Assembly (NCBI RefSeq): GCF_030546755.1
Contig: NZ_JAUOPE010000006.1
Location: 62,001-126,000, forward strand
DNA: 64,000 bases
Source: Colwellia sp. 1_MG-2023
GTDB lineage: Bacteria; Pseudomonadota; Gammaproteobacteria; Enterobacterales; Alteromonadaceae
Reading direction: 5' to 3'
Under the pieces are notes generated by a model. The model worked only from the letters and a program-made list of their open reading frames with translations. It was not told the DNA's origin and made no database searches. The first letter of the stretch is position 1. Each line of letters begins with the position of its first letter. Below are positions 1 to 64,000 of this stretch, piece after piece. The translations under genes and the position numbers were made by a program.

Positions 1-250
1 TTTTGATAAATTCGAGGGTTACGCATAGTCATTAATTAGTAAACAGTTATGTCTTTGAAGATAGGGACAAAAGGTGAGATTTTCAATGACTAAATTATTT
101 CAATGGGATTTATTTTTTCATTTTATTGATTTTTTGGTAAACTGCGCGGCTTTAGGCAATCGTGCGATGAAACTAGTCTGTTATTTTGCACGGTTAATTT
201 TTTAATCTACAGCTCCAGATTTACGCTCTGGCTGGCTCAATGGGTATGAT

Positions 251-1228
251 ATGAATAATATTACAGTTTGTGCACTCTATAAATTTGTCCGTTTAGAAAA
301 CTTTGAACAATTAAAAACGCCGTTACTAAATGTAATGCTAGAAAATGAAGTAAAGGGCACTTTACTGCTTGCTAATGAAGGGATCAACGGCACAATTGCT
401 GGTCCACAAAGTGGTATTGATGCCGTTCTTGCGCATATCAGTAAAGATGAACGTTTAGGCCTAGTTTCTCATAAATATTCTTATGCAGATGAAAATCCTT
501 TTCAACGCAGCAAAGTCAAACTGAAAAAAGAAATTGTTACTATGGGGGTTGAAGGTATTGATCCAACTTTAACCGTTGGTACCTATGTTAAACCTAAAGA
601 TTGGAATGCGTTAATATCTGATCCTGAAGTGTTATTAGTCGATACCCGTAATGATTATGAAGTGGAAATAGGCACGTTTGAAAATGCCGTCAATCCTAAC
701 ACAGAAACTTTCCGCGAATTTCCTGAATATGTTGCGAAAAATCTCGATAAAACCAAACACAAAAAAGTAGCTATGTTTTGCACGGGTGGTATCCGTTGTG
801 AAAAATCAACCGCTTACCTAAAAGAACAAGGCTTTGAAGACGTATATCACTTAGAAGGCGGTGTACTGAAATATTTAGAAGAAGTAAAACAAGATGAATC
901 TATGTGGCAAGGTGAATGTTTTGTTTTTGATGGTAGAGTTGCTGTTGGCCACGGCTTAGAGCAAGGACAATATGACCAATGCTTTGCTTGTCGTTATCCC
1001 ATCACTGAAGAAGAAAAACAAAGTGAGCACTATGTTAAAGGCGTGAGTTGTCCTAAATGTATTGACAAATACAATGAAGAACAACGCAGCCGCTTTGCGG
1101 AACGAGAAAAACAGATCAATTTAGCCAAAGCCCGTGGTGAAAAACACATAGGTGGCGAAATTGAAAGTGTTATAAAACAGCGTCGTGAAGAAAAACTCGC
1201 GGCGAAAAAAGAGCAGGCTTCTAAGTAA
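251..1228 (+). CDS. trhO: tRNA uridine(34) 5-hydroxylase, rhodanese family
   Basis: Oxygen-dependent hydroxylase that makes 5-hydroxyuridine at position 34 of tRNAs, the first step toward mo5U/cmo5U wobble bases; cytosolic. At 325 residues it has the usual length for TrhO/YceA. An N-terminal acylphosphatase-like domain (about 1-95) precedes a rhodanese domain (about 115-215) with the active-site loop CTGGIRC, where Cys177 and Cys183 are the conserved pair. A C-terminal tail carries two CxxC motifs (CFAC and CPKC) that may bind zinc, followed by a charged helix. It stands alone, pointing toward the convergent two-component genes on the other strand. Family assignment is firm; the tRNA role is known from E. 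coli and Bacillus homologues, not from this sequence. Confidence 0.93.
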
Positions 1229-1324
1229 GCTGAGCGTTATATAAGCACTGAGAATGTAAAGTAAATAACCTAGGTTAGGGTTAACTTTACGTCAGTATTG
1301 AGGATTAATAGCGAGACTGCTTTA

Positions 1325-2674
1325 TTAAAATGTTAGAGTAAAGCAGGCTCCTTGATTGATATTTTCTACTTTGATATGACCACCATGAGCAATCATTATT
1401 TGTCGAGTTAATGCTAAACCAACGCCTGAGCCTTCCCGTTTCGTGGTAAAGAAGGGGACAAATATTTGCTCGATAATTTCACTTGGTACACCGTTACCAT
1501 TATCGGCAATGGCAATGATGACTCTACCTCGTTTATTAAGTTTTGCATGGATACTTATCTTGGGTGCTGCATTATTTATTAGTGCTTGTTGCGCATTTTT
1601 CAATAGGTTAATAAATACTTGTTCCATCATGGCAACATCAATCTCAAATTCTAGCATTTTTGGTTCAACCACAATCGATAACATGATGTCGTGACTCAAG
1701 CCCGTTTGCGTCATCATAGTGCTAACATTCGATAAAAACTGTTCAATGTTAATAGATTTTTTATTCGGGGTAGGCAGGCGAGTTAATTTTCGATAACTAC
1801 TGACAAAATTCATCAAACCATCACTTCTTTTGGCAACCGTTTGCACCGCATCAGCAACATCAGATAAATCATCAAGCGCTCCTTGGTTAAAGTGATGATT
1901 TTCTCTTACATCATCGACGAGATCTGCGGCTGTTTTTGTTAACGAAGCAATCGGGGTGATACTATTCATTATCTCATGAGTTAACACACTTACTAAGTCT
2001 TGCCAGGCTTGTAATTGAGCAATATTTAATTCGTTTTGTATATCTTGCATACTGACTAAGATTTCTTTTTGCTGACAAATGGTAATTTGTGTCGCAGAAA
2101 CGCTTAGTCTATGTTCCATCCCATCGATCATAATATCAATAAGTAAATTACCACTATGATTAAGGTTAGTTAACGCTTGTTCGAAATCCTTAGAAAATTG
2201 CTGTAAATCAGACAATTTAGTCACATGATTACTTCCAAACAAACGACGTGCCGCGTTATTCCATAAGGTGATGTTTTGATTATGATGAACAGTCAGTAAA
2301 GGTACTGGAACTTGTTCAATCACCGCCTTGAAATACTTGAGATCTTTTTCTTGTTCAACTCTAGCTTGTTGCAAACGATTTAAGATTTCAGTGAATGACT
2401 TGCCGAGCTCATCAAAACCCATACCTAATTCAGTTAATTCAAAGCGTTGAGAAAAATCGGCATATCGGGCGGCATTTAAAAAACGGGTTAATTCTGCATT
2501 GGTTTTAGTAATGAAGCGGATCATTTCACTAAATTGAAAGCCAATTATCAATAAAATCACAAAACTTGCGGCATGATAACCAGGCGAGTAAATAAAATAG
2601 GCTAAAAGTAACGCGCTAAAAATAACCAAAAGTGTTCGAGTTATGATCATTAATGAAAAACGTTTAAAGCCCAT
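1325..2674 (-). CDS. NtrY-like sensor histidine kinase
   Basis: Membrane histidine kinase, presumed partner of the sigma-54 response regulator encoded just upstream; the two frames overlap by 11 bases, so they are translated as a pair. Two transmembrane segments lie in residues 8-50, with almost no periplasmic loop between them. A HAMP-like linker and a PAS-type domain (about 110-200) follow. The dimerisation helix carries the phospho-acceptor motif LTHEIMNSITP, and the ATPase domain shows the N box (NLLKNAQQAL), DNGNGVP and GSGVGLAL. Short periplasmic exposure suggests that it senses a membrane or cytoplasmic signal. With the divergent exporter operon it resembles systems that respond to envelope stress or toxic compounds; the signal itself cannot be read from the sequence. 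Confidence 0.9.
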   Translation of the reverse strand: MGFKRFSLMIITRTLLVIFSALLLAYFIYSPGYHAASFVILLIIGFQFSEMIRFITKTNAELTRFLNAARYADFSQRFELTELGMGFDELGKSFTEILNRLQQARVEQEKDLKYFKAVIEQVPVPLLTVHHNQNITLWNNAARRLFGSNHVTKLSDLQQFSKDFEQALTNLNHSGNLLIDIMIDGMEHRLSVSATQITICQQKEILVSMQDIQNELNIAQLQAWQDLVSVLTHEIMNSITPIASLTKTAADLVDDVRENHHFNQGALDDLSDVADAVQTVAKRSDGLMNFVSSYRKLTRLPTPNKKSINIEQFLSNVSTMMTQTGLSHDIMLSIVVEPKMLEFEIDVAMMEQVFINLLKNAQQALINNAAPKISIHAKLNKRGRVIIAIADNGNGVPSEIIEQIFVPFFTTKREGSGVGLALTRQIMIAHGGHIKVENINQGACFTLTF

Positions 2675-4082
2675 GTTTTTCCATCCTTCTATAAAGTGCT
2701 GCCCGTGTTAGACCTAGCTCTTTGGCTGAATGTGAAATATTGTATCGATGTTTTTTTAACGCTTGATGTATGGTTTGCTTTTCAATGTGTTCTAAATTTA
2801 ACTCACCTTGTGCTGGCTGATTTTTTTCAACTTTCTCAATAGTTAACGATTCTGTGTGATTGCTTGATGTATGACTGGTGTTACTTAACTGAAAGTCATT
2901 TAACGTCAAAGTCAGACCATCCGTTAAAATAACCGCACGTTCAATAGCGTGCCTTAGTGCTCTTATGTTGCCTAACCATTGCTCTTGTTGTAAACGTTTA
3001 ATCGTTGCCTCTGAAATGACTAAGTTAGGTTTATGATATTTTTTGCCATATAACTGAATAAAATACTCGCTAATCGGTTTAATATCATCAATTCTGTCGC
3101 GTAATGGTGGTAAATTAATTTCAACCGTATTTAAACGAAACAGTAAATCTTGTCGAAAAATGCTGTCATTTTGCAGCTTATCTTTGGCAAGATTGGTGGC
3201 ACAAACAACTCTAACATCAAAGGCGATGGCTTTATTTTCTCCTAAAGGCGTGACTTCTCTTTGCTCTAAAACGGTTAATAATTTTGCTTGAAGGTGTAAG
3301 GGTAAATTGCCTATTTCGTCTAAAAACAAGGTGCCACCATCTGCGGCTTTTAATCGCCCGATTCGGTCATGTTGGGCGCCAGTAAATGCGCCTTTTTTAT
3401 GCCCAAATAACTCACTTTCAAATAAGTTTTCAGAAATAGCGCCTAAATCAACCGACATAAAAATGTGATTTGCCCGCAAACTTTGTTGGTGAATTTCTCT
3501 AGCGACAAGTTCTTTTCCAGTGCCATTTTCTCCGAGAATTAAAATATTTGCATCAGTTGGGGCACTACGTTCGATTAAGCTTTTAACATTTGCTAGCGCC
3601 GTTGAATTACCGATAAGAAGCGGTTGATTGACCTGATTGTTGGCTTCTATCAACAGAGTGTTTTTTTGTCTTAATGCTTGGGCTTCAGTGCGAGTTTGCC
3701 CTAATTGAATAGCGGTAGATAAGGTAGCGATTACTTTTTCATTTTGCCAAGGCTTAGCAATAAAATCAGTTGCACCTAGTTTCATTGCTTCAACAGCAAC
3801 ATCAATACCACCATGGGCTGTGATCATGATGATAATACTGTCTGGTTTGATCTCTAAAATTCTTTTTAACCAATAAAACCCTTGTTTACCGGTACTTTCT
3901 CCTGGACCAAAATTCATATCTAATAAAATGACATCAAAATCTTGGTCGCTGATAAATGCAGGAATATGTTCTGGTAAGTTACAGGTACTGATATGCGAAA
4001 ACTTGCGTTTTAGTAATAACTTTCCTGCCGTTAGTATATCGTCGTCGTCGTCAACAATTAAAATTCTGCCGTTTTCTTTCAC
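2664..4082 (-). CDS. NtrC-family sigma-54-dependent response regulator
   Basis: Transcription activator with three domains: a receiver (residues 1-125, phospho-acceptor Asp55 in LLDMNFG), a sigma-54 AAA+ domain (about 150-380) and a C-terminal Fis-type helix-turn-helix (about 430-472). The ATPase part has the Walker A GENGTGKE and the GAFTGA loop that contacts sigma-54, so it should be able to activate sigma-54 promoters. It is first in an operon with the histidine kinase. Two tandem dyads lie 29-65 bp upstream of its start, in the region shared with the divergent exporter operon. It therefore most likely activates that operon and may regulate itself. The receiver has Asp-rich residues DDDDD near the start, as expected for metal binding. 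Confidence 0.93.
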   Translation of the reverse strand: MKENGRILIVDDDDDILTAGKLLLKRKFSHISTCNLPEHIPAFISDQDFDVILLDMNFGPGESTGKQGFYWLKRILEIKPDSIIIMITAHGGIDVAVEAMKLGATDFIAKPWQNEKVIATLSTAIQLGQTRTEAQALRQKNTLLIEANNQVNQPLLIGNSTALANVKSLIERSAPTDANILILGENGTGKELVAREIHQQSLRANHIFMSVDLGAISENLFESELFGHKKGAFTGAQHDRIGRLKAADGGTLFLDEIGNLPLHLQAKLLTVLEQREVTPLGENKAIAFDVRVVCATNLAKDKLQNDSIFRQDLLFRLNTVEINLPPLRDRIDDIKPISEYFIQLYGKKYHKPNLVISEATIKRLQQEQWLGNIRALRHAIERAVILTDGLTLTLNDFQLSNTSHTSSNHTESLTIEKVEKNQPAQGELNLEHIEKQTIHQALKKHRYNISHSAKELGLTRAALYRRMEKHGL

Positions 4083-4110
4083 AAATACCGGTCATTTAAA
4101 AAGTTCAAAG

Positions 4111-4147
4111 TGTTCATTATCGTACAGCTAGTGTTCGATAACGTACA
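4111..4147. promoter_or_regulatory. Tandem dyad sites, putative enhancer (UAS) for the NtrC-type regulator
   Basis: Two copies of an imperfect palindrome, TGTTCATTATCGTACA (4111-4126) and TGTTCGATAACGTACA (4132-4147), are spaced exactly 21 bp apart, two helical turns. The second copy matches its own reverse complement at 12 of 16 positions. Tandem, helically phased sites upstream of a sigma-54-like promoter are typical for NtrC-family activators. They sit between the regulator gene and the exporter operon. The binding protein is inferred from position only. Confidence 0.6.
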
Positions 4148-4209
4148 GTATTTTTCGTTTATAAATAAGCATCTTAATATAATTTTCTATTTATCAATGA
4201 CTTAGGTTT

Positions 4210-4225
4210 TGGAATGATTATTGTA
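4210..4225 (+). promoter_or_regulatory. Putative sigma-54 (-24/-12) promoter of the exporter operon
   Basis: TGGAATGATTATTGTA fits the sigma-54 pattern TGGCAC-N5-TTGCA at most positions (TGG at -24, TTG at -12). The usual GC of the -12 element is GT here, which weakens the match. It lies 39 bp upstream of the HlyD-family start and 63 bp downstream of the tandem dyads, the right geometry for a looping activator. Confidence 0.5.
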
Positions 4226-4263
4226 GTCTATTAGTCATCAACACGAAGGAGTCGATAATTGTT

Positions 4264-5571
4264 ATGACAAGTAAAGAAACGCCATTTAGCTCTGTTACCA
4301 CTAAACCCACTGTCTCCGGTGCAAGTATGGACAAGGTGGTTCAGCATAAAAAAAGTAATTCAAAACGAGTGCTGCTTGTCATTGTCATGATTATCGTGCT
4401 TTACCTTGGTTATAACCTTTTTTCCTCTCCATCAGGTAAAACGCTAAAAGTAGATAGCCAACGTATTGTTATCTCCACAGTAAGTGAGGGTATCTTTGAA
4501 GATTTTATTCCTGTTAGGGGGAGGGTTATTCCGGCTAAAACAGTCTTTTTAGATGCAGTGGAAGGAGGTCGTGTTGAAAGAATTCTAGTTGAAGATGGCG
4601 CAAAATTAACTGCGGGTTCTCTTATTGTTGAACTCTCAAATGCTTCATTGCAATTAAACGTATTAGGCAATGAAGCTAGAGTTGCAGAACAACTTAATAA
4701 CATGCGTTCAATTGAACTTAGTTTAGAGCAAAATAGATTGCAGCATAAACGCAATTTAGTGGATATCAATTACCAAATAAAAATGCTAACGCGCCAACTT
4801 AATCGCGAAGCTTCACTCGTGAGCAATGGCGCTATTATGCAATCAAAATATGATGATACTTTTGACACCTTACAGTGGTATAAAAGCCGATTAGCGCTAA
4901 CGCTAGAAAGCCAAGCATCTGATACCAAAATGCAAGAAGAGCAGCTTGCCTTCTTAAAAGACACAAGCCACCGCCTTGAAAGTAACTTAGCTATTTCTCG
5001 TCAAAACTTAGACAACATGAATGTTCGAGCACCGGTTAATGGCACCTTGTCAGGCTTTAATGTTGAAGTAGGGCAAAGTATTGGCCGAGGTGAACGTCTT
5101 GGACAAATTGATACGCCAAATGACTATAAAGTAACGGCTTTTATCGACGAATTTTACCTAGGTCGAGTAGACATTGGTCAATTAGCTCAATATGAAAATA
5201 ATGGCGAATCCTACCCTCTAACCATTGCTAAGATTTATCCTCAGGTTCAAAACGGGCAATTTGAAATTGATTTTAAGTTTGAAGGTCAACAACCGCCCGG
5301 TATTAGACGAGGGCAAACTTTACAAACAAAACTGACTTTAGGTGATGCAAGCTCAGCTACTTTGATCCCCAACGGTGCTTTTTATCAAGATACGGGCGGA
5401 AAATGGGTGTTTGTCGTTGCTGAAGATGGCAGCGAAGCGGTGAAACGTACAATTCGCTTAGGACGAAGAAATAATCAATTTATCGAAGTGGTTGACGGTT
5501 TAGAAATTGGCGAACAAATCGTGACAAGCCCTTATACCAGTTACCAAGACATGCAACGGCTAGCACTCTAG
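4264..5571 (+). CDS. HlyD/MacA-type periplasmic adaptor (membrane fusion protein)
   Basis: Membrane fusion subunit of an ABC exporter, anchored in the inner membrane and bridging to an outer membrane channel. A cytoplasmic N terminus of about 38 residues precedes one transmembrane helix (about 40-55). Then come a barrel-sandwich (lipoyl-like) half, a long coiled-coil hairpin (about 130-245), the second lipoyl half (NVRAPVNGTL) and a beta-barrel region. The start ATG at 4264 has AAGGAG about 10 bases upstream. It is first in an operon with an ATPase (71-base gap) and a large permease. The N-terminal cytoplasmic extension is longer than in classic MacA. The substrate is unknown. Confidence 0.88.
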   Translation: MTSKETPFSSVTTKPTVSGASMDKVVQHKKSNSKRVLLVIVMIIVLYLGYNLFSSPSGKTLKVDSQRIVISTVSEGIFEDFIPVRGRVIPAKTVFLDAVEGGRVERILVEDGAKLTAGSLIVELSNASLQLNVLGNEARVAEQLNNMRSIELSLEQNRLQHKRNLVDINYQIKMLTRQLNREASLVSNGAIMQSKYDDTFDTLQWYKSRLALTLESQASDTKMQEEQLAFLKDTSHRLESNLAISRQNLDNMNVRAPVNGTLSGFNVEVGQSIGRGERLGQIDTPNDYKVTAFIDEFYLGRVDIGQLAQYENNGESYPLTIAKIYPQVQNGQFEIDFKFEGQQPPGIRRGQTLQTKLTLGDASSATLIPNGAFYQDTGGKWVFVVAEDGSEAVKRTIRLGRRNNQFIEVVDGLEIGEQIVTSPYTSYQDMQRLAL

Positions 5572-5642
5572 AGAGGGCGTTTACTTTACGGGTTAACTTT
5601 AGCCAATAATGAAAAATATAACGAACTAAGCAGGAATTTAAT

Positions 5643-6323
5643 ATGTTGAAATTACATAATTTATCAAGAGTTTTTCAAACTGACAATGTTGAGACAACTG
5701 CGTTGAATAATATCAATATCGAAATCGAAAAAGGAGAGTTTGTCGCTATTATGGGTCCATCGGGTTGCGGTAAATCCACGTTATTAAATACCATCGGCAT
5801 GCTTGATTCTCCTTCTGGTGGAGAATACTTTTTCAATGATGAAGAAATTTCAACATACAGCGAAGCTCAATTGTCAGTCATTCGAAAAAAGAATATTGGT
5901 TTTATTTTTCAAAATTTCAATTTAATTGATGAACTGACCGTAGAAGAAAATATCGAGTTAGCGTTGCTTTATCATAATATTCCCGCAGCAGAACGAAAAG
6001 AACGTATCCTTAGAGTTATGGATAAGGTTGGCATTGCACATCGCGCAAAACATATGCCGAGTCAGTTATCGGGTGGACAACAACAACGTGTCGCAGTGGC
6101 TCGCGCTGTCGTTGGGAACCAAGCAATGATTCTGGCGGATGAACCTACCGGTAACTTAGATAGTGCGAATGGTCAAGAAGTGATGGAAATGCTCCAAGCG
6201 TTAAATGATGAGGGCACCACGATTGTAATGGTGACTCATAGTCCGTCACATGCAGATTATGCCCGCCGCACTATTAATTTATTTGATGGCAAGGTTGTTA
6301 CAGAGAACGTTAAAGCGGCATAA
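5643..6323 (+). CDS. ABC transporter ATPase, MacB/LolD type
   Basis: ATP-binding subunit of the exporter, 226 residues, as usual for the LolD/MacB-like class. It shows Walker [10 protein letters not shown], the Q loop, the signature [14 protein letters not shown], Walker [13 protein letters not shown] and the switch histidine in VTHSP. There is no membrane segment, so it sits on the cytoplasmic face with the permease encoded 12 bases downstream. MacB-class ATPases drive mechanotransmission through the permease rather than moving substrate through it. The gene order HlyD-ATPase-permease supports one tripartite pump. Confidence 0.93.
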
Positions 6324-6335
6324 GTCGAGGTAATT

Positions 6336-8852
6336 ATGTTTAAAAATTATTTAGTAACAGCATGGCGCAATATGCTAAAAAATCGTATGTTTTCTGCCAT
6401 CAATATATTTGGATTATCGATCGGTTTAATGAGTTGCATTTTGATTATGCTTTTCGTCCGAGAAGAAATGGGTTTTGATCAGTGGATTAAAGATAGTGAT
6501 CGAATCGTTCGATTACATACGGCTTATAAAATGGGTGATCAACCTGACTTTTTAACGGTTCGTTCTGCAGGTCGTATGATGGAAGCGATACGCGATTATG
6601 CTAAAAACGAAGTTGAGGCCGGTGTTCGGTTTATACAGTTTGGTACGACTATTCAGCAAAATGGCGAAGGTTTTGCTGAACAAGGTACTATGGTAGATGG
6701 TAGTTTTTTTGATGTTTTCGATTTACCTTTTGTTCATGGTGATAAAGCTAGCTCGTTTTCAAAGCCAATGGATTTAGTTATAACTGAAGAAATGGCAATA
6801 AAGTATTTTGGCAAAACAGCTGTAATTGGCGAAACATTAACATTTTGTTGCCTATCAGAAGGTCCTTCAACGGTTCCTATCGCTGGTGTAATTAAAAACT
6901 TACCTAATGCAACGCACTTAAACATGAACTTTATAATACGTTTAAATCCGGCATTATTTGTTAACGATACAGGAACCTTACATACCTGGACTAGTGTTAA
7001 TGTTTATACCTATTTTAAACTGACTAAAACTAGTTCTATTGAACAATTACAAGAAAGAGTGGTGTATTGGTTAGATAATGAAAGCCCATTTATCGAAATG
7101 TTTAAAGATAAGATGTCTGGTTTAGAAAATTCATTGCAAGTGTCTAACGTTATGGAACTTAAATTGATGGCGTTAACAAAATTGCATTTACATGCCAAAA
7201 ATGATGCGGGCAATATGGGAGACTTAAGCCCAATGGGCGATGCTAAAATGATCAACACTTTTATTATCGTAACCGGCTTAGTGTTGTTGATTGCTTGTAT
7301 AAACTTTATGAATTTGTCTACGGCGAAAGCCAGTAAACGTGCTCGTGAAGTTGCTATGCGTAAAGTGTTAGGGGCATCTCGAGGTCAAGTAGCTGTTCAG
7401 TTTTTAAGTGAAGCCGTCGCAATTTCATTAATCGCTTTAATATTTGCCCTAGTAGCAGTTGAATTAGTCTTACCTTTCTATAATCAAATCATCGGAAAAG
7501 AGTTAAGCTTTCATTTGTTAAATGATCCATTAATGTTAGGAAGTTTATTGGCAATTACTTCATTAGTTGGCTTAGGGGCAGGTTTGTATCCGGCACTTTA
7601 TTTATCGCGTTTTTTACCGGGGCATATCTTAAAATCGAGTAAAAGTTCTGAATCGGGCAATTCAGCAAAATTTCGTACTGTGTTAGTTGTCTTTCAGTTT
7701 GCCACTTCTATTATTTTAGTGATTTCAACCATTGTTGTGTACGGACAAACACTTTATTCTAATAGTGTTGATGTAGGCTATCAAAGCGATAATAAAATAG
7801 TGCTTAATATTCGTTCTGCACGAGATAACTTATCGAGTTTGAAGCAAGAGTTGCTTAATTTACCTGGAGTTAGCTCTGTGGTGTTTTCATCAGAAGCTCC
7901 TACTCAAGATAATGAAAACAATACTGATTTTAAATTACTAGACACGCAAGGCAGTCAAACTGCTAATGAACAGCGATTTATTAATTATCATAATATGGGC
8001 TTTGGTTTTTTCGAGGCGTATCAGGTAAAACCCCTTGCAGGACGGTTATTTAATGAAGCATATGGTAGTGATGCATTTAAGCCTATTACTGAGAATTCTA
8101 CTAATAACAATGAAGCCAATAGAGCAAGTGCGATATTAAATTTAAGTGCGGCTAAAAATTTAGGCTTTAACAAGGCTGAAGAGGCAATTGGTAAAACATT
8201 AATCTCAGGTCAACGTCAGTTAACGATTATTGGTGTGATCCCTGATTTACATTTCAGATCGATTAAATTTGGTATTCGAGCAACAGTTTATACGTTAAAT
8301 CCTCGTAGATTTAGCGTCGCAAGTATTAGTTTTAATAGTCAAAACCCTGGCAAGGTGATGGAAGATATCACCAAGATTTGGAAACGTAATGTGCCAATGC
8401 AGCCTGTCGAAATGGAATTTTTAAGCGAAATGATGGCTGCTCAATATCAAGATGAAAAAACGACAGCACAGTTGTTTTTAGCTTTTTCAGTGTTAGCCAT
8501 TTTAGTGGCGTGTTTGGGGCTTTTTGGTCTATCTGCTTTCACTGTCGAACGCAGAACGAAAGAAATAGGGATCAGAAAAGTGATGGGGGCGAATGCTTCT
8601 CAAATTGTTACTTTACTTATCTGGCAATTTTCAAAACCAGTTGTTATCGGCAATTTGATTGCATGGCCAATTGCGGCCTATGTGATGCTTGATTGGCTTG
8701 AAGCGTTTCCATATAGACTAGAGTCTTGGTGGTTAATCCCTTTATGCTTTGTTGTTGGGATAATTTCAATGTTAATTGCTTGGTTTACCGTAGGAAGTAA
8801 CGCCATTAATGTCGCTAGAAAAAATCCAATAAAATCACTTCGGTATGAATAA
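6336..8852 (+). CDS. Large ABC transporter permease, duplicated FtsX/MacB architecture
   Basis: Inner-membrane permease of 838 residues, about twice the size of MacB's membrane part. It has an N-terminal helix (about 20-40) followed by a periplasmic MacB-type core domain. Three helices cluster at about 305-425, with the FtsX-type motif RAREVAMRKVLGA, followed by a fourth helix and a second periplasmic domain. A C-terminal set of three helices (about 710-830) carries the matching motif RTKEIGIRKVMGA. The two motifs show that the protein is a tandem duplication of one FtsX unit. This architecture is common in Bacteroidetes and some Alteromonadales. It ends the exporter operon, which is followed by a terminator. 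Confidence 0.9.
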   Translation: MFKNYLVTAWRNMLKNRMFSAINIFGLSIGLMSCILIMLFVREEMGFDQWIKDSDRIVRLHTAYKMGDQPDFLTVRSAGRMMEAIRDYAKNEVEAGVRFIQFGTTIQQNGEGFAEQGTMVDGSFFDVFDLPFVHGDKASSFSKPMDLVITEEMAIKYFGKTAVIGETLTFCCLSEGPSTVPIAGVIKNLPNATHLNMNFIIRLNPALFVNDTGTLHTWTSVNVYTYFKLTKTSSIEQLQERVVYWLDNESPFIEMFKDKMSGLENSLQVSNVMELKLMALTKLHLHAKNDAGNMGDLSPMGDAKMINTFIIVTGLVLLIACINFMNLSTAKASKRAREVAMRKVLGASRGQVAVQFLSEAVAISLIALIFALVAVELVLPFYNQIIGKELSFHLLNDPLMLGSLLAITSLVGLGAGLYPALYLSRFLPGHILKSSKSSESGNSAKFRTVLVVFQFATSIILVISTIVVYGQTLYSNSVDVGYQSDNKIVLNIRSARDNLSSLKQELLNLPGVSSVVFSSEAPTQDNENNTDFKLLDTQGSQTANEQRFINYHNMGFGFFEAYQVKPLAGRLFNEAYGSDAFKPITENSTNNNEANRASAILNLSAAKNLGFNKAEEAIGKTLISGQRQLTIIGVIPDLHFRSIKFGIRATVYTLNPRRFSVASISFNSQNPGKVMEDITKIWKRNVPMQPVEMEFLSEMMAAQYQDEKTTAQLFLAFSVLAILVACLGLFGLSAFTVERRTKEIGIRKVMGANASQIVTLLIWQFSKPVVIGNLIAWPIAAYVMLDWLEAFPYRLESWWLIPLCFVVGIISMLIAWFTVGSNAINVARKNPIKSLRYE

Positions 8853-8886
8853 ATAGTTTACTTATTATTAATAATGGATCACACAT

Positions 8887-8916
8887 AAAAAAACCGACGT
8901 TAATGTCGGTTTTTTT
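8887..8916. terminator. Bidirectional rho-independent terminator
   Basis: An inverted repeat AAAACCGAC / GTCGGTTTT with a short loop is flanked by A-runs on the left and T-runs on the right. It can therefore end both the exporter operon (plus) and metK (minus), whose stop codons lie on either side. Confidence 0.85.
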
Positions 8917-8937
8917 CAGCGAGTGCAAGGCGAGGCT

Positions 8938-10125
8938 TTACAATCCAGCAGATTTTTTCAGTGCCTGTGCTTTATCTGTTTTTTCCCATGAAAACGCTGT
9001 AAATGTGTCATCACCTACAGTCATTTCAAAAGGTTCACGACCAAAATGTCCGTATGCCGCTGTTTGGCGATACATAGGGTGTAATAAGTCTAACATTTTA
9101 GTGATGCCGTATGGGCGAAGATCAAAATGTTCACGTACTAACTCAATTAGTTTTTCTTCGGATACTTTACCGGTACCAAAAGTTTCAATTGAAATTGATG
9201 TCGGCTCAGCAACACCAATAGCATAAGATACTTGAATTTCACAACGATCGGCTAAGCCTGAAGCAACAATGTTTTTTGCCACATAACGACCCGCGTATGC
9301 AGCGCTGCGATCAACTTTCGATGGATCTTTACCTGAAAAAGCTCCGCCGCCATGACGAGCCATTCCGCCGTAAGTATCTACAATAATTTTACGACCGGTT
9401 AAACCACAATCACCTACTGGACCACCAATAACAAATCGACCGGTTGGGTTAATAAAGTATTTAGTTTCAGCTGTTAACATTTCAGCCGGTAACACGGCTT
9501 TAATGATGTTTTCCATCACCGCTTCATGTAAGTCTTCTTGTGAGATCTCAGGATTGTGCTGTGTTGATAAAACAACAGCATCAATGGCCACCGGTTTATT
9601 GTTTTCGTAAATAAAGGTTACTTGTGATTTAGCATCGGGACGTAACCAAGGTAATACCCCTGATTTACGCATTTCAGCTTGTCTTTCAACTAAACGATGA
9701 GAGTAGTATAAAGGGGCAGGCATTAACGTTTCTGTTTCGTTAGTGGCGTAACCAAACATTAACCCTTGATCACCAGCGCCCTGATCTTCAGGTTTTACGC
9801 GGTCGACACCTTGAGCGATTTCAGGTGATTGTTGGCCGATCAAATTCATGATGCCACACGTATCGCCGTCAAAACCGACATCAGATGAGGTATAACCTAT
9901 ATCTGTGATCACTTTACGGGTTAAGTCTTCTAAATCAACCCAAGCGGTAGTTGAAACTTCACCAGAAATAATTGCGACACCGGTTTTCACCATAGTTTCA
10001 CACGCAACACGGGCATGTTTATCTTTTGCGATAATCGCGTCTAAAACAGCATCAGAGATCTGATCGGCAATTTTATCTGGATGACCTTCAGAAACTGACT
10101 CTGAAGTAAAATAATGTTTAGACAT
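8938..10125 (-). CDS. metK: S-adenosylmethionine synthetase
   Basis: Makes S-adenosylmethionine from methionine and ATP in the cytosol; normally essential. The 395-residue length fits the family. Visible motifs are [13 protein letters not shown] at the N terminus (methionine/ATP site), DQGLMFGYA, the loop [17 protein letters not shown] and [13 protein letters not shown]. The upstream gap contains a MetJ-type operator, so expression should fall when SAM is high. A shared terminator closes the gene on its downstream side. The gene follows murI in the same direction, but the 157-base gap with its own operator argues for its own promoter. Confidence 0.98.
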
Positions 10126-10200
10126 AAATCCTCGGAAATTAAACTGGTACTTTATTCAATGAGAGAATTGTAACCTGACTTTTAGAATATTTCTAGTTTT

Positions 10201-10224
10201 TTACGCCTAGACGTCTAAATGGCT
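10201..10224 (-). promoter_or_regulatory. MetJ operator (three tandem met boxes)
   Basis: A perfect met box AGACGTCT (10209-10216) is flanked on each side by an adjacent 8-mer matching the consensus at 5 of 8 positions. MetJ binds arrays of such boxes with SAM as co-repressor. The array lies about 80 bases upstream of metK, and a TATTCT -10-like element follows at the expected distance toward the gene. Confidence 0.8.
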
Positions 10225-10282
10225 TAATCTTAAATGATATAACTAACAATTCAGTGTTGAGATTTGTTAGTAAGTAATTGTT

Positions 10283-11110
10283 TTATTTTAGTATTTTTAT
10301 ATTGGTATTGGTTCCCCATAATTGGGAAAAAATTTCATTTTGTGTTGGATTTTCAGATGAACTATAAAATTGATGCGCTAAAGTCGCTGGATTTTCAGCA
10401 AGTAAATGATGTTTTATTAACTGCCTTTTTAATTGTTCACTTACAGGTGTCGCGGTTTCAATGAGGTTAATTTCATTTGGCACTATTTTTTGAATCTCAT
10501 CACTCATAAAAGGATAATGGGTACAACCCAATACTAGCGTATCAACTCCTTGAGCAATCAAAGGCGTCAGATACTGCTTTAGTAAACAAATAAACTTTTC
10601 TGAAGACTGCAGGCCTTGTTCGATTAATTCAACTAAGCCCAAACAAGGTTGAATAAATACTTGTGCACCATTTTTGTATTGCTCGACTAAAGCTAAAAAT
10701 CGCGCGTTATTTGCCGTAGCTTGCGTGACTAAAATGCCTATTTTTTTACTTGTACTAATCGCTGCGGCGGGTTTTATCGCCGGTTCAACACCAATAATTG
10801 GCAGAGTTACACGTTTTCTCAATTGGTCAATGGCGTTCACCGTTGCCGTATTACAGGCAATCACTATTGCTTTACATTGTTTGTTGATTAACGAATTAGC
10901 AATAAAATTTACTCGTTCAATTATTTGCTGATTAGAAATATCACCATAAGGGGCGAATGCTGAGTCGGCAAAATAAATGATTTGTTCATTAGGTAAATGT
11001 TCAGTGATGCGTTTTGCAATAGACAAGCCGCCAACGCCAGAGTCGAAAATACCAATAGGGTCGCTACATTTTTGAGTAAGTATATCTGAAGGCAAAGTTT
11101 TTATAACCAA
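10283..11110 (-). CDS. murI: Glutamate racemase
   Basis: Converts L- to D-glutamate for peptidoglycan synthesis, without cofactor, using two cysteines. Both catalytic cysteines are present, in CNTATVNAI and LGCTHYPFM, together with the N-terminal GIFDSGVGGLSI motif. At 275 residues the length is normal; an N-terminal stretch of about 17 residues precedes the first strand, and a later in-frame start is possible. It lies upstream of metK on the same strand. Confidence 0.95.
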   Translation of the reverse strand: MVIKTLPSDILTQKCSDPIGIFDSGVGGLSIAKRITEHLPNEQIIYFADSAFAPYGDISNQQIIERVNFIANSLINKQCKAIVIACNTATVNAIDQLRKRVTLPIIGVEPAIKPAAAISTSKKIGILVTQATANNARFLALVEQYKNGAQVFIQPCLGLVELIEQGLQSSEKFICLLKQYLTPLIAQGVDTLVLGCTHYPFMSDEIQKIVPNEINLIETATPVSEQLKRQLIKHHLLAENPATLAHQFYSSSENPTQNEIFSQLWGTNTNIKILK

Positions 11111-11378
11111 AGAAATAATATTTAATGACTAATGGTGATGTTATAGGGAGTTAAACTTTAAAAGTAAAGATGAAGTTATCTGTTTACTGATATTAAATTT
11201 TTATCTGAAGGAGTGGAAAGTATGTAGCGCAAATTGGATTAGTAAAAGGGAAATAACTTACATGAAGGGAGAATCAAAGAATAATTAACAATTGCTATCA
11301 ATAATAGTCCCGACAAAACACACCATTTTGGTTTCATCGAGACTTAATTTATTGCTTAATTAATCGCTATATAACTAG

Positions 11379-11640
11379 GGCGTGTTGACCTTTCGAGGCT
11401 AAATTTTGTTCAAAATAAAAGTCATTTATTCAAGGCGTGAGTTAAGTAGCATGGTTGTTCCATGTAAATAGCGAACAACGAATAAAAAATGGCTTTTAAT
11501 TGAACCCTTCGGGCAACGTTTGTTTGTCTTTTCTACTGCATTTTTGCTCATTGAGGTGGAATAACCACATATCATTCGCAATGCTTTGTATAAAAACCAA
11601 ACAAACAGTTGCAAATATCATCGCGAAAGATCAACACGCC
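11379..11640. mobile_element. 262-bp MITE-like element, copy 1
   Basis: Terminal inverted repeats GGCGTGTTGACCTTTCG and (reverse complement of the right end) GGCGTGTTGATCTTTCG differ at one base. Both sides carry the 4-bp direct repeat CTAG (11375-11378 and 11641-11644), the target duplication typical of IS5-group elements. No transposase-sized frame exists inside. A second copy of about 261 bp lies at 45593-45853. An internal inverted repeat (GTTGTTC / GAACAAC) is present. Non-autonomous mobility by an IS5-like transposase elsewhere is an inference. Confidence 0.85.
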
Positions 11641-11657
11641 CTAGGCTAAACTTAAGA

Positions 11658-13343
11658 TTAATTTTTTACAGCATTAATTGCTTTTGCTTTATTGGCCTCT
11701 TTATCACGTTTTATACGTGCTTTATCAGACTTCAAAGCTAATTTTTTCTTTTGCAACGCAGAAATATCTTTCGGCATAGGCTTACGTGGCATACGTTCTT
11801 CGGCCATTGCCGCTTTGTATAAGAAGCCTGCCATGATTACCGAAGCTTGCTTTAAATCATCTTCAACCACATGATCAATTGAGTCGATATGTGTGTGATG
11901 TAAACGTGAACCGTAATCTAACTTATCTTGAATAAATTGAAAGCCCGGTAAACCAACATCGTCGAATGATTCATGATCGGTACCACCTGTTGATTTATTG
12001 GTTACAGTACCGGTACTTAAATCTGAATATGGGCCGAACCAGCTACTGAATACAGATTTAGCGGCGACATTACCTTCGGTATAAATACCTCTAAATCGAC
12101 CACTTCCATTGTCCATATTAAAATATACGGAGAATTTTTCATAATCTGCTTTTGTTTCAATAGGCCAACCTTGGTTTTTCCATAAGTAATAAGGTAATGC
12201 CCGTTCATTTTTATCACTAGGTTTTGGTCGGGTAGCAAAATTTTCTTCTACATATGATGCAGAGCCAAATAATCCTTGTTCCTCACCAGACCACAAAGCA
12301 ATTCTAATGGTACGTTTAGGCTTGAAATCTAATGCCTTTAATATGCGCATTGCTTCCATTGATACAGCAACACCTGCGCCATTATCAACCGCGCCATCAC
12401 TCGCATGCCATGAATCTAAATGACCTCCCACCATGACAATTTCAGGGTTCTCATCTGAGCCTGTTATTTCGGCAATGGTATTATAAGCATTACGGTCTTC
12501 ATCATGAAAACGAGCTTCAATGTTTAAAGAAAGTTTTGGTGTATGACCATTGTCGATCATGCGTGAAAGTGAATTATAATGCTCTGCTTCGATGATTATG
12601 GCAGGTACCGGAAAGGTTTTTCCTACACGATGATCTCTGCCAAAGACATTAATTAAACCACCCTGACGCCAGCTTCTATAAACAACACCAGCAACTTTTT
12701 CTTCTTTTAAAAAGCGGTTAAGTGTTTGACGAAAGTTATAACGTTGCATTGCGCTGTCTCGACGATCTGCACTTATCCAAGGGGAGTGACTAGGGCCTTT
12801 AGAGACATCAAAATCTTTTAACTTTGATAATTCGCCCGAATCATAACGTTTAAAGACACTATTTTCTGGCGCTTCGATATTCTTACCTTGCCCCATCATA
12901 ATGATTTTACCTTTAAGTTTCCCTTTATATTGAGCTAAATCTGCTGCTGATTCGGCATCAAAAATAATAACTTCACCAGTTACTTCACCCGATGTACCCG
13001 GCGTCCAAGCAACAGGAATACCATGTAAAGAAACTTCACGCGGACTTAATAAGTTAATGGTTGCTGAATCATGCGACCAACCGCGACCAAATTCAAAAGG
13101 GTCTAAATGAGCATTTTCTAAGCCCCAGCTTTTTAATTTTTCCAGCGTCCAGTCATTGGCTTTTTTCATCTGTGGCGAACCCGATAAGCGAGGGCCTATT
13201 GAATCTGTTAATTGCTCTAAGGTGTGCATAACTTCAGAATTGTAGAAACCTTCGGCGCGTATTTTATTTGCCATATCTAAATCATCATTGGCATAGGCAA
13301 GTGAACTAGAAATACACAATAGTGATAATGCTAATTTTTTCAT
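11658..13343 (-). CDS. Secreted M28-family zinc peptidase with PA domain
   Basis: Exported aminopeptidase or carboxypeptidase of 561 residues. A signal peptide ends near AYA (residue about 19). A protease-associated (PA) insert lies around residues 110-250. The M28 catalytic part follows, with metal ligands in GGHLDSW (about 305), DNGAG, the general base in GEEQG (about 355) and the histidine in GGTDHESF. The C terminus is a Lys/Ala-rich tail of about 45 residues, probably disordered. It occupies the place next to 6S RNA where E. coli has ygfA, so the neighbourhood has been rearranged. The MITE lies only 17 bases past its stop codon. Exact specificity cannot be told. Confidence 0.9.
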   Translation of the reverse strand: MKKLALSLLCISSSLAYANDDLDMANKIRAEGFYNSEVMHTLEQLTDSIGPRLSGSPQMKKANDWTLEKLKSWGLENAHLDPFEFGRGWSHDSATINLLSPREVSLHGIPVAWTPGTSGEVTGEVIIFDAESAADLAQYKGKLKGKIIMMGQGKNIEAPENSVFKRYDSGELSKLKDFDVSKGPSHSPWISADRRDSAMQRYNFRQTLNRFLKEEKVAGVVYRSWRQGGLINVFGRDHRVGKTFPVPAIIIEAEHYNSLSRMIDNGHTPKLSLNIEARFHDEDRNAYNTIAEITGSDENPEIVMVGGHLDSWHASDGAVDNGAGVAVSMEAMRILKALDFKPKRTIRIALWSGEEQGLFGSASYVEENFATRPKPSDKNERALPYYLWKNQGWPIETKADYEKFSVYFNMDNGSGRFRGIYTEGNVAAKSVFSSWFGPYSDLSTGTVTNKSTGGTDHESFDDVGLPGFQFIQDKLDYGSRLHHTHIDSIDHVVEDDLKQASVIMAGFLYKAAMAEERMPRKPMPKDISALQKKKLALKSDKARIKRDKEANKAKAINAVKN

Positions 13344-13499
13344 TTTATTTCCTTCTTCTTTTTAATTTTATTATTGAAATGATTATTATCCCTGTAATTA
13401 TCAATTACATTAATACATATTTGTTGCTTAGCAAAATTTGATGAGATGAAAATAAGTTTTTTAAAGATGATCTACATTTCAGTCGTCGATATCAATTGT

Positions 13500-13854
13500 A
13501 GAATGCCTTGGTCGCTTATAAGTCTTAACGACTTTAGTCCTGAACACCGTGTGGGTTTTTAGCGTTGCGCGGAAATATCTATTTACTAAAACGTTTAGAG
13601 AATATAAACAAGGTGAATTTTTGATATTAAAAAGGGGAAGGTAAGACTTCCAGAATGCCTTGGTCGCTTATAAATCTTAACGACTTTAGTCCTGAACACC
13701 GAGTGTTTTTAGCGTTGTACGGGAATATTTTCTAATTAATATGATAGAAAATATATATAGCATAAAGTGTTGAGATTAAAAAAGGAAAGGTAAGACTTCC
13801 AGAATGCCGCAGTCGACTTTAGTCCTGAACACCGTGTGTTCAGGGCGGAAATAT
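13500..13854 (-). repeat. Three tandem copies of the 3' part of 6S RNA, period about 150 bp
   Basis: Three related blocks occur at 13500-13578, 13621-13728 and 13770-13854. The last is the genuine 3' end of 6S RNA. All share CTTTAGTCCTGAACACCG and AGAATGCC; the second and third also share GGTAAGACTTCCAGAATGCC and an upstream AT-rich stretch. The two outer copies have an extra small inverted repeat (GTCG...CGAC) and have lost one arm of the 6S hairpin CCTGAACAC/GTGTTCAGG. They read as partial tandem duplications of the 6S gene, downstream of it on the minus strand. Confidence 0.85.
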
Positions 13855-13973
13855 CTTTTCAACCGTAGGCTTCCCGATACGAGCCGGGTTTGCACAATAG
13901 TTAATTGTCAATTTCCAAAGGTAAAACTTATCGGCTCAGGGACATAGTTAACACACAAACATCCCAGAAGACT
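13796..13973 (-). ncRNA. ssrS: 6S RNA
   Basis: Small RNA that mimics an open promoter and holds sigma-70 RNA polymerase in stationary phase. On the minus strand the 5' arm CTTCTGGGATG pairs fully with the 3' arm GCATTCTGGAAG (with G-U pairs). It contains GTCCCTGAGCCGATA, which closely matches the E. coli 6S segment, GGGAAGCCT on the opposite side of the bubble, and the 9-bp hairpin CCTGAACAC-ACG-GTGTTCAGG. The length is about 178 nt. The gene lies downstream of zapA, as in many gammaproteobacteria. A TATAAT -10 box sits just before the 5' end. The ends are estimated to within a few bases. Confidence 0.92.
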
Positions 13974-13980
13974 TAAACTT

Positions 13981-13986
13981 ATTATA
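13981..13986 (-). promoter_or_regulatory. -10 element of the 6S RNA promoter
   Basis: A perfect TATAAT on the minus strand ends 8 bases before the estimated 5' end of 6S RNA. No convincing -35 element is visible at 16-18 bp spacing, which suggests an extended or activator-assisted promoter. The surrounding 13987-14198 is otherwise empty. Confidence 0.6.
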
Positions 13987-14198
13987 GCGAATCTACCGCA
14001 AAGGATTAACTGTTTTTTATAATGAAATGTACTAACCGCTGATGTTTTAAGCTAACTGATTTAACTTTAAACAATTTTTTGCTGGAAAAAGGGAAGAGGA
14101 TTGCTTTTTAACTTGCGGTAACGATTTAACGTTAAAATTGTTTGTTAAATGACATGCTTTGCTTTTGCGAAAATGGAAACTGTGTAGAGCAATACAAA

Positions 14199-14495
14199 CT
14201 AGGCTTTCTTTTTCGGGTTTACCGCTTGTTCAATGGTTTCTTGCAATAAATCTATTTTATTTTGCATTTCTTGCAGTTGTTGTTTTGCAGCGTTTTGAGA
14301 TTCTAATAAATCATTCGCTAAATTTAAAGCAACCATTAGCATCGCTTGTTCAGGAGTTTTAGTAGATTTTTTATCTTTTTCTAGACGACTATTTACTTCA
14401 TTGGCCGATTGCAGCAACGCTGATTCTTTCCCTTTCGGGCAAGCAATTTTAAGTCGGCGATTTGCCACTTCAATTGTAACGTTGTGCTGGCTCAT
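14199..14495 (-). CDS. zapA: Cell division protein ZapA
   Basis: Small FtsZ-binding protein that cross-links FtsZ protofilaments at the division ring. At 98 residues it matches the family. The N-terminal part has VTIEVANRRLKIACP and the globular head, followed by a long coiled coil (about 50-95) rich in Leu, Gln and Glu. Its position, upstream of 6S RNA and divergent from ygfB-pepP-ubiH, is the conserved one in gammaproteobacteria, which adds to the assignment. Confidence 0.93.
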   Translation of the reverse strand: MSQHNVTIEVANRRLKIACPKGKESALLQSANEVNSRLEKDKKSTKTPEQAMLMVALNLANDLLESQNAAKQQLQEMQNKIDLLQETIEQAVNPKKKA

Positions 14496-14725
14496 AAAAA
14501 TATAGGCTCTTTTCTTTATGCTCAGGAAAATCTGAACACGCTAAAATAATAAAAACAAAGCTAGTTGTTTGTTAAATAAACAAATTTAACTCAATATGTA
14601 AAAACGAACTATAACGGTGCAAGATCTCAGATGCAAGCGAGAATTTTCCTTATCAGGCGCTAGCATCACTTTTAGTGCAATGTTACGATATCACTATATT
14701 CTTATCCTTAATAAATGTTAGCTAA

Positions 14726-15295
14726 ATGTCAGATAATAACGAAGTAGATTTTGCCACGGTTCAAGCGTTAATCACCACAGAAGATGTGAAAATTCACGGT
14801 TCAGAATTACACGGTGTTTTAACCGGTTTAATTTGTGCCGGCTATAGTTTTGAAGATCAAGACTATCTCAGCATGATAAATGATCTGTTCAATAATGGTG
14901 AAACCTTGCCGAATAAATTACAAGTAACGGTTAAGTTATTGTTTAGTCAGGTTTGGCAAAACATTTTAGATGACTCATATAGTTTTACTTTGTTATTACC
15001 CGATGACGACGACTCACTGGTAGAACGAGCGCATGCACTTGGCGCTTGGGTACAAGGTTTTAATTTAGGTTTTGGTTTGCAACAAAAAAATAATGCGGTT
15101 TATTCAGAAGAAGTAAAAGAAGTGTTGACCGATTTTGCTGACATTGCCAATTTATCGGATGAAATTGAAGAAGATGAAACAACTGAGCAAGCGTATTTTG
15201 AAATATCTGAATATGTGCGCATTTCTGCATTATTGTGTTTTACCGAATTAGGTACCCCGCCAGAAAGTAAAGAAGCCTCTGAAACGGTTCACTAG
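14726..15295 (+). CDS. ygfB: YgfB/YecA (UPF0149) family protein
   Basis: Acidic cytosolic protein of 189 residues. The opening motif HGSELHGVLTGLICAG and the central HALGAWVQGFNLGFG identify the UPF0149 family. In Pseudomonas a YgfB homologue alters expression of a cell-wall amidase and beta-lactam resistance; in most species its function is unknown. It is first in the conserved ygfB-pepP-ubiH-ubiI order, 55 bases before pepP, and divergent from zapA. Confidence 0.92.
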   Translation: MSDNNEVDFATVQALITTEDVKIHGSELHGVLTGLICAGYSFEDQDYLSMINDLFNNGETLPNKLQVTVKLLFSQVWQNILDDSYSFTLLLPDDDDSLVERAHALGAWVQGFNLGFGLQQKNNAVYSEEVKEVLTDFADIANLSDEIEEDETTEQAYFEISEYVRISALLCFTELGTPPESKEASETVH

Positions 15296-15350
15296 TTTTT
15301 ATTTTTAACATCAAGGAAACTTTGTTTTTCTAATTGATATTGGCCATTTT

Positions 15351-16676
15351 ATGAAACACACCCAATTACCTTTGTCTGAATTCATTCAACGTCGTCAGCG
15401 TTTTTTTGAGCAAATGCTGGATGACAGTATCGCTATCTTTTCAGCCAATAAAGAAGTGACTCGTAGTAATGACACTGAGTATCCTTTTTGTCAGAATAAA
15501 AACTTTTATTATTTAACCGGTTTTAATGAACCTGAAGCTATTTTAGTGTTAATAAAATCGGCAACGCCGCAAGCGATATTATTTTGCCAACCAAAAGATC
15601 CGTTAGCTGAGGTATGGCATGGTCGTAGAATAGGAGAGGTGAAAGCCAAACAAGATTATGGTTTTGATCAATGCTTTACTTTGTTGCAACTAACAGAACA
15701 AATTTCTGATTATTTAAACGAGGCAAATACCTTATATTTTTGTCGTGGTCAAAATGAAAGTTTTGATCAACAAATTTATCAATGGTTAGATTCAAATAAA
15801 GCAAAATCACGCCAAGGATTTAGCTCGCCTAAACAGCTTATCGATTGTCAGAATATGGTTGAAGAATTGCGTTTAATAAAGAGCGAAGATGAACTGACTA
15901 TCATGCGACAAGTCAATGTCATTAGTGGTAAAGCGCATCAAAGAGCCATGGAAAAAACAACCGCTGGCAAATTTGAATATCAAATTGAAGCCGAAATATT
16001 ACATGAATTTGCACGTTATGGTGCGAGGTTTCCCGCCTACAATTCAATTGTGGCAGGCGGTGATAACGCGAATATTTTGCACTATACCAATAACGACCAA
16101 CAATTAAATGATGGTGATTTATTGTTAATTGACGCTGGTGGCGAGCTCGCCGGTTATGCTGCCGATATCACTCGTACTTTTCCAGTAAATGGTGTTTTTT
16201 CAGCACCGCAAAAAGCGCTATATCAACTGGTACTTGATGCTCAACAGCAATGTATACAAGCAATAAAACCCGGTCAAACGTTAGGGCATTTAAATGAACT
16301 GTGTTGTGAAGTCCTAACTAAAGGTTTACTGGAGTTAGGTATATTATCGGGTGATTATCAAACGCTTTTATCTGAAAAAGCCTGTAAAAAGTATTTTATT
16401 CATGGCCTAGGTCATTGGCTTGGTTTAGATGTTCATGATGTTGGCGATTATCATATGGTCAATCGTGCTCAAACCAGAGCTTTTGAAGCCGGTATGGTGA
16501 TGACTATTGAACCAGGCCTTTATATCCCGTTAGAGGATAACGAGGTCGATGAAAAATGGCGCGGAATCGGAATAAGAATTGAAGATAATATTGCGGTTAC
16601 TGATCAAGGTCATGAAAACTTAACGGTAAATGCGCCAAAATCCATTGAAGCAATAGAACAATTGATGGCGAAATAA
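15351..16676 (+). CDS. pepP: Xaa-Pro aminopeptidase P
   Basis: Cytosolic metallopeptidase (M24B) that removes the N-terminal residue before proline. An N-terminal creatinase-like domain (about 1-170) is followed by the pita-bread catalytic domain. Metal ligands are visible in LLIDAGGELAGYAADITRTFP (two Asp), in HGLGHWLGLDVHD (His) and in the Glu residues of TIEPGLY and RGIGIRIEDN. At 441 residues the length is exactly that of E. coli PepP. It belongs to the ubiquinone operon by position rather than by function. Confidence 0.96.
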   Translation: MKHTQLPLSEFIQRRQRFFEQMLDDSIAIFSANKEVTRSNDTEYPFCQNKNFYYLTGFNEPEAILVLIKSATPQAILFCQPKDPLAEVWHGRRIGEVKAKQDYGFDQCFTLLQLTEQISDYLNEANTLYFCRGQNESFDQQIYQWLDSNKAKSRQGFSSPKQLIDCQNMVEELRLIKSEDELTIMRQVNVISGKAHQRAMEKTTAGKFEYQIEAEILHEFARYGARFPAYNSIVAGGDNANILHYTNNDQQLNDGDLLLIDAGGELAGYAADITRTFPVNGVFSAPQKALYQLVLDAQQQCIQAIKPGQTLGHLNELCCEVLTKGLLELGILSGDYQTLLSEKACKKYFIHGLGHWLGLDVHDVGDYHMVNRAQTRAFEAGMVMTIEPGLYIPLEDNEVDEKWRGIGIRIEDNIAVTDQGHENLTVNAPKSIEAIEQLMAK

Positions 16677-16678
16677 TA

Positions 16679-16762
16679 ATGAATATGGCTGAGTGCGAAA
16701 TCTTGATGATAAAACGTAACAGTACCTTATTAGCGATAATTGACGCGCTAAAAGCAGAATAA
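16679..16762 (+). CDS. Possible 27-residue small ORF between pepP and ubiH
   Basis: An ATG two bases after the pepP stop opens a frame that ends 2 bases before the ubiH GTG start. The peptide begins MNMAECEILMIKRN and ends DALKAE. Its tight fit between two operon genes could mean translational coupling, which would help the weak GTG start of ubiH. It has no recognisable family and could be chance; the gap is only 88 bases. Confidence 0.25.
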   Translation: MNMAECEILMIKRNSTLLAIIDALKAE

Positions 16763-16764
16763 AA

Positions 16765-18048
16765 GTGAATAACACAACTCAAACTGATCAAAATCAATAC
16801 GACGTCATCATCGCAGGTGGTGGTTTATCGGGCACTTTATCGGCATTAGGTTTAGCATCGCAAACTAAAGCTGATGGCTCGCCGTTATCTATTGCCATTA
16901 TTGAAGCTAATGATATACAGCAAACACCTAAACTAACCTTTGACTCAAGAGTGCTGGCGCTTTCTCATGGTAGTGTTGAGTATTTAAAATCATTAAACGT
17001 TTGGCAAGATATAGCACCTCATGCGGCAACGATTAAAAATATTCATATTTCTGACCGTGGCTATTATGGTAAAGCGAGACTTACTGCTAAAGACCATCAA
17101 GTGAGCGCCCTTGGTTATGTAGTAGAAATGTCTGTTTTAGGTCAGGCGTTTTTATCAAAACTCACTCAACTTCAATCTTTGCAAAAAGCATCAGAGATAA
17201 CATCAACAAAGCCGTTGAAAAGTGTTACAGCAAACATTACGTGGTTTTGTCCGGATCATATTACTGGTATTAACTGGCAACAAGACTCGGTTAAAGTGAA
17301 CTTAAATTCTTCGCAGCAATTAAGCGCAAAGCTTTTATTAGCGTGTGATGGCGGACAATCTACTTGTCGTCAATTTGCCAATATTGCTTCTACCACTAAG
17401 TCTTATGAGCAATGTGCTCTTATTGCTAACGTCAGCATGGCAAAAGCCCATCAAGATATTGCCTTTGAACGTTTTACTGAATCAGGACCAATTGCTGTTT
17501 TACCTTTAACTGATAGCGGCAAAGAGAGTCATAAATGTTCTCTCGTTTGGACTTTAACTCCCGAGCAAGCGGCTAAATTGGTCGCGTTAGATGAGACTCA
17601 ATTTAAACTAGAATTAGAGCTCGCGTTTGGCAGTTGGTTAGGGAAAGTTGAAAAAGTCGGTGAAAGGGTAATGTATCCACTTAATTTAGTGCAAGCAAAC
17701 GAACAGGTTTACCATCGCATGGCATTAATCGGTAACGCTTCTCATACTATTCATCCTATTGCAGGCCAAGGCTTTAATCTGGGATTACGTGATGTGCAGC
17801 AATTATGCGACTGTATTGCTTTTAATATTAGGCAAAATTTAGATATTGCTGACTTTAGTGCATTAATGCGTTATGCCAATGCTCGCAAAGCTGATCATCA
17901 GCAAGTTATTAAGCTAACCGATTCATTGGTAACGCTTTTTTCTAATGATTTGCCGCCATTAGTTGCCGGAAGAAATATTGGTTTAAAGGTGTTAAATTAT
18001 TGTACGCCTTTAAAAAATTGCTTAGTTAATAAAACTATGGGGTACTAG
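16765..18048 (+). CDS. ubiH: 2-octaprenyl-6-methoxyphenol hydroxylase
   Basis: FAD-dependent monooxygenase of aerobic ubiquinone synthesis (C1 hydroxylation), bound loosely to the inner membrane with the other Ubi proteins. It has the N-terminal dinucleotide fold VIIAGGGLSGTLSA, the middle DG motif (ACDGGQS) and the FAD ribityl motif GNASHTIHPIAGQGFN. The Asn in GNAS is also found in E. coli UbiH, where most relatives have Asp, so this supports ubiH rather than ubiI. It starts with GTG; no upstream ATG fits. The ubiI homologue follows after 52 bases. Confidence 0.9.
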   Translation: MNNTTQTDQNQYDVIIAGGGLSGTLSALGLASQTKADGSPLSIAIIEANDIQQTPKLTFDSRVLALSHGSVEYLKSLNVWQDIAPHAATIKNIHISDRGYYGKARLTAKDHQVSALGYVVEMSVLGQAFLSKLTQLQSLQKASEITSTKPLKSVTANITWFCPDHITGINWQQDSVKVNLNSSQQLSAKLLLACDGGQSTCRQFANIASTTKSYEQCALIANVSMAKAHQDIAFERFTESGPIAVLPLTDSGKESHKCSLVWTLTPEQAAKLVALDETQFKLELELAFGSWLGKVEKVGERVMYPLNLVQANEQVYHRMALIGNASHTIHPIAGQGFNLGLRDVQQLCDCIAFNIRQNLDIADFSALMRYANARKADHQQVIKLTDSLVTLFSNDLPPLVAGRNIGLKVLNYCTPLKNCLVNKTMGY

Positions 18049-18100
18049 GTGATGTTAGCTTTATCAGCCATTAACTTAATTAAAATGAATGTGATACCTA

Positions 18101-19408
18101 ATGCAAAAATTTGATGTGCTCATTGTTGGCGGCGGTATGGTAGGTTTAACAACCGCTTTAGCAATTAGTAAAAACAGTGATTTACGTATCGCTATTGTTG
18201 ATACGCAACCCTTAGCTGAAATAACAGCGCATCACGATGTGCGGGTAAGTGCGATTAATCGCGTTAGTCAGCAATTATTCGTTAATCTTGATGTCTGGCA
18301 AGATATTAATAACAGTCGCGTTCAACCCTATCAACATATGCATATTTGGGATAAAGCAGGCTATGGTCATATTGATTTTGACTTGTCGGATCTATCAAAA
18401 CGTGAGCATAACGGTCAGTTAGGGTGGATCATCGAAAATAGTATTATTCGTCAAGCGTTATGGAAAAAAGCCGAACAAGATGAAAATATTTGTTTTTTTA
18501 CGCAAGAGAAATTAACCAATATTGCCATGGGAGACAGCGAGGTTTTTGCGAGTTTCTCTACACAACCACCTATTACAGCAAAACTTGTCATCGGTGCAGA
18601 TGGCGCAAATTCGTGGGTGCGACAACAAATGAAAATGGCATTAACCTTTCGTGATTATGATCATCATGCCATTGTTGCGACGGTTAAATGCCCACAAGGG
18701 CATCAACAAACTGCTTGGCAAGTATTTTTAGAAACAGGTCCTTTAGCGTTATTGCCGTTAGCTGATAACCATAGTGCTGATACCAATATTGGCAAATACA
18801 AAAGCGGCAAAGACACAAGCGATCAAGACCATTTATGTTCGATTGTCTGGTCTACTTCTCCTGAAGAAGCTAAAAGACTGCTCGCTCTTTCAGAAAGTGA
18901 ATTTTCAAAAGCATTAACTGCAGCCTCAGACGGTAAGTTAGGTAATATTTCGTTAGCAAGCGAGCGTTTTAGTTACCCATTAACTATGCGTTTTGCACAA
19001 AACTTTATTAAAGACAGAGTGGTATTAGTAGGCGATGCTGCCCATACTATTCATCCGCTTGCCGGACAAGGAGTGAACTTAGGTTTACTCGATGCAGCCG
19101 CAATAGCTCAAATATTAACGGAGTCTTTAAATAACGAGCAGGGGAGTGTATCAAGCAATAGTGCTCAGTGGTTATCGCCGATAACCTTAAAACAGTACGA
19201 ACGCTGGCGAAAAACTGAAGCGGCTGAAATGATTGGGGCGATGGAAGCGATTAAACAAACTTTTACACCACAACAAGCACCAATTAAATTTTTGCGAGGC
19301 ATTGGCATGAGTATTGTGAATCAAATAAAGCCAGCGAAAAATGTGATGATTAAACAAGCACTAGGTTTTAAAAATCACTTGCCTCATTTATCTAAAGTCA
19401 TTGATTAA
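18101..19408 (+). CDS. ubiI: 2-octaprenylphenol 5-hydroxylase (VisC/UbiI)
   Basis: Second FAD monooxygenase of ubiquinone synthesis, acting at C5 of the ring. The family features are the N-terminal VLIVGGGMVGLTTA, the central GADGANSWVR and the FAD-binding VLVGDAAHTIHPLAGQGVN. It is 435 residues long, against about 400 in E. coli; the extra length includes a polar insertion near residues 225-245 (DNHSADTNIGKYKSG). Paralogous to the preceding gene and likely co-transcribed with it. The UbiH/UbiI distinction relies on gene order and the GDAAH versus GNASH motif. Confidence 0.88.
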   Translation: MQKFDVLIVGGGMVGLTTALAISKNSDLRIAIVDTQPLAEITAHHDVRVSAINRVSQQLFVNLDVWQDINNSRVQPYQHMHIWDKAGYGHIDFDLSDLSKREHNGQLGWIIENSIIRQALWKKAEQDENICFFTQEKLTNIAMGDSEVFASFSTQPPITAKLVIGADGANSWVRQQMKMALTFRDYDHHAIVATVKCPQGHQQTAWQVFLETGPLALLPLADNHSADTNIGKYKSGKDTSDQDHLCSIVWSTSPEEAKRLLALSESEFSKALTAASDGKLGNISLASERFSYPLTMRFAQNFIKDRVVLVGDAAHTIHPLAGQGVNLGLLDAAAIAQILTESLNNEQGSVSSNSAQWLSPITLKQYERWRKTEAAEMIGAMEAIKQTFTPQQAPIKFLRGIGMSIVNQIKPAKNVMIKQALGFKNHLPHLSKVID

Positions 19409-19480
19409 TAGATTAATAGGGGGGTTATTTTTTGTGTTGACCTGTAAAGAAATTAACAGAGGTTACGGATAAACAGATTG

Positions 19481-20017
19481 TTAATGTTCAAATTTATTTT
19501 TTAAATTATCAATTAAAAACATGCTCGTGCTTTCTTTAATGGCACACCGTACAAATTCAGGTAAGTATTTAGCATTTCTTACATAAGCGTCAGCATCGAA
19601 GGGCTCAATGTCTTCCGCTTTTGAAAATTGAGCTTCTAAGGCATTAGATAGTTTTTCAATAATATGCTCAGGGATAGCTAAACGAGTGGCCAACATGATT
19701 AATTTGGTAGCTTTGTTCGCGCTTAAATCTCGTAAAAAAAACATATCATAGATTACGCCATGTCTGCTGACTCTTTCAGGATCAAGAATATAATCAGCTA
19801 CGGCGATAGCTACGAAAGTAAATTTTGTTTTTTGATCTAACGTTTTGTTAAGCCAAATTATAATTTGTTTATCGTCATTCTCACAGATTTTACATAAGTC
19901 CTGTGAGTTTTCTTCCATTCTTATTTTTAATTCCAGGGTTTGGCAAATGCTTTTAAGATCAACCGTGTCTCCAATCGTTGCTGATTGAATCAAGCTCTGT
20001 AAGCCAAAAGCACTCAT
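19481..20017 (-). CDS. Degenerate ImmA/IrrE-like (DUF955-type) protein, active site lost
   Basis: 178 residues, no signal peptide, not recognised with certainty. The middle reads like the ImmA/IrrE metallopeptidase core: a hydrophobic strand (QIIIWLNKTL), then KFTFVAIAVADYIL where active members have RFTLAHELGHYLL, and then LSANKATKLIMLATRLAIP where they have ANRFAAELLMP. The HExxH zinc site is therefore replaced by non-ligand residues, so peptidase activity is unlikely. It has its own orientation and is inserted between ubiI and gcvT, a junction that is otherwise conserved. Role unknown; possibly a structural relic of a phage or element regulator, or a binding protein. Confidence 0.6.
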   Translation of the reverse strand: MSAFGLQSLIQSATIGDTVDLKSICQTLELKIRMEENSQDLCKICENDDKQIIIWLNKTLDQKTKFTFVAIAVADYILDPERVSRHGVIYDMFFLRDLSANKATKLIMLATRLAIPEHIIEKLSNALEAQFSKAEDIEPFDADAYVRNAKYLPEFVRCAIKESTSMFLIDNLKNKFEH

Positions 20018-20332
20018 TTATATTTCCTTAGTCATTATTGTTAAACAACGGCAATTAGTCAGCTTCTTTTGTTCTACTTTACTATTTTAGCAGTGAATAA
20101 ATTAATTACCTTGTATGCTTTACTATCTGACTTATCGTGATAATTCTCCATTGAAATAACTTTAATACTAATAACGTTTATTTTTTGTAAAGCACTTGGC
20201 GAATATATTACCGTTGCTATGCTACAACAATTATGTAAATTGAATATAATTTTCAGAACTAGTATTTGAAAAAATAAAATTTTGTTAATTTAATTTATGT
20301 GGTTTTATATTTTGATTGTTGCGGTTTAACTG
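20018..20332. other. Intergenic stretch without a recognisable gene
   Basis: AT-rich DNA between the ImmA-like gene and the gcvT promoter. No frame longer than a few codons, no tRNA and no known riboswitch were seen. It presumably holds the promoter of the minus-strand gene and upstream control sites for gcvT. Confidence 0.5.
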
Positions 20333-20361
20333 TTGAATCAGCGGGTGATGCTCGTTATAAT
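20333..20361 (+). promoter_or_regulatory. Sigma-70-type promoter of gcvT
   Basis: TTGAAT (20333-20338), a 17-bp spacer and a perfect TATAAT (20356-20361). It lies 87 bases upstream of the gcvT start codon, giving a leader RNA of about 80 nt that contains a hairpin. Confidence 0.7.
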
Positions 20362-20386
20362 TGCGGCAGAATTTTGCAAAGAATCG

Positions 20387-20416
20387 ACTTTTACCCTTAA
20401 CTAAAGGGCGAAAAGT
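20387..20416 (+). promoter_or_regulatory. Hairpin in the gcvT leader RNA
   Basis: ACTTTTACCCTT pairs with AAGGGCGAAAAGT around a short loop, with a small mismatch inside. It is followed by TTTAG rather than a real U-tract, so it is more likely a stabilising or protein-binding element than a terminator. The conserved core of a glycine riboswitch is not present. Confidence 0.4.
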
Positions 20417-20447
20417 TTAGACAAATAATTAAAAGTGGAATGTTACG

Positions 20448-21554
20448 ATGACAAATAAAACCGTATTACATGCCAAGCATATTGAAGCTGGCGCAAAAAT
20501 GGTTGATTTTCACGGTTGGGAAATGCCAATTAATTATGGCTCTCAAATAGAAGAACATCACGCCGTTCGCCAAGACGCTGGCATGTTTGATGTTTCACAT
20601 ATGACCATTGTTGATTTACACGGTAATGACGCAAAAGCCTATTTACGTCGTTTAGTGATTAACGATGTCGCCAAGTTAGAAGTTGCAGGTAAAGCTTTAT
20701 ATACCGGAATGTGTAATACCAACGGCGGTGTTATTGATGACTTAATTATTTATTATTTTTCAGACACTGATTATCGTTTAGTGGTGAACTCAGCGACGCG
20801 CGAAAAAGATTTAGAGTGGATGCACCAACAAGCAACAGGTTTTGATATTTCGATTATTGAACGTCCTGAATTTGCGATGATCGCGGTGCAAGGACCACAA
20901 GCAAAAGCTAAAGTGGCTACTATTTTATCTGCAGAACAAAATCAAGCGGTTGAAGGTATGAAACCTTTCTTTGGTGTTCAAGCTGAAAGCTTATTTATTG
21001 CGACAACGGGTTACACGGGTGAAAATGGTTACGAAATTGTTGTGCCACAAAATGAAGCTGAAGATTTATGGCAACAATTATTAGACGCCGGTGTTAAACC
21101 TTGTGGTTTAGGCGCTCGTGACACACTCCGTTTAGAAGCCGGTATGAACCTTTACGGTTTAGACATGGACGAAAGCGTTTCACCATTAGCGGCCAATATG
21201 GCGTGGACTATTGCTTGGGATGACGAAGACAGAAACTTTAATGGTCGTGAAGTATTAGCTAAGCAACGCGCGGCTGGCGACCAATTAAAATTAACTGGTT
21301 TAGTACTAAAAGAAAAAGGCGTACTTCGTACCGGTTTAAAAGTTATTTCAACGGATGAAAATGGTGAAACAGGCGAAGGTGTTATTACTTCAGGTACATT
21401 TTCTCCAACCTTAGGTCATTCAATTGCTATGGCTCGAGTGCCGCGCAGTGTAAAAGTTGGCGATATTGTTGAAGTAGAAATGCGTAAAAAATTGGTAAAA
21501 GTAGAGGTTGTTAAACCAAGCTTTGTTCGTAACGGTAAAAGCCAGTTGGATTAA
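20448..21554 (+). CDS. gcvT: Glycine cleavage system aminomethyltransferase (T protein)
   Basis: Transfers the aminomethyl carbon from lipoyl-GcvH to tetrahydrofolate, releasing ammonia. At 368 residues it is the standard bacterial size. Motifs are [11 protein letters not shown] near the N terminus, [10 protein letters not shown], and the folate-binding region around YTGENGYEI and [18 protein letters not shown]. First gene of gcvT-gcvH-gcvP; a good promoter and a short structured leader precede it. The order matches E. coli, where it also follows ubiI. Confidence 0.97.
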
Positions 21555-21663
21555 TTTTAAAGATGCTCTATATTCTGTATTTGAGTAGAGCATGTCATAG
21601 TTAAACAAGCTAAATTAAGCTAAATTTAATACATAATTTAATAAAATATTAGGAACAATAAAA

Positions 21664-22053
21664 ATGAGCAATATTCCTTCAGAATTAAGATACGCTACAT
21701 CACATGAATGGGTACGTAATGAAGGTGACGGTACGGTTACTGTCGGTATTACCGAACATGCACAAGAACTTTTAGGTGATATGGTTTTTGTTGAATTACC
21801 TGAAGTAGGTGAAAGCGTTAGCACAGGTGACGATGTTGCGGTTGCTGAGTCAGTAAAAGCGGCGTCTGATATTTATGCTCCTGTTTCTGGTGAAGTTATT
21901 GAAGTAAACGAAGACCTTGAAGACTCGCCTGAGCTTGTTAACTCTGACGCGTTTGGCGATGGTTGGATGTTCAAAATTAAATTAGATGACGCTAGTGAAG
22001 TTGAAGCATTATTAGATGCGGAAGGCTATGCTAATTCTATCGACGAAGATTAA
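21664..22053 (+). CDS. gcvH: Glycine cleavage system H protein (lipoyl carrier)
   Basis: Small carrier that shuttles the aminomethyl group between P, T and L proteins on a lipoyl arm. It is 129 residues long, with the lipoylation site Lys65 in [13 protein letters not shown] and the typical ending [10 protein letters not shown]. It lies 109 bases after gcvT. A stem-loop followed by a T-rich stretch separates it from gcvP and may lower read-through. Confidence 0.98.
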
Positions 22054-22130
22054 TTTATCGTTCGCACTCAAGCTTTATACTTTATTGTCATCGCACTTCG
22101 TATAAAACTCGATTGCTTTCGCTAAAACTA

Positions 22131-22164
22131 AAGCCTCAAACTAAAACTGTTCGAGGCTTTCTTT
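22131..22164 (+). terminator. Weak terminator or attenuator between gcvH and gcvP
   Basis: AAGCCTC and GAGGCTT form a 7-bp stem with a loop of 15 bases, followed by TCTTTT. The long loop and the interrupted T-run suggest partial termination, so gcvP may be made in smaller amounts than gcvT and gcvH. Confidence 0.5.
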
Positions 22165-22213
22165 TATTATACTGTATTTATTGATGATAAATACTCACTA
22201 AAGAAGCTGTATT

Positions 22214-25099
22214 ATGACTACTCAATCACTTTCTGAATTAGAGCAAACACAAGACTTTATCCGTCGTCACATCGGGCCAAATGCCGAGCAAACGCAAGCA
22301 ATGTTAAATGACATTGGTGCAGAATCTGTCGATGCACTTATTAATGAAATCGTGCCAAGCGATATTCGTTTAGCTAATTTACCTGCGATTGAAGAAAGTA
22401 AAACAGAAGTTAAAGCGTTAGCTGACTTAAAAGCAGTGGCTAGCTTAAATAAAGTGAACGATACCTACATTGGTTTAGGTTATTACGGCACTTTAACGCC
22501 AAACGTTATTTTACGTAACGTGTTAGAAAACCCTGGATGGTATACCGCTTATACGCCATATCAACCTGAAATTGCTCAAGGTCGTTTAGAGTCTTTATTA
22601 AACTACCAACAAATGTGTTTAGATCTAACCGGTTTAGATTTAGCTTCTGCCTCGTTATTAGATGAAGGTACGGCTGCTGCTGAAGCAATGGCGTTAGCTA
22701 AACGTGTGTCTAAAAATAAAAAGTCTAACCTTTTCTTTATTTCATCAGATGTTTACCCACAAACTATTGACGTTGTTAAGCAGCGTGCTGAAATGTTTGG
22801 TTTTGACATTATCGTGGCGCCAGCCAATGAAGTAGTTGACCATGATGTATTTGGCGCTTTATTACAATACCCAAGTGCGACAGGTGAAGTTACTGATATT
22901 AGTGAATTAATCAGTCAAGTACACGATAAAAAAGGCATTGTCGCTGTTGCTGCCGACATCATGAGTTTAGTGATGTTAAAAGCACCAGGTGAATTAGGTG
23001 CTGACGCAGTAATTGGTTCAACGCAACGCTTTGGTGTGCCAATGGGTTACGGTGGTCCACACGCGGCATTTTTTACTACTTCGGATAAATATAAACGTTC
23101 ATTACCGGGGCGTATTATTGGTGTATCAAAAGATACGCGTGATAACCCAGCGTTAAGAATGGCCATGCAAACGCGTGAGCAACATATTCGTCGAGAAAAA
23201 GCGAATTCAAATATTTGTACTGCCCAAGTTCTATTAGCCAACATGGCCGCGTTTTACGCGGTTTATCACGGCCCTAAAGGCTTAAAAGTGATTGCTGAAC
23301 GCATTCATCGTTTAACCGATATTTTATGTTTAGGTACGGCAACAAAAGGGTTAACTGCTATTCATCAACATTACTTTGACACGTTAACGTTTAACGTTTC
23401 AAACAAAGATGAAATTGTTAGCCGCGCATTAGCTGCTGGCGTTAACTTCCGTACTGATGTTGACGGTCAAATTAGTATTTCTTTAGATGAAACCACCACG
23501 CGTGAAAACGTGGCAGGGTTATTCGATATTTTATTAGGCGAAGGGCACGGATTAAATGTCGCTGAACTTGATGAAAAAATTATCGCTTGTGGTCATTCAT
23601 CTATTCCAGCGTCATTAGTACGTGAATCTGCGATATTAACGCACCCTGTATTTAATTCGTACCATAGCGAAACTGAAATGCTTCGTTATATTAAAAGATT
23701 AGAAAACAAAGATTTAGCGCTAAACCATTCCATGATTTCATTAGGCTCTTGTACCATGAAATTGAATGCGACTGCGCAAATGATCCCTGTTTCTTGGCCT
23801 GAATTTGCCAATATGCATCCATTTGCACCCATTGACCAAGCGCAAGGTTACAAGCAAATGATCGACGAGTTAGGCGACTGGTTAGTTGAATTAACCGGTT
23901 ACGACAATATTTCAATGCAGCCAAACTCAGGTGCACAAGGTGAATATGCAGGTTTAATTGCTATTCACAAATACCACGAAAGTCGTGGTGATGCGCATCG
24001 TAACATTTGTTTAATTCCTTCATCAGCACATGGTACTAACCCAGCTTCGGCGCAAATGGTTGGTATGAAAGTAGTCGTGGTTGATTGTGATAAAGAAGGT
24101 AACGTCGACATGAACGACTTGCGCGCTAAAGCAAGTGAAATGGCCGATAACCTTTCATGTATTATGATCACATACCCATCAACTCATGGGGTATATGAAA
24201 CAACAATTGCTGAAATTTGTAATATTGTGCACGAACATGGCGGTCAAGTTTACCTTGATGGCGCAAACATGAACGCACAAGTAGGGGTGACTTCACCAGG
24301 GCACATTGGTGCAGACGTTTCTCACTTAAACTTACATAAAACCTTTGCTATTCCGCACGGCGGCGGTGGTCCAGGTATGGGACCTATTGGTGTTAAATCT
24401 CACCTTGCCCCATTCTTACCAGATCACACATTAATTAACGTTAATGAAAGTACAAAAGGTAATGGTGCGGTTTCTGCTGCTCCTTATGGTAGTGCAGGTA
24501 TTTTATGTATCTCATACCTTTATGTTGCCTTGTTAGGTAAAAAAGGTGTAACCGATGCGACAAAATATGCAATTACCAACGCAAACTATTTAGCGAAAAA
24601 GTTAAGCCAACATTACCCTATTTTATACACAGGTAAAAATGGCCGCGTTGCCCACGAATGTATTATTGATTTACGCCAAATTAAGGCAGAATCAGGAATT
24701 ACCGAAGTTGATATGGCAAAACGCTTAATGGACTACGGTTTTCATGCGCCAACTATGTCGTTCCCAGTAGCAGGCACCTTTATGATCGAACCAACCGAGT
24801 CTGAATCAAAAGTTGAATTAGACCGCTTCATAGAAGCCATGGTTTGTATTCGGGATGAAGTGCGTAAAGTTGAATCAGGAGAATGGAGCAGCGATGATAA
24901 TCCGCTTCATAATGCACCACATACCCTAGCTGACATTACGAGTGAATGGGACAGAGGTTATTCAATTGCAGAGGCGGTATTCCCAGTTCCTGCCGCGGCT
25001 GCGAATAAATTTTGGCCAACGGTTAACCGTATCGATGACGTATTTGGCGACAGAAACTTAATCTGTTCTTGCCCAAGTGTTGATACGTATAAAGACTAA
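22214..25099 (+). CDS. gcvP: Glycine dehydrogenase (decarboxylating), P protein
   Basis: Pyridoxal-phosphate enzyme that decarboxylates glycine and loads the aminomethyl group on GcvH. It is a 961-residue single-chain (alpha-beta fused) form. The N-terminal half is the catalytically silent paralogue. The C-terminal half has the PLP lysine Lys709 in [18 protein letters not shown] and the glycine-rich loop after it. Motifs [11 protein letters not shown] and [11 protein letters not shown] are also intact. Last gene of the cluster, followed by a strong terminator. The L protein (lpd) is not in this window. Confidence 0.98.
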
Positions 25100-25161
25100 T
25101 TGGTTGTATTGTCGTGTTCTGATTATGATCATGACCTAAAAGCTTACAAAGTTATTTAATT

Positions 25162-25197
25162 AAGCGAGCAATGCAGAAATGTATTGCTCGCTTTTTT
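25162..25197 (+). terminator. Rho-independent terminator after gcvP
   Basis: AAGCGAGCAAT and ATTGCTCGCTT form an 11-bp stem with a 10-base loop, followed by a run of T. Confidence 0.9.
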
Positions 25198-25209
25198 ATA
25201 ACCTAAAAC

Positions 25210-25256
25210 TTAACACAACCATAAATGATATTGATTCGCATTTGTGGTTGTGTTAA
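25210..25256 (+). promoter_or_regulatory. Fur box inside a long inverted repeat, upstream of the iron operon
   Basis: The central 21 bp (25223-25243), beginning AAATGATATTGATT and ending CATTT, match the extended Fur consensus at 18 positions. The box is enclosed by perfect 12-bp arms TTAACACAACCA (25210-25221) and TGGTTGTGTTAA (25245-25256), so with one T-G pair the arms extend to 18 bp. A possible -35/-10 pair, TTGATT and TAAAGT with 17 bp between, overlaps the box, which would let Fur block polymerase. The genes downstream are iron-uptake types and fur itself is 7 kb away. Confidence 0.75.
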
Positions 25257-25318
25257 AGTCGCCGCATTAAAGTTAAATAACATTTTATTTACAATATTTT
25301 TTAAACCTTAGAGGTCTC

Positions 25319-27061
25319 ATGAAAACGAATAAGAAAGCTTTGGCGTTGGCAATTATCGCATCTTTAACTTTGTCAGCTTGTGGCGGCTCAAGTGGTGGTT
25401 CAACAACACCTGATCCTGTAACTCCAACTAACACAGCTCCAACAGATATTGCTTTATCGACAATGACGGTAGATGAAAATACTGCAGGTGCCGTAATTGG
25501 TACTCTTTCTGCTTCTGATGCTAACTCAGGTGACACATTTACTTTTTCTACTGATAGCGAAATGTTTGCAATTTCAGGTACTGAGTTAAGTTTAAAAGCT
25601 GACACTATGGCAAACTTTGAAAGTGCAGAGTCTTTAACGGCTAATGTTACTGTTACTGATAATGGTGGCCTTACGTTTTCAAAAGAATTTACAATTACTG
25701 TCAATGACTTATTAGATACTTATAAATTTGAAAGTAAAATAATTGCTGGTGAGTCAAGCGTTGGTTATACCGGTCAAACAGCTCGTCATGCGTTAATTGC
25801 AGAGTTAACTCATTACATAGGTAGCGGCTTACAAGCAGATATTGATGCCAATGAATTTGCTGATAAACAAGCGGTACTTGATAAGTTAAATAGTTATTTC
25901 CGTACAACTGACGATCAATATAACAATAACTTTGCACTTACTTTTTTAACTGACGCAAAAGAAGGTTTTATTACTGACATTTCTGGTAGTCATAAAAACT
26001 TAGTGGGTAAAATGGCCGGTAATGATGCCAGTCGCATGCATAAAGTGTGGACCGACGGAACTAGCTTTGTTGGTGCGGGTGCGGGTATGACGCCAGAAAC
26101 ATTAGTAGATGCCTACTTTGACCAATTAGCTGATAACGCAGTAAATGCTAATATTCGTCGTGATGAAGCGACCGACAGCGAAATCACTAAGGTTTATTTA
26201 AATACAGACGGTACTGACTTAAAACAATTAATTCAGAAGTTCTTACTGATGAGTGTCACTTACTCACAAGGGACTGATGATTACTTAGACGAAGGTCTTG
26301 GTGCTGACAATATTGACCCACGTGGTACGGATAGCGCTGATACTGCGTTAGAGCATGGCTATGATGAAGGGTTTGGTTATTTTGGTGCCGCGCGTAATTT
26401 CTTAGAATATAGCGATAGCGAAATTGCTAGCAAAGTTGTTGCTGATGATGCATCTACTGGCCGTATTGATTGGAATGGTATGCATGATACCGATGGAAAT
26501 GGAAAGTTTGACTTAATAACAGAAGTTAACTTAGGTAATTCTGTTAACGCGGCTAAACGTGACCTTGGTACGGTTGGTAATACAAACCCAACTGACTTTA
26601 CTAAAATGGCGATGGAAGCCTTTTTAGCTGGTCGTAAAATTATAAATGACAACGTAGGTGCTGCATTTACTGCTGATCAAACAGCAGCGCTAGCAGAACA
26701 ACGTGATATCGCTGTTGAAGCATGGGAAAAAGCCGTTGCAGCAACCGTTATTCATTATATTAATGATGTCAGTGCTGATTTAGATAAAGCCGGTACTGAA
26801 GAATATAACTATGAAGACGTGGCAAAACATTGGTCTGAAATGAAAGGTTTTGCGTTAGGGTTACAGTTTAATCCTCATTCACCGATCACAGATCAACAAT
26901 TTGCTGATATTCATAACTACATGGGACAAAAGCCGGTTGTAATGGCATTTGGCTCTAATGATAAAACTGATGTAACGGCTTACATTGCTGATTTAGCAAA
27001 AGCACGTGATATTCTTGAAGAAGCATTAGACTTTGATGCAGAGAATGTTGCTAACTGGTAA
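25319..27061 (+). CDS. Lipoprotein with cadherin-like domain and DUF4856
   Basis: Envelope lipoprotein of 580 residues. The lipobox LSAC lies at about residues 18-21, followed by a Gly/Ser/Thr/Pro linker. Residues about 40-135 form a cadherin-type repeat (starting NTAPTDIAL, with VDENTAG and the closing TVTDNGGLTF), and the rest is the DUF4856 domain, an all-helical fold related to imelysin/EfeO-type iron proteins. It is first in an iron-regulated operon, with a Fur box upstream and an imelysin lipoprotein and TonB receptor downstream. A role in iron capture at the outer membrane is inferred; ligand residues were not identified. Confidence 0.82.
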   Translation: MKTNKKALALAIIASLTLSACGGSSGGSTTPDPVTPTNTAPTDIALSTMTVDENTAGAVIGTLSASDANSGDTFTFSTDSEMFAISGTELSLKADTMANFESAESLTANVTVTDNGGLTFSKEFTITVNDLLDTYKFESKIIAGESSVGYTGQTARHALIAELTHYIGSGLQADIDANEFADKQAVLDKLNSYFRTTDDQYNNNFALTFLTDAKEGFITDISGSHKNLVGKMAGNDASRMHKVWTDGTSFVGAGAGMTPETLVDAYFDQLADNAVNANIRRDEATDSEITKVYLNTDGTDLKQLIQKFLLMSVTYSQGTDDYLDEGLGADNIDPRGTDSADTALEHGYDEGFGYFGAARNFLEYSDSEIASKVVADDASTGRIDWNGMHDTDGNGKFDLITEVNLGNSVNAAKRDLGTVGNTNPTDFTKMAMEAFLAGRKIINDNVGAAFTADQTAALAEQRDIAVEAWEKAVAATVIHYINDVSADLDKAGTEEYNYEDVAKHWSEMKGFALGLQFNPHSPITDQQFADIHNYMGQKPVVMAFGSNDKTDVTAYIADLAKARDILEEALDFDAENVANW

Positions 27062-27085
27062 TGTTTTAAGTTAAGTTTATCTTAT

Positions 27086-27114
27086 AAGCCTTGGGTTGTT
27101 TCAGCCCAAGGCTT
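27086..27114 (+). terminator. Hairpin between the DUF4856 and imelysin genes
   Basis: A perfect 10-bp stem, AAGCCTTGGG / CCCAAGGCTT, with a 9-base loop, followed by GTTTAGTTTTTATT. The broken U-tract suggests partial termination or protection of the upstream mRNA, giving more of the first lipoprotein than of the downstream genes. Confidence 0.65.
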
Positions 27115-27227
27115 GTTTAGTTTTTATTAGCCAGTAATTGCTAGCAATTCTTTACTACTAATTATTGACTAATAAAAATTACGAATAATGAACAATTTTC
27201 CATTTATTTAAATTATAGGTTTTAGAA

Positions 27228-28487
27228 ATGTCAGTGAACATTAACCGTACAGTTCTTTCAATTGCAGTTGGCACAGCGTTACTTGTGAGTGCTTGTGGCG
27301 AGAGTACTAGCAGCAGTAGCGGTCCAGATTTCGGTACAACGCCAGTACCTACGCCTACACCAAATCCCGATACCAACTTTAATCAACAGGCGTTACTTGA
27401 AAATATTACTGATAATGTCATTACACCAGTTTTTGAACAATTTTCTATCCTAGCTGCTGAGCAAGTGCCAGCATTAACAGCATATTGTCAAATGGAAACA
27501 GCTGCTGCTACAGGAAATGCAACAAGTGAGCAGGTTAGCGCTTCGCGTGATACGGCAAAAGTGGCATGGAAAAATGCCATGAACGTTTGGCAACAAGCTG
27601 AGGTGATGAAGGTTGGTCCATTAGCTGACAATAATGGTTTATTGCGAGATAAAATTTATTCTTGGCCGGTAGTGAATTCTTGCTCTGTAGATTTTGAAGT
27701 TGTGAACTTTAAAGCTGGAGTGGTTAATGGGCAACCGTATAATATTGCTAATCGTACACCTTCACGTCGTGGTTTAGCGGCGATTGAGTATTTATTGTTT
27801 AATGAACAACTTAACCATAGTTGTACTACCAGTACTCAACCTGAAAATTGGAATAATCAAACCGACGAATACCGAAAAATTGCCCGTTGTGAATTTGCTG
27901 TTGAAGCAGCTCATGATGTTAACAATAGCGCGCAAGAGTTAATTGCCGTATGGTCTGGTAGCGATGGTTTTGCCAATAAACTCAAAGCTGCAGGTAGTAA
28001 CGGTAATCAATTTAGTACAGAACTAGAAGCGATCAATCGTATTAGTGACGGCATGTTCTATTTAGATACCTTCACAAAAGACGCTAAATTAGCGACGCCA
28101 TTAGGCTTGCAAGCCAATAGCTGTGGCGCACAAGCTTGCCCTGAAGATGTAGAGTCTGAATATTCGCAACATTCTATAAACAATATTGAAAATAACTTGC
28201 AGGCGTTTCAAAAGCTGTTAACCGGTGATGAAGGGATTGGCTTTATTGATTATTTAATTGATGTTGGCGATCAAGACACCGCTGACGCAATGTCTAGTGG
28301 TGTTCAGCTTGCCATTGACGGCGTACAAAGCTATCAAAATACCTTGGCTGAAACACTCGTGAATAATGAAGCACAAGTGACTCAAACTCACACTGATGTT
28401 AAAGCAGTAACAGATAAGTTGAAAATCGATTTTATTACCAGTTTATCACTCGAATTACCGGTAACGTCAGCTGGAGATAATGATTAA
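27228..28487 (+). CDS. Imelysin-family iron-regulated lipoprotein
   Basis: 419-residue lipoprotein (lipobox LLVSACG, Cys at about residue 23, then a Ser-rich and a Pro/Thr-rich linker). The body is an imelysin (peptidase M75-like) helical domain. The conserved segment appears as RRGLAAIEYLLF, where the usual imelysin motif GxHxxE has His replaced by Ala, while Glu is kept. The family is linked to iron uptake and is not a real protease. Its stop codon overlaps the start of the TonB receptor by one base (TAATG), so the two are translationally coupled. Confidence 0.88.
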   Translation: MSVNINRTVLSIAVGTALLVSACGESTSSSSGPDFGTTPVPTPTPNPDTNFNQQALLENITDNVITPVFEQFSILAAEQVPALTAYCQMETAAATGNATSEQVSASRDTAKVAWKNAMNVWQQAEVMKVGPLADNNGLLRDKIYSWPVVNSCSVDFEVVNFKAGVVNGQPYNIANRTPSRRGLAAIEYLLFNEQLNHSCTTSTQPENWNNQTDEYRKIARCEFAVEAAHDVNNSAQELIAVWSGSDGFANKLKAAGSNGNQFSTELEAINRISDGMFYLDTFTKDAKLATPLGLQANSCGAQACPEDVESEYSQHSINNIENNLQAFQKLLTGDEGIGFIDYLIDVGDQDTADAMSSGVQLAIDGVQSYQNTLAETLVNNEAQVTQTHTDVKAVTDKLKIDFITSLSLELPVTSAGDND

Positions 28488-30706
28488 TGAATACCAACAA
28501 ATTAACACTGAGTGCACTTGCTGTTGCGGCAGTTTTACATCCTTATGTGAATGCCAATGATGATATTAATAACTTGCCAACCGAGTACGTTGAAAGAATA
28601 CAAATCATTGGTCACGATGATAAATTACGTACTGAAGCAGGTGCAGCAACCTTGATTGGTGAAGTTGAATTAGAAAAGTTTAAATTTGACGATATAAACC
28701 GTGTGCTTTACAGCGTGCCAGGTGTCAATATTCGCGAAGAAGATGGTTATGGCCTACGACCAAATATTGGCTTTCGTGGTGCAACGCCTGAGCGCAGCAA
28801 AAAAATAACGGTTATGGAAGATGGCGTGTTAATTGGCCCAGCACCGTATTCCGCTCCTGCTGCCTATTACTTTCCAATGATGAGTAAAATGACAGCAGTG
28901 GAAGTTTTTAAAGGCCCTGCTGCGATAAAATATGGTCCAAATACCGTTGCGGGTGCGTTGAATATGACGACACGTCAAATCCCTTCTAGCCAAGAAGGTG
29001 CGCTTGATGTTGCTGCCGGTAGCGATGGTTACGCGAAAGCGAAAGCTTATTTTGGTTCAACTAGCGGCAACTTTGGTTATTTAGTTGAAGCGGTACATAT
29101 TCAAGCGGATGGTTTTAAAGAATTAGATAGCGGTGGTGATACGGGGTTTGATAAAAACGATATCATGGCTAAATTCCAATACGACCTTTCTGATAACAAT
29201 TATAATCAATTGGTTGAACTTAAATTATCGCATGCTGATGAAATTTCCGATGAAACCTATTTAGGTTTAACCGATGCAGACTTTAAACAAAATGCTAATC
29301 GTCGTTATGTTGCAAGTCAAAATGATTTAATGGATTGGGATCATCAACAAGTACAGTTCACGCACTTTATTGGTAATGATAATTTTGATGTGACTACTCG
29401 TTTGTACCGTAATGATTTTGAACGCTCTTGGTATAAAATTAATGGCTTTAAAGACGGGGCCATTGTTAGTGATTTACAAGCTATTTTAGCAAATCCAGAA
29501 ACAGACGTTAACCTACCATTTTATCAAGTATTAACAGGGCAGCGCGATACCGAAAGAGAATATGAAAAAATTATTCTTGGTGATAATCAGCGAGAATATT
29601 ATTCGCAAGGTATTCAGTCTGAATTGTACTTATATCAAGAGTTGTTTGATGTTAAACATAGCTTTAATGTTGGCTTTAGATATCATCAAGACCAAATTCA
29701 ACGTCGTCATACTACGGATGCCTATTCAATGGTGTCTAGTCAACTAGTGAGTGATGGTAGTGCAACTATTGCATCTGCTGATGGTACTAATACTGAACAA
29801 ACTACGGCAGTCGCTGTATTTTTTAAAGATACAATGACCTTAGGCGATTTAGACTTAACCTTAGGATTACGTGGTGAGTTTATTGAAGGTGAATACCAAA
29901 ATGACACGCCAGGTAAAGAGGGCGATTGGCAAAAGAAAAACACTGATGTTTGGTTACCCAGTATTAGTGGTTTTTACACCTTATCTGAACACTCAGGGCT
30001 GTTTTTTGGTATTCATGAAGGTTTTGTACCAACGAGTCCAAAAGAATTAACCAGTGTTAAAGTTGAAAGCAGCATTAATTATGAATTAGGTGCTCGCTAC
30101 CATAATAAAGGTAGTCAACTTGAAGCCGTGTTATTTTATAACGATATAGATAACTTAAAAGAAGGTTGTTCTTTTTCTACGGCTTCACAATGTGCCAATA
30201 ATATTGATGCAGAATTTAACAGTAGTGAAGCCAGTGTTGTTGGTCTTGAGTTAAGCGCTCAACATACCTATACACTTTCAGATGGTTTTGATTTACCGAT
30301 TTCTTTGAGTTATACCTACACTAGCGGTGAGTTTGATAACGCTTTTACCTCAGATTTTAGTATGTGGGGGGCGGTAGAAGCCGGTGATGCTTTACCTTAT
30401 TTACCTGAAAATCAATTAACGCTTGATATTGGTTTAGCCGCTAATGCGTGGCAAGTTAACTTGATCACTCGTTACATTAGTGAAATGAAAGAAGCCTCTG
30501 GTGAGGGCGTGCTACTTTCTGGTGTGACGACAGAAGCATTAACGGTTGTAGATATTGCTGCAAGTTATGAACTGGGTGAAATGGGTAATGTCTACTTTAA
30601 AGTAGATAACGTCTTTGATGATCAAGAAATTATTAGTCATCGTCCTTATGGCGCGCGCCCAAGTAAACCGAGAACAGCTGTGATAGGCTATCAATATAGT
30701 TTTTAG
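28487..30706 (+). CDS. TonB-dependent outer membrane receptor, FecA-like
   Basis: Outer membrane iron-chelate receptor of 739 residues. A signal peptide (about 1-23) is followed by a plug domain (about 45-170), with YSVPGVNIREEDGYGLRPNIGFRG, MEDGVLIGPAPY and the VEVFKGPAAIKYGP motif, and then a 22-strand-type barrel. It ends GYQYSF with the C-terminal aromatic residue needed for barrel assembly. The plug motifs resemble the FecA/iron-dicitrate subgroup, but there is no N-terminal signalling domain and no fecIR-like pair next to it, so control is by Fur alone. The ligand is unknown. Confidence 0.92.
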   Translation: MNTNKLTLSALAVAAVLHPYVNANDDINNLPTEYVERIQIIGHDDKLRTEAGAATLIGEVELEKFKFDDINRVLYSVPGVNIREEDGYGLRPNIGFRGATPERSKKITVMEDGVLIGPAPYSAPAAYYFPMMSKMTAVEVFKGPAAIKYGPNTVAGALNMTTRQIPSSQEGALDVAAGSDGYAKAKAYFGSTSGNFGYLVEAVHIQADGFKELDSGGDTGFDKNDIMAKFQYDLSDNNYNQLVELKLSHADEISDETYLGLTDADFKQNANRRYVASQNDLMDWDHQQVQFTHFIGNDNFDVTTRLYRNDFERSWYKINGFKDGAIVSDLQAILANPETDVNLPFYQVLTGQRDTEREYEKIILGDNQREYYSQGIQSELYLYQELFDVKHSFNVGFRYHQDQIQRRHTTDAYSMVSSQLVSDGSATIASADGTNTEQTTAVAVFFKDTMTLGDLDLTLGLRGEFIEGEYQNDTPGKEGDWQKKNTDVWLPSISGFYTLSEHSGLFFGIHEGFVPTSPKELTSVKVESSINYELGARYHNKGSQLEAVLFYNDIDNLKEGCSFSTASQCANNIDAEFNSSEASVVGLELSAQHTYTLSDGFDLPISLSYTYTSGEFDNAFTSDFSMWGAVEAGDALPYLPENQLTLDIGLAANAWQVNLITRYISEMKEASGEGVLLSGVTTEALTVVDIAASYELGEMGNVYFKVDNVFDDQEIISHRPYGARPSKPRTAVIGYQYSF

Positions 30707-30739
30707 TTAATTTAGTGAGTATGATTAACTACCTATTGA

Positions 30740-30769
30740 AACGCTAAGTGTATACTTGGCGTTTTTTAT
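30740..30769 (+). terminator. Terminator of the iron operon
   Basis: AACGCTAAGT and ACTTGGCGTT form a near-perfect stem (with a G-T pair) followed by TTTTTATT, directly after the TonB receptor gene. Confidence 0.85.
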
Positions 30770-30805
30770 TATTAATGTACTGTTATAAGTTAATTTAAGT
30801 TAAGT

Positions 30806-31822
30806 ATGGATTTTTTAAGCGCGACTCTCAAAGAAATAGCTTTATATGTTGTTGATCCCAATCAGCGGCTATTTTGGGGCTATCTACTTTCTGCGTTGTT
30901 CATGGCAATAATTTTATACTTTGTTCAAAAGCGTGCTCAGGGTCAGCCTAATGAAGCCGCTAATGATCAGATAAAATATTCAGATAAAGAAAATTTAGTG
31001 AGCTTTTTATTTCCTAAACGTATTTATTTCGCTCGCTCAGCAATCAATGATTATGCATTGTTTATTTTAAATAAACTGTTCAGAGCGGCATTGTTTCCAT
31101 TAATTGTACTCACTATGGTACCTGTTGCTTTATCCGTTTCTTCTGGTTTCGAGTGGTTGTTTGGCGCAATTAAGCCATTCGCGTTATCGTCAATCAGTAT
31201 AATGGTGATTTTTACTACGCTATTATTTGTTTTTGATGATTTTACCCGTTTCTTTTTACATTATTTACTGCATAAAGTGCCATTTTTATGGGAGTTTCAT
31301 AAGGTTCATCATTCAGCAACGGTACTTACACCATTCACGGTTTATCGCTCTCATCCGGTAGAAAACTACCTTTATGCCTGTCGCATGGCGCTGACACAAG
31401 GCTTTGTGGTCGGTTTATGCTATTACTTTTTTGGTCCAACGTTAAAAATGATCGATATTATTGGCGCTAACGTGTTTGTCTTTGCCTTTAATGTCATGGG
31501 ATCTAATTTACGCCATAGCCATATTTGGCTCAGTTGGGGCGATAAAATTGAAGGGATATTTTTAAGTCCTGCTCAGCATCAAATTCATCATAGTGACAAT
31601 GTTAAGCATTTTGATAAGAATTTTGGCACGGCATTGTCAGTGTGGGATAGGCTGTTTCATTGTTTTATTCCGGCATCTAAGGTTGGCGCTTTGTCATTTG
31701 GCATCGGAAAAGAAGGCGTAAAGCATCAATCAATTATTAATATGTATATTCAACCTTTTGTGCAAATTTACAAAAAACTTAAACTAAATTTTCCCTCGTT
31801 TGTTGATGATAGCCAAAAGTAA
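30806..31822 (+). CDS. Fatty acid hydroxylase / sterol desaturase family membrane protein
   Basis: 338-residue polytopic membrane protein with a non-heme diiron centre built from histidine clusters. HYLLH (HxxxH), HKVHH (HxxHH) and, near the end, HQIHH (HxxHH) are present, with about 4-5 hydrophobic segments around them. The family hydroxylates or desaturates lipids, carotenoids or sterol-like molecules; the substrate here is unknown. It lies 99 bases after the iron receptor but beyond a terminator, so it probably has its own promoter. The preceding Fur box may be unrelated to it. Confidence 0.88.
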   Translation: MDFLSATLKEIALYVVDPNQRLFWGYLLSALFMAIILYFVQKRAQGQPNEAANDQIKYSDKENLVSFLFPKRIYFARSAINDYALFILNKLFRAALFPLIVLTMVPVALSVSSGFEWLFGAIKPFALSSISIMVIFTTLLFVFDDFTRFFLHYLLHKVPFLWEFHKVHHSATVLTPFTVYRSHPVENYLYACRMALTQGFVVGLCYYFFGPTLKMIDIIGANVFVFAFNVMGSNLRHSHIWLSWGDKIEGIFLSPAQHQIHHSDNVKHFDKNFGTALSVWDRLFHCFIPASKVGALSFGIGKEGVKHQSIINMYIQPFVQIYKKLKLNFPSFVDDSQK

Positions 31823-31987
31823 GTGAATTACTCAGTTTGTCATCAGGTTAAGCAGGGGGAAAATTAATTTAATGTTGCTCATTTGAGCGGCGTTGTGCAG
31901 TAATTGAAGCAGCCGAGAAATGAAAAAACTTGATCATGATGCAGCGAATGGAAATTTACTCAATAAACTTATCTAATTAAAGAGCAA

Positions 31988-32014
31988 AAAGCACTCAATT
32001 GAGTGCTTTACAGG
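31988..32014 (-). terminator. Terminator of fur
   Basis: AAAGCACTCAA and TTGAGTGCTTT form an uninterrupted 22-bp palindrome. On the minus strand a T-run follows immediately, and it lies 14 bases beyond the fur stop codon. Confidence 0.85.
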
Positions 32015-32022
32015 GGGAAACT

Positions 32023-32466
32023 TTAGTTATTTGCTTGTCGATAAGCTTCGCAGGCTTGCTCATCTTCGCATTCACCATATAAATATAAACTATGATTAGT
32101 GAGTTTTATTTTATGGTGCTTAGCAATATCAATTTGTCGTTGCTCAATAACATCATCTTCAAATTCAACCACTTTACCACATTTTAAACATACTAAATGA
32201 TCGTGATGTTTTTTATGGCTTAATTCGAAAACGGATTTCCCACCTTCAAAATGATGACGCGACACAATACCAGCATCATCAAATTGGTTAAGAACGCGAT
32301 ATACCGTTGCTAAACCAATCTCTTCATTGTGGTCGAGTAAAATTTTGTAAACATCTTCAGCGCTAATATGCTGATTTTGAGGATCTTGCAAGATGGCTAA
32401 AATTTTTATTCTTGGCAGCGTAATTTTTAATCCTGCTCTTTTTAGCTCTTCATTTTGATCTGGCAT
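32023..32466 (-). CDS. fur: Ferric uptake regulator Fur
   Basis: Iron-sensing repressor that binds Fur boxes when loaded with Fe2+. The ATG at 32466 is chosen (147 residues, N terminus MPDQNEELKRAGLKITLPR), because E. coli Fur starts at the same point; the frame also runs 5 codons further to a TTG. The winged helix (about 10-80, with DVYKILL and GLATVYRVLNQF) is followed by the dimer domain with HHFEGGKSVFEL, the His-rich HKKHHDH and the CLKCG zinc motif. The likely local target is the Fur box at 25.2 kb. Together with fldA it keeps the E. coli fur-fldA order. Confidence 0.96.
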   Translation of the reverse strand: MPDQNEELKRAGLKITLPRIKILAILQDPQNQHISAEDVYKILLDHNEEIGLATVYRVLNQFDDAGIVSRHHFEGGKSVFELSHKKHHDHLVCLKCGKVVEFEDDVIEQRQIDIAKHHKIKLTNHSLYLYGECEDEQACEAYRQANN

Positions 32467-32644
32467 GCAGTTAATTCTCAACTTTATAAATATGAATAAA
32501 ATTATAGGGGGTATTGCTGTGGGTTAAAAGACTTAATTGTGAAAATAGCTGTTTTTTTGCTTTTTTATCTAGATTTTTACCTGCATTAGCTTCGCAATAT
32601 TTATTCTTAAAAATCATAAAGATTTATATTTTTAAGTAATAAAA

Positions 32645-32665
32645 AACCCACAATAAAAGTGGGTT
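32645..32665 (-). terminator. Terminator of fldA
   Basis: AACCCAC / GTGGGTT stem with a 7-base loop; on the minus strand it is followed by TTTTTT. It lies 31 bases past the fldA stop codon and separates fldA from fur. Confidence 0.85.
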
Positions 32666-32695
32666 TATCAAGTCTTAAAGCTGTTTATTTAATTG

Positions 32696-33223
32696 TTAAT
32701 CAGCTAATTCAGCTAAACACATTTCATCATGAATTTGATTAACCCATTTATCAACACGTTGCTCGGTCAATTCTGGTTGTCTGTCTTCATCAACACATAA
32801 ACCAATGAAAGTGTTTTCATCTATCAACGCTTTTGACGCTTCAAATTCATAACCTTCATTTGGCCAACTACCTACCATAATTGCACCTTTTGATTCACAA
32901 ATGTCACGTAATGGCTCCATAGCGTCACAAAAATATTCGGCATAATCTTCTTGATCGCCTAAACCAAAAATAGCAACTAACTTATCGGTAAAATCAATTT
33001 CTTCTAGCTCAGGTAAAAAATCATCCCAATCACACTGGTTTTCACCATAATACCAGGTTGGAATACCTAAAATTATCAGATCAAATTCCGCGATCTCTTC
33101 CTTAGTACTTTTAGCAATATCTTTGACATCAACTAATTTCTTGCCCAATTTCTTTTGGATCATTTTACTTACAGCTTCGGTATTGCCTGTGTCGCTACCG
33201 AAAAATAAACCTACAATTGCCAT
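32696..33223 (-). CDS. fldA: Flavodoxin I
   Basis: FMN electron carrier, used for example with ferredoxin reductase and in activating radical SAM and ribonucleotide reductase enzymes. At 175 residues it is a long-chain flavodoxin. It shows the phosphate-binding loop GLFFGSDTGNTEAV, the first FMN-ring loop around TWYYGENQCDW and the second around GLGDQEDYAEYFCDA. It lies directly downstream of the ybfE homologue (23-base gap), as in E. coli. Confidence 0.97.
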   Translation of the reverse strand: MAIVGLFFGSDTGNTEAVSKMIQKKLGKKLVDVKDIAKSTKEEIAEFDLIILGIPTWYYGENQCDWDDFLPELEEIDFTDKLVAIFGLGDQEDYAEYFCDAMEPLRDICESKGAIMVGSWPNEGYEFEASKALIDENTFIGLCVDEDRQPELTEQRVDKWVNQIHDEMCLAELAD

Positions 33224-33246
33224 TGAGTTATAACCTTTTTAATACT

Positions 33247-33528
33247 TTAATTTTCATCTAACGCTAGTGCCTTCACTAGCAGTGATTCAATTAGCTCACT
33301 ACGGTTAGTGCCCGTATTTTTAGCTAATTGATCCAATTGAGTAATCAAGTTTTGATGAATTTTAAATTCAACGCGTTTTAAACCATTGGTTTTGTCACGT
33401 TTAACTTGATTTCTTTTATTAATTTTAACCTGAACACTACGAGAGTGAGGGTTTGTTTTAGGACGTCCGGGCCTTTTATCGTCACTAAATAAGTCGATCG
33501 TTGTTAAATCAGTTGCTTCTTTTGCCAT
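33247..33528 (-). CDS. ybfE: YbfE-like ribbon-helix-helix protein
   Basis: 93 residues. The N-terminal part (MAKEATDLTTIDLF, then RPGRPKTNP and INKRNQVKRDKTNGLKRVEFK) follows E. coli YbfE closely, and the C-terminal half is a ribbon-helix-helix DNA-binding fold (about 45-85, with NRSELIESLL). E. coli YbfE is described as LexA-regulated; I see no LexA box (CTGT-N8-ACAG) in the upstream region here. Lies between the DUF2788 gene and fldA, with gaps of 2 and 23 bases, so probably one transcript. Confidence 0.9.
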   Translation of the reverse strand: MAKEATDLTTIDLFSDDKRPGRPKTNPHSRSVQVKINKRNQVKRDKTNGLKRVEFKIHQNLITQLDQLAKNTGTNRSELIESLLVKALALDEN

Positions 33529-33530
33529 TG

Positions 33531-33752
33531 TTAACCTACGCCTTGGCTTTCCCAGATAAACTGAATAATACCCTTTGCAATAAATCCTGCACAGCCGAGA
33601 AATAAGACAAAATAGACCGTATATTGGCCCATTTTAGGAACATCATTTTTATTCATAATATCGTGAATCGATAACCCTATGAAAATAAAGATAAAAGCAA
33701 AAAATAAGTTTAGCCCAATCGTTTCAATCAGTACAAAGTGTTCTGCAAGCAT
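33531..33752 (-). CDS. Small membrane protein, DUF2788 family
   Basis: 73 residues with two transmembrane helices (about 10-30 and 45-65) and a short basic loop between them. Matches in my memory the DUF2788 family, which sits beside ybfE and fldA in many marine gammaproteobacteria but not in E. coli. Function unknown. It precedes the ybfE homologue by 2 bases, so they are likely co-translated. Confidence 0.75.
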   Translation of the reverse strand: MLAEHFVLIETIGLNLFFAFIFIFIGLSIHDIMNKNDVPKMGQYTVYFVLFLGCAGFIAKGIIQFIWESQGVG

Positions 33753-33909
33753 AATCTACCCTAAAAATTTCACGCAGGACTATAGCATAATGCGATGATT
33801 AAACACATTATTTTTACCCTAGTTTATAGTGGATAGGCAGCATAAATAATTAATTTAGATCATGAAAAGTTTAAAAAACAAGGATTTGATAAAAATCGCT
33901 GACTTTGTC

Positions 33910-34680
33910 CTACGTTGACTGATTTAAAAAACGGATTACGGTATTATTAAATACACTCGTTTTTTCAGCATGTAGCCAATGCCCTGTCCCTTGAATCACT
34001 TTCGCTTTACTATGCGGAAATAGTTGACGAATAATTGGTCGATGTTGTTCGGTTATATAATCAGAATCGCCACCTTTAATAAACAACGTTGGCTTTTGAA
34101 AAACATGACTGCCTTGATAGCCTTTGATAATTTGCGGATAGCACTGTGCAATAAACGACAGATTACATTTAAAGGCTAACTTATCTGCCACCTTATGTAG
34201 ATTTCTTAATAAAAACTGTCTTACGCCAATATCTTCAACATATTGAGCAAGCTGTTCATCTGCTTGTTTTCGATTCGTTATGGTACTTAAATCAATTGAC
34301 TGAAGACCTGAAATAATTTGATTATGGTGTTGAGGATATTCTACGGGGGAGATATCAGCGACTATCAGTTTGTTAATTTTATCTGGAAAGTCTAAGGCCA
34401 CTTGCATGGCTATTTTTCCGCCCATTGAATGGCCTAAAATATGGGTTGAGTCTATATTTAAGTGGGCTAAAGTGTCGATAACATCTTGAGCTAAATCAGG
34501 GTATGCCATGTTATTTTCATGAAATGAAAAGCCATGATTTCGCACATCAAGGTTGGTTACACAGAAATGTTGACTTAGCGTTTTAGCCACCATATTAAGA
34601 TTTTCTAAACTGCCAAAAAGCCCATGTATTAATACGAGGTTTTCGCCTTCTCCTGATTGTTGATAATTTAGTAATGCCAT
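33910..34680 (-). CDS. ybfF: Alpha/beta-fold hydrolase (YbfF esterase)
   Basis: 256-residue cytosolic esterase of the alpha/beta-hydrolase fold. It has the oxyanion motif HGLFGS, the nucleophile elbow GHSMGG (Ser about 87), an acid residue near IKGGDSDYI and the catalytic His in GTGHWLHAE. E. coli YbfF acts on palmitoyl-CoA and malonyl-CoA type thioesters in vitro. It is divergent from seqA in the conserved fur-fldA-ybfE-ybfF / seqA-pgm region. Confidence 0.92.
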   Translation of the reverse strand: MALLNYQQSGEGENLVLIHGLFGSLENLNMVAKTLSQHFCVTNLDVRNHGFSFHENNMAYPDLAQDVIDTLAHLNIDSTHILGHSMGGKIAMQVALDFPDKINKLIVADISPVEYPQHHNQIISGLQSIDLSTITNRKQADEQLAQYVEDIGVRQFLLRNLHKVADKLAFKCNLSFIAQCYPQIIKGYQGSHVFQKPTLFIKGGDSDYITEQHRPIIRQLFPHSKAKVIQGTGHWLHAEKTSVFNNTVIRFLNQST

Positions 34681-34837
34681 TGAAATTATTTACCGTTTTA
34701 TAAGTTTAAGGTTAAATTTAAGCGTTTGAGTTAATGAAAATAATTCGGAATATTTTATTTTGCCTCTAGAGACTTAGTGGCAAGCTCAGTATAATCATCT
34801 TGTATTAATTATTCTATTAACGTCCCTTAGGTTTTCA

Positions 34838-35407
34838 ATGAAACATATAGAAATAGATGAAGAACTTTACCAACATTTAGCTTCCAAGACACAATATATC
34901 GGGGAAAGCGCTTCTTCAATTATTCGTCGTTTACTCTCTTTACCCGCTGATTTATCTGAGCAAAAAGCCCAAACACCCAAAAATATTGAATCAGTATTGG
35001 TGCAAAATTCAACAGATAAAAGCACGCCGTTAACTCAAAATAAACAAGTGGCCAATGTATCTTGTACTGCTGAAAGTGTTTTTAATTATATAAACAAAGA
35101 AGAATTAGCCACTCAACGAGGTGTTGTAGGGCGATTTTTGTTGATTTTGTCGGCATTACATCGTGTTCATGGTGAACAGTTTTCTGCGGTGATTGAAATA
35201 CGTGGTCGCGACAGATTATATTTTGCTCGCAGTGAAAGTGAGTTGGCTGAAAGTGGTAGTAGTACTAAACCGCGACAAATCCCAGAGAGTTCATATTGGG
35301 TGATGACCAACTCTAATACTACCCGTAAAAAAATGATGATCACCGAAGTTGCCAAAGCACTAGGTTACCAATCAGTCGAAATTGAGAAAATACGAGATCT
35401 ACTTTAA
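34838..35407 (+). CDS. seqA: Negative regulator of replication initiation SeqA
   Basis: Binds hemimethylated GATC sites behind the replication fork and delays re-initiation at oriC. At 189 residues, the N-terminal oligomerisation motif ([16 protein letters not shown] to SSIIRRLL) and the C-terminal DNA-binding domain (about 75-185, with RHxR-type contacts replaced by a Ser/Thr-rich loop before YWVMTNSNT) are both present, joined by a polar linker. The presence of SeqA implies a Dam-methylated genome. The pgm start lies 33 bases downstream, and the two are probably one operon. Confidence 0.96.
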
Positions 35408-35440
35408 ACCTCTATACATTTATCATTAAAAGGAAATATT

Positions 35441-37087
35441 ATGTCAATTCATCCGCGTGCAGGGCAAATTTCTCAAGCAGAAGACAGAGAAAATATTGCT
35501 CAATTAGTTACTTATTATTATATCAAGCAACCGGATGTATCTATAGAGGCTCAACGTGTCAGTTTTGGTACGTCTGGACATCGAGGTAATGCCAAAAATA
35601 TTAGCTTTAATGAGTATCATATTATCGCGATTTGCCAAGCTGTTGCTGAATATAGAAATGAACAAGGCTACAAAGGCCCGTTGTTTTTAGGAAAAGATAC
35701 CCATGCGTTATCTGAGCCGGCATTTGCTACTGCGCTGTCAGTCCTTATCGCAAATCACGTCCCTGTAGTTATTCAGTCAGATGAAGGTTTCACCCCAACG
35801 CCTGTTATTTCTCGTTTAATTATTGATCATAATAAAAACAATGCTGAACAAGCTGATGGCTTGATCATAACCCCATCTCATAACCCACCTTGTGATGGCG
35901 GAATTAAATATAATCCACCACATGGTGGTCCAGCGGAAGGTGAAATTACTCAATTAATAGAAAAATGTGCGAATGATATTATTGCCCGCGGTATGTTAGA
36001 TGCAAAACAAGCGACTAATAAGCAAGTATTAAAATCAAACTTATTATCAAAACAAGATTTTATCGAATTTTACGCTGAGCAACTAAGTCAAGTTATTGAT
36101 ATGGAAGCAATCGCCAAAGCGGCAGTTCATATTGGTGCAGACCCATTAGGTGGTTCAGGAATTGATTATTGGTCGGTTATTGCCAATAAATATCAACTTA
36201 AATTAGATGTGGTAAACCCGGTTGTTGATGCGAGTTTCTCATTTATGCCGTTAGATAAAGATGGCAAAATTCGCATGGATTGTTCATCTCCTTATGCCAT
36301 GTCGGGACTTATTTCATTAAAAGATAAATATGATGTAGCTGTTGCCAATGATCCTGACTTTGATCGTCATGGTATTGTGACAAAATCTGGCGGTTTAATG
36401 AATCCTAATCATTACCTTGCCGTTGCTATTCATTATTTAATGACTCATCGTCAATGGCCGCAAAGCTGTAAAATAGGCAAAACGTTAGTCTCAAGTTCAT
36501 TAATTGACCGCGTTGCCAAGCTCATCGATAGGCCGCTATCAGAAGTACCTGTTGGTTTTAAATGGTTTGTTGATGGTTTGCATAGTTCTGAATACGCCTT
36601 TGGTGGTGAAGAAAGTGCAGGGGCCTCTTTTATTTCAAAAGATGGTAGCTGCTGGACAACAGATAAAGACGGTTTTGTTATGGCATTGTTAGCGGCTGAA
36701 ATTTTAGCGGTAACGGGTAAAGATCCGTATCAATATTATCTTGAGCTGGCAAAAGAACTCGGTGAACCATGTTATGGGCGTATTGAGGCGGTTGCCTCCA
36801 CTGAGCAAAAAAAGGTCTTAACGTCATTATCCGCTGAAAATATCACGAGTGATCAATTGGCAGGCGAAAAGATCCAACAAGTGTTATCTCATGCTCCTGG
36901 CAATAATGCGGCAATAGGCGGTATAAAAGTAACGACAGAAAATGGTTGGTTTGCTGCTCGTCCTTCTGGGACAGAAGAAATTTACAAAATTTATGCGGAA
37001 AGTTTTATTAGCCAAGAGCATTTAAACGAAATATTTATTGATGCCCAAGCTTTAGTTAACGAAGCGTTTACGCAAGCTGGTTTATAA
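35441..37087 (+). CDS. pgm: Phosphoglucomutase, alpha-D-glucose specific
   Basis: Interconverts glucose 1-phosphate and glucose 6-phosphate. It is 548 residues long, like the E. coli enzyme. The active-site serine loop is TPSHNPPCDGG, the metal loop is DPDFDRHG and the sugar-binding loop is GGEESAGAS; the phosphate-binding end is RPSGTEEIYKIYAESF. It follows seqA as in E. coli. Confidence 0.97.
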   Translation: MSIHPRAGQISQAEDRENIAQLVTYYYIKQPDVSIEAQRVSFGTSGHRGNAKNISFNEYHIIAICQAVAEYRNEQGYKGPLFLGKDTHALSEPAFATALSVLIANHVPVVIQSDEGFTPTPVISRLIIDHNKNNAEQADGLIITPSHNPPCDGGIKYNPPHGGPAEGEITQLIEKCANDIIARGMLDAKQATNKQVLKSNLLSKQDFIEFYAEQLSQVIDMEAIAKAAVHIGADPLGGSGIDYWSVIANKYQLKLDVVNPVVDASFSFMPLDKDGKIRMDCSSPYAMSGLISLKDKYDVAVANDPDFDRHGIVTKSGGLMNPNHYLAVAIHYLMTHRQWPQSCKIGKTLVSSSLIDRVAKLIDRPLSEVPVGFKWFVDGLHSSEYAFGGEESAGASFISKDGSCWTTDKDGFVMALLAAEILAVTGKDPYQYYLELAKELGEPCYGRIEAVASTEQKKVLTSLSAENITSDQLAGEKIQQVLSHAPGNNAAIGGIKVTTENGWFAARPSGTEEIYKIYAESFISQEHLNEIFIDAQALVNEAFTQAGL

Positions 37088-37195
37088 GTTTATTGATCTA
37101 GATAGTACTTTATTGTTTTTGTGTCCAATTACGATGTTGCAATATCAGCAAACTGTGCAATAGTTACTGAGAGAAATTAAGACAGATAACAATGA

Positions 37196-37930
37196 ATGGC
37201 TCCTAAAAGATATTTACATCGTCCAACAGTTTTAAAAGATTTATCGATCATTGCAGCGGTAAATCTTTTTTTATTTATTATTTATACGCAAGTGGATTTA
37301 CTTGAAAAAATTTATTTTTATTCACGTGAATATGAAACTTATCAATTAGATGAAATTATTCCGTTAGGTATTAGTATTACGTTAAGTTTGCTCATTTTTT
37401 CCTATCGTAGAATTAAAGAATTAAGCTTGCTAGCCGGGACATTAGAAAAAATGTCGCTGGTTGATCCATTAACGGGTTTACCTAATCGTAGAGCAGGCCA
37501 AATTAGTTTGATTTCTTGGTGTGAATTGGCTCAAAAGAAAGATCAACCCTTTACGGTTTTTCAGGTTGATTTAGACAAATTTAAAAAAATTAATGATGGT
37601 TATGGTCAAGTTGTTGGTGATGCGGTGATTCAACATGTCGCTCAAAGATTAAATAATGTCATTCCTTATTCAGCACAAATATTCCGTTGGCTTGATGATA
37701 ACTTTTTAGTAGTAGTTCCAGCTAAGGACATTATTAGCCCTAATGAGTTCGCGCTACAATTACAAGAATGCGTAAATGGCAAAATAATGCCCGCAACTTT
37801 GTCGTTAACTTGTAGTATTGCATATGCTATTTGGCAAAAAGCCGACTCTGTTGAACACTTATTACATAATATTGAAGATGCCTTAATCCAAGCTAAGCAT
37901 AAAGGCGCTGGTAATATTCAAGCCGCATAA
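37196..37930 (+). CDS. Membrane protein with degenerate GGDEF domain
   Basis: 244 residues. Two predicted transmembrane segments lie in the first 80 residues, followed by a GGDEF-family domain. The family features MSLVDPLTGLPNRRA and DLDKFKKINDGYGQVVGDAV are intact, but the catalytic signature reads LDDNF (in FRWLDDNFLVVVP) instead of GGDEF, and no RxxD inhibitory site precedes it. Diguanylate cyclase activity is therefore unlikely; it may bind GTP or act as a protein partner. The neighbours pgm and astE are not functionally related. Confidence 0.85.
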   Translation: MAPKRYLHRPTVLKDLSIIAAVNLFLFIIYTQVDLLEKIYFYSREYETYQLDEIIPLGISITLSLLIFSYRRIKELSLLAGTLEKMSLVDPLTGLPNRRAGQISLISWCELAQKKDQPFTVFQVDLDKFKKINDGYGQVVGDAVIQHVAQRLNNVIPYSAQIFRWLDDNFLVVVPAKDIISPNEFALQLQECVNGKIMPATLSLTCSIAYAIWQKADSVEHLLHNIEDALIQAKHKGAGNIQAA

Positions 37931-38115
37931 TCTAATATTTTTATGTTATTGCCAGTACATAGCTGAGCGTACAATCAAGTGAATGTCTTGATGAAATGTT
38001 TTATCAAGTTGACAAAATGGGCGTTTATTTTCCTTACTATTTTTTGTTAATTCATACAATCATCGCTAAATTTACGTACAATATAGCCACGTATTAAGTA
38101 TTTTAAGAAATATTT

Positions 38116-39189
38116 GTGGATAACATTCAACAGCAATTACAGAAAACGGGCGATTTTTTATCATTAACTCGTCAACACGAGTGGTCTCTCGCCGAGACAT
38201 TTTCATTCACCGTTACGCACTCCCCGAGCCAAACTAAAAGTAAAGTAACCGTTTTAGACACAGGGTTAATCACCTTTGAACCTGTTGAGCGCGCCACAAC
38301 CAAAGATATAATTTTATCAAGCGGTGTGCATGGTAATGAAACGGCGCCTATTGAAATATGTGCAACACTTGTTCAGCAGCTAATCTTAGGTGAACTTGAA
38401 TTAGCTGAACGGGTGTTATTTATTTTTGGTAATCCAGCTGCGATGAATATTGCTGAACGTTTTGTTGAAGAAAATATGAATCGGTTATTTTCTGGTGGCC
38501 ATTCTATTGATCAAGGCGCAGGAACGGGATTGATTAATAAAGAGCGTCATCGTGCCTTACTCCTTGAAAATACGGTGCGTGATTTTTATCTTGCTGGTAC
38601 TGAATTTTCAACGTTAAGGCAGCGTTATCATTATGATCTACACACTGCTATTCGAGGTGCTAAATACGATAAATTTGCGGTCTATCCGCATACACATGGC
38701 AAAGCAAGAAAAACGGAACAATTACAGTTTTTAAAAGCCTGCGGTGTGAATACTATTTTACTGTCAAACTCGCCAACAACGACCTTTAGTTACTATTCAG
38801 CTCATCAATTTGACGCCGATGCTTTTACCGTAGAGCTAGGAAAAGTTAAACCTTTTGGTGAGAATGATATGAATCAGTTTTCTCAAGTACAAAGCACATT
38901 AGAAAAGTTTATCAGTGGCAAGCCTTTAAATTATTCTGCTTATGATGAAAACGATTTTAATATCTTTGTGATTTCTCAAATTATTAATCGCACAGCAGAA
39001 AATTTTCGTTTGAATTTCAGCGACAATGTTGAAAATTTCACTGATTTTCCGGTTGATTATGTTCTCGCTTATGATGGCGAAAATGAAATAAAAGTGAAAC
39101 AACACGGCGAAGCAATCATTTTTCCTAATGCGCAAGTATCTGTCGGGCAACGCGCCTTACTAACGGTTGTCCCGACAAGCTTGACTTGA
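38116..39189 (+). CDS. astE: Succinylglutamate desuccinylase
   Basis: Last step of the arginine succinyltransferase pathway: N-succinylglutamate to succinate and glutamate. A zinc aminoacylase of 357 residues with metal ligands in GVHGNETAP and in YDLHTAIRGAKYD, and the late motif VELGKVKPFG. It begins with GTG; no ATG with better spacing is near. Other ast genes are absent from the window, so the pathway genes are scattered here. Confidence 0.93.
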   Translation: MDNIQQQLQKTGDFLSLTRQHEWSLAETFSFTVTHSPSQTKSKVTVLDTGLITFEPVERATTKDIILSSGVHGNETAPIEICATLVQQLILGELELAERVLFIFGNPAAMNIAERFVEENMNRLFSGGHSIDQGAGTGLINKERHRALLLENTVRDFYLAGTEFSTLRQRYHYDLHTAIRGAKYDKFAVYPHTHGKARKTEQLQFLKACGVNTILLSNSPTTTFSYYSAHQFDADAFTVELGKVKPFGENDMNQFSQVQSTLEKFISGKPLNYSAYDENDFNIFVISQIINRTAENFRLNFSDNVENFTDFPVDYVLAYDGENEIKVKQHGEAIIFPNAQVSVGQRALLTVVPTSLT

Positions 39190-39237
39190 TTTTACTCAAA
39201 TGTGTAAACAAAAGTAGTCAATTTTTAGCTGGCAATT

Positions 39238-39254
39238 TTGTAATAAAATTACAA
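39238..39254. promoter_or_regulatory. Perfect palindrome upstream of the 2-oxoacid dehydrogenase operon
   Basis: TTGTAAT-AAA-ATTACAA, a 17-bp palindrome about 215 bases upstream of the E1alpha start, likely an operator. I cannot name the regulator. Confidence 0.4.
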
Positions 39255-39268
39255 GGCTTGCCTTTCAG

Positions 39269-39287
39269 TTGACGTAAAGGTAAAGTG
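39269..39287. promoter_or_regulatory. Possible MerR-type (LiuR-like) operator
   Basis: GTTGACGTAAAGGTAAAGT resembles the inverted-repeat operators of MerR-family regulators of branched-chain amino acid breakdown (LiuR type). It overlaps a possible TTGCCT-N17-TAAAGT promoter, the usual location for a MerR site. Based on a remembered motif; the regulator gene is not in the window. Confidence 0.35.
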
Positions 39288-39468
39288 CGTGCGTTGTTAC
39301 AACAACGTATTAAACTTATGGGCAAAGACCCAGACAATAATAATATCAAAAGACAGAATAAATAATTCTATTTGGTATCAATGCTTGGCAAGTAAAGTGA
39401 TCCTATACTTGATTCAAGATGGTTATTCGTTCCCCCTTGCTCGCAAGGCTGATAATAAAGAGAATGCT

Positions 39469-40653
39469 ATGAACTCTGAAGTTTATAAAGAAAGCCCGGT
39501 TGTCCATCAACCCGCTTTTATTGATGGTCACTCTGTAGAAATCCCTATCCTAAAAATTTTGCAACAAGATGGTAGTGTTTATCAAGGTGCAGAATTACCG
39601 AAAATTGACCAAGCATTAGCAACAAGAATATACAAAGCATTGGCTTTTCATCGCGTACTAGATGAGAGAATGGTGGGCGCTCAGCGTCAAGGTCGTATTA
39701 GTTTCTATATGGCGGCTTTAGGTGAAGAAGCGGCAAGTGTTGGCGGTGCTGCAGGTTTAGAAGATCAAGACATGATCATGGCGCAATACCGAGAGCAAGG
39801 TGCGCTAATGTATCGTGGCTTTTCACTTGAAGACTTCATGAACCAAATGTTCTCAAATGAAAAAGATTTAGGTAAAGGTCGTCAAATGCCCATTCATTAC
39901 GGCAGCAACGCATTAAATTACATGACGATATCTTCTCCATTAGGTACACAAATTCCTCAAGCAGCCGGTTATGCTTACGGACAAAAACTGCAAGGTAAAG
40001 ATGCGGTAACTATGTGTTACTTCGGCGAAGGAGCGGCATCTGAAGGTGATTTTCATGCCGGCTTAAATATGGCTGCGGTTCATCAAGCTCCAGTGATCTT
40101 TTTCTGTCGTAATAATGGTTACGCTATTTCTACACCTGCTGACGAGCAATTTGTTGGAAACGGTATCGCATCACGTGGTGTTGGTTACGGTATAAAAACT
40201 ATTCGCATCGACGGTAACGACATTTTAGCGGTATTAAAAGCAACACAATTAGCCCGTGAATATGCATTAAAAGAAAATAAACCTGTCATTATTGAAGCTA
40301 TGTCTTATCGCCTAGGTGCTCATTCAACGTCAGATGATCCTTCTGGATATCGTACTCGTGAAGAAGAGGCTAAGTGGCAAGCACATGATCCTATTTTAAG
40401 AATGAAAAACTGGATGTTAGCCAATGAATGGTGGGATGAAGCACAAGAAACAGCCTTATTTGAAAGCTTACGTGAAGATGTTTTAGCTGCCGTAAAAGTG
40501 GCAGAAAAAATAGATAAGCCGCCAGTAGAAGACTTAGTGACGGATGTTTACGATCAAGTACCTGAGCATCTTAACAAGCAATTAAATGAATTAAAGCAAC
40601 ATATTAAAAAGTATCCAGAGTCATACCCGTTTACTGCAGGGAGAATTAAGTAA
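39469..40653 (+). CDS. 2-oxoacid dehydrogenase E1 component, alpha subunit (branched-chain type)
   Basis: Thiamine-diphosphate-dependent decarboxylating subunit, 394 residues from the ATG at 39469. The frame continues 60 codons upstream, but that stretch is non-homologous, and AAAGAG lies about 7 bases before this ATG. The ThDP motif appears as [13 protein letters not shown] to [10 protein letters not shown] (about 185-225), and [15 protein letters not shown] is the phospho-loop region. It fits branched-chain 2-oxoacid dehydrogenase (bkdA1 type) better than pyruvate dehydrogenase. It abuts the E1beta gene (stop and start nearly overlap). No E3 gene is adjacent. Confidence 0.9.
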
Positions 40654-41630
40654 TGGCGCAAATGAATTTATTACAAGCGATTAATAATGCGTTAGACATT
40701 GCTATGGCAGAAAACGACAGTGCCTTGTGTTTTGGTGAAGATGTCGGGCATTTTGGTGGTGTTTTTCGTGCAACCAGTGGTTTACAAGAAAAGTATGGTA
40801 AAGCACGCTGTTTTAATACGCCATTAGTTGAGCAAGGTATTATAGGTTTTGCGAACGGTTTAGCCGCGCAAGGTAGTACACCAATTGCAGAGATCCAATT
40901 TGCGGATTATATTTTTCCTGCCTTCGATCAGATTGTCAATGAAGCCGCAAAGTTTCGCTACCGTAGTGGTAATGAGTTTGATGTTGGTAAGTTAACTATC
41001 CGTTCACCTTATGGTGGAGGTATTGCAGGTGGTTTGTATCATAGCCAATCACCAGAAGCCTATTTTGCTCATACACCGGGTTTAAAAATTGTTGTGCCAC
41101 GTAATCCTTATCAAGCGAAAGGTTTGTTACTTGCTTCAATCCGTGATGATAATCCGGTGATATTTTTCGAACCTAAGCGTTTATATCGCGCATCTACAGG
41201 CGAAGTGCCAGAAGAAGATTATCAATTACCGCTAGGTAAAGCTGAAGTCGTTAAGCAAGGTAGTGACATCACATTACTTGCTTGGGGCGCACAAATGGAA
41301 ATTATTGAAAAAGCCGCTGAAATGGCAGATAACGATGGCATTTCATGTGAAATTATCGACTTACGTTCAATTTTACCTTGGGACGTAGAAACCATTGCTG
41401 CCTCGGTAATGAAAACGGGACGTTTAGTGATTTCGCAAGAAGCGCCATTAACGGCTGGTTTTGCTAGTGAAATAGCTGCCACGATTCAAAGCGAGTGCTT
41501 TTTACACCTTGAATCGCCGATTGCACGAGTTTGCGGAATGGACACGCCTTATCCATTAGCATTAGAAAAAGAGTATGTTAGCGATCATTTAAAAACATAC
41601 GAAGCCATTAAAAATAGCTTAAATTACTAG
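40653..41630 (+). CDS. 2-oxoacid dehydrogenase E1 component, beta subunit (branched-chain type)
   Basis: Partner of the preceding gene in the alpha2-beta2 E1 enzyme; 325 residues. Motifs include [19 protein letters not shown] and [16 protein letters not shown] (ThDP pocket), the central [29 protein letters not shown] and the C-terminal transketolase-like domain with [11 protein letters not shown]. The first base of its ATG overlaps the last base of the E1alpha stop, so translation is coupled. Confidence 0.93.
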
Positions 41631-41641
41631 GATTATTAAAC

Positions 41642-43252
41642 ATGAGCATTGATTTTATATTGCCAGATATTGGTGAAGGTATCGTTGAATGTGAACTGGT
41701 TGAATGGCTAGTAAATGAAGGTGATACTATTGCTGAAGATCAACCTGTTGCTGATGTCATGACAGATAAAGCGTTAGTACAAATTCCAGCGATGCACTCT
41801 GGTGTTGTTGATAAATTATTTTATCAAAAAGGTGAAATTGCCAAGGTTCATCAGCCGTTATTTTCAATGACGCCAGATGATGCAACACAATCAGCAGCTA
41901 GCGATAATACGGCTACAGCTAGTGCATCAACAACAGAGCCAAGCGTTTCTGTTATCACCCCTCAAGAAAACTCGTCAGCGTTAATTGTTGAAGATTTTAT
42001 TTTACCAGATATTGGTGAAGGTATTGTTGAATGTGAAGTGGTTGATTGGCTTGTTAATGAAGGTGATATTCTTGAAGAAGATCAACCTGTTGCGGATGTA
42101 ATGACAGATAAAGCTTTAGTACAAATTCCTGCTATGTATGCCGGAAAAGTGGTGAAGTTACATTATGCGAAAGGTGAAATTGCTAAAGTACATCAGCCGT
42201 TATTCGCCATTGAAAGAGCGGGTTCAGCTTCAACCGTTGTTGCTCCAACCGAACAGAGCAATCAGCAAGCGATAGCGCCAAACGCAGTTAATAAAACGGT
42301 TGAAAAACAGCTTGAGGCTAAAACTCAAGCAATTCAAACGCATAAAATGATCAACGAAAAAGCCGTGGCAAGTCCTGCTGTTCGACGTGTTGCACGTGAA
42401 TTGAATGTTAATATTCATCAAGTGCCAGGCAGCGGTAAAAAAGGGCGTGTTTATAAAGAAGATGTTGTTGCTTTTAACAGTCATGATGGACAAGTAAATC
42501 AAACGTCTATCTCGGATATTGCAACAACGCATCAAGCAACAGCAGGCGGCAAGCGTACTGAGCCTATTCGTGGTGTGAAAGCTGCAATGGCCAAAGCCAT
42601 GGTCAATTCTGTATCAACCATTCCTCACTTTACCTATTGTGAAGAGATTGATATGACGAATTTAATTAAATTGCGCGGCGAACTTAAAGAAGTGTATGCC
42701 AAGCAAGATATTAAATTAACCATGATGCCATTTTTCATGAAAGCGATGTCATTAGCATTAAAGCAATTCCCAGTAGTTAACTCACAGCCTAATGAAGACT
42801 GTACTGAGCTAACGTACTTTGATGATCATAATATTGGCATGGCAGTTGATTCTAAAGTGGGTTTATTAGTACCAAACGTTAAACAAGTACAACATAAAAC
42901 TATTATTGATTTAGCAAAAGATATTATGCAACTAACCGATGCCGCACGTTCTGGACGAGTTGCGAGTGAATTTTTGAAGGGTGGCACTATCACTATTTCA
43001 AATATTGGCGCTATTGGCGGCACTGTAGCAACGCCAATTATTAATAAACCTGAAGCTGCCATTGTTGCTTTAGGTAAGTTGCAAAAGTTACCTCGTTTTA
43101 ATGACAAAGGCGAAGTTGAAGCGCGTTCAATTATGCAAGTGAGTTGGTCTGGTGATCACCGTATTATTGATGGTGGTACTATTGCTCGTTTCTGTAACTT
43201 ATGGAAATCTTTCTTAGAAGAACCGAGTAATATGTTAGTGCATATGGCTTAA
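41642..43252 (+). CDS. 2-oxoacid dehydrogenase E2 (dihydrolipoyl acyltransferase) with two lipoyl domains
   Basis: Core acyltransferase of the complex, 536 residues. Two N-terminal lipoyl domains carry Lys43 and Lys157, each within DVMTDKALVQIPA. An E1/E3-binding domain follows (about 245-280, SPAVRRVARELNV), joined by Ala/Thr/Gln linkers, and the catalytic domain ends with the DHRIIDGG motif (His506, Asp510). The two lipoyl domains are almost identical in protein and DNA, so one arose by recent duplication or is kept alike by gene conversion. Branched-chain E2s usually have one lipoyl domain. The operon ends in a terminator. Confidence 0.92.
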   Translation: MSIDFILPDIGEGIVECELVEWLVNEGDTIAEDQPVADVMTDKALVQIPAMHSGVVDKLFYQKGEIAKVHQPLFSMTPDDATQSAASDNTATASASTTEPSVSVITPQENSSALIVEDFILPDIGEGIVECEVVDWLVNEGDILEEDQPVADVMTDKALVQIPAMYAGKVVKLHYAKGEIAKVHQPLFAIERAGSASTVVAPTEQSNQQAIAPNAVNKTVEKQLEAKTQAIQTHKMINEKAVASPAVRRVARELNVNIHQVPGSGKKGRVYKEDVVAFNSHDGQVNQTSISDIATTHQATAGGKRTEPIRGVKAAMAKAMVNSVSTIPHFTYCEEIDMTNLIKLRGELKEVYAKQDIKLTMMPFFMKAMSLALKQFPVVNSQPNEDCTELTYFDDHNIGMAVDSKVGLLVPNVKQVQHKTIIDLAKDIMQLTDAARSGRVASEFLKGGTITISNIGAIGGTVATPIINKPEAAIVALGKLQKLPRFNDKGEVEARSIMQVSWSGDHRIIDGGTIARFCNLWKSFLEEPSNMLVHMA

Positions 43253-43270
43253 TCAATGATTGATGAATTT

Positions 43271-43297
43271 AAAAACCTGCTTTTTAGCAGGTTTTTT
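43271..43297 (+). terminator. Terminator after the E2 gene
   Basis: AAACCTGCT / AGCAGGTTT stem with a loop of T residues, followed by TTTATT. Confidence 0.85.
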
Positions 43298-43435
43298 ATT
43301 TTCTTTGATTTACCTCTCGTTAAATCTCTGAGATCAGCTTAAGTATATTATGTGGTTAAAAGATATAAATCTTAATTTTTCAATGTGTTACAATAACTGA
43401 ATGGACAATCTCCCCCTAACCATCATGGACGGAAA

Positions 43436-44050
43436 GTGAAAAAATTACATCAATACTTAGGCTTTTTTATGCTATTACCTTTCATTGCTTGGGCGGTAAC
43501 TGGCGTATTTTTCTTCTTTAAACCCGGCTATAAAACGGCTTATCAACCGTTAGCAATAAAAACCTATCCGGTAAATCAGCATGTTTTACCTGCTAGTAAT
43601 TTACCTGAAAAAAAAGAAGATTGGTTAGAGATCAGACAACTTAAGACTATTTTAGGTGAGCATCTTTTAGTGAAAACGACACAAGGTTGGCAACATATTT
43701 CACCAACTTCACTGAATGTAATTGCTCCACCTGATCAGCAAGCAATCAAAAAATTAGTTAATGATGCCATTGCAAGTAATAAAGCGAGATATGGTGAAAT
43801 TAAGTCGGTAGATAACTTTTTAATTACGACGAGCACAGATGTTAGGATCACTCTAAATTGGCCAGGCATGACCTTACGACAACAAGGTGTAGATACCGAT
43901 TTTATTAATACCATTTATAATATTCATTATTTGCGTTGGACTGGGATAAAAGCGCTTGATCAAGTGCTTGGTGTCGTTGGACTTTTCTTGATGGTGTTAT
44001 TAGCGGGCTTAGGCGTGATGATGACAACTAAGCGTCAGAAAACCGTTTAA
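43436..44050 (+). CDS. PepSY-type membrane protein
   Basis: 204 residues, two transmembrane helices: one at the N terminus (about 5-27, HQYLGFFMLLPFIAWAVTGVFFF) and one near the C terminus (about 175-195). The extracytoplasmic part between them looks like a reduced PepSY-associated fold; IHYLRWTG lies just before the second helix. This resembles truncated PepSY_TM proteins, some linked to iron or heme reduction. The start is GTG; the ATG 11 bases upstream is out of frame. Function unknown. Confidence 0.7.
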   Translation: MKKLHQYLGFFMLLPFIAWAVTGVFFFFKPGYKTAYQPLAIKTYPVNQHVLPASNLPEKKEDWLEIRQLKTILGEHLLVKTTQGWQHISPTSLNVIAPPDQQAIKKLVNDAIASNKARYGEIKSVDNFLITTSTDVRITLNWPGMTLRQQGVDTDFINTIYNIHYLRWTGIKALDQVLGVVGLFLMVLLAGLGVMMTTKRQKTV

Positions 44051-44116
44051 TTATAGTTGTGGTCAGACCTCTTGTTGTGTAAAGTATTTTTACTGGTCAA
44101 TTAAATAACAGCTGTT

Positions 44117-45007
44117 ATGCATCAAGAATCTTTATACATTAATGATGGCGATCATCAATTACATCTTCGCCATATCGTTAAAAAAGAGCCGGGGATCCCT
44201 GTGCTTATGCTTCATGGCACCATGGAGAATGGTAAAATCTTTTATACTGAGTCAGGAAGAGGACTCGGTTGTTATCTCGCTGAACATGGCTTTGATGTTT
44301 ATGTAGCTGATTTTAGAGGTAAAGGGTTTAGTAAACCATCACTTGAGATAGATGCTGAACACGGTCAATGGGAAATGATCAATCAAGATATTCCTCTTTT
44401 TATCGACTTTATTAAAGCGCGTTCTAAACAACCAATGCATATTATTTGTCATTCATGGGGCGGTGTTTTATTAAAAGCATTTTTAGCCAGAAACCCTGAT
44501 AACGTTAAGGATATAGCTCGCTTAGTATTTTTTGGGTCGAAAAGAGTGATCCATCAAACGCATTTTGAAAAGAAGCTGAAAATCGATTGGTTTTGGCAAT
44601 GGCTCGCACCAAAACTAGCCAAGCGGAAAAGATACATTGATTTAGTTAAATTAAAAGCTGGCTCTGATAACGAAAGTTATCTTTTTTTACTGCAAAGCAT
44701 CCCATGGCTAAAAGAAAGGTTGTGGAAAGATACTCTTGATGATTTCAATTATAATGAGGCAAGTAAAGCGGTTAAGTGGCCAGCGTCATGGCATTTAACC
44801 GGGATAAACGATTCGTTATTAGGCCATCCTGAAGATGTTGGGCATTTTATTGCCGAGTCAAATCCACAGGCTAAATTCTCTGTTCTATCTGTTAATGCCG
44901 GTAACTTAGTGGATTATGATCATATAAATATATTAACGCATAAATTAGCGGTCAAAGATCATTTTCCTGCGATATTAACTTGGCTCAATAAATTTAACAG
45001 TGAGTAA
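44117..45007 (+). CDS. Alpha/beta-fold hydrolase
   Basis: 296 residues, no signal peptide. It has the oxyanion motif HGTMENGKIFY, the nucleophile elbow CHSWGG (Ser near residue 115), a probable Asp near TGINDSLLG and His in YDHINIL. The sequence around the elbow suggests the serine aminopeptidase/PHA-depolymerase-like group acting on lipid or polyester esters, but I cannot give a substrate. It stands 66 bases after the PepSY-type gene and ends with a terminator. Confidence 0.82.
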   Translation: MHQESLYINDGDHQLHLRHIVKKEPGIPVLMLHGTMENGKIFYTESGRGLGCYLAEHGFDVYVADFRGKGFSKPSLEIDAEHGQWEMINQDIPLFIDFIKARSKQPMHIICHSWGGVLLKAFLARNPDNVKDIARLVFFGSKRVIHQTHFEKKLKIDWFWQWLAPKLAKRKRYIDLVKLKAGSDNESYLFLLQSIPWLKERLWKDTLDDFNYNEASKAVKWPASWHLTGINDSLLGHPEDVGHFIAESNPQAKFSVLSVNAGNLVDYDHINILTHKLAVKDHFPAILTWLNKFNSE

Positions 45008-45030
45008 ATAATCGCAGTTTACTTTAACTA

Positions 45031-45058
45031 AAAAAGAGCCACAAATAGGGCTCTTTTT
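45031..45058 (+). terminator. Terminator of the alpha/beta hydrolase gene
   Basis: AAAAAGAGCC and GGGCTCTTTTT form a stem with a 7-base loop; A-run on one side and T-run on the other make it usable in both directions. Confidence 0.85.
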
Positions 45059-45127
45059 CATTTTACTGGCGTTATCAACATTGTTTAACCAACACAGTTT
45101 AACCAATATTCTGTATTCAATAAGTAG

Positions 45128-45559
45128 CTAACTTAACCATTCATGCTTTTCGGCTTTACTCGCTAATAACACTAACGCGACGGCAATTATCAATACCATG
45201 GTTGGCATAATGATACTTGCTACGCCATAAACCGCCATTGAGTCAATGACAACAAATGAATGTATGTTTTGCACAACAACACCTAATACTGAGGCAATTA
45301 ATACGAGTTTGGCTATCGCTTTTTTCAGTACTAGTAATAAACTGCCTAATGCACCCGCAAAAACAGCGATAGCAAAAGCAGCGGTTGCCCACAAAGGAAT
45401 ATCTTTATATAAGGCTTGTTCTTGAGCTGGTAACTCACTGATCATTTCAGGGGTCATTGTTATATGACTGAAAAACGCCATTAAACCGAGTAAATTCCAA
45501 ACAAACGCGATAATGGCGGTGATTGTAAACCATTTAGGGATTTCAATTTTATCTGACAT
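45128..45559 (-). CDS. Small four-helix membrane protein (annotated elsewhere as sugar transporter-like)
   Basis: 143 residues from the ATG at 45559, N terminus MSDKIEIPKWFTITAI. Four transmembrane helices occur, at about 10-28, 52-73, 80-97 and 112-135, with a short basic C terminus. The open frame extends upstream, but those residues are encoded by the MITE, so they are not part of the protein. The MITE ends 33 bases upstream of the start codon and probably supplies or disturbs the promoter. Function unknown. Confidence 0.75.
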   Translation of the reverse strand: MSDKIEIPKWFTITAIIAFVWNLLGLMAFFSHITMTPEMISELPAQEQALYKDIPLWATAAFAIAVFAGALGSLLLVLKKAIAKLVLIASVLGVVVQNIHSFVVIDSMAVYGVASIIMPTMVLIIAVALVLLASKAEKHEWLS

Positions 45560-45592
45560 GTGATTCCTTAATTTTATCTTTTTTGTTATCAG

Positions 45593-45853
45593 GGCGTGTT
45601 GATCTTTCGAGGTTAAATTTTGTTTAAAATAAAACCATTTATTCAAGGCGTGAGTTATGTAGCATGGTTGTTCCATGTAAATAATGAACAACGAATATAA
45701 AATGGCTTTAAATTAAACCCTTCGGGCAACGTTTGTTTGTCATTTCTACTGCATTATTGCTCATTAAGGTGGAATAACCACATATCATTCGCAATGCTTT
45801 GTATGAATACCAAACAAACTGTTGCAAAAATCATCGCGAAAGATTCACACGCC
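45593..45853. mobile_element. 261-bp MITE-like element, copy 2
   Basis: Same element and orientation as the copy at 11379-11640, with scattered substitutions along its length. The left end is GGCGTGTTGATCTTTCG; the right end (reverse complement GGCGTGTGAATCTTTCG) has decayed at two positions. The flanks TCAG and TTAA do not form a target repeat, so this copy is older or recombined. A reading frame of about 60 codons overlaps its right part but shows no family likeness. Confidence 0.85.
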
Positions 45854-45972
45854 TTAATTAATCACTTGAGTGTAGACAAAAAAATGTCCAAATGGAATGA
45901 TAATGGCTTGTTTTACCGTCGTATTTGATCACTTATTCATTCCATTTCAATTGATAGGCCAATAACAAACAA

Positions 45973-46782
45973 CTAAGTTAATTGCTTTCTAATCAGTAAC
46001 AGACTTATCAGAAAACCTAAACTAAATAAGCTATTTGAGCCGCCGTGGCCATGACTTTCACTGTGATATTCAACATAGTCAGGGTCGTAATTACTGCTTT
46101 CTAACGGTAATGCATACAACGCATTAGTATTGTCTGAGCTATAAGAGGCAACAATATCGCTATAACCCACTTCATATAAATCAATTAAAACGTCGTAATT
46201 ATCCGAAATATAGCCTTGGTTTAAGGTGGTATACACTTCGTATTGATCATTTTCACTTTCACCATAAATTGTGAAAATATCGGTGGTGTAGTAATGAATC
46301 CAATCACCGCCGTTTTTACTTAAATATAATTCTGCATAAACGTTTGCTTGATCAATATGATAAGTATCAATCACATCGGCATCGAAAGTGACACTAAAGG
46401 TTTGATAAAAGCCATCTTCATCATAATCTTCAATCAATTGGCTAAAACCATCATATATATTAAAGCTTCTATACCAGTTATTAGCTGATGAAGTGTTGGC
46501 CTGAGCATTTCCAGCTGAATTATTACTTGCTAACTGTGCTGGTCTGGTTTGTTTAAATACTTGCTGTTGTTTTAGGCTTAATATTTGCTCGCGCGTTTTA
46601 CCTTGAAAACTATTTTTTAAGGTACTTTCTACGGTTTTTAATTGCTCAATGGCTTGAGTTTGTTGCCATGTTTGCTTAACACTTCCGACTGAAGTTGTCT
46701 GATGATTAGTTGCTGATTCACTTGCAACGGTTGATGTTGAAAATATGGCCAATAGTGCTGCTGTGGTTAATGTCTTGTTCAT
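45973..46782 (-). CDS. Choice-of-anchor H-type exported protein with GlyGly-CTERM-like tail
   Basis: Exported protein of 269 residues. The signal peptide ends near VASES (residue about 23). A Gln/Ala-rich helical stretch (30-95) is followed by a beta-rich domain with many Tyr and Asp residues (about 100-235). The C terminus is HGHGGSNSLFSLGF, then a hydrophobic helix and RKQLT: the GGS-helix-basic pattern of GlyGly-CTERM proteins processed by rhombosortase. Choice-of-anchor H proteins of Colwelliaceae look like this. Function unknown, probably surface. Confidence 0.75.
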   Translation of the reverse strand: MNKTLTTAALLAIFSTSTVASESATNHQTTSVGSVKQTWQQTQAIEQLKTVESTLKNSFQGKTREQILSLKQQQVFKQTRPAQLASNNSAGNAQANTSSANNWYRSFNIYDGFSQLIEDYDEDGFYQTFSVTFDADVIDTYHIDQANVYAELYLSKNGGDWIHYYTTDIFTIYGESENDQYEVYTTLNQGYISDNYDVLIDLYEVGYSDIVASYSSDNTNALYALPLESSNYDPDYVEYHSESHGHGGSNSLFSLGFLISLLLIRKQLT

Positions 46783-47065
46783 AATAATGTCCTTGATATT
46801 TTTATCGTTAAGCGCATTAAACCTTAGTTAATCTGAATGTTAGCTGAACAAATAAATCGTTGAAGAAAAATTATTAACGATGAATAAAATAAAACTAAGT
46901 CGTTTTGCTGATGAATTTATACAATAGTTCGACACAGTGTTCAGGATAGATTCAGTTTGAATCTTTACAATATCAGGCAGTAACAAAGTATAATTTTATG
47001 GAATTGGTGGTGGTTTACTTTTACACTGAGCCTAGTTTTAAATTAACTCAGTATTGGTAGGTGAA

Positions 47066-47392
47066 ATGAGCTTTATGTCTAAGGTTTCTAAATTGTTGAT
47101 GATGATCGTCTTAAGTAGCTTTGTTAGTACTTGGTCTGTCTCTGCGATGCCTGTTTACCATGGTGAATATGTGCAAGGCGCAGCTTTTCAAGGTGCTAAA
47201 AGTTCATTAGCCGTTAATAGTTCTCAACAAGCTGCTCGTATCGTGAAATCTCAATTTGGCGGTAAAATATTGAAAGTGCAACGAACGAAAGTAAATGGCA
47301 ATAGTGGATATAGAGTCAAAGTATTAAAAAATAATGGCCATGTCATTACAGTTACAGTAGATGCTGTTTCGGGTCGAATTTCAGGAAGATAA
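47066..47392 (+). CDS. Exported PepSY-domain protein
   Basis: 108 residues from the ATG at 47066 (an upstream TTG and a downstream ATG at 47075 are alternatives). A signal peptide covers about residues 1-28 (to SAM). One PepSY domain follows (about 40-105), with QAARIVKSQFGGKILKVQR and YRVKVLKNNGHV. Small periplasmic PepSY proteins next to a PhoP/PhoQ-like pair are thought to modulate the sensor or bind metal ions. The response regulator begins 3 bases after its stop. Confidence 0.85.
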   Translation: MSFMSKVSKLLMMIVLSSFVSTWSVSAMPVYHGEYVQGAAFQGAKSSLAVNSSQQAARIVKSQFGGKILKVQRTKVNGNSGYRVKVLKNNGHVITVTVDAVSGRISGR

Positions 47393-47395
47393 AGA

Positions 47396-48076
47396 ATGCG
47401 TGTATTATTAGTTGAAGATGATCTTGATTTACAACAACAATTAAAAAGCCAATTAGAAACAGCAAAATATAGTGTTGATGTTGCTGATGATGGCGAAATT
47501 GGTTTATTTCAAGGACAAGAATATAACTATGATGCAGCAATTATTGACTTAGGCTTACCAAAGCTAGATGGCAAAACATTAATTAAGTCATTAAGAAGCC
47601 AAGGGATCAGTTTTCCAATTTTAGTTTTAACAGCGCGTGACCGTTGGCAAGACAAGGTAGATGGTCTTGATGCTGGAGCAGATGATTACCTAACCAAACC
47701 TTTTCATCAAGAAGAATTACTCGCTCGCTTAAATGCTTTGATCAGACGTAGTGTTGGTCAATCAAGCCCTATTATTACCAATGGACCTTTTGTTTTAGAT
47801 ACTGCAAGTATGTTGGTTAAAGTAGACGATTGTGAGGTCAGTTTAAGTAGTTATGAATATAAAGTATTCGAATATTTGATGCACCATCAAGGACAGGTAA
47901 AGTCGAAAACTCAAATAACAGAACATATTTACGACCAAGACTTTGATCTAGACTCCAATGTAATAGAAGTATTTATCAGACGTTTACGCAAAAAGCTTGA
48001 TCCACAAAGCCAATATCAATTTATTGAAACATTGCGTGGCCAAGGCTATAAACTTCGTCAATTTCCGTCTGAATAA
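47396..48076 (+). CDS. OmpR/PhoP-family response regulator
   Basis: 226-residue two-domain regulator: receiver (Asp51 in DAAIIDLGLPKLDG, Lys100-type KPF motif in YLTKPFHQEE) and an OmpR-type winged helix (about 125-222, ending with GQGYKLRQ). Closest in feel to the PhoP/QseB group. It lies 3 bases after the PepSY gene and 5 bases before the kinase, so a three-gene operon is likely. Confidence 0.93.
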   Translation: MRVLLVEDDLDLQQQLKSQLETAKYSVDVADDGEIGLFQGQEYNYDAAIIDLGLPKLDGKTLIKSLRSQGISFPILVLTARDRWQDKVDGLDAGADDYLTKPFHQEELLARLNALIRRSVGQSSPIITNGPFVLDTASMLVKVDDCEVSLSSYEYKVFEYLMHHQGQVKSKTQITEHIYDQDFDLDSNVIEVFIRRLRKKLDPQSQYQFIETLRGQGYKLRQFPSE

Positions 48077-48081
48077 CAGCA

Positions 48082-49455
48082 ATGATCATCCATTTTTTTC
48101 ATCGTTATTTTAATTCACTAAAATCTCGAATTATTGTTAGTGCATTAGTCATGGTCATGGTGATTTTACCCATTGTAGCCTTTTTTATTTCAAGCGCTTA
48201 CCAAAAACACATGAACGCAAGTGTTGAAAATGAACTTGTTGCTTATTCTTATTCGATATTAGCGGTAGCTGAGCTTGAAGATGGTTTATTGCTGATGCCT
48301 GAAGCGTTAGCTGAAAATCAGTTTAATACAAGTGAGTCAGGCTTATACGCGTTAATGACCTCAAAAGGTAATATTCCAAGAACCTTGTGGCGTTCCTCCT
48401 CGTTACTTGCCATGGTGATACCTTATGAGTTGCAATCTCCTAAAGTGGGTGAAAGCCAATTTTATGCGCTCCCAGTCGATGATATTAATCACTTTGTTTA
48501 TAGTTTTTCGGTAAGTTTTTCCGATAGTCTAAATCAAGAAGATAGCCTGCAAAACATGACCTTGCATATTATTAAACAACAGGCTGATTATCAGATGTTG
48601 ATGACCGAATTTCGCCAACAGCTCTGGTTAGGATTGTTTGTGCTAATGGCGGTGTTATTACTGTTGCAATTTATCTGGTTGAACTGGAGTTTAAAACCAC
48701 TCGCCATGTTGAAAAAAGAAATTTTAGGTATAGAACAAGGTAAAGAAAGCTTACTGAAAGAAAAATATCCGCAAGAATTAAAACAAGTTACCGAACAATT
48801 AAATACTCTGTTAATCACAGAGCAAAACCAACGAAAACGTTACCGAAATGCTTTGTCTGATCTCGCACATAGTTTAAAAACACCTTTAGCTGTGCTGCAA
48901 GGTCAGTTAGCTGCAAAAGATATAAATCCAGCTGAAAAGCAAAGTCAACTTGATGAAATCAATGCCATGATCGAACATCAATTAAAGCGTGCGCAAAGTG
49001 CAGGGCAGTCATCTTGGCATTTAGGGGTTAAAATTTCCCCGAGTGTTGATAAATTATTAAATAGTTTGCAGAAAATATATCAAGATAAACAATTGCTTAT
49101 TAATAAACAGATGCAAGCTGATTTGATATTCAAAGGAGATGAAGCTGACTTTTTAGAAATTATCGGTAACCTAATGGACAATGCTTGTAAGGCCGCTAAA
49201 CAGCAAGTGCTATTGACGATCACTAAACAAGATTCGTCGTTAATCATTACCGTAGAAGATGATGGTTGCGGAATTGCCGACGATAAAATTGATAGTATTT
49301 TACAGCGTGGCACCCGAGCGGATACTTATGCGCAAGGTCATGGGATAGGGCTCGCGATTGTGCGTGATCTGGTAGAAAGTTATCAAGGAACATTAGTGAT
49401 AGCTAGTTCATTTGAGTTAACCGGTGCAAAGTTTACTGTGATGTTTCCCGCTTAG
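48082..49455 (+). CDS. PhoQ-like sensor histidine kinase
   Basis: 457 residues. Two transmembrane helices (about 18-38 and 178-200) enclose a periplasmic sensor domain of about 140 residues that is acidic, as in PhoQ. The HAMP region leads to a DHp helix with DLAHSLKTPLAVLQ (phospho-acceptor His in AHSLKTP) and an ATPase domain with NLMDNACKAA, EDDGCGI and GHGIGLAIV. Cation or antimicrobial-peptide sensing is an inference from the acidic loop and the PhoPQ-like partner. Confidence 0.92.
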   Translation: MIIHFFHRYFNSLKSRIIVSALVMVMVILPIVAFFISSAYQKHMNASVENELVAYSYSILAVAELEDGLLLMPEALAENQFNTSESGLYALMTSKGNIPRTLWRSSSLLAMVIPYELQSPKVGESQFYALPVDDINHFVYSFSVSFSDSLNQEDSLQNMTLHIIKQQADYQMLMTEFRQQLWLGLFVLMAVLLLLQFIWLNWSLKPLAMLKKEILGIEQGKESLLKEKYPQELKQVTEQLNTLLITEQNQRKRYRNALSDLAHSLKTPLAVLQGQLAAKDINPAEKQSQLDEINAMIEHQLKRAQSAGQSSWHLGVKISPSVDKLLNSLQKIYQDKQLLINKQMQADLIFKGDEADFLEIIGNLMDNACKAAKQQVLLTITKQDSSLIITVEDDGCGIADDKIDSILQRGTRADTYAQGHGIGLAIVRDLVESYQGTLVIASSFELTGAKFTVMFPA

Positions 49456-49634
49456 TGTTCAACTTTTTCTGATACGATAGTTTTAGCTTTTGTATTGGTT
49501 TTTGTGAGTTAGTTTTATACATTCGTTTTATACTTCAATATTAATATTGATTTTTGAAAATTAACATTCGTTCAGTCTTCATTCAGTTTACTGCCGGTAA
49601 ACTGATAATCATAGCTCACAGAGAGGTGAAAACT

Positions 49635-51119
49635 ATGATTAGCTTAATTAACTCAATCAATCGTAAAGACATAAATCAACTATCTCGAACAAGACATTTT
49701 TCGTCGAGTATGCTTTCTTCAGCACTGATGATTTCTGCTTTAGTGTTATCTACAGGAGTAATGACATCAACAGCTGTTATTGCAAATGAAAACAAGCAAC
49801 AAAGCCAATCTGAGGCAGTTCAGTTTAGCCAAGCGCAACTAGAACAATTATTAGCGCCAATAGCCTTATATCCGGATACTTTATTGACCCATATTTTAAT
49901 TGCGGCCACTTATCCGATAGAAGTAATAGACGCAGATCGATTCATTAAAGACAATGATAATGAAGCCGAGCAAAAACTAATAACAAAAGCAGCCGATAAA
50001 GATTGGGATCCAAGTGTTAAAGCGCTAGTTGCTTTTCCGCGGATCCTAGAAAACCTAAGTAATGATCTTGCTTGGATGCGAAAACTAGGCGATGCTTTTT
50101 TACAAGATGAAGCAAAAGTTTTAGCAAGTATTCAAACTTTAAGACACCAAGCTGATGAAGCGGGCAATTTAACGCAAATGGATAATGTGGAGATTGTTCG
50201 AGAAAAACGCACTATCATTATTGAACCGGCTGAGCCTGAAGTCATTTATGTGCCTTATTATGATACTCGTGTGGTGTACGGTAATTGGCGCTGGTCACAT
50301 TATCCGCCTGTGTATTGGCACCGTCCTGTGCATTATGCGTATTATCACGGACCTTTTTATTGGCAGCCTTCCGTTCATATAGGTTTTGATTTCTTCTTCA
50401 GTGCCTTTCATTGGAGTAATCATCATGTGGTGAGACACCATCATAAAAAGCGCTATCATCATTCTAATAGACGCATAGCGACGAGTCATCATGCTAAACG
50501 TTGGAGTCATGAACCTCAACATCGTCGTGGCGTGGCGTATCGCAGTAAAAAAGTGAAACATCGTTATAGCAGTAATAGACCAAGTGTTGAACATGAACGT
50601 GTGATCCGTCATAAACACAATAAAGTCGTGGTGAACACGACTTATAAAAAAGCAAAACCTGCTAAACATCACAGTATTAAAAGGGTATCGCCTAAACACG
50701 CCACTAAAAAGCACCAGCAAGTTGCTCAACGTTTAAAGGACAAGCAAACGGTTAAACCACAACATAAAACATCTCGTAATGTTTCAAAAAGAGAGCAGCA
50801 TGTTGTCAATAAACAGCGTGTAGTTAATAAACACCATGTAGTTAACCGTCAGGCAAAAGTGGTTAACAAAAAAACATGGCATCAACCGGCAAAAGTTAAG
50901 CCGGTGGAAAGAAACACTAAAAACGAGCTAGCGAAAAAACAATATAAAACCAGCCAGCCTGTTTATAAAACACAGAGCAAGAAGTTAGAAAGAGTAAGTA
51001 AACCAAAAGCCTATAAAGCAAGGGAAAGTCACTCAAGTAACAAGTCGTCTCGAGTGGCAAAAAACAGTTCAACAAGAACCAAGTCGACTGCTAATCGAAG
51101 TCGCCAACAACATCACTAA
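49635..51119 (+). CDS. Exported DUF3300 protein with long basic His/Lys-rich tail
   Basis: 494 residues from the ATG at 49635, which has GAGAGG 8 bases upstream; the frame runs further to a TTG. A hydrophobic helix near residues 25-45 serves as signal peptide. The DUF3300 domain (about 55-210) begins QLEQLLAPIALYPDTLL and contains DLAWMRKLGDAFL. After YYDTRVVYG the protein becomes low-complexity: a Trp/Tyr/His-rich stretch (HYPPVYWH), then about 220 residues rich in His, Lys, Arg and Ser with VVNK-type short repeats. The tail should bind nucleic acid, metals or anionic polymers; the role is unknown. Confidence 0.82.
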   Translation: MISLINSINRKDINQLSRTRHFSSSMLSSALMISALVLSTGVMTSTAVIANENKQQSQSEAVQFSQAQLEQLLAPIALYPDTLLTHILIAATYPIEVIDADRFIKDNDNEAEQKLITKAADKDWDPSVKALVAFPRILENLSNDLAWMRKLGDAFLQDEAKVLASIQTLRHQADEAGNLTQMDNVEIVREKRTIIIEPAEPEVIYVPYYDTRVVYGNWRWSHYPPVYWHRPVHYAYYHGPFYWQPSVHIGFDFFFSAFHWSNHHVVRHHHKKRYHHSNRRIATSHHAKRWSHEPQHRRGVAYRSKKVKHRYSSNRPSVEHERVIRHKHNKVVVNTTYKKAKPAKHHSIKRVSPKHATKKHQQVAQRLKDKQTVKPQHKTSRNVSKREQHVVNKQRVVNKHHVVNRQAKVVNKKTWHQPAKVKPVERNTKNELAKKQYKTSQPVYKTQSKKLERVSKPKAYKARESHSSNKSSRVAKNSSTRTKSTANRSRQQHH

Positions 51120-51139
51120 ACTTGTTCAGCTGAAAAGTA

Positions 51140-51174
51140 AAAATACCGCAGTAACTCAGTTATTGCGGTATTTT
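51140..51174. terminator. Bidirectional terminator between DUF3300 and M28 genes
   Basis: AAAATACCGCA and TGCGGTATTTT form an 11-bp stem with a 13-base loop, symmetric enough to serve both converging genes. Confidence 0.85.
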
Positions 51175-51240
51175 ACATAGTATTTTATACATAATAAGAA
51201 AAGGTATTTCGAATTAAAGTAAGGTTAATTTATCTTAGGA

Positions 51241-52575
51241 TTAATATATTTTTCCGGTTTTTTTTACTTGGCTAACATCAACGCGGCTTGGCGTAATATC
51301 ACCATCCACCAATCCTTGAGTTGCTATAGATAAGCTTTCAATCACTTGATGCATTGAAGATAAATCTAAACTGGCTAAATCATCTGATACGTGATGGTAA
51401 TGTTTGTCTTTATCTAACTGTGTGCTGCTAAAACTATGCGCAGGTACGCCTAAACGGGCAAGCGTGGCGTTATCTGAACGATAAAATAAGTTTTGTTCTG
51501 GATAAGGGTCTTGATGAACTTTAGCGCCCTTGGATATTAAGCTTTCATTGAGTAAAGCACCCAAATTAGAACGTTCCATCCCTGTCATCCACATTTTTCC
51601 TGGGCCAAATTTAGAAGGTTTGCCTATCATTTCAATATTTATCATCGCCACAACATTATCAGGATTTAATTGTTGTGAAAAATAACGAGAGCCAAAGCCA
51701 CCAATTTCTTCAGCGGTAAACGCACTAAACATGAGTGAACGCGCATTATCGCCTTTTTTAGCATAATATTGCGCAAGGTTTATCACAGCTGTTGTGCCAG
51801 AAGCATCATCATCAGCGCCGTTATAAATCACATCTGCTTCTTCGTTACCTGCACGTCCAGGAGCAACACCTAAATGATCATAATGTCCTGAGAATAGAAC
51901 AATTTCTTTCGGTTTTTTTGCACCGGGTAACACACCCACTACATTCGTCAGTTTTTGTTTAGTAATATTTGTAGTAGCAGATACGTCTACTGAGACTAAA
52001 TTAGTTTCATCTGTTAATACCATGACAATGGCACCTTGATGCTCAAGCTGTAATTTATTAAGCCCTCGAGCAAAGTAACCTCGATAGCCGGCAAATAACT
52101 TCGCATGTGCCGTATTAATTAATACAAGATGTTTGCCGCCTGTTTGATTAAGTGAGCCAATAACTGCACGCATATTGTCTTCTTTGCCAATGACATGAGT
52201 AGAAAAATCTTTTTGTGTTGTCCAATTGAACTGCTCAAGGGTGCTAGCTATGGCTATGTTGTTATCTTCTATTGCTTGACCATTGATAGTTGCGCTAAGG
52301 CTTTTAGGCGCAATATTTATTATGTTGAACGATTGTAAAAAAGATTTTTCACCCTTCATCGGCACTAAACCAATTTCTTGAAAACGCTGACTTATATAAT
52401 TGGCGGCTTTATCAATGTCTTTGGTAAAACTCGCGCGACCGTTGAGTTCATCACTTGCTAAAAAAGTAATATCTTTGGTCATTGATTCAAGTGAAATATT
52501 ATTGGCAAAGGCATGAACCGAGGTGCAAAAGGGAATGCCTAAAGTTAAAGCCATCGTAACGACTCTTTTTGCCAT
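51241..52575 (-). CDS. Exported M28-family zinc aminopeptidase
   Basis: 444 residues from the ATG at 52575; two further upstream starts (52599, 52659) are possible and the ribosome sites are weak. A signal peptide ends near VHAFA. A PA-like insert precedes the catalytic domain, which shows SGHYDHLG, the bridging Asp in NGADDDASG, the general base in FTAEEIGG, ENIEMIG-like MINIEMIGKP and the last ligand in KHYHHVSDD. It is similar to the Aminopeptidase S/IAP-type group and distinct from the M28 peptidase at 11.7 kb. Confidence 0.9.
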   Translation of the reverse strand: MAKRVVTMALTLGIPFCTSVHAFANNISLESMTKDITFLASDELNGRASFTKDIDKAANYISQRFQEIGLVPMKGEKSFLQSFNIINIAPKSLSATINGQAIEDNNIAIASTLEQFNWTTQKDFSTHVIGKEDNMRAVIGSLNQTGGKHLVLINTAHAKLFAGYRGYFARGLNKLQLEHQGAIVMVLTDETNLVSVDVSATTNITKQKLTNVVGVLPGAKKPKEIVLFSGHYDHLGVAPGRAGNEEADVIYNGADDDASGTTAVINLAQYYAKKGDNARSLMFSAFTAEEIGGFGSRYFSQQLNPDNVVAMINIEMIGKPSKFGPGKMWMTGMERSNLGALLNESLISKGAKVHQDPYPEQNLFYRSDNATLARLGVPAHSFSSTQLDKDKHYHHVSDDLASLDLSSMHQVIESLSIATQGLVDGDITPSRVDVSQVKKTGKIY

Positions 52576-52686
52576 GGTATTCTTTTTTGTTTTTATCATG
52601 ATTATTTTATCAGTAAGGGAAGTTGTTAATACTATTGAAGATTTAATATCACTTTGCAATAACTAAACGTGAAGATATAGGAAGGG

Positions 52687-53229
52687 TTAAAGTTCAGACT
52701 GTAAAGTTTCTTTTTCAATCAATAAACTTTCATCACCAATGGTTAGCCATAATTGACCATCTTGAATACTGGCTTGAATTTCCATCGTGCGATTTAACAA
52801 AGTTGCTAAATTTTTCACTGTTTCATCATTAAAACGTGCCACCGTTAAGTTTTTATATTGGGCAAGTTTACTTTGGTTTTGCTGCCACCACACATTAAAA
52901 GGCGAAGTATAGCCATATAAAATAGTATGTTGCGCTTTGTTACAGGCTTTTTTGATACGTTTTTCATCTGGCTGGCCCAGTTCAATCCATAACTCTATTT
53001 CTTCAGAATAATTGATTTGCCAAAGGGCGGCTTCATCTTCATCACTTAATCCTTTACCAAATGTTAAGTGTTCATGCGCATTTAAAATATAAGCTAAAAA
53101 TCGCGTTATTAAACGTAAGTCGGTTTCGGAAGGGTGTTGAGCGACAGTTAAGTTTAATGTGTCGTAATAATCTCTATCCATGTCGGATAGATGGATGGTT
53201 GCTTTATAAATAGTTGATTTTAACGCCAT
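52687..53229 (-). CDS. YaeQ family protein
   Basis: 180 residues. YaeQ proteins have a PD-(D/E)xK nuclease-like fold; early links to RfaH function were not upheld and the true role is unclear. Recognisable stretches are MALKSTIYKATIHLSDMDR, then LWIELGQPDEKRIKKACNKA, the latter carrying the E-x-GQPDE-K pattern of the fold. It lies upstream of the M28 gene on the same strand, with a gap of 111 bases. Confidence 0.93.
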   Translation of the reverse strand: MALKSTIYKATIHLSDMDRDYYDTLNLTVAQHPSETDLRLITRFLAYILNAHEHLTFGKGLSDEDEAALWQINYSEEIELWIELGQPDEKRIKKACNKAQHTILYGYTSPFNVWWQQNQSKLAQYKNLTVARFNDETVKNLATLLNRTMEIQASIQDGQLWLTIGDESLLIEKETLQSEL

Positions 53230-53493
53230 AACGATTGGTAATAATAAGCTAAATAGTTAGTAACTTTTATTATACGCCTGAATTCAATGCTTTATATAGC
53301 CTTTTTATGCTGAAGTCACAAATTCATGAAAGTTCATTGAATAAGTTTTTTATTCATCGATATATAATCTGTGAAATATTGCTGATTTAATGGTCATTTT
53401 TTCACCTTTGTCTACACTGTTTTAGTGAATATCTTTTTCGTAAAAAAGGATGAAGGGCATCGCTTCCTTCGTTCAGTCAGCAAGGATGTTAAG

Positions 53494-54528
53494 ATGAAAC
53501 GTATTATTATTTGTGCCGATGGTACTTGGAATCGTCCTGAACAATTAGGCAAAGATCAATATCCAACCAGTGTGCTAACATTTGCTCGCCATGTATTACC
53601 GCAAGATGATGCCGGTACTAAACAAGTGGTTTTTTATGATTGGGGCATAGGCTCATATCATGATCAATTGTCTGGTGGTGCCTTTGGTGCCGGTTTAGAG
53701 AAAAATGTAATGGATGGTTACCGTTTTTTAGTACACAACTATGATATTGGCGATGAAATATATTTATTTGGTTTTAGTCGCGGCGCATATACCATTCGAA
53801 GCCTTTGCGGTTTGCTTAATAATTGTAGTGTATTAAAAAGCGCTGAAGGGCGATTAGTTGAAAAAGCCTTTGATATTTATAAAACGAAAAAACATACACC
53901 CAAAAGTCAATTTGCCAACGATTGGCGAGCCGAACATTGTGTTGCTAACCAAGTGAAAATTCATTTTGTTGGCGTATGGGATACAGTAGGGGCGTTGGGC
54001 TTGCCTTTTAGTATTTTCGGGCTGATAAAAGATAAACACCTTTTCTACGATAGAAAATTAGGTAGTAATCTGAAAACCGTCCGTCACGCTTTGTCATTAG
54101 ATGAAACACGTGATGACTTTGAAGCAACCATTTGGCAACCAAGAGATGAGGTTGATTTAGCACAAGTATGGTTTGCTGGTGTTCATGCTGACATAGGCGG
54201 GAGTTATAAACCTGATAGTGATGGTAAAGTCTTGTCAGATATTCCTATGCAATGGTTATTAACTGAAGCAGAAAATAGTGGTTTGGCTTTTGATAATCAG
54301 CTTAAACAACGAGCACTAAGAGCACATCATTGTGCTAATGCCAGTCAACATAATGAATATAAAGGTAAATATAAATTATTGGGTAAACGTCTCAGAGAAA
54401 TACCGGCTCAAACCGACATTCCAACCTATGTACACTCGAGTGTACAAACGCGTTATTTATCGAATTATAAAAGCCAACCAATTGAAAACTATATTAAGAA
54501 ATATGGCCAATGGCCTCCTATTTGGTGA
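53494..54528 (+). CDS. DUF2235 alpha/beta hydrolase (Tle1-like fold)
   Basis: 344 residues from the ATG at 53494, which has AAGGA 7 bases upstream; the frame extends 23 codons further without likeness to the family. It begins MKRIIICADGTWNRPEQ, and carries the nucleophile elbow FGFSRGAYTIRSL (Ser near 97), the acid motif GVWDTVGALG and WFAGVHADIGGSY with the catalytic His. DUF2235 includes T6SS phospholipase effectors, but no T6SS, immunity or VgrG gene is nearby and there is no signal peptide, so a house-keeping hydrolase is more likely. Confidence 0.88.
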   Translation: MKRIIICADGTWNRPEQLGKDQYPTSVLTFARHVLPQDDAGTKQVVFYDWGIGSYHDQLSGGAFGAGLEKNVMDGYRFLVHNYDIGDEIYLFGFSRGAYTIRSLCGLLNNCSVLKSAEGRLVEKAFDIYKTKKHTPKSQFANDWRAEHCVANQVKIHFVGVWDTVGALGLPFSIFGLIKDKHLFYDRKLGSNLKTVRHALSLDETRDDFEATIWQPRDEVDLAQVWFAGVHADIGGSYKPDSDGKVLSDIPMQWLLTEAENSGLAFDNQLKQRALRAHHCANASQHNEYKGKYKLLGKRLREIPAQTDIPTYVHSSVQTRYLSNYKSQPIENYIKKYGQWPPIW

Positions 54529-54550
54529 TAACCAGTAAACTATATAAGAT

Positions 54551-55477
54551 TTATAAGCTTTCTATCACTAGCTGATTTCTTCCGTTTTCTTTAGCTTGGT
54601 AAAGTAACTTATCTGCTTGCGCTAAAACATCAGCTGGAGTTATAGCTTGATTGTTTTCAACAATAACGGCACCAATACTAATTGTGAGAAATTCTGAAGC
54701 TAAAGAGTATTCATGTTTTATTGCTTTTTCTGCTAATGCTTTCATAACATTGTTTATAATTAATTGAGTGCCTTCAATACTGCTATCAGGCAATATGATC
54801 AAGAATTCTTCGCCGCCATATCGTGCGAAAAAATCACGAGGGCGATGTAATACTTCTCTAAAACTTGTTGCTACTTTTTTTAGGGCAGCATCACCAGCAC
54901 CGTGACCATAATTATCGTTATAATGTTTAAAATAATCGACATCGATGAGAGCAACCGCTAATTTTTTATTGTCACGTTTATTGGCGGCAAGTTCATCGGC
55001 AAGGACAATATCCATTCTACGACGATTTGAGATACCGGTTAATGCGTCTAAGTGAGCAACTTCATTGAGCATTTTTCGTTGTTTTATTAATTCTAAATGC
55101 ATCATTACACGTGCTATGACTATATTGGCTTTAAATGGCTTATAAATATAATCACAGCCGCCTAGATCAAAACCTCGTTCTTCGTCATCACTATTGGCTA
55201 ATCCAGTGACAAAGATCACTGAAATATTCATGGTTTTTTTATCGCCTTTTATTTCTTCGATTACTTCAAAGCCAGAGCGATCTGGCATAATCACATCAAG
55301 TAACATTAAATCAGGTAGATGTTTACGCGCTAGTTCAACGGCCTGTGCCCCGTTTTTAGCAAAAATAATAGTCGCTTCATCTTGAAGTAACTCTTTGAGT
55401 ATTTTTCTGTTGGCTTTTTCATCGTCAACAATTAATACTTTTTGGGCTAGGTTTCCCATGATTTGCTTATTTTCCAT
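54551..55477 (-). CDS. Response regulator with GGDEF diguanylate cyclase domain
   Basis: 308 residues: receiver (about 12-130, phospho-acceptor Asp in LMLLDVIMPDRSG) followed by a GGDEF domain (about 140-305). The catalytic motif is YGGEEF, an active variant, and RPRD five residues ahead of it is the product-inhibition I-site, so it should make c-di-GMP with feedback control. It lies 49 bases after the giant hybrid kinase on the same strand and may be its output, as the kinase ends with an HPt domain able to pass phosphate to a separate receiver. Confidence 0.93.
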   Translation of the reverse strand: MENKQIMGNLAQKVLIVDDEKANRKILKELLQDEATIIFAKNGAQAVELARKHLPDLMLLDVIMPDRSGFEVIEEIKGDKKTMNISVIFVTGLANSDDEERGFDLGGCDYIYKPFKANIVIARVMMHLELIKQRKMLNEVAHLDALTGISNRRRMDIVLADELAANKRDNKKLAVALIDVDYFKHYNDNYGHGAGDAALKKVATSFREVLHRPRDFFARYGGEEFLIILPDSSIEGTQLIINNVMKALAEKAIKHEYSLASEFLTISIGAVIVENNQAITPADVLAQADKLLYQAKENGRNQLVIESL

Positions 55478-55526
55478 TTGCTTTAATTAGCGTTTATTGA
55501 ATAATTCACTTTTACCATGAAGTAGG

Positions 55527-58500
55527 TTACAGCTCGTTTAGTAATAATTCGACATTTTTTTTAGCATCCCCGTATTCAATATCTTCAATAGAGTCTGCTA
55601 TTTTTCGAGCAATCGTTTGATATTTAGAGTTATTAGTCAATGTTATTAATCTTGGTAATAAATCTTCCACCTCAGCATTTTCTTGTTTGAGAAGTCTATT
55701 TATCGAAATAAGTAATGATTTTAGCTGAGTCGTAAAATATTCCACATTGTTAATCTCTAGCGCTGTATCATCAGTAGTCGTGTCTTTATTGATTACCGAA
55801 TTAATAGCCATTAAAACATTATTTAATTCAATACACGTTGAAGCTACCAATAAGTCAGCTGATTCAGGTTTGGTTTTTAACTGTGCTTCTAAATCGGTTG
55901 CTCGTTTTGTTAATGTCACGGCACCAATATAATTTGCGTTTGATTTTAAAGAATGTGAGATTCTAAAGGCTTCGTCATAACATTTATTTTGATAGATCTC
56001 TCTTAAACCATCAACAGTATCTGCATAATTATGACTAAAATCCTGGACTAACTTTTTGTAAATATGAGTACGTCCACCCATTGCTTGAATCGCTTTTTCT
56101 ACATCTAAAATCGTTAACGTTGAAAGTTCGGTTAAAAAGCTATCTTCATTATCGTTTGGCTGAGTTAAACTAGGACTAGTTGTCAAAGTTTCTATTGGTT
56201 TTATCTCTGCTTTCGTTGTGACTTTCTTCGCTTGAGTTTTACTATCCCCATCTTTTGGTAACCATTTTGATAATAAAACAAATAGTGCATTTGGATCTAT
56301 TGGCTTAGTGAAATAATCATTCATGCCAACATCAAGGCATTTTTGTAACTCTTCTTGCATGGCATGTGCTGTCATCGCAATTATGGGTAAGTCGGCAAAC
56401 TCTATTTGACTACGAATTTCTAGTGTAGCCGTTATGCCATCCATTACGGGCATTTGTAAATCCATCAAAACGATGTCGTATGTTTTTTCTGCTAATTTTT
56501 CTAGGGCTATTTTGCCGTTTTCTGCAACGTCAATATTTGCATGAGTTTCTTCTAAAAATCCTAAAACTACTTGTTGATTTAGCTCATTATCTTCTACGAG
56601 TAAAATATCCGCATGTGATAAATCTAATAAACCTTTTTGCAGACTTTGATAGTGCATATTATTGCTATCAAGTTTTAAAGCTTCCATCATGGCATCTAAT
56701 AAAATAGAAGCATCGACAGGTTTCTCTAAATAACCATCAATTCCAGCCGTTTGAGAAAGCGATATCGCATCACTTTTATCAAATGCTGTCACCATAAGTA
56801 CAGCCGGTAAGTTTTGCTGTTGTATGTTTTCGTTAATAGCATGCGCAAGTTCAATACCATCCATATTTGGCATACGCCAATCTGTTATTACTAAGTCAAA
56901 AGGTTGTTCTGCTAACATGGCTTTATCTATTAGCGTTAACGCAGACATTGCATTATCCGCGGTGGTAATTTTACAACCAAATTGCTCGAGTAAATCAACA
57001 ATAACACTTAAACAAAGTGGGTTGTCGTCCACAACTAGCACGTTAATCCCTTCAATCATTACGCTGTTAGCTTTTATTAATTCACTTTGTGCTACTTCTT
57101 CAAAACCAACACTAAAACCAAAGGTACTGCCTTTGTCTAATTCACTTTGAACCCAAATATCACCATTCATTAACTCGGTTAATTGCTTACAAATTGACAG
57201 TCCTAAACCTGTACCTCCAAATTTACGTGTGATGGTGCTATCCGCTTGATTGAAAGATTGAAATAGATGCTCAATAGAGTCTTCACTTAAACCAATCCCA
57301 GTGTCAGAAACATTAAATTCTATTTGGTTGGTATTTTTTTCACTTAGTTTTACTTCAATTAATACATGACCTTGATTGGTAAATTTAACGGCATTTGTCA
57401 CTAAATTTACTAAAATTTGTTGTAATCGTACTGGATCTGATTTTATTTGTTTCGGTACATTTGGGGCTGTTTTAACAATCAGTTCTAAGCCTTTACTATG
57501 GGCTTTTAATGCGCAAATATTGGCGGTTTTTTTCAATAAACCTTCGATATTCATGATCACAGATTCAATGGTCATTTTACCCGCTTCAATTTTAGAGAAA
57601 TCTAAAATATCATTGATCAGCCCTAATAAAGCTTGCGAAGCATCTTGAGTTTTTTGCACTAAATCTGTTTGATGGCTGTCGAGTTTTGTTTTTAACGTTA
57701 GGTGGCTTAAACCTATAATGGCGTTCATTGGAGTACGAATTTCATGGCTCATTTTTGCTAAAAATTCACTTTTCGCTTGTGTTGCTTTTTCAAGCTCTGA
57801 AGTACGATTAGCTACTTGAAATTCTAAGTTTCGATTGATATCGAGTAAGGTTAAATGATTTTCTACACGTGATAATAGTTCATGTTTCGAAATGGGTTTA
57901 CTTAAATAGTCATTACCACCAACGGCAAAACTTTCAACTAAGTCAATCACTTGGTTTTTGGCGGTTAAAAATATAACCGGGAGTTCATTTACTGAAAACG
58001 ACTTTCGTATAAACTTACATACTTCGTAACCTGACATTTGTGGCATCATGACATCAAGTAAAATTAGATCGAAAGGTCTAGCTTTAATTAAATTACCTTC
58101 ATGATTAATTTGAGCATTAGCTTTTTCAATCATTGCTAGTGCTTGGCTGCCGCTAGAAGCTTCAGAAAGTTGATAACCTAAAAGGTTTAAATGATTGAGT
58201 AATACTTGTCGGTTAATAGGGTCGTCATCAACCACTAAAATATGAAATTTTTGATGTTCAATCGTGAGTTCTTTGTTTTGGTGTAGTTCTTGTTCACTGA
58301 CACTGATGTATTCAATTTCGCTATCTAAATGCTGTAAGCGATTCAATTTTTGTTGATTTGCTAATTTTGCTACATTGGTAACATCGGTAATTTGATCAGC
58401 ATTAATCGGTAAAGTGAAAGTGAAACAACTGCCTTTATTTTCGGTAGAAGTAACTGAAATTGAACCGCCATGTAATTCAACGAGTTGCTTTGTTACCGCT

Positions 58501-61500
58501 AAACCTAATCCAGTACCACTTTGTTGGCGTTGACTATGGCCTTGTAGTTGTTCGAATGAATTGAATATTGCTGATAACTTATTTTCGGCAATACCTATGC
58601 CGGTATCGGTTACCGAAATTTTTATATGCTTATCACTTAAAGCGGCATCAACGGTAACTTCACCTTGTTCGGTAAATTTAATGGCGTTACCAATAAGGTT
58701 ATAGAGAATTTGCTCTAATCGATTTTCATCAGCGTTAACTAAGGGCAGGGTGTTAATCACATTATTTTTTAAGGTGATGGGCTTGTCCCCAATCAAGGGG
58801 GTTGAAACTGTTAGTACTACATCCGTTAAACTATGTAGTTCTACACCGCTGGTATGTAACTTAAGATTTTGATTTTTCATTTTAGAGAAATCAAGAATAT
58901 CATTGACTAGATGCGATAGTCTTTTTCCGCTTGCTACCACCATAGCTAAGTTTTTGTTAGCATTTTCAGGTAATTGGCCTGCAACCCCATCAATTAATGA
59001 CTCTGCTAAACCTATAATGCCATTAAGCGGTGTACGAAGTTCATGGGAAGTATTCGCTAAAAATTCATCTTTTAATTTATCGGCACGGGTTAAACGAATA
59101 TTGATGGCTTGTTCTTTTAATCGTTGGTAGTTTTGGCGGTACAAAATATAACCAATTAAACCGACAAATAAACAAAGGTATATCGTATAAGCCCACCAAG
59201 TTTGCCAAAGTGGGGGTAACACATGCACTTTTAATGACTTACCTTGTTCATTCCAATAACCGTCACCGTTACTGGCCTTAACCCGCAAAGTATAATGCCC
59301 TGCAGGCAAATTGGTATAAGTAGCTCGACGATTTTTAGCGTCGGTGTAAATCCAATCATCGTCAAAACCTTGCAACATATAAGCATATTGATTGTTCATC
59401 GGTTCAGAAAAATGCAGAGCAGAAAATTCAAAGGAAATCAGTTTTTCGTTATACGTTAAGGTTAATTCTTCTAGTTCATTAATCACAGAATCTATCGTGA
59501 AGGTGTCTTTATCTGCACTTTCTCGAGTTAATACGACATGTTCATTATGAACACGAAAATCAGTTAATACGACTTTGGGAGGAGTTAGATCATCAACTAT
59601 ATTTTCAGGATAAAAATGGTTATAACCGTTTGTTCCACCGAAAAACAATTCTCCAGATTGATTTTTAAATGCGGATAGAGAAGCAAATTCTTTTGACTGA
59701 ACACCATCACTTTCATCGTAGTTTTTAAATGTTTCATTAATTGGATCGAACTTTGATAAACCATTATTAGTACTTAGCCATAAAAAACCTTGGTTATCTT
59801 CTAATATGGTGTATATAACGTCATTGGGTAAGCCATCTTTTTCTGTGTAATTAGTAAATTGATTGGTTTTGGGGTTAAGTTTATTTAAACCAGAAAAAGT
59901 ACCTATCCAGAGTATTCCGTTTTTGTCTTCATAAATAGAGGCAATAAAATTACTAGAAATAGAATTTCTATTGTTTTCATCGTGTTTATAATGAGTAAAT
60001 TGATTGGTATTGAGGTTAAATTTATTTAAACCATTATTTTGAGTACCTATCCATAAACTCCCTGTTTTATCTAAATGTAATGCCCAAATATTATTGCCAG
60101 AAAGTGAGTTTTTATTTGATGGGTTATGTTTGTAGTGTTCAAAAGTTTGTTCTTGAATATTAAAGCGGTTTAAACCTCCTCCCCATGTGCCTACCCATAA
60201 AGTGTTATCATCTTGTTGAACAATATCTAATACAGCAGGGTGACTGATACTCTTTTTGTTATTATTTTGATGGTTAAAATGGGTAAAAGTATTAGTTTTA
60301 TTATCAAATAGCGCTAATCCAGCATTAACTGTTCCGATCCAAACACCATTGTTTTCGTCATAAACGAGTTTAGCAAGACTGTCAGAACTGATACTTTTCG
60401 GGTTGTGTGGTTGATGTCTGAAGTGAGTGTATTTGCCATTTGATTTGTTGTATTGGTTTAAACCCGCATCATAGGTACTCAGTAAAAGTTTGTCATCAGG
60501 TAGTAAAGCAAACCCCATTACCGTATTGCTGCTTAATGTGTTTTCGCTACCTTTTACTTGATTGATATGATTAAATTGTTCATTATTTAATTCATATTTA
60601 TCCAACCCATATATAAAATTTCCAATCCAAATGTTGCTCGATTTATCAGCAATAATGGTTGTTATTTGATTATGGCCTATGCTATTTGGGTTAGCATCAT
60701 TTGCTTGAATTAATTGCACATCATTTGTAATAAAACTATATCTAATAATACCTTTAGTTTGTGTACCTACCCACAACTCATCATTATGAAATAGAAAACT
60801 ATTAATCTGTTTATTGTTAAATAATTGAGAAAATTCACTGTTTGTTTTAATTAAACTCTGCTGGATATCGTATAAAATTACTCCGTTTTTTGTTCCTATC
60901 CATAATTCACTTTTATGAACTGCAAGCGTTGTAATATTATTATTGTTGATTACAGGGGTGAGCTTTTGAGTGTTAACATTAAGCTTTAAAAGTCCGTTCT
61001 TTTTTGTTGCTATCCATAAATTATTTTGATCATCAATTTGTAATGCTTGTATCGTTGAATCTGGTAATAAATGTGTAAAGTTACTGCCATCAAAGCGGTT
61101 TAGACCTTTTTCTGTGCCAATCCAAATAGTATCTGTAGGGTCTAATACCATACTGTTGATCACATTATTACTTAAACTATTTATGTTAGTAGGGATATGA
61201 GTGAAGGTCGTAAAATCATTATTTTTTTTATTGAAACGGTTTAGTCCCGATATCGTTCCAACCCAAATATTATTGTTTTTATCTTCGATCAAAGAGTTAA
61301 TGTTGCTACTTGAAAGCGAATTTGTATTTTCTAAATCACTTTTATAAACAGTAAAATTATAGCCGTCAAACCGATTTAAACCGTCACCGGTTCCTACCCA
61401 TAAATATCCCTGTTTATCTAAGAGTAGTGTCTGCACTGACGCTTGAGAGAGTCCTTCCTCTCTATCGTAATGATCTACATAAAAATCTTTTGCGAATAGA

Positions 61501-61556
61501 GGCTTTACAAATATATTTAGACAGAGAATGACTAATAGTATTAATTTTAGGTGCAT
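55527..61556 (-). CDS. Giant propeller hybrid histidine kinase (two kinase modules, three receivers, HPt)
   Basis: 2009-residue membrane sensor. After a signal peptide (1-22) comes a periplasmic two-component-regulator propeller of repeated blades (WIGT.xGLNRFD pattern, about 25-665), a Y_Y_Y domain (about 690-775) and one transmembrane helix (about 786-806). The cytoplasmic part holds HisKA+ATPase 1 (His838), receiver 1 (Asp1168), HisKA+ATPase 2 (His1271), receiver 2 (Asp1559), receiver 3 (Asp1699) and an HPt domain (His1868). All phospho-sites and G boxes ([18 protein letters not shown]) are intact. Propeller sensors often detect carbohydrates or other polymers, but the ligand is unknown here. 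A diguanylate cyclase lies downstream, and the peptide/oxidase cluster is divergent from its 5' end. Confidence 0.95.
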
Positions 61557-61670
61557 TGAACTGCCTTTCGATTTTTATTTAATTAGGAAGATAGTTATAT
61601 AAGGGGTAGCTTAAAGTTAATCTAATATTTCGACAAGCTATAATTTAATCTACATAGAATTAAGAAACAC

Positions 61671-61700
61671 TTGACATTATTTTAACATAAAAACTATGCT
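61671..61700 (+). promoter_or_regulatory. Sigma-70-type promoter of the peptide/oxidase operon
   Basis: Perfect TTGACA (61671-61676), an 18-bp spacer and TATGCT (61695-61700), 94 bases upstream of the small peptide start. The kinase promoter must lie in the same 237-base divergent region. Confidence 0.65.
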
Positions 61701-61793
61701 GTATCGGTTCGCTAAATACAGTTGTTTTTAATTAACTTATTTAAAGCAACAAGATACCAAGTTTTTGTTTATACACTATTTTAAGGAAAGAAC

Positions 61794-61973
61794 ATGTCCA
61801 ACAAAAGTAATACTGAATATTTACATGATGAAGGCGTACTAAATAAAAGTGACCTAAGTACAGAGCATGTGGAAGCTATTGACAGTTTATCAAAATTAGA
61901 AGTTGAGCAGTTAAAATCAATACATGACAATGCAAATAAGGATAAGGATCAACCGGTCGGAATATTCGTTTAA
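61794..61973 (+). CDS. 59-residue acidic peptide, candidate RiPP precursor
   Basis: Small gene with an excellent ribosome site (AAGGAAAG, 3 bases before ATG). The peptide begins MSNKSNTEYLHDEGVLN. Its middle is a predicted amphipathic acidic helix (about 20-45, with EHVEAIDSLSKLEVEQL), and it ends in a short tail DQPVGIFV after a Lys/Asp stretch. There are no Cys, no signal peptide and no membrane segment. Its stop codon overlaps the oxidase start (TAATG), tying their translation together. A helical acidic leader with a short tail beside a diiron oxidase and a cysteine protease is what a ribosomally made, post-translationally modified peptide would look like; the function is inferred. Confidence 0.7.
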   Translation: MSNKSNTEYLHDEGVLNKSDLSTEHVEAIDSLSKLEVEQLKSIHDNANKDKDQPVGIFV

Positions 61974-62677
61974 TGGTAAACAATATAGTTGCTCAATCAT
62001 TTTATGAGCGATTAAGTAAAAACTTGCATTTACTTGAATTAAAAGCTTGTGATGTAAATGCTCGTTTTTTTGAGTTAGCTACTCATTCAGAAGTTATTGT
62101 TGAACAATGTTTGACCAATTATAGAACTTCAAATGCAGCTGTTCCTATGATGAGGGAAGTCATTCGTTGTGCTAAGTTAATGCCTGATGATCCTGTTTCT
62201 GCTCCATTAATCAAATATATGGAACAGCATATTCCTGAAGAAACCGGTCATGACCAATGGTGTATAGATGATCTGGCTGTTTTAGGAGTAACAGAAGAAC
62301 AAATCCATTCAAAAATTCCATCGCCTAATATAATGGCACTGATAGGAAGCCAATACTATATGATACGCCATCAACATCCGGTAGCAATTATGGGGTATTT
62401 AGCTTGTTTAGAAACTCATCCACCAACGATTGAATATGTTGAAGGATTAATTGAAAAATCAGGCCTTCCTGCAGCAGCTTTCAGCGGATTAATGCATCAT
62501 GCCAAAATTGATCCTCATCATAAACAAGATATTATTAACACGTTAAACAGTCTACCGTTAACAGAAAAACAATATCAGCTTGTTGAACGAAGTGCTTTTC
62601 TTTCATTACGTTATGTTGCTTTGATGATGGAAGATGTCTGTAAGGCAGCACCGGTTGACTCCCTTGTTTCAATATAA
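61973..62677 (+). CDS. Heme-oxygenase-like diiron oxidase (iron-containing redox enzyme family)
   Basis: 234-residue all-helical cytosolic enzyme. The HDO-type ligand pattern is visible: EETGH (Glu90, His93), then Glu147 in LETH, and the HxxxDxxH motif formed by His176, Asp180 and His183. Relatives oxidise amino acids, fatty acids or peptide residues with O2 (for example decarboxylation, N-oxygenation). Its start overlaps the peptide stop by one base, which strongly suggests that the peptide is a substrate or partner. Weak likeness to PqqC-type proteins is possible. A terminator follows. The specific reaction is unknown. Confidence 0.8.
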   Translation: MVNNIVAQSFYERLSKNLHLLELKACDVNARFFELATHSEVIVEQCLTNYRTSNAAVPMMREVIRCAKLMPDDPVSAPLIKYMEQHIPEETGHDQWCIDDLAVLGVTEEQIHSKIPSPNIMALIGSQYYMIRHQHPVAIMGYLACLETHPPTIEYVEGLIEKSGLPAAAFSGLMHHAKIDPHHKQDIINTLNSLPLTEKQYQLVERSAFLSLRYVALMMEDVCKAAPVDSLVSI

Positions 62678-62695
62678 GGTTTTTATTGGTTTATT

Positions 62696-62720
62696 AAGAG
62701 CATATTAATGCTCTTTTTTT
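62696..62720 (+). terminator. Strong terminator between the diiron oxidase and the C1 protease
   Basis: AAGAGCAT / ATGCTCTT, 8-bp stem with a four-base loop, followed by TTTTTTT. It separates the peptide-oxidase pair from the protease gene, 24 bases downstream, so the protease must be expressed by read-through or by another promoter. Confidence 0.85.
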
Positions 62721-62743
62721 ATGTTTGATTTAAAGGCTAACTT

Positions 62744-63706
62744 ATGGAAATTATTCATCAACGAACCTTAATACCTGATCCTCATGATGAAAGAGATCAT
62801 CAGTTTTGTGACATTCACGGTGAAAACGCTTCAGAGTTTTGTCAGTTAACTTGTCGTATAAAAATTCAAGAAAAATTAGCCTCTTATACGTTAAGTCAAG
62901 TTGATTTAAGACCTCAATTAACCTCAGAAATCATTAATCAAGGTTTACTCAATTCATGTTCTGCATGCGCCATTGCCGTTGCGTCAGAGCTATATTTAAT
63001 AAAAGATCAGCAACCATTTATCGACGAAAATGCTTCAAATATTGACGCTTCACAAATGTTTGTTTATTACAATGAACGAGTAATGGAAGATAAAGTAGAT
63101 ATTAATGCTCCCGTTTATATTCGTAATGGCATTAAGTCTTTATTTAAACATGGTATTTGCTCTGAAAAGTCTTGGCCATACCCTGAAATGATGTTGCCAG
63201 AAAGTTTAAAAACTGTGGTGGCGAATGGCACGATGGAAGAAATGCAGCAAGAATTAACTCGCGTGATGACAGAGCATCAAGCAGAGATTCAAGCGGCAAT
63301 TAAAGAAAAACCCTCCAAAGCAGCGGTCACACAAGCAAAAAAGCACATTATTAATCGTTATTGTAAACTGAATGAAGAAGATGATTTAGCTGAATTAAGG
63401 TTAGCTTTATCAAAAGGGTTACCAGTGATATTTGGCATGATGGTACCTAAAAGTTTTTATGCTATAGGTAGCGACGGGGTAATGACAATGCCGGATACAG
63501 ATGAACCAAGGTTAGGTGGTCATGCTTTATTAGCCGTTGGTTATGATGATGATAGAAAAGTGTTTATTGTCCGTAATTCTTGGGGAGAAGAATTTGGCGA
63601 TAAAGGTTATTGTTATATGCCGTACGAATTTTTTAGCAGTGGTTACATATCAAATGGCAAGAACCAAGAGAATACCTTTAGTTATTGGTGCTTAACTCAC
63701 GAATAA
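62744..63706 (+). CDS. Cytoplasmic papain-family (C1) cysteine protease
   Basis: 320 residues, no signal peptide and no pro-segment of the cathepsin type. The active site is complete: oxyanion Gln66 (NQG), catalytic Cys72 in NSCSACA, His259 in GGHALLAVGYD and Asn277 in RNSWGEEFGDKGY. An extra charged helical insert (about 155-215, EEMQQELTRVMTEHQ) sits between the Cys and His halves. Intracellular C1 proteases are uncommon in bacteria; in some peptide-natural-product clusters (polytheonamide, from memory) a C1 protease trims the leader. Its place after the 59-residue peptide and the diiron oxidase suggests a maturation role, though it is beyond a terminator. Confidence 0.9.
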   Translation: MEIIHQRTLIPDPHDERDHQFCDIHGENASEFCQLTCRIKIQEKLASYTLSQVDLRPQLTSEIINQGLLNSCSACAIAVASELYLIKDQQPFIDENASNIDASQMFVYYNERVMEDKVDINAPVYIRNGIKSLFKHGICSEKSWPYPEMMLPESLKTVVANGTMEEMQQELTRVMTEHQAEIQAAIKEKPSKAAVTQAKKHIINRYCKLNEEDDLAELRLALSKGLPVIFGMMVPKSFYAIGSDGVMTMPDTDEPRLGGHALLAVGYDDDRKVFIVRNSWGEEFGDKGYCYMPYEFFSSGYISNGKNQENTFSYWCLTHE

Positions 63707-63764
63707 ACGTTGAATAAATCACTGTTCAGGCCTTGCCATTAATTTATCTAAATTTAGTACTAAA

Positions 63765-64000
63765 TTACGAGAGGCTTGCTGTATTTAAATGTCCTGCTGG
63801 CCTGTCTTTATAATTAGGTAATGCGGGAGTATTGCCAATCAAGGCTAACGATAAATAGCAGTTACTTAATGATAATAATAATTTATTGTCAATTAATGAC
63901 GATAAGCTGTTATCAATTTCACTATGGCTATAATTGGTTTCCAATGCCTCAAGCTTATTTAACAGCCTATTTTTAGTTATAGGCTCTTGGCATAAACGAT
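63765..64000 (-). CDS. C-terminal fragment of a protein continuing past the window; possibly RiPP-maturation radical SAM enzyme
   Basis: An open minus-strand frame enters from the right edge (first full codon at 63998) and stops at 63765, giving the last 77 residues. They include helices with LLNKLEALETNY and LSSLIDNKLLLSLSN, followed by CYLSLALIGNTP and the ending RPAGHLNTASLS. The segment L.DL.....YLSLAL reminds me of the C terminus of cobalamin-dependent radical SAM enzymes that methylate RiPP peptides. This is a guess from a short tail; the catalytic CxxxCxxC part would be outside the window. The gene converges with the C1 protease. Confidence 0.35.
   Translation of the reverse strand, partial: RLCQEPITKNRLLNKLEALETNYSHSEIDNSLSSLIDNKLLLSLSNCYLSLALIGNTPALPNYKDRPAGHLNTASLS

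Follow-up and report, generated by a model that had tools for sequence, protein, structure and literature searches.

Heme-oxygenase-like diiron oxidases (HDOs) are a fast-growing enzyme superfamily, and among them UndA and BesC perform oxidative decarboxylation or desaturation on small molecules. The substrates of the HDOs UndA, CADD, BesC, AetD, and MboA are fatty acids, free amino acids, or a residue of the enzyme itself. For the action of an HDO on ribosomal peptides, one genetic precedent was found in the literature searched, namely VarO, which acts in thiovarsolin RiPP biosynthesis and whose deletion mutant lacked the dehydrogenated forms (PMC6511847). An oxidase of this kind has also been published in YcaO/TfuA clusters of Sinorhizobium (PMC8120280).

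Here, a 64,000-nucleotide stretch of Colwellia sp. 1_MG-2023 (the window) was analyzed, in which a small gene, an HDO gene, a C1 protease gene, and the gene of a B12-binding radical-SAM RiPP maturase lie together. We consider it likely (probability roughly 0.8) that these genes form a RiPP biosynthesis locus with a new family of precursors, in which the peptide would be tailored by the oxidase and the maturase and trimmed by the protease. If true, marine Alteromonadaceae-like bacteria would have a new family of RiPP precursors.

The thiovarsolin locus resembles the present one in that a heme-oxygenase-like oxidase is encoded beside a RiPP precursor (the two were compared by description). However, it carries YcaO/TfuA, ATP-grasp, and amidinotransferase genes and repeated cores, whereas the present locus has a B12 radical-SAM enzyme, a C1 protease, and a single short C-terminal tail. 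A thiovarsolin-type thioamidated RiPP was rejected, since the genes conserved across the loci include neither YcaO nor TfuA. A Sinorhizobium fredii megaplasmid cluster (L042:5997-9546) is of the published Sinorhizobium kind and encodes an oxidase, a 67-aa peptide, YcaO, and TfuA. Its oxidase is the closest one outside the family among plasmids (34%), but YcaO and TfuA take the place of the radical-SAM enzyme, and the leader match of the 67-aa peptide is very weak (E 0.13). Rhizobial TIGR03975 relatives, 35-38% identical to the maturase, adjoin other RiPP genes; the neighborhoods read held a Nif11-type precursor or radical-SAM epimerases, without the present oxidase.

According to the preliminary description, no family with the trio of peptide, oxidase, and protease is known to have been described. 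No publication on the present combination, precursor family, or tail was found, with most subscription journals outside the literature searched, and searches joining RiPP, HDO, precursor peptide, and leader, or for "aroma-sacti", likewise returned none; for TIGR03975, two survey papers were found. An HDO in a RiPP pathway, in contrast, is less new, given the precedent of VarO and the published Sinorhizobium clusters. Overall, the locus would represent a real, new family of RiPP gene clusters whose enzymes are of known kinds.

Organization of the locus

The following features were assigned.

55527..61556, minus strand: hybrid sensor kinase, 2009 aa, divergent from the peptide gene and syntenic in orthologous loci
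61671..61700, plus strand: promoter TTGACA-18-TATGCT of the peptide-oxidase pair, a 10-of-12 match with equivalents at orthologous loci
61794..61973, plus strand: putative precursor peptide gene, 59 aa, with 17 homologous peptide-oxidase pairs, purifying selection, and NF045560 matches
61953..61970, plus strand: codons of the conserved tail P-V-G-I-F-V, candidate core, with Gly at -4 invariant and V/I/L/F last
61973..62677, plus strand: heme-oxygenase-like diiron oxidase (PF14518, E 3.3e-13), 234 aa, translationally coupled to the peptide
62696..62722, plus strand: intrinsic-terminator-like hairpin between oxidase and protease (hairpin 62696-62715 plus a T run)
62744..63706, plus strand: papain-type (C1) cysteine protease (PF00112, E 4.5e-14), 320 aa
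63765..64000, minus strand: B12-binding radical-SAM RiPP maturase TIGR03975, 3' part; the gene runs past the window end

The small gene, the oxidase, and the protease were found where the preliminary description had placed them, including the ribosome site of the 59-codon gene (TAAGGA) and the one-base stop/start overlap with the oxidase (TAATG at 61973). However, the trio that it had proposed proved to be an incomplete set, to which the TIGR03975 enzyme also belongs. The maturase gene (645 aa) converges on the protease gene. Only the last 77 maturase codons are inside the window, and the gene continues as far as what would be window position 65702 (G000:C28:125765-127702; L035:3766-5703). The terminator-like hairpin separates the oxidase from the protease, so the peptide, oxidase, and protease need not form one operon.

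Conservation of the peptide

A profile survey of the family was used instead of a sequence-pattern scan of genome contigs, which gave one relative only. Among 297 genomes of the family, a close oxidase (E<1e-80) was present in 15, and the peptide lay directly 5' of it in all 15, although these genomes share ancestry and such co-occurrence counts are not phylogenetically independent. Because two genomes hold two pairs each, the 15 genomes contain 17 peptide-oxidase pairs. At the level of the order, a search of 395 genomes gave the peptide in three genomes, exactly those with a close oxidase. The reading frame was kept in all 17 pairs, and comparison with Thalassotalea sp. G2M2-11 gave pS 0.73 and pN 0.21, indicating purifying selection (dN<<dS). 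A chance ORF was thereby ruled out. The constant position 5' of this oxidase subfamily, which the preliminary description had proposed to check, was thus confirmed, and the broken frame that would have spoken against its reading was not seen.

The peptide consists of a leader (residues about 1-45), a variable linker (about 46-51), and the C-terminal tail DQPVGIFV. In an alignment of the 16 distinct peptides, L10, H11, K18, I29, L32, S33, E36, and G56 were invariant, and every peptide ended in G-(I/V/A/L)-x-(V/I/L/F). The tail earlier suggested as the core is therefore a conserved C-terminal element, with Gly at -4 and a hydrophobic last residue. The leader aligned with the RiPP leader domain NF045560 in 16/16 peptides (best E 2.8e-7; window copy 1.3e-4). 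Three peptides scored singly lay below the curated cutoff of 30 bits (window, 22.1; Thalassotalea, 19.9; G322, 28.1), suggesting that the leader is related to this domain but distinct, and it was not filed as a member. Although the leader can thus be aligned with those of the aroma-sacti (NF045560) or StsA-type sactipeptides, the present peptides differ from them in their tails and in their B12-type maturase. No cysteine occurred in any of the 16 tails, and a sactipeptide, which needs a cysteine in the core, was rejected. In sum, the small gene has the leader, variable linker, and conserved tail of an encoded RiPP precursor, with a leader-domain match below threshold.

Oxidase, protease, and maturase

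The preliminary description had listed a full set of likely iron ligands in the oxidase (ExxH, Glu147, HxxxDxxH). All six residues (E90, H93, E147, H176, D180, and H183) were invariant in 19/19 relatives, corresponding to the three-His/three-carboxylate ligand set of HDOs. An AlphaFold2 model (pLDDT 94.2) had the heme-oxygenase fold. Its nearest structural match was 3dde (Z 23.0, rmsd 2.6 over 217 residues), and CADD (Z about 20) and UndA (Z 19.4) were among many others of that fold. The oxidase thus resembles UndA, CADD, BesC, AetD, and MboA in predicted fold and ligand set; its sequence identity to the solved ones among these is 12-20%. The modeled fold on its own leaves the reaction unspecified. 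In a search across the phylum, the best oxidases outside the family had E values of about 1e-20 to 1e-22. No relatives of the peptide, maturase, or protease were present within the fetched flanks of these loci, and in those read the neighbors were AMP-ligase and short-chain dehydrogenase genes. A generic oxidase was rejected on this basis.

The protease belongs to the C1 family (PF00112, 53.5 bits against a cutoff of 20.7) and has no obvious signal peptide. Its catalytic residues were invariant in 10/10 members; Gln66 and Cys72 are as earlier described, and the remaining two, given as His259 and Asn277, are one position further on (H260 and N278). The closest solved relative is 3ois (E 2.6e-47 to the protease profile), a papain-like cysteine protease with, to our knowledge, no RiPP role. 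The AlphaFold2 model of the protease was poor (pLDDT 53) and was left out of the analysis. The protease subfamily was present in all 15 genomes with the peptide-oxidase pair, unlinked in the five g16 genomes. In a 119-genome sample, matches at E<1e-85 were confined to 11 genomes with the pair, including unlinked cases, and a generic protease was ruled out by this restriction. Neither the oxidase nor the protease subfamily was widespread without the peptide; a wide occurrence without it would have contradicted the earlier reading. One g16 genome (G510) carries a 75-codon protease relic (L110:7770-7997, minus strand) near an intact peptide-oxidase pair and another protease copy elsewhere in the genome.

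The match of the maturase to NCBIfam TIGR03975 (RiPP maturation radical SAM C-methyltransferase) is full length and scored 663 bits (cutoff 281.85, E 4e-199), and 14/15 genomes with the pair encode such an enzyme, so that a known kind of RiPP maturase accompanies the precursor candidate. Radical_SAM and B12-binding matches were obtained in 13/13 members, the B12-binding match of the window copy being under the Pfam gathering score. At the maturase C terminus, weak PqqD-like matches (best E 0.013 in one member; 0.48 in PDB) are suggestive only of such a domain. Among 116 genomes of the family, the maturase occurred in 11 with the peptide-oxidase pair and in two others (G411 and G444). In one genome, it lies 78 kb from the rest of the locus, and in G511 (L062), rated 100% complete, the peptide, oxidase, and protease are present with no TIGR03975 maturase; its role could therefore be facultative.

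Both G411 and G444 also have a more distant oxidase, together with a peptide of 86-94 residues whose leader is of the NHLP RiPP type. These peptides (L067:3629-3910, minus strand; L068:3696-3953, plus strand) end in RTSLKIT. With a related oxidase and a maturase of the same type next to them, they constitute a second class of precursor for the two enzymes.

Pairing of peptides with oxidases

Peptides ending in V/I/L are coupled to their oxidase genes (-1 to 15 nt), and those ending in F are separated from them by gaps of 79-92 nt. In the oxidase tree, the oxidases of F-ending peptides fell outside a group of 13 serving V/I/L tails (support 86/91, drawn open). Pairwise, tail similarity correlated with oxidase identity at rho 0.57, compared with 0.23 for maturase identity. 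For whole peptides, the partial correlation was 0.42 with the oxidase (reached in 24/2000 permutations) and 0.11 with the maturase (259/2000). Against G415, from the window's own genus, the protease was 83% and the maturase 73% identical, compared with 45% for the oxidase and 36% for the peptide, as if the latter two had been swapped as one unit. Furthermore, two genomes run two peptide-oxidase pairs with a single maturase. From these comparisons, with the tail type following the oxidase subtype more than the maturase, we consider a RiPP locus with a peptide-specific oxidase and a shared maturase very likely.

Proposed pathway and alternative explanations

The RiPP-like locus of the preliminary description gains support from the conserved frame, the peptide-linked oxidase and protease subfamilies, the leader match, and the RiPP maturase. 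We infer the substrate, the reaction, the order of steps, the cleavage site, and the biological role as follows. The small gene would encode a precursor whose leader is conserved and whose tail, about six residues long, ends in (V/T/A)-G-(I/V/A/L)-x-(V/I/L/F)-COOH. The oxidase, as the dedicated partner of each precursor, probably oxidizes a tail residue with O2 (desaturation, hydroxylation, or C-C cleavage). C-methylation of a feature shared by all precursors is probably the task of the TIGR03975 B12 radical-SAM enzyme, which may hold the leader via a PqqD-like C-terminal domain. The C1 protease then probably cuts off the leader, freeing a short modified peptide. With 17 candidate natural substrate-enzyme pairs, two tail types, VGI-x-(V/I/L) and TG-x-x-F, a common radical-SAM partner, and a matching protease, the recognition and alteration of a gene-encoded peptide by the oxidase would be directly testable.

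The divergent hybrid sensor kinase is probably a regulator. It contains a Reg_prop/Y_Y_Y sensor, two kinase cores, three receivers, and an Hpt domain, and relatives of both it and a neighboring GGDEF response regulator are syntenic at 13 loci. As an addition to the pathway above, we tentatively suggest that the product is a signal read by this kinase and relayed to the GGDEF regulator, making the locus part of a signaling circuit, not an antimicrobial one. In line with this, no exporter or immunity gene was conserved near the orthologous loci, and full-length kinase orthologues outside the genomes with the pair were found only in G446 and G449, both fragmented, with contigs ending at the kinase. 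However, the kinase may do no more than control expression, propeller-type sensors like its own are widespread in the family (many partial matches), and a ligand role for it is hypothetical. If the suggestion is true, the locus would perhaps provide a sensor kinase with a modified peptide as its signal. A more specific and more doubtful version is that the oxidase acts on the C-terminal residue, which is V, I, L, or F in every case and keeps a constant spacing to the invariant Gly, by, for example, oxidative decarboxylation or desaturation, which together with C-methylation would give a tiny, doubly modified, C-terminally altered peptide signaling to the divergent kinase and the c-di-GMP regulator.

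It is unlikely that the peptide is instead a small partner of the oxidase (an activator, chaperone, or regulatory subunit), with the oxidase acting on a free small molecule and the protease and radical-SAM enzyme serving a neighboring pathway. Such a partner would fit the strictly one-to-one, coupled pairing and the location of most of the conserved peptide residues in the leader-like part, and most characterized same-fold oxidases act on small molecules (PMC13108848). However, it would leave aside the extreme C-terminal tail, which with its invariant Gly lies beyond a variable linker and resembles a leader plus core, the match of the peptide family to a RiPP leader domain, and the almost perfect co-occurrence of a RiPP maturase and the matching protease. 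Related oxidases also adjoin other RiPP-leader-type peptides (G411/G444) and, in S. fredii, a peptide, YcaO, and TfuA. Very improbable is a pearlin-like scaffold, in which the peptide would carry amino acids that are added to its C terminus, modified, and released as a small molecule: a C terminus that is short, hydrophobic, and constant in position would suit it, as would the presence of an oxidase and a protease, but no LanB-like amino-acid ligase is among the conserved genes, and the tail is genetically encoded and conserved. The RiPP precursor reading is thus preferred.

Promoter and upstream motifs

The promoter reported in the preliminary description (TTGACA-18-TATGCT at 61671-61700) was the sole 10-of-12 match in the region, but promoter-like matches there were not in excess (7 observed vs 11.2 expected from shuffles). 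Because an equivalent element, TTGAC(A/T)-18-TAT(G/T)CT, was found 5' of the peptide at most orthologous loci (partly by eye), the promoter is considered to be more than chance. By eye, TTGACA-18-TATGCT was also seen in G449 (L108:1-430) upstream of the kinase orthologue, with no peptide before the contig end. Farther upstream, before the promoter (window about 61630-61650), there is a motif resembling ACAAGTnATAATTT, which may be a regulator site; similar motifs were also observed in the upstream regions of L036, L037, L055, L059, and L060.
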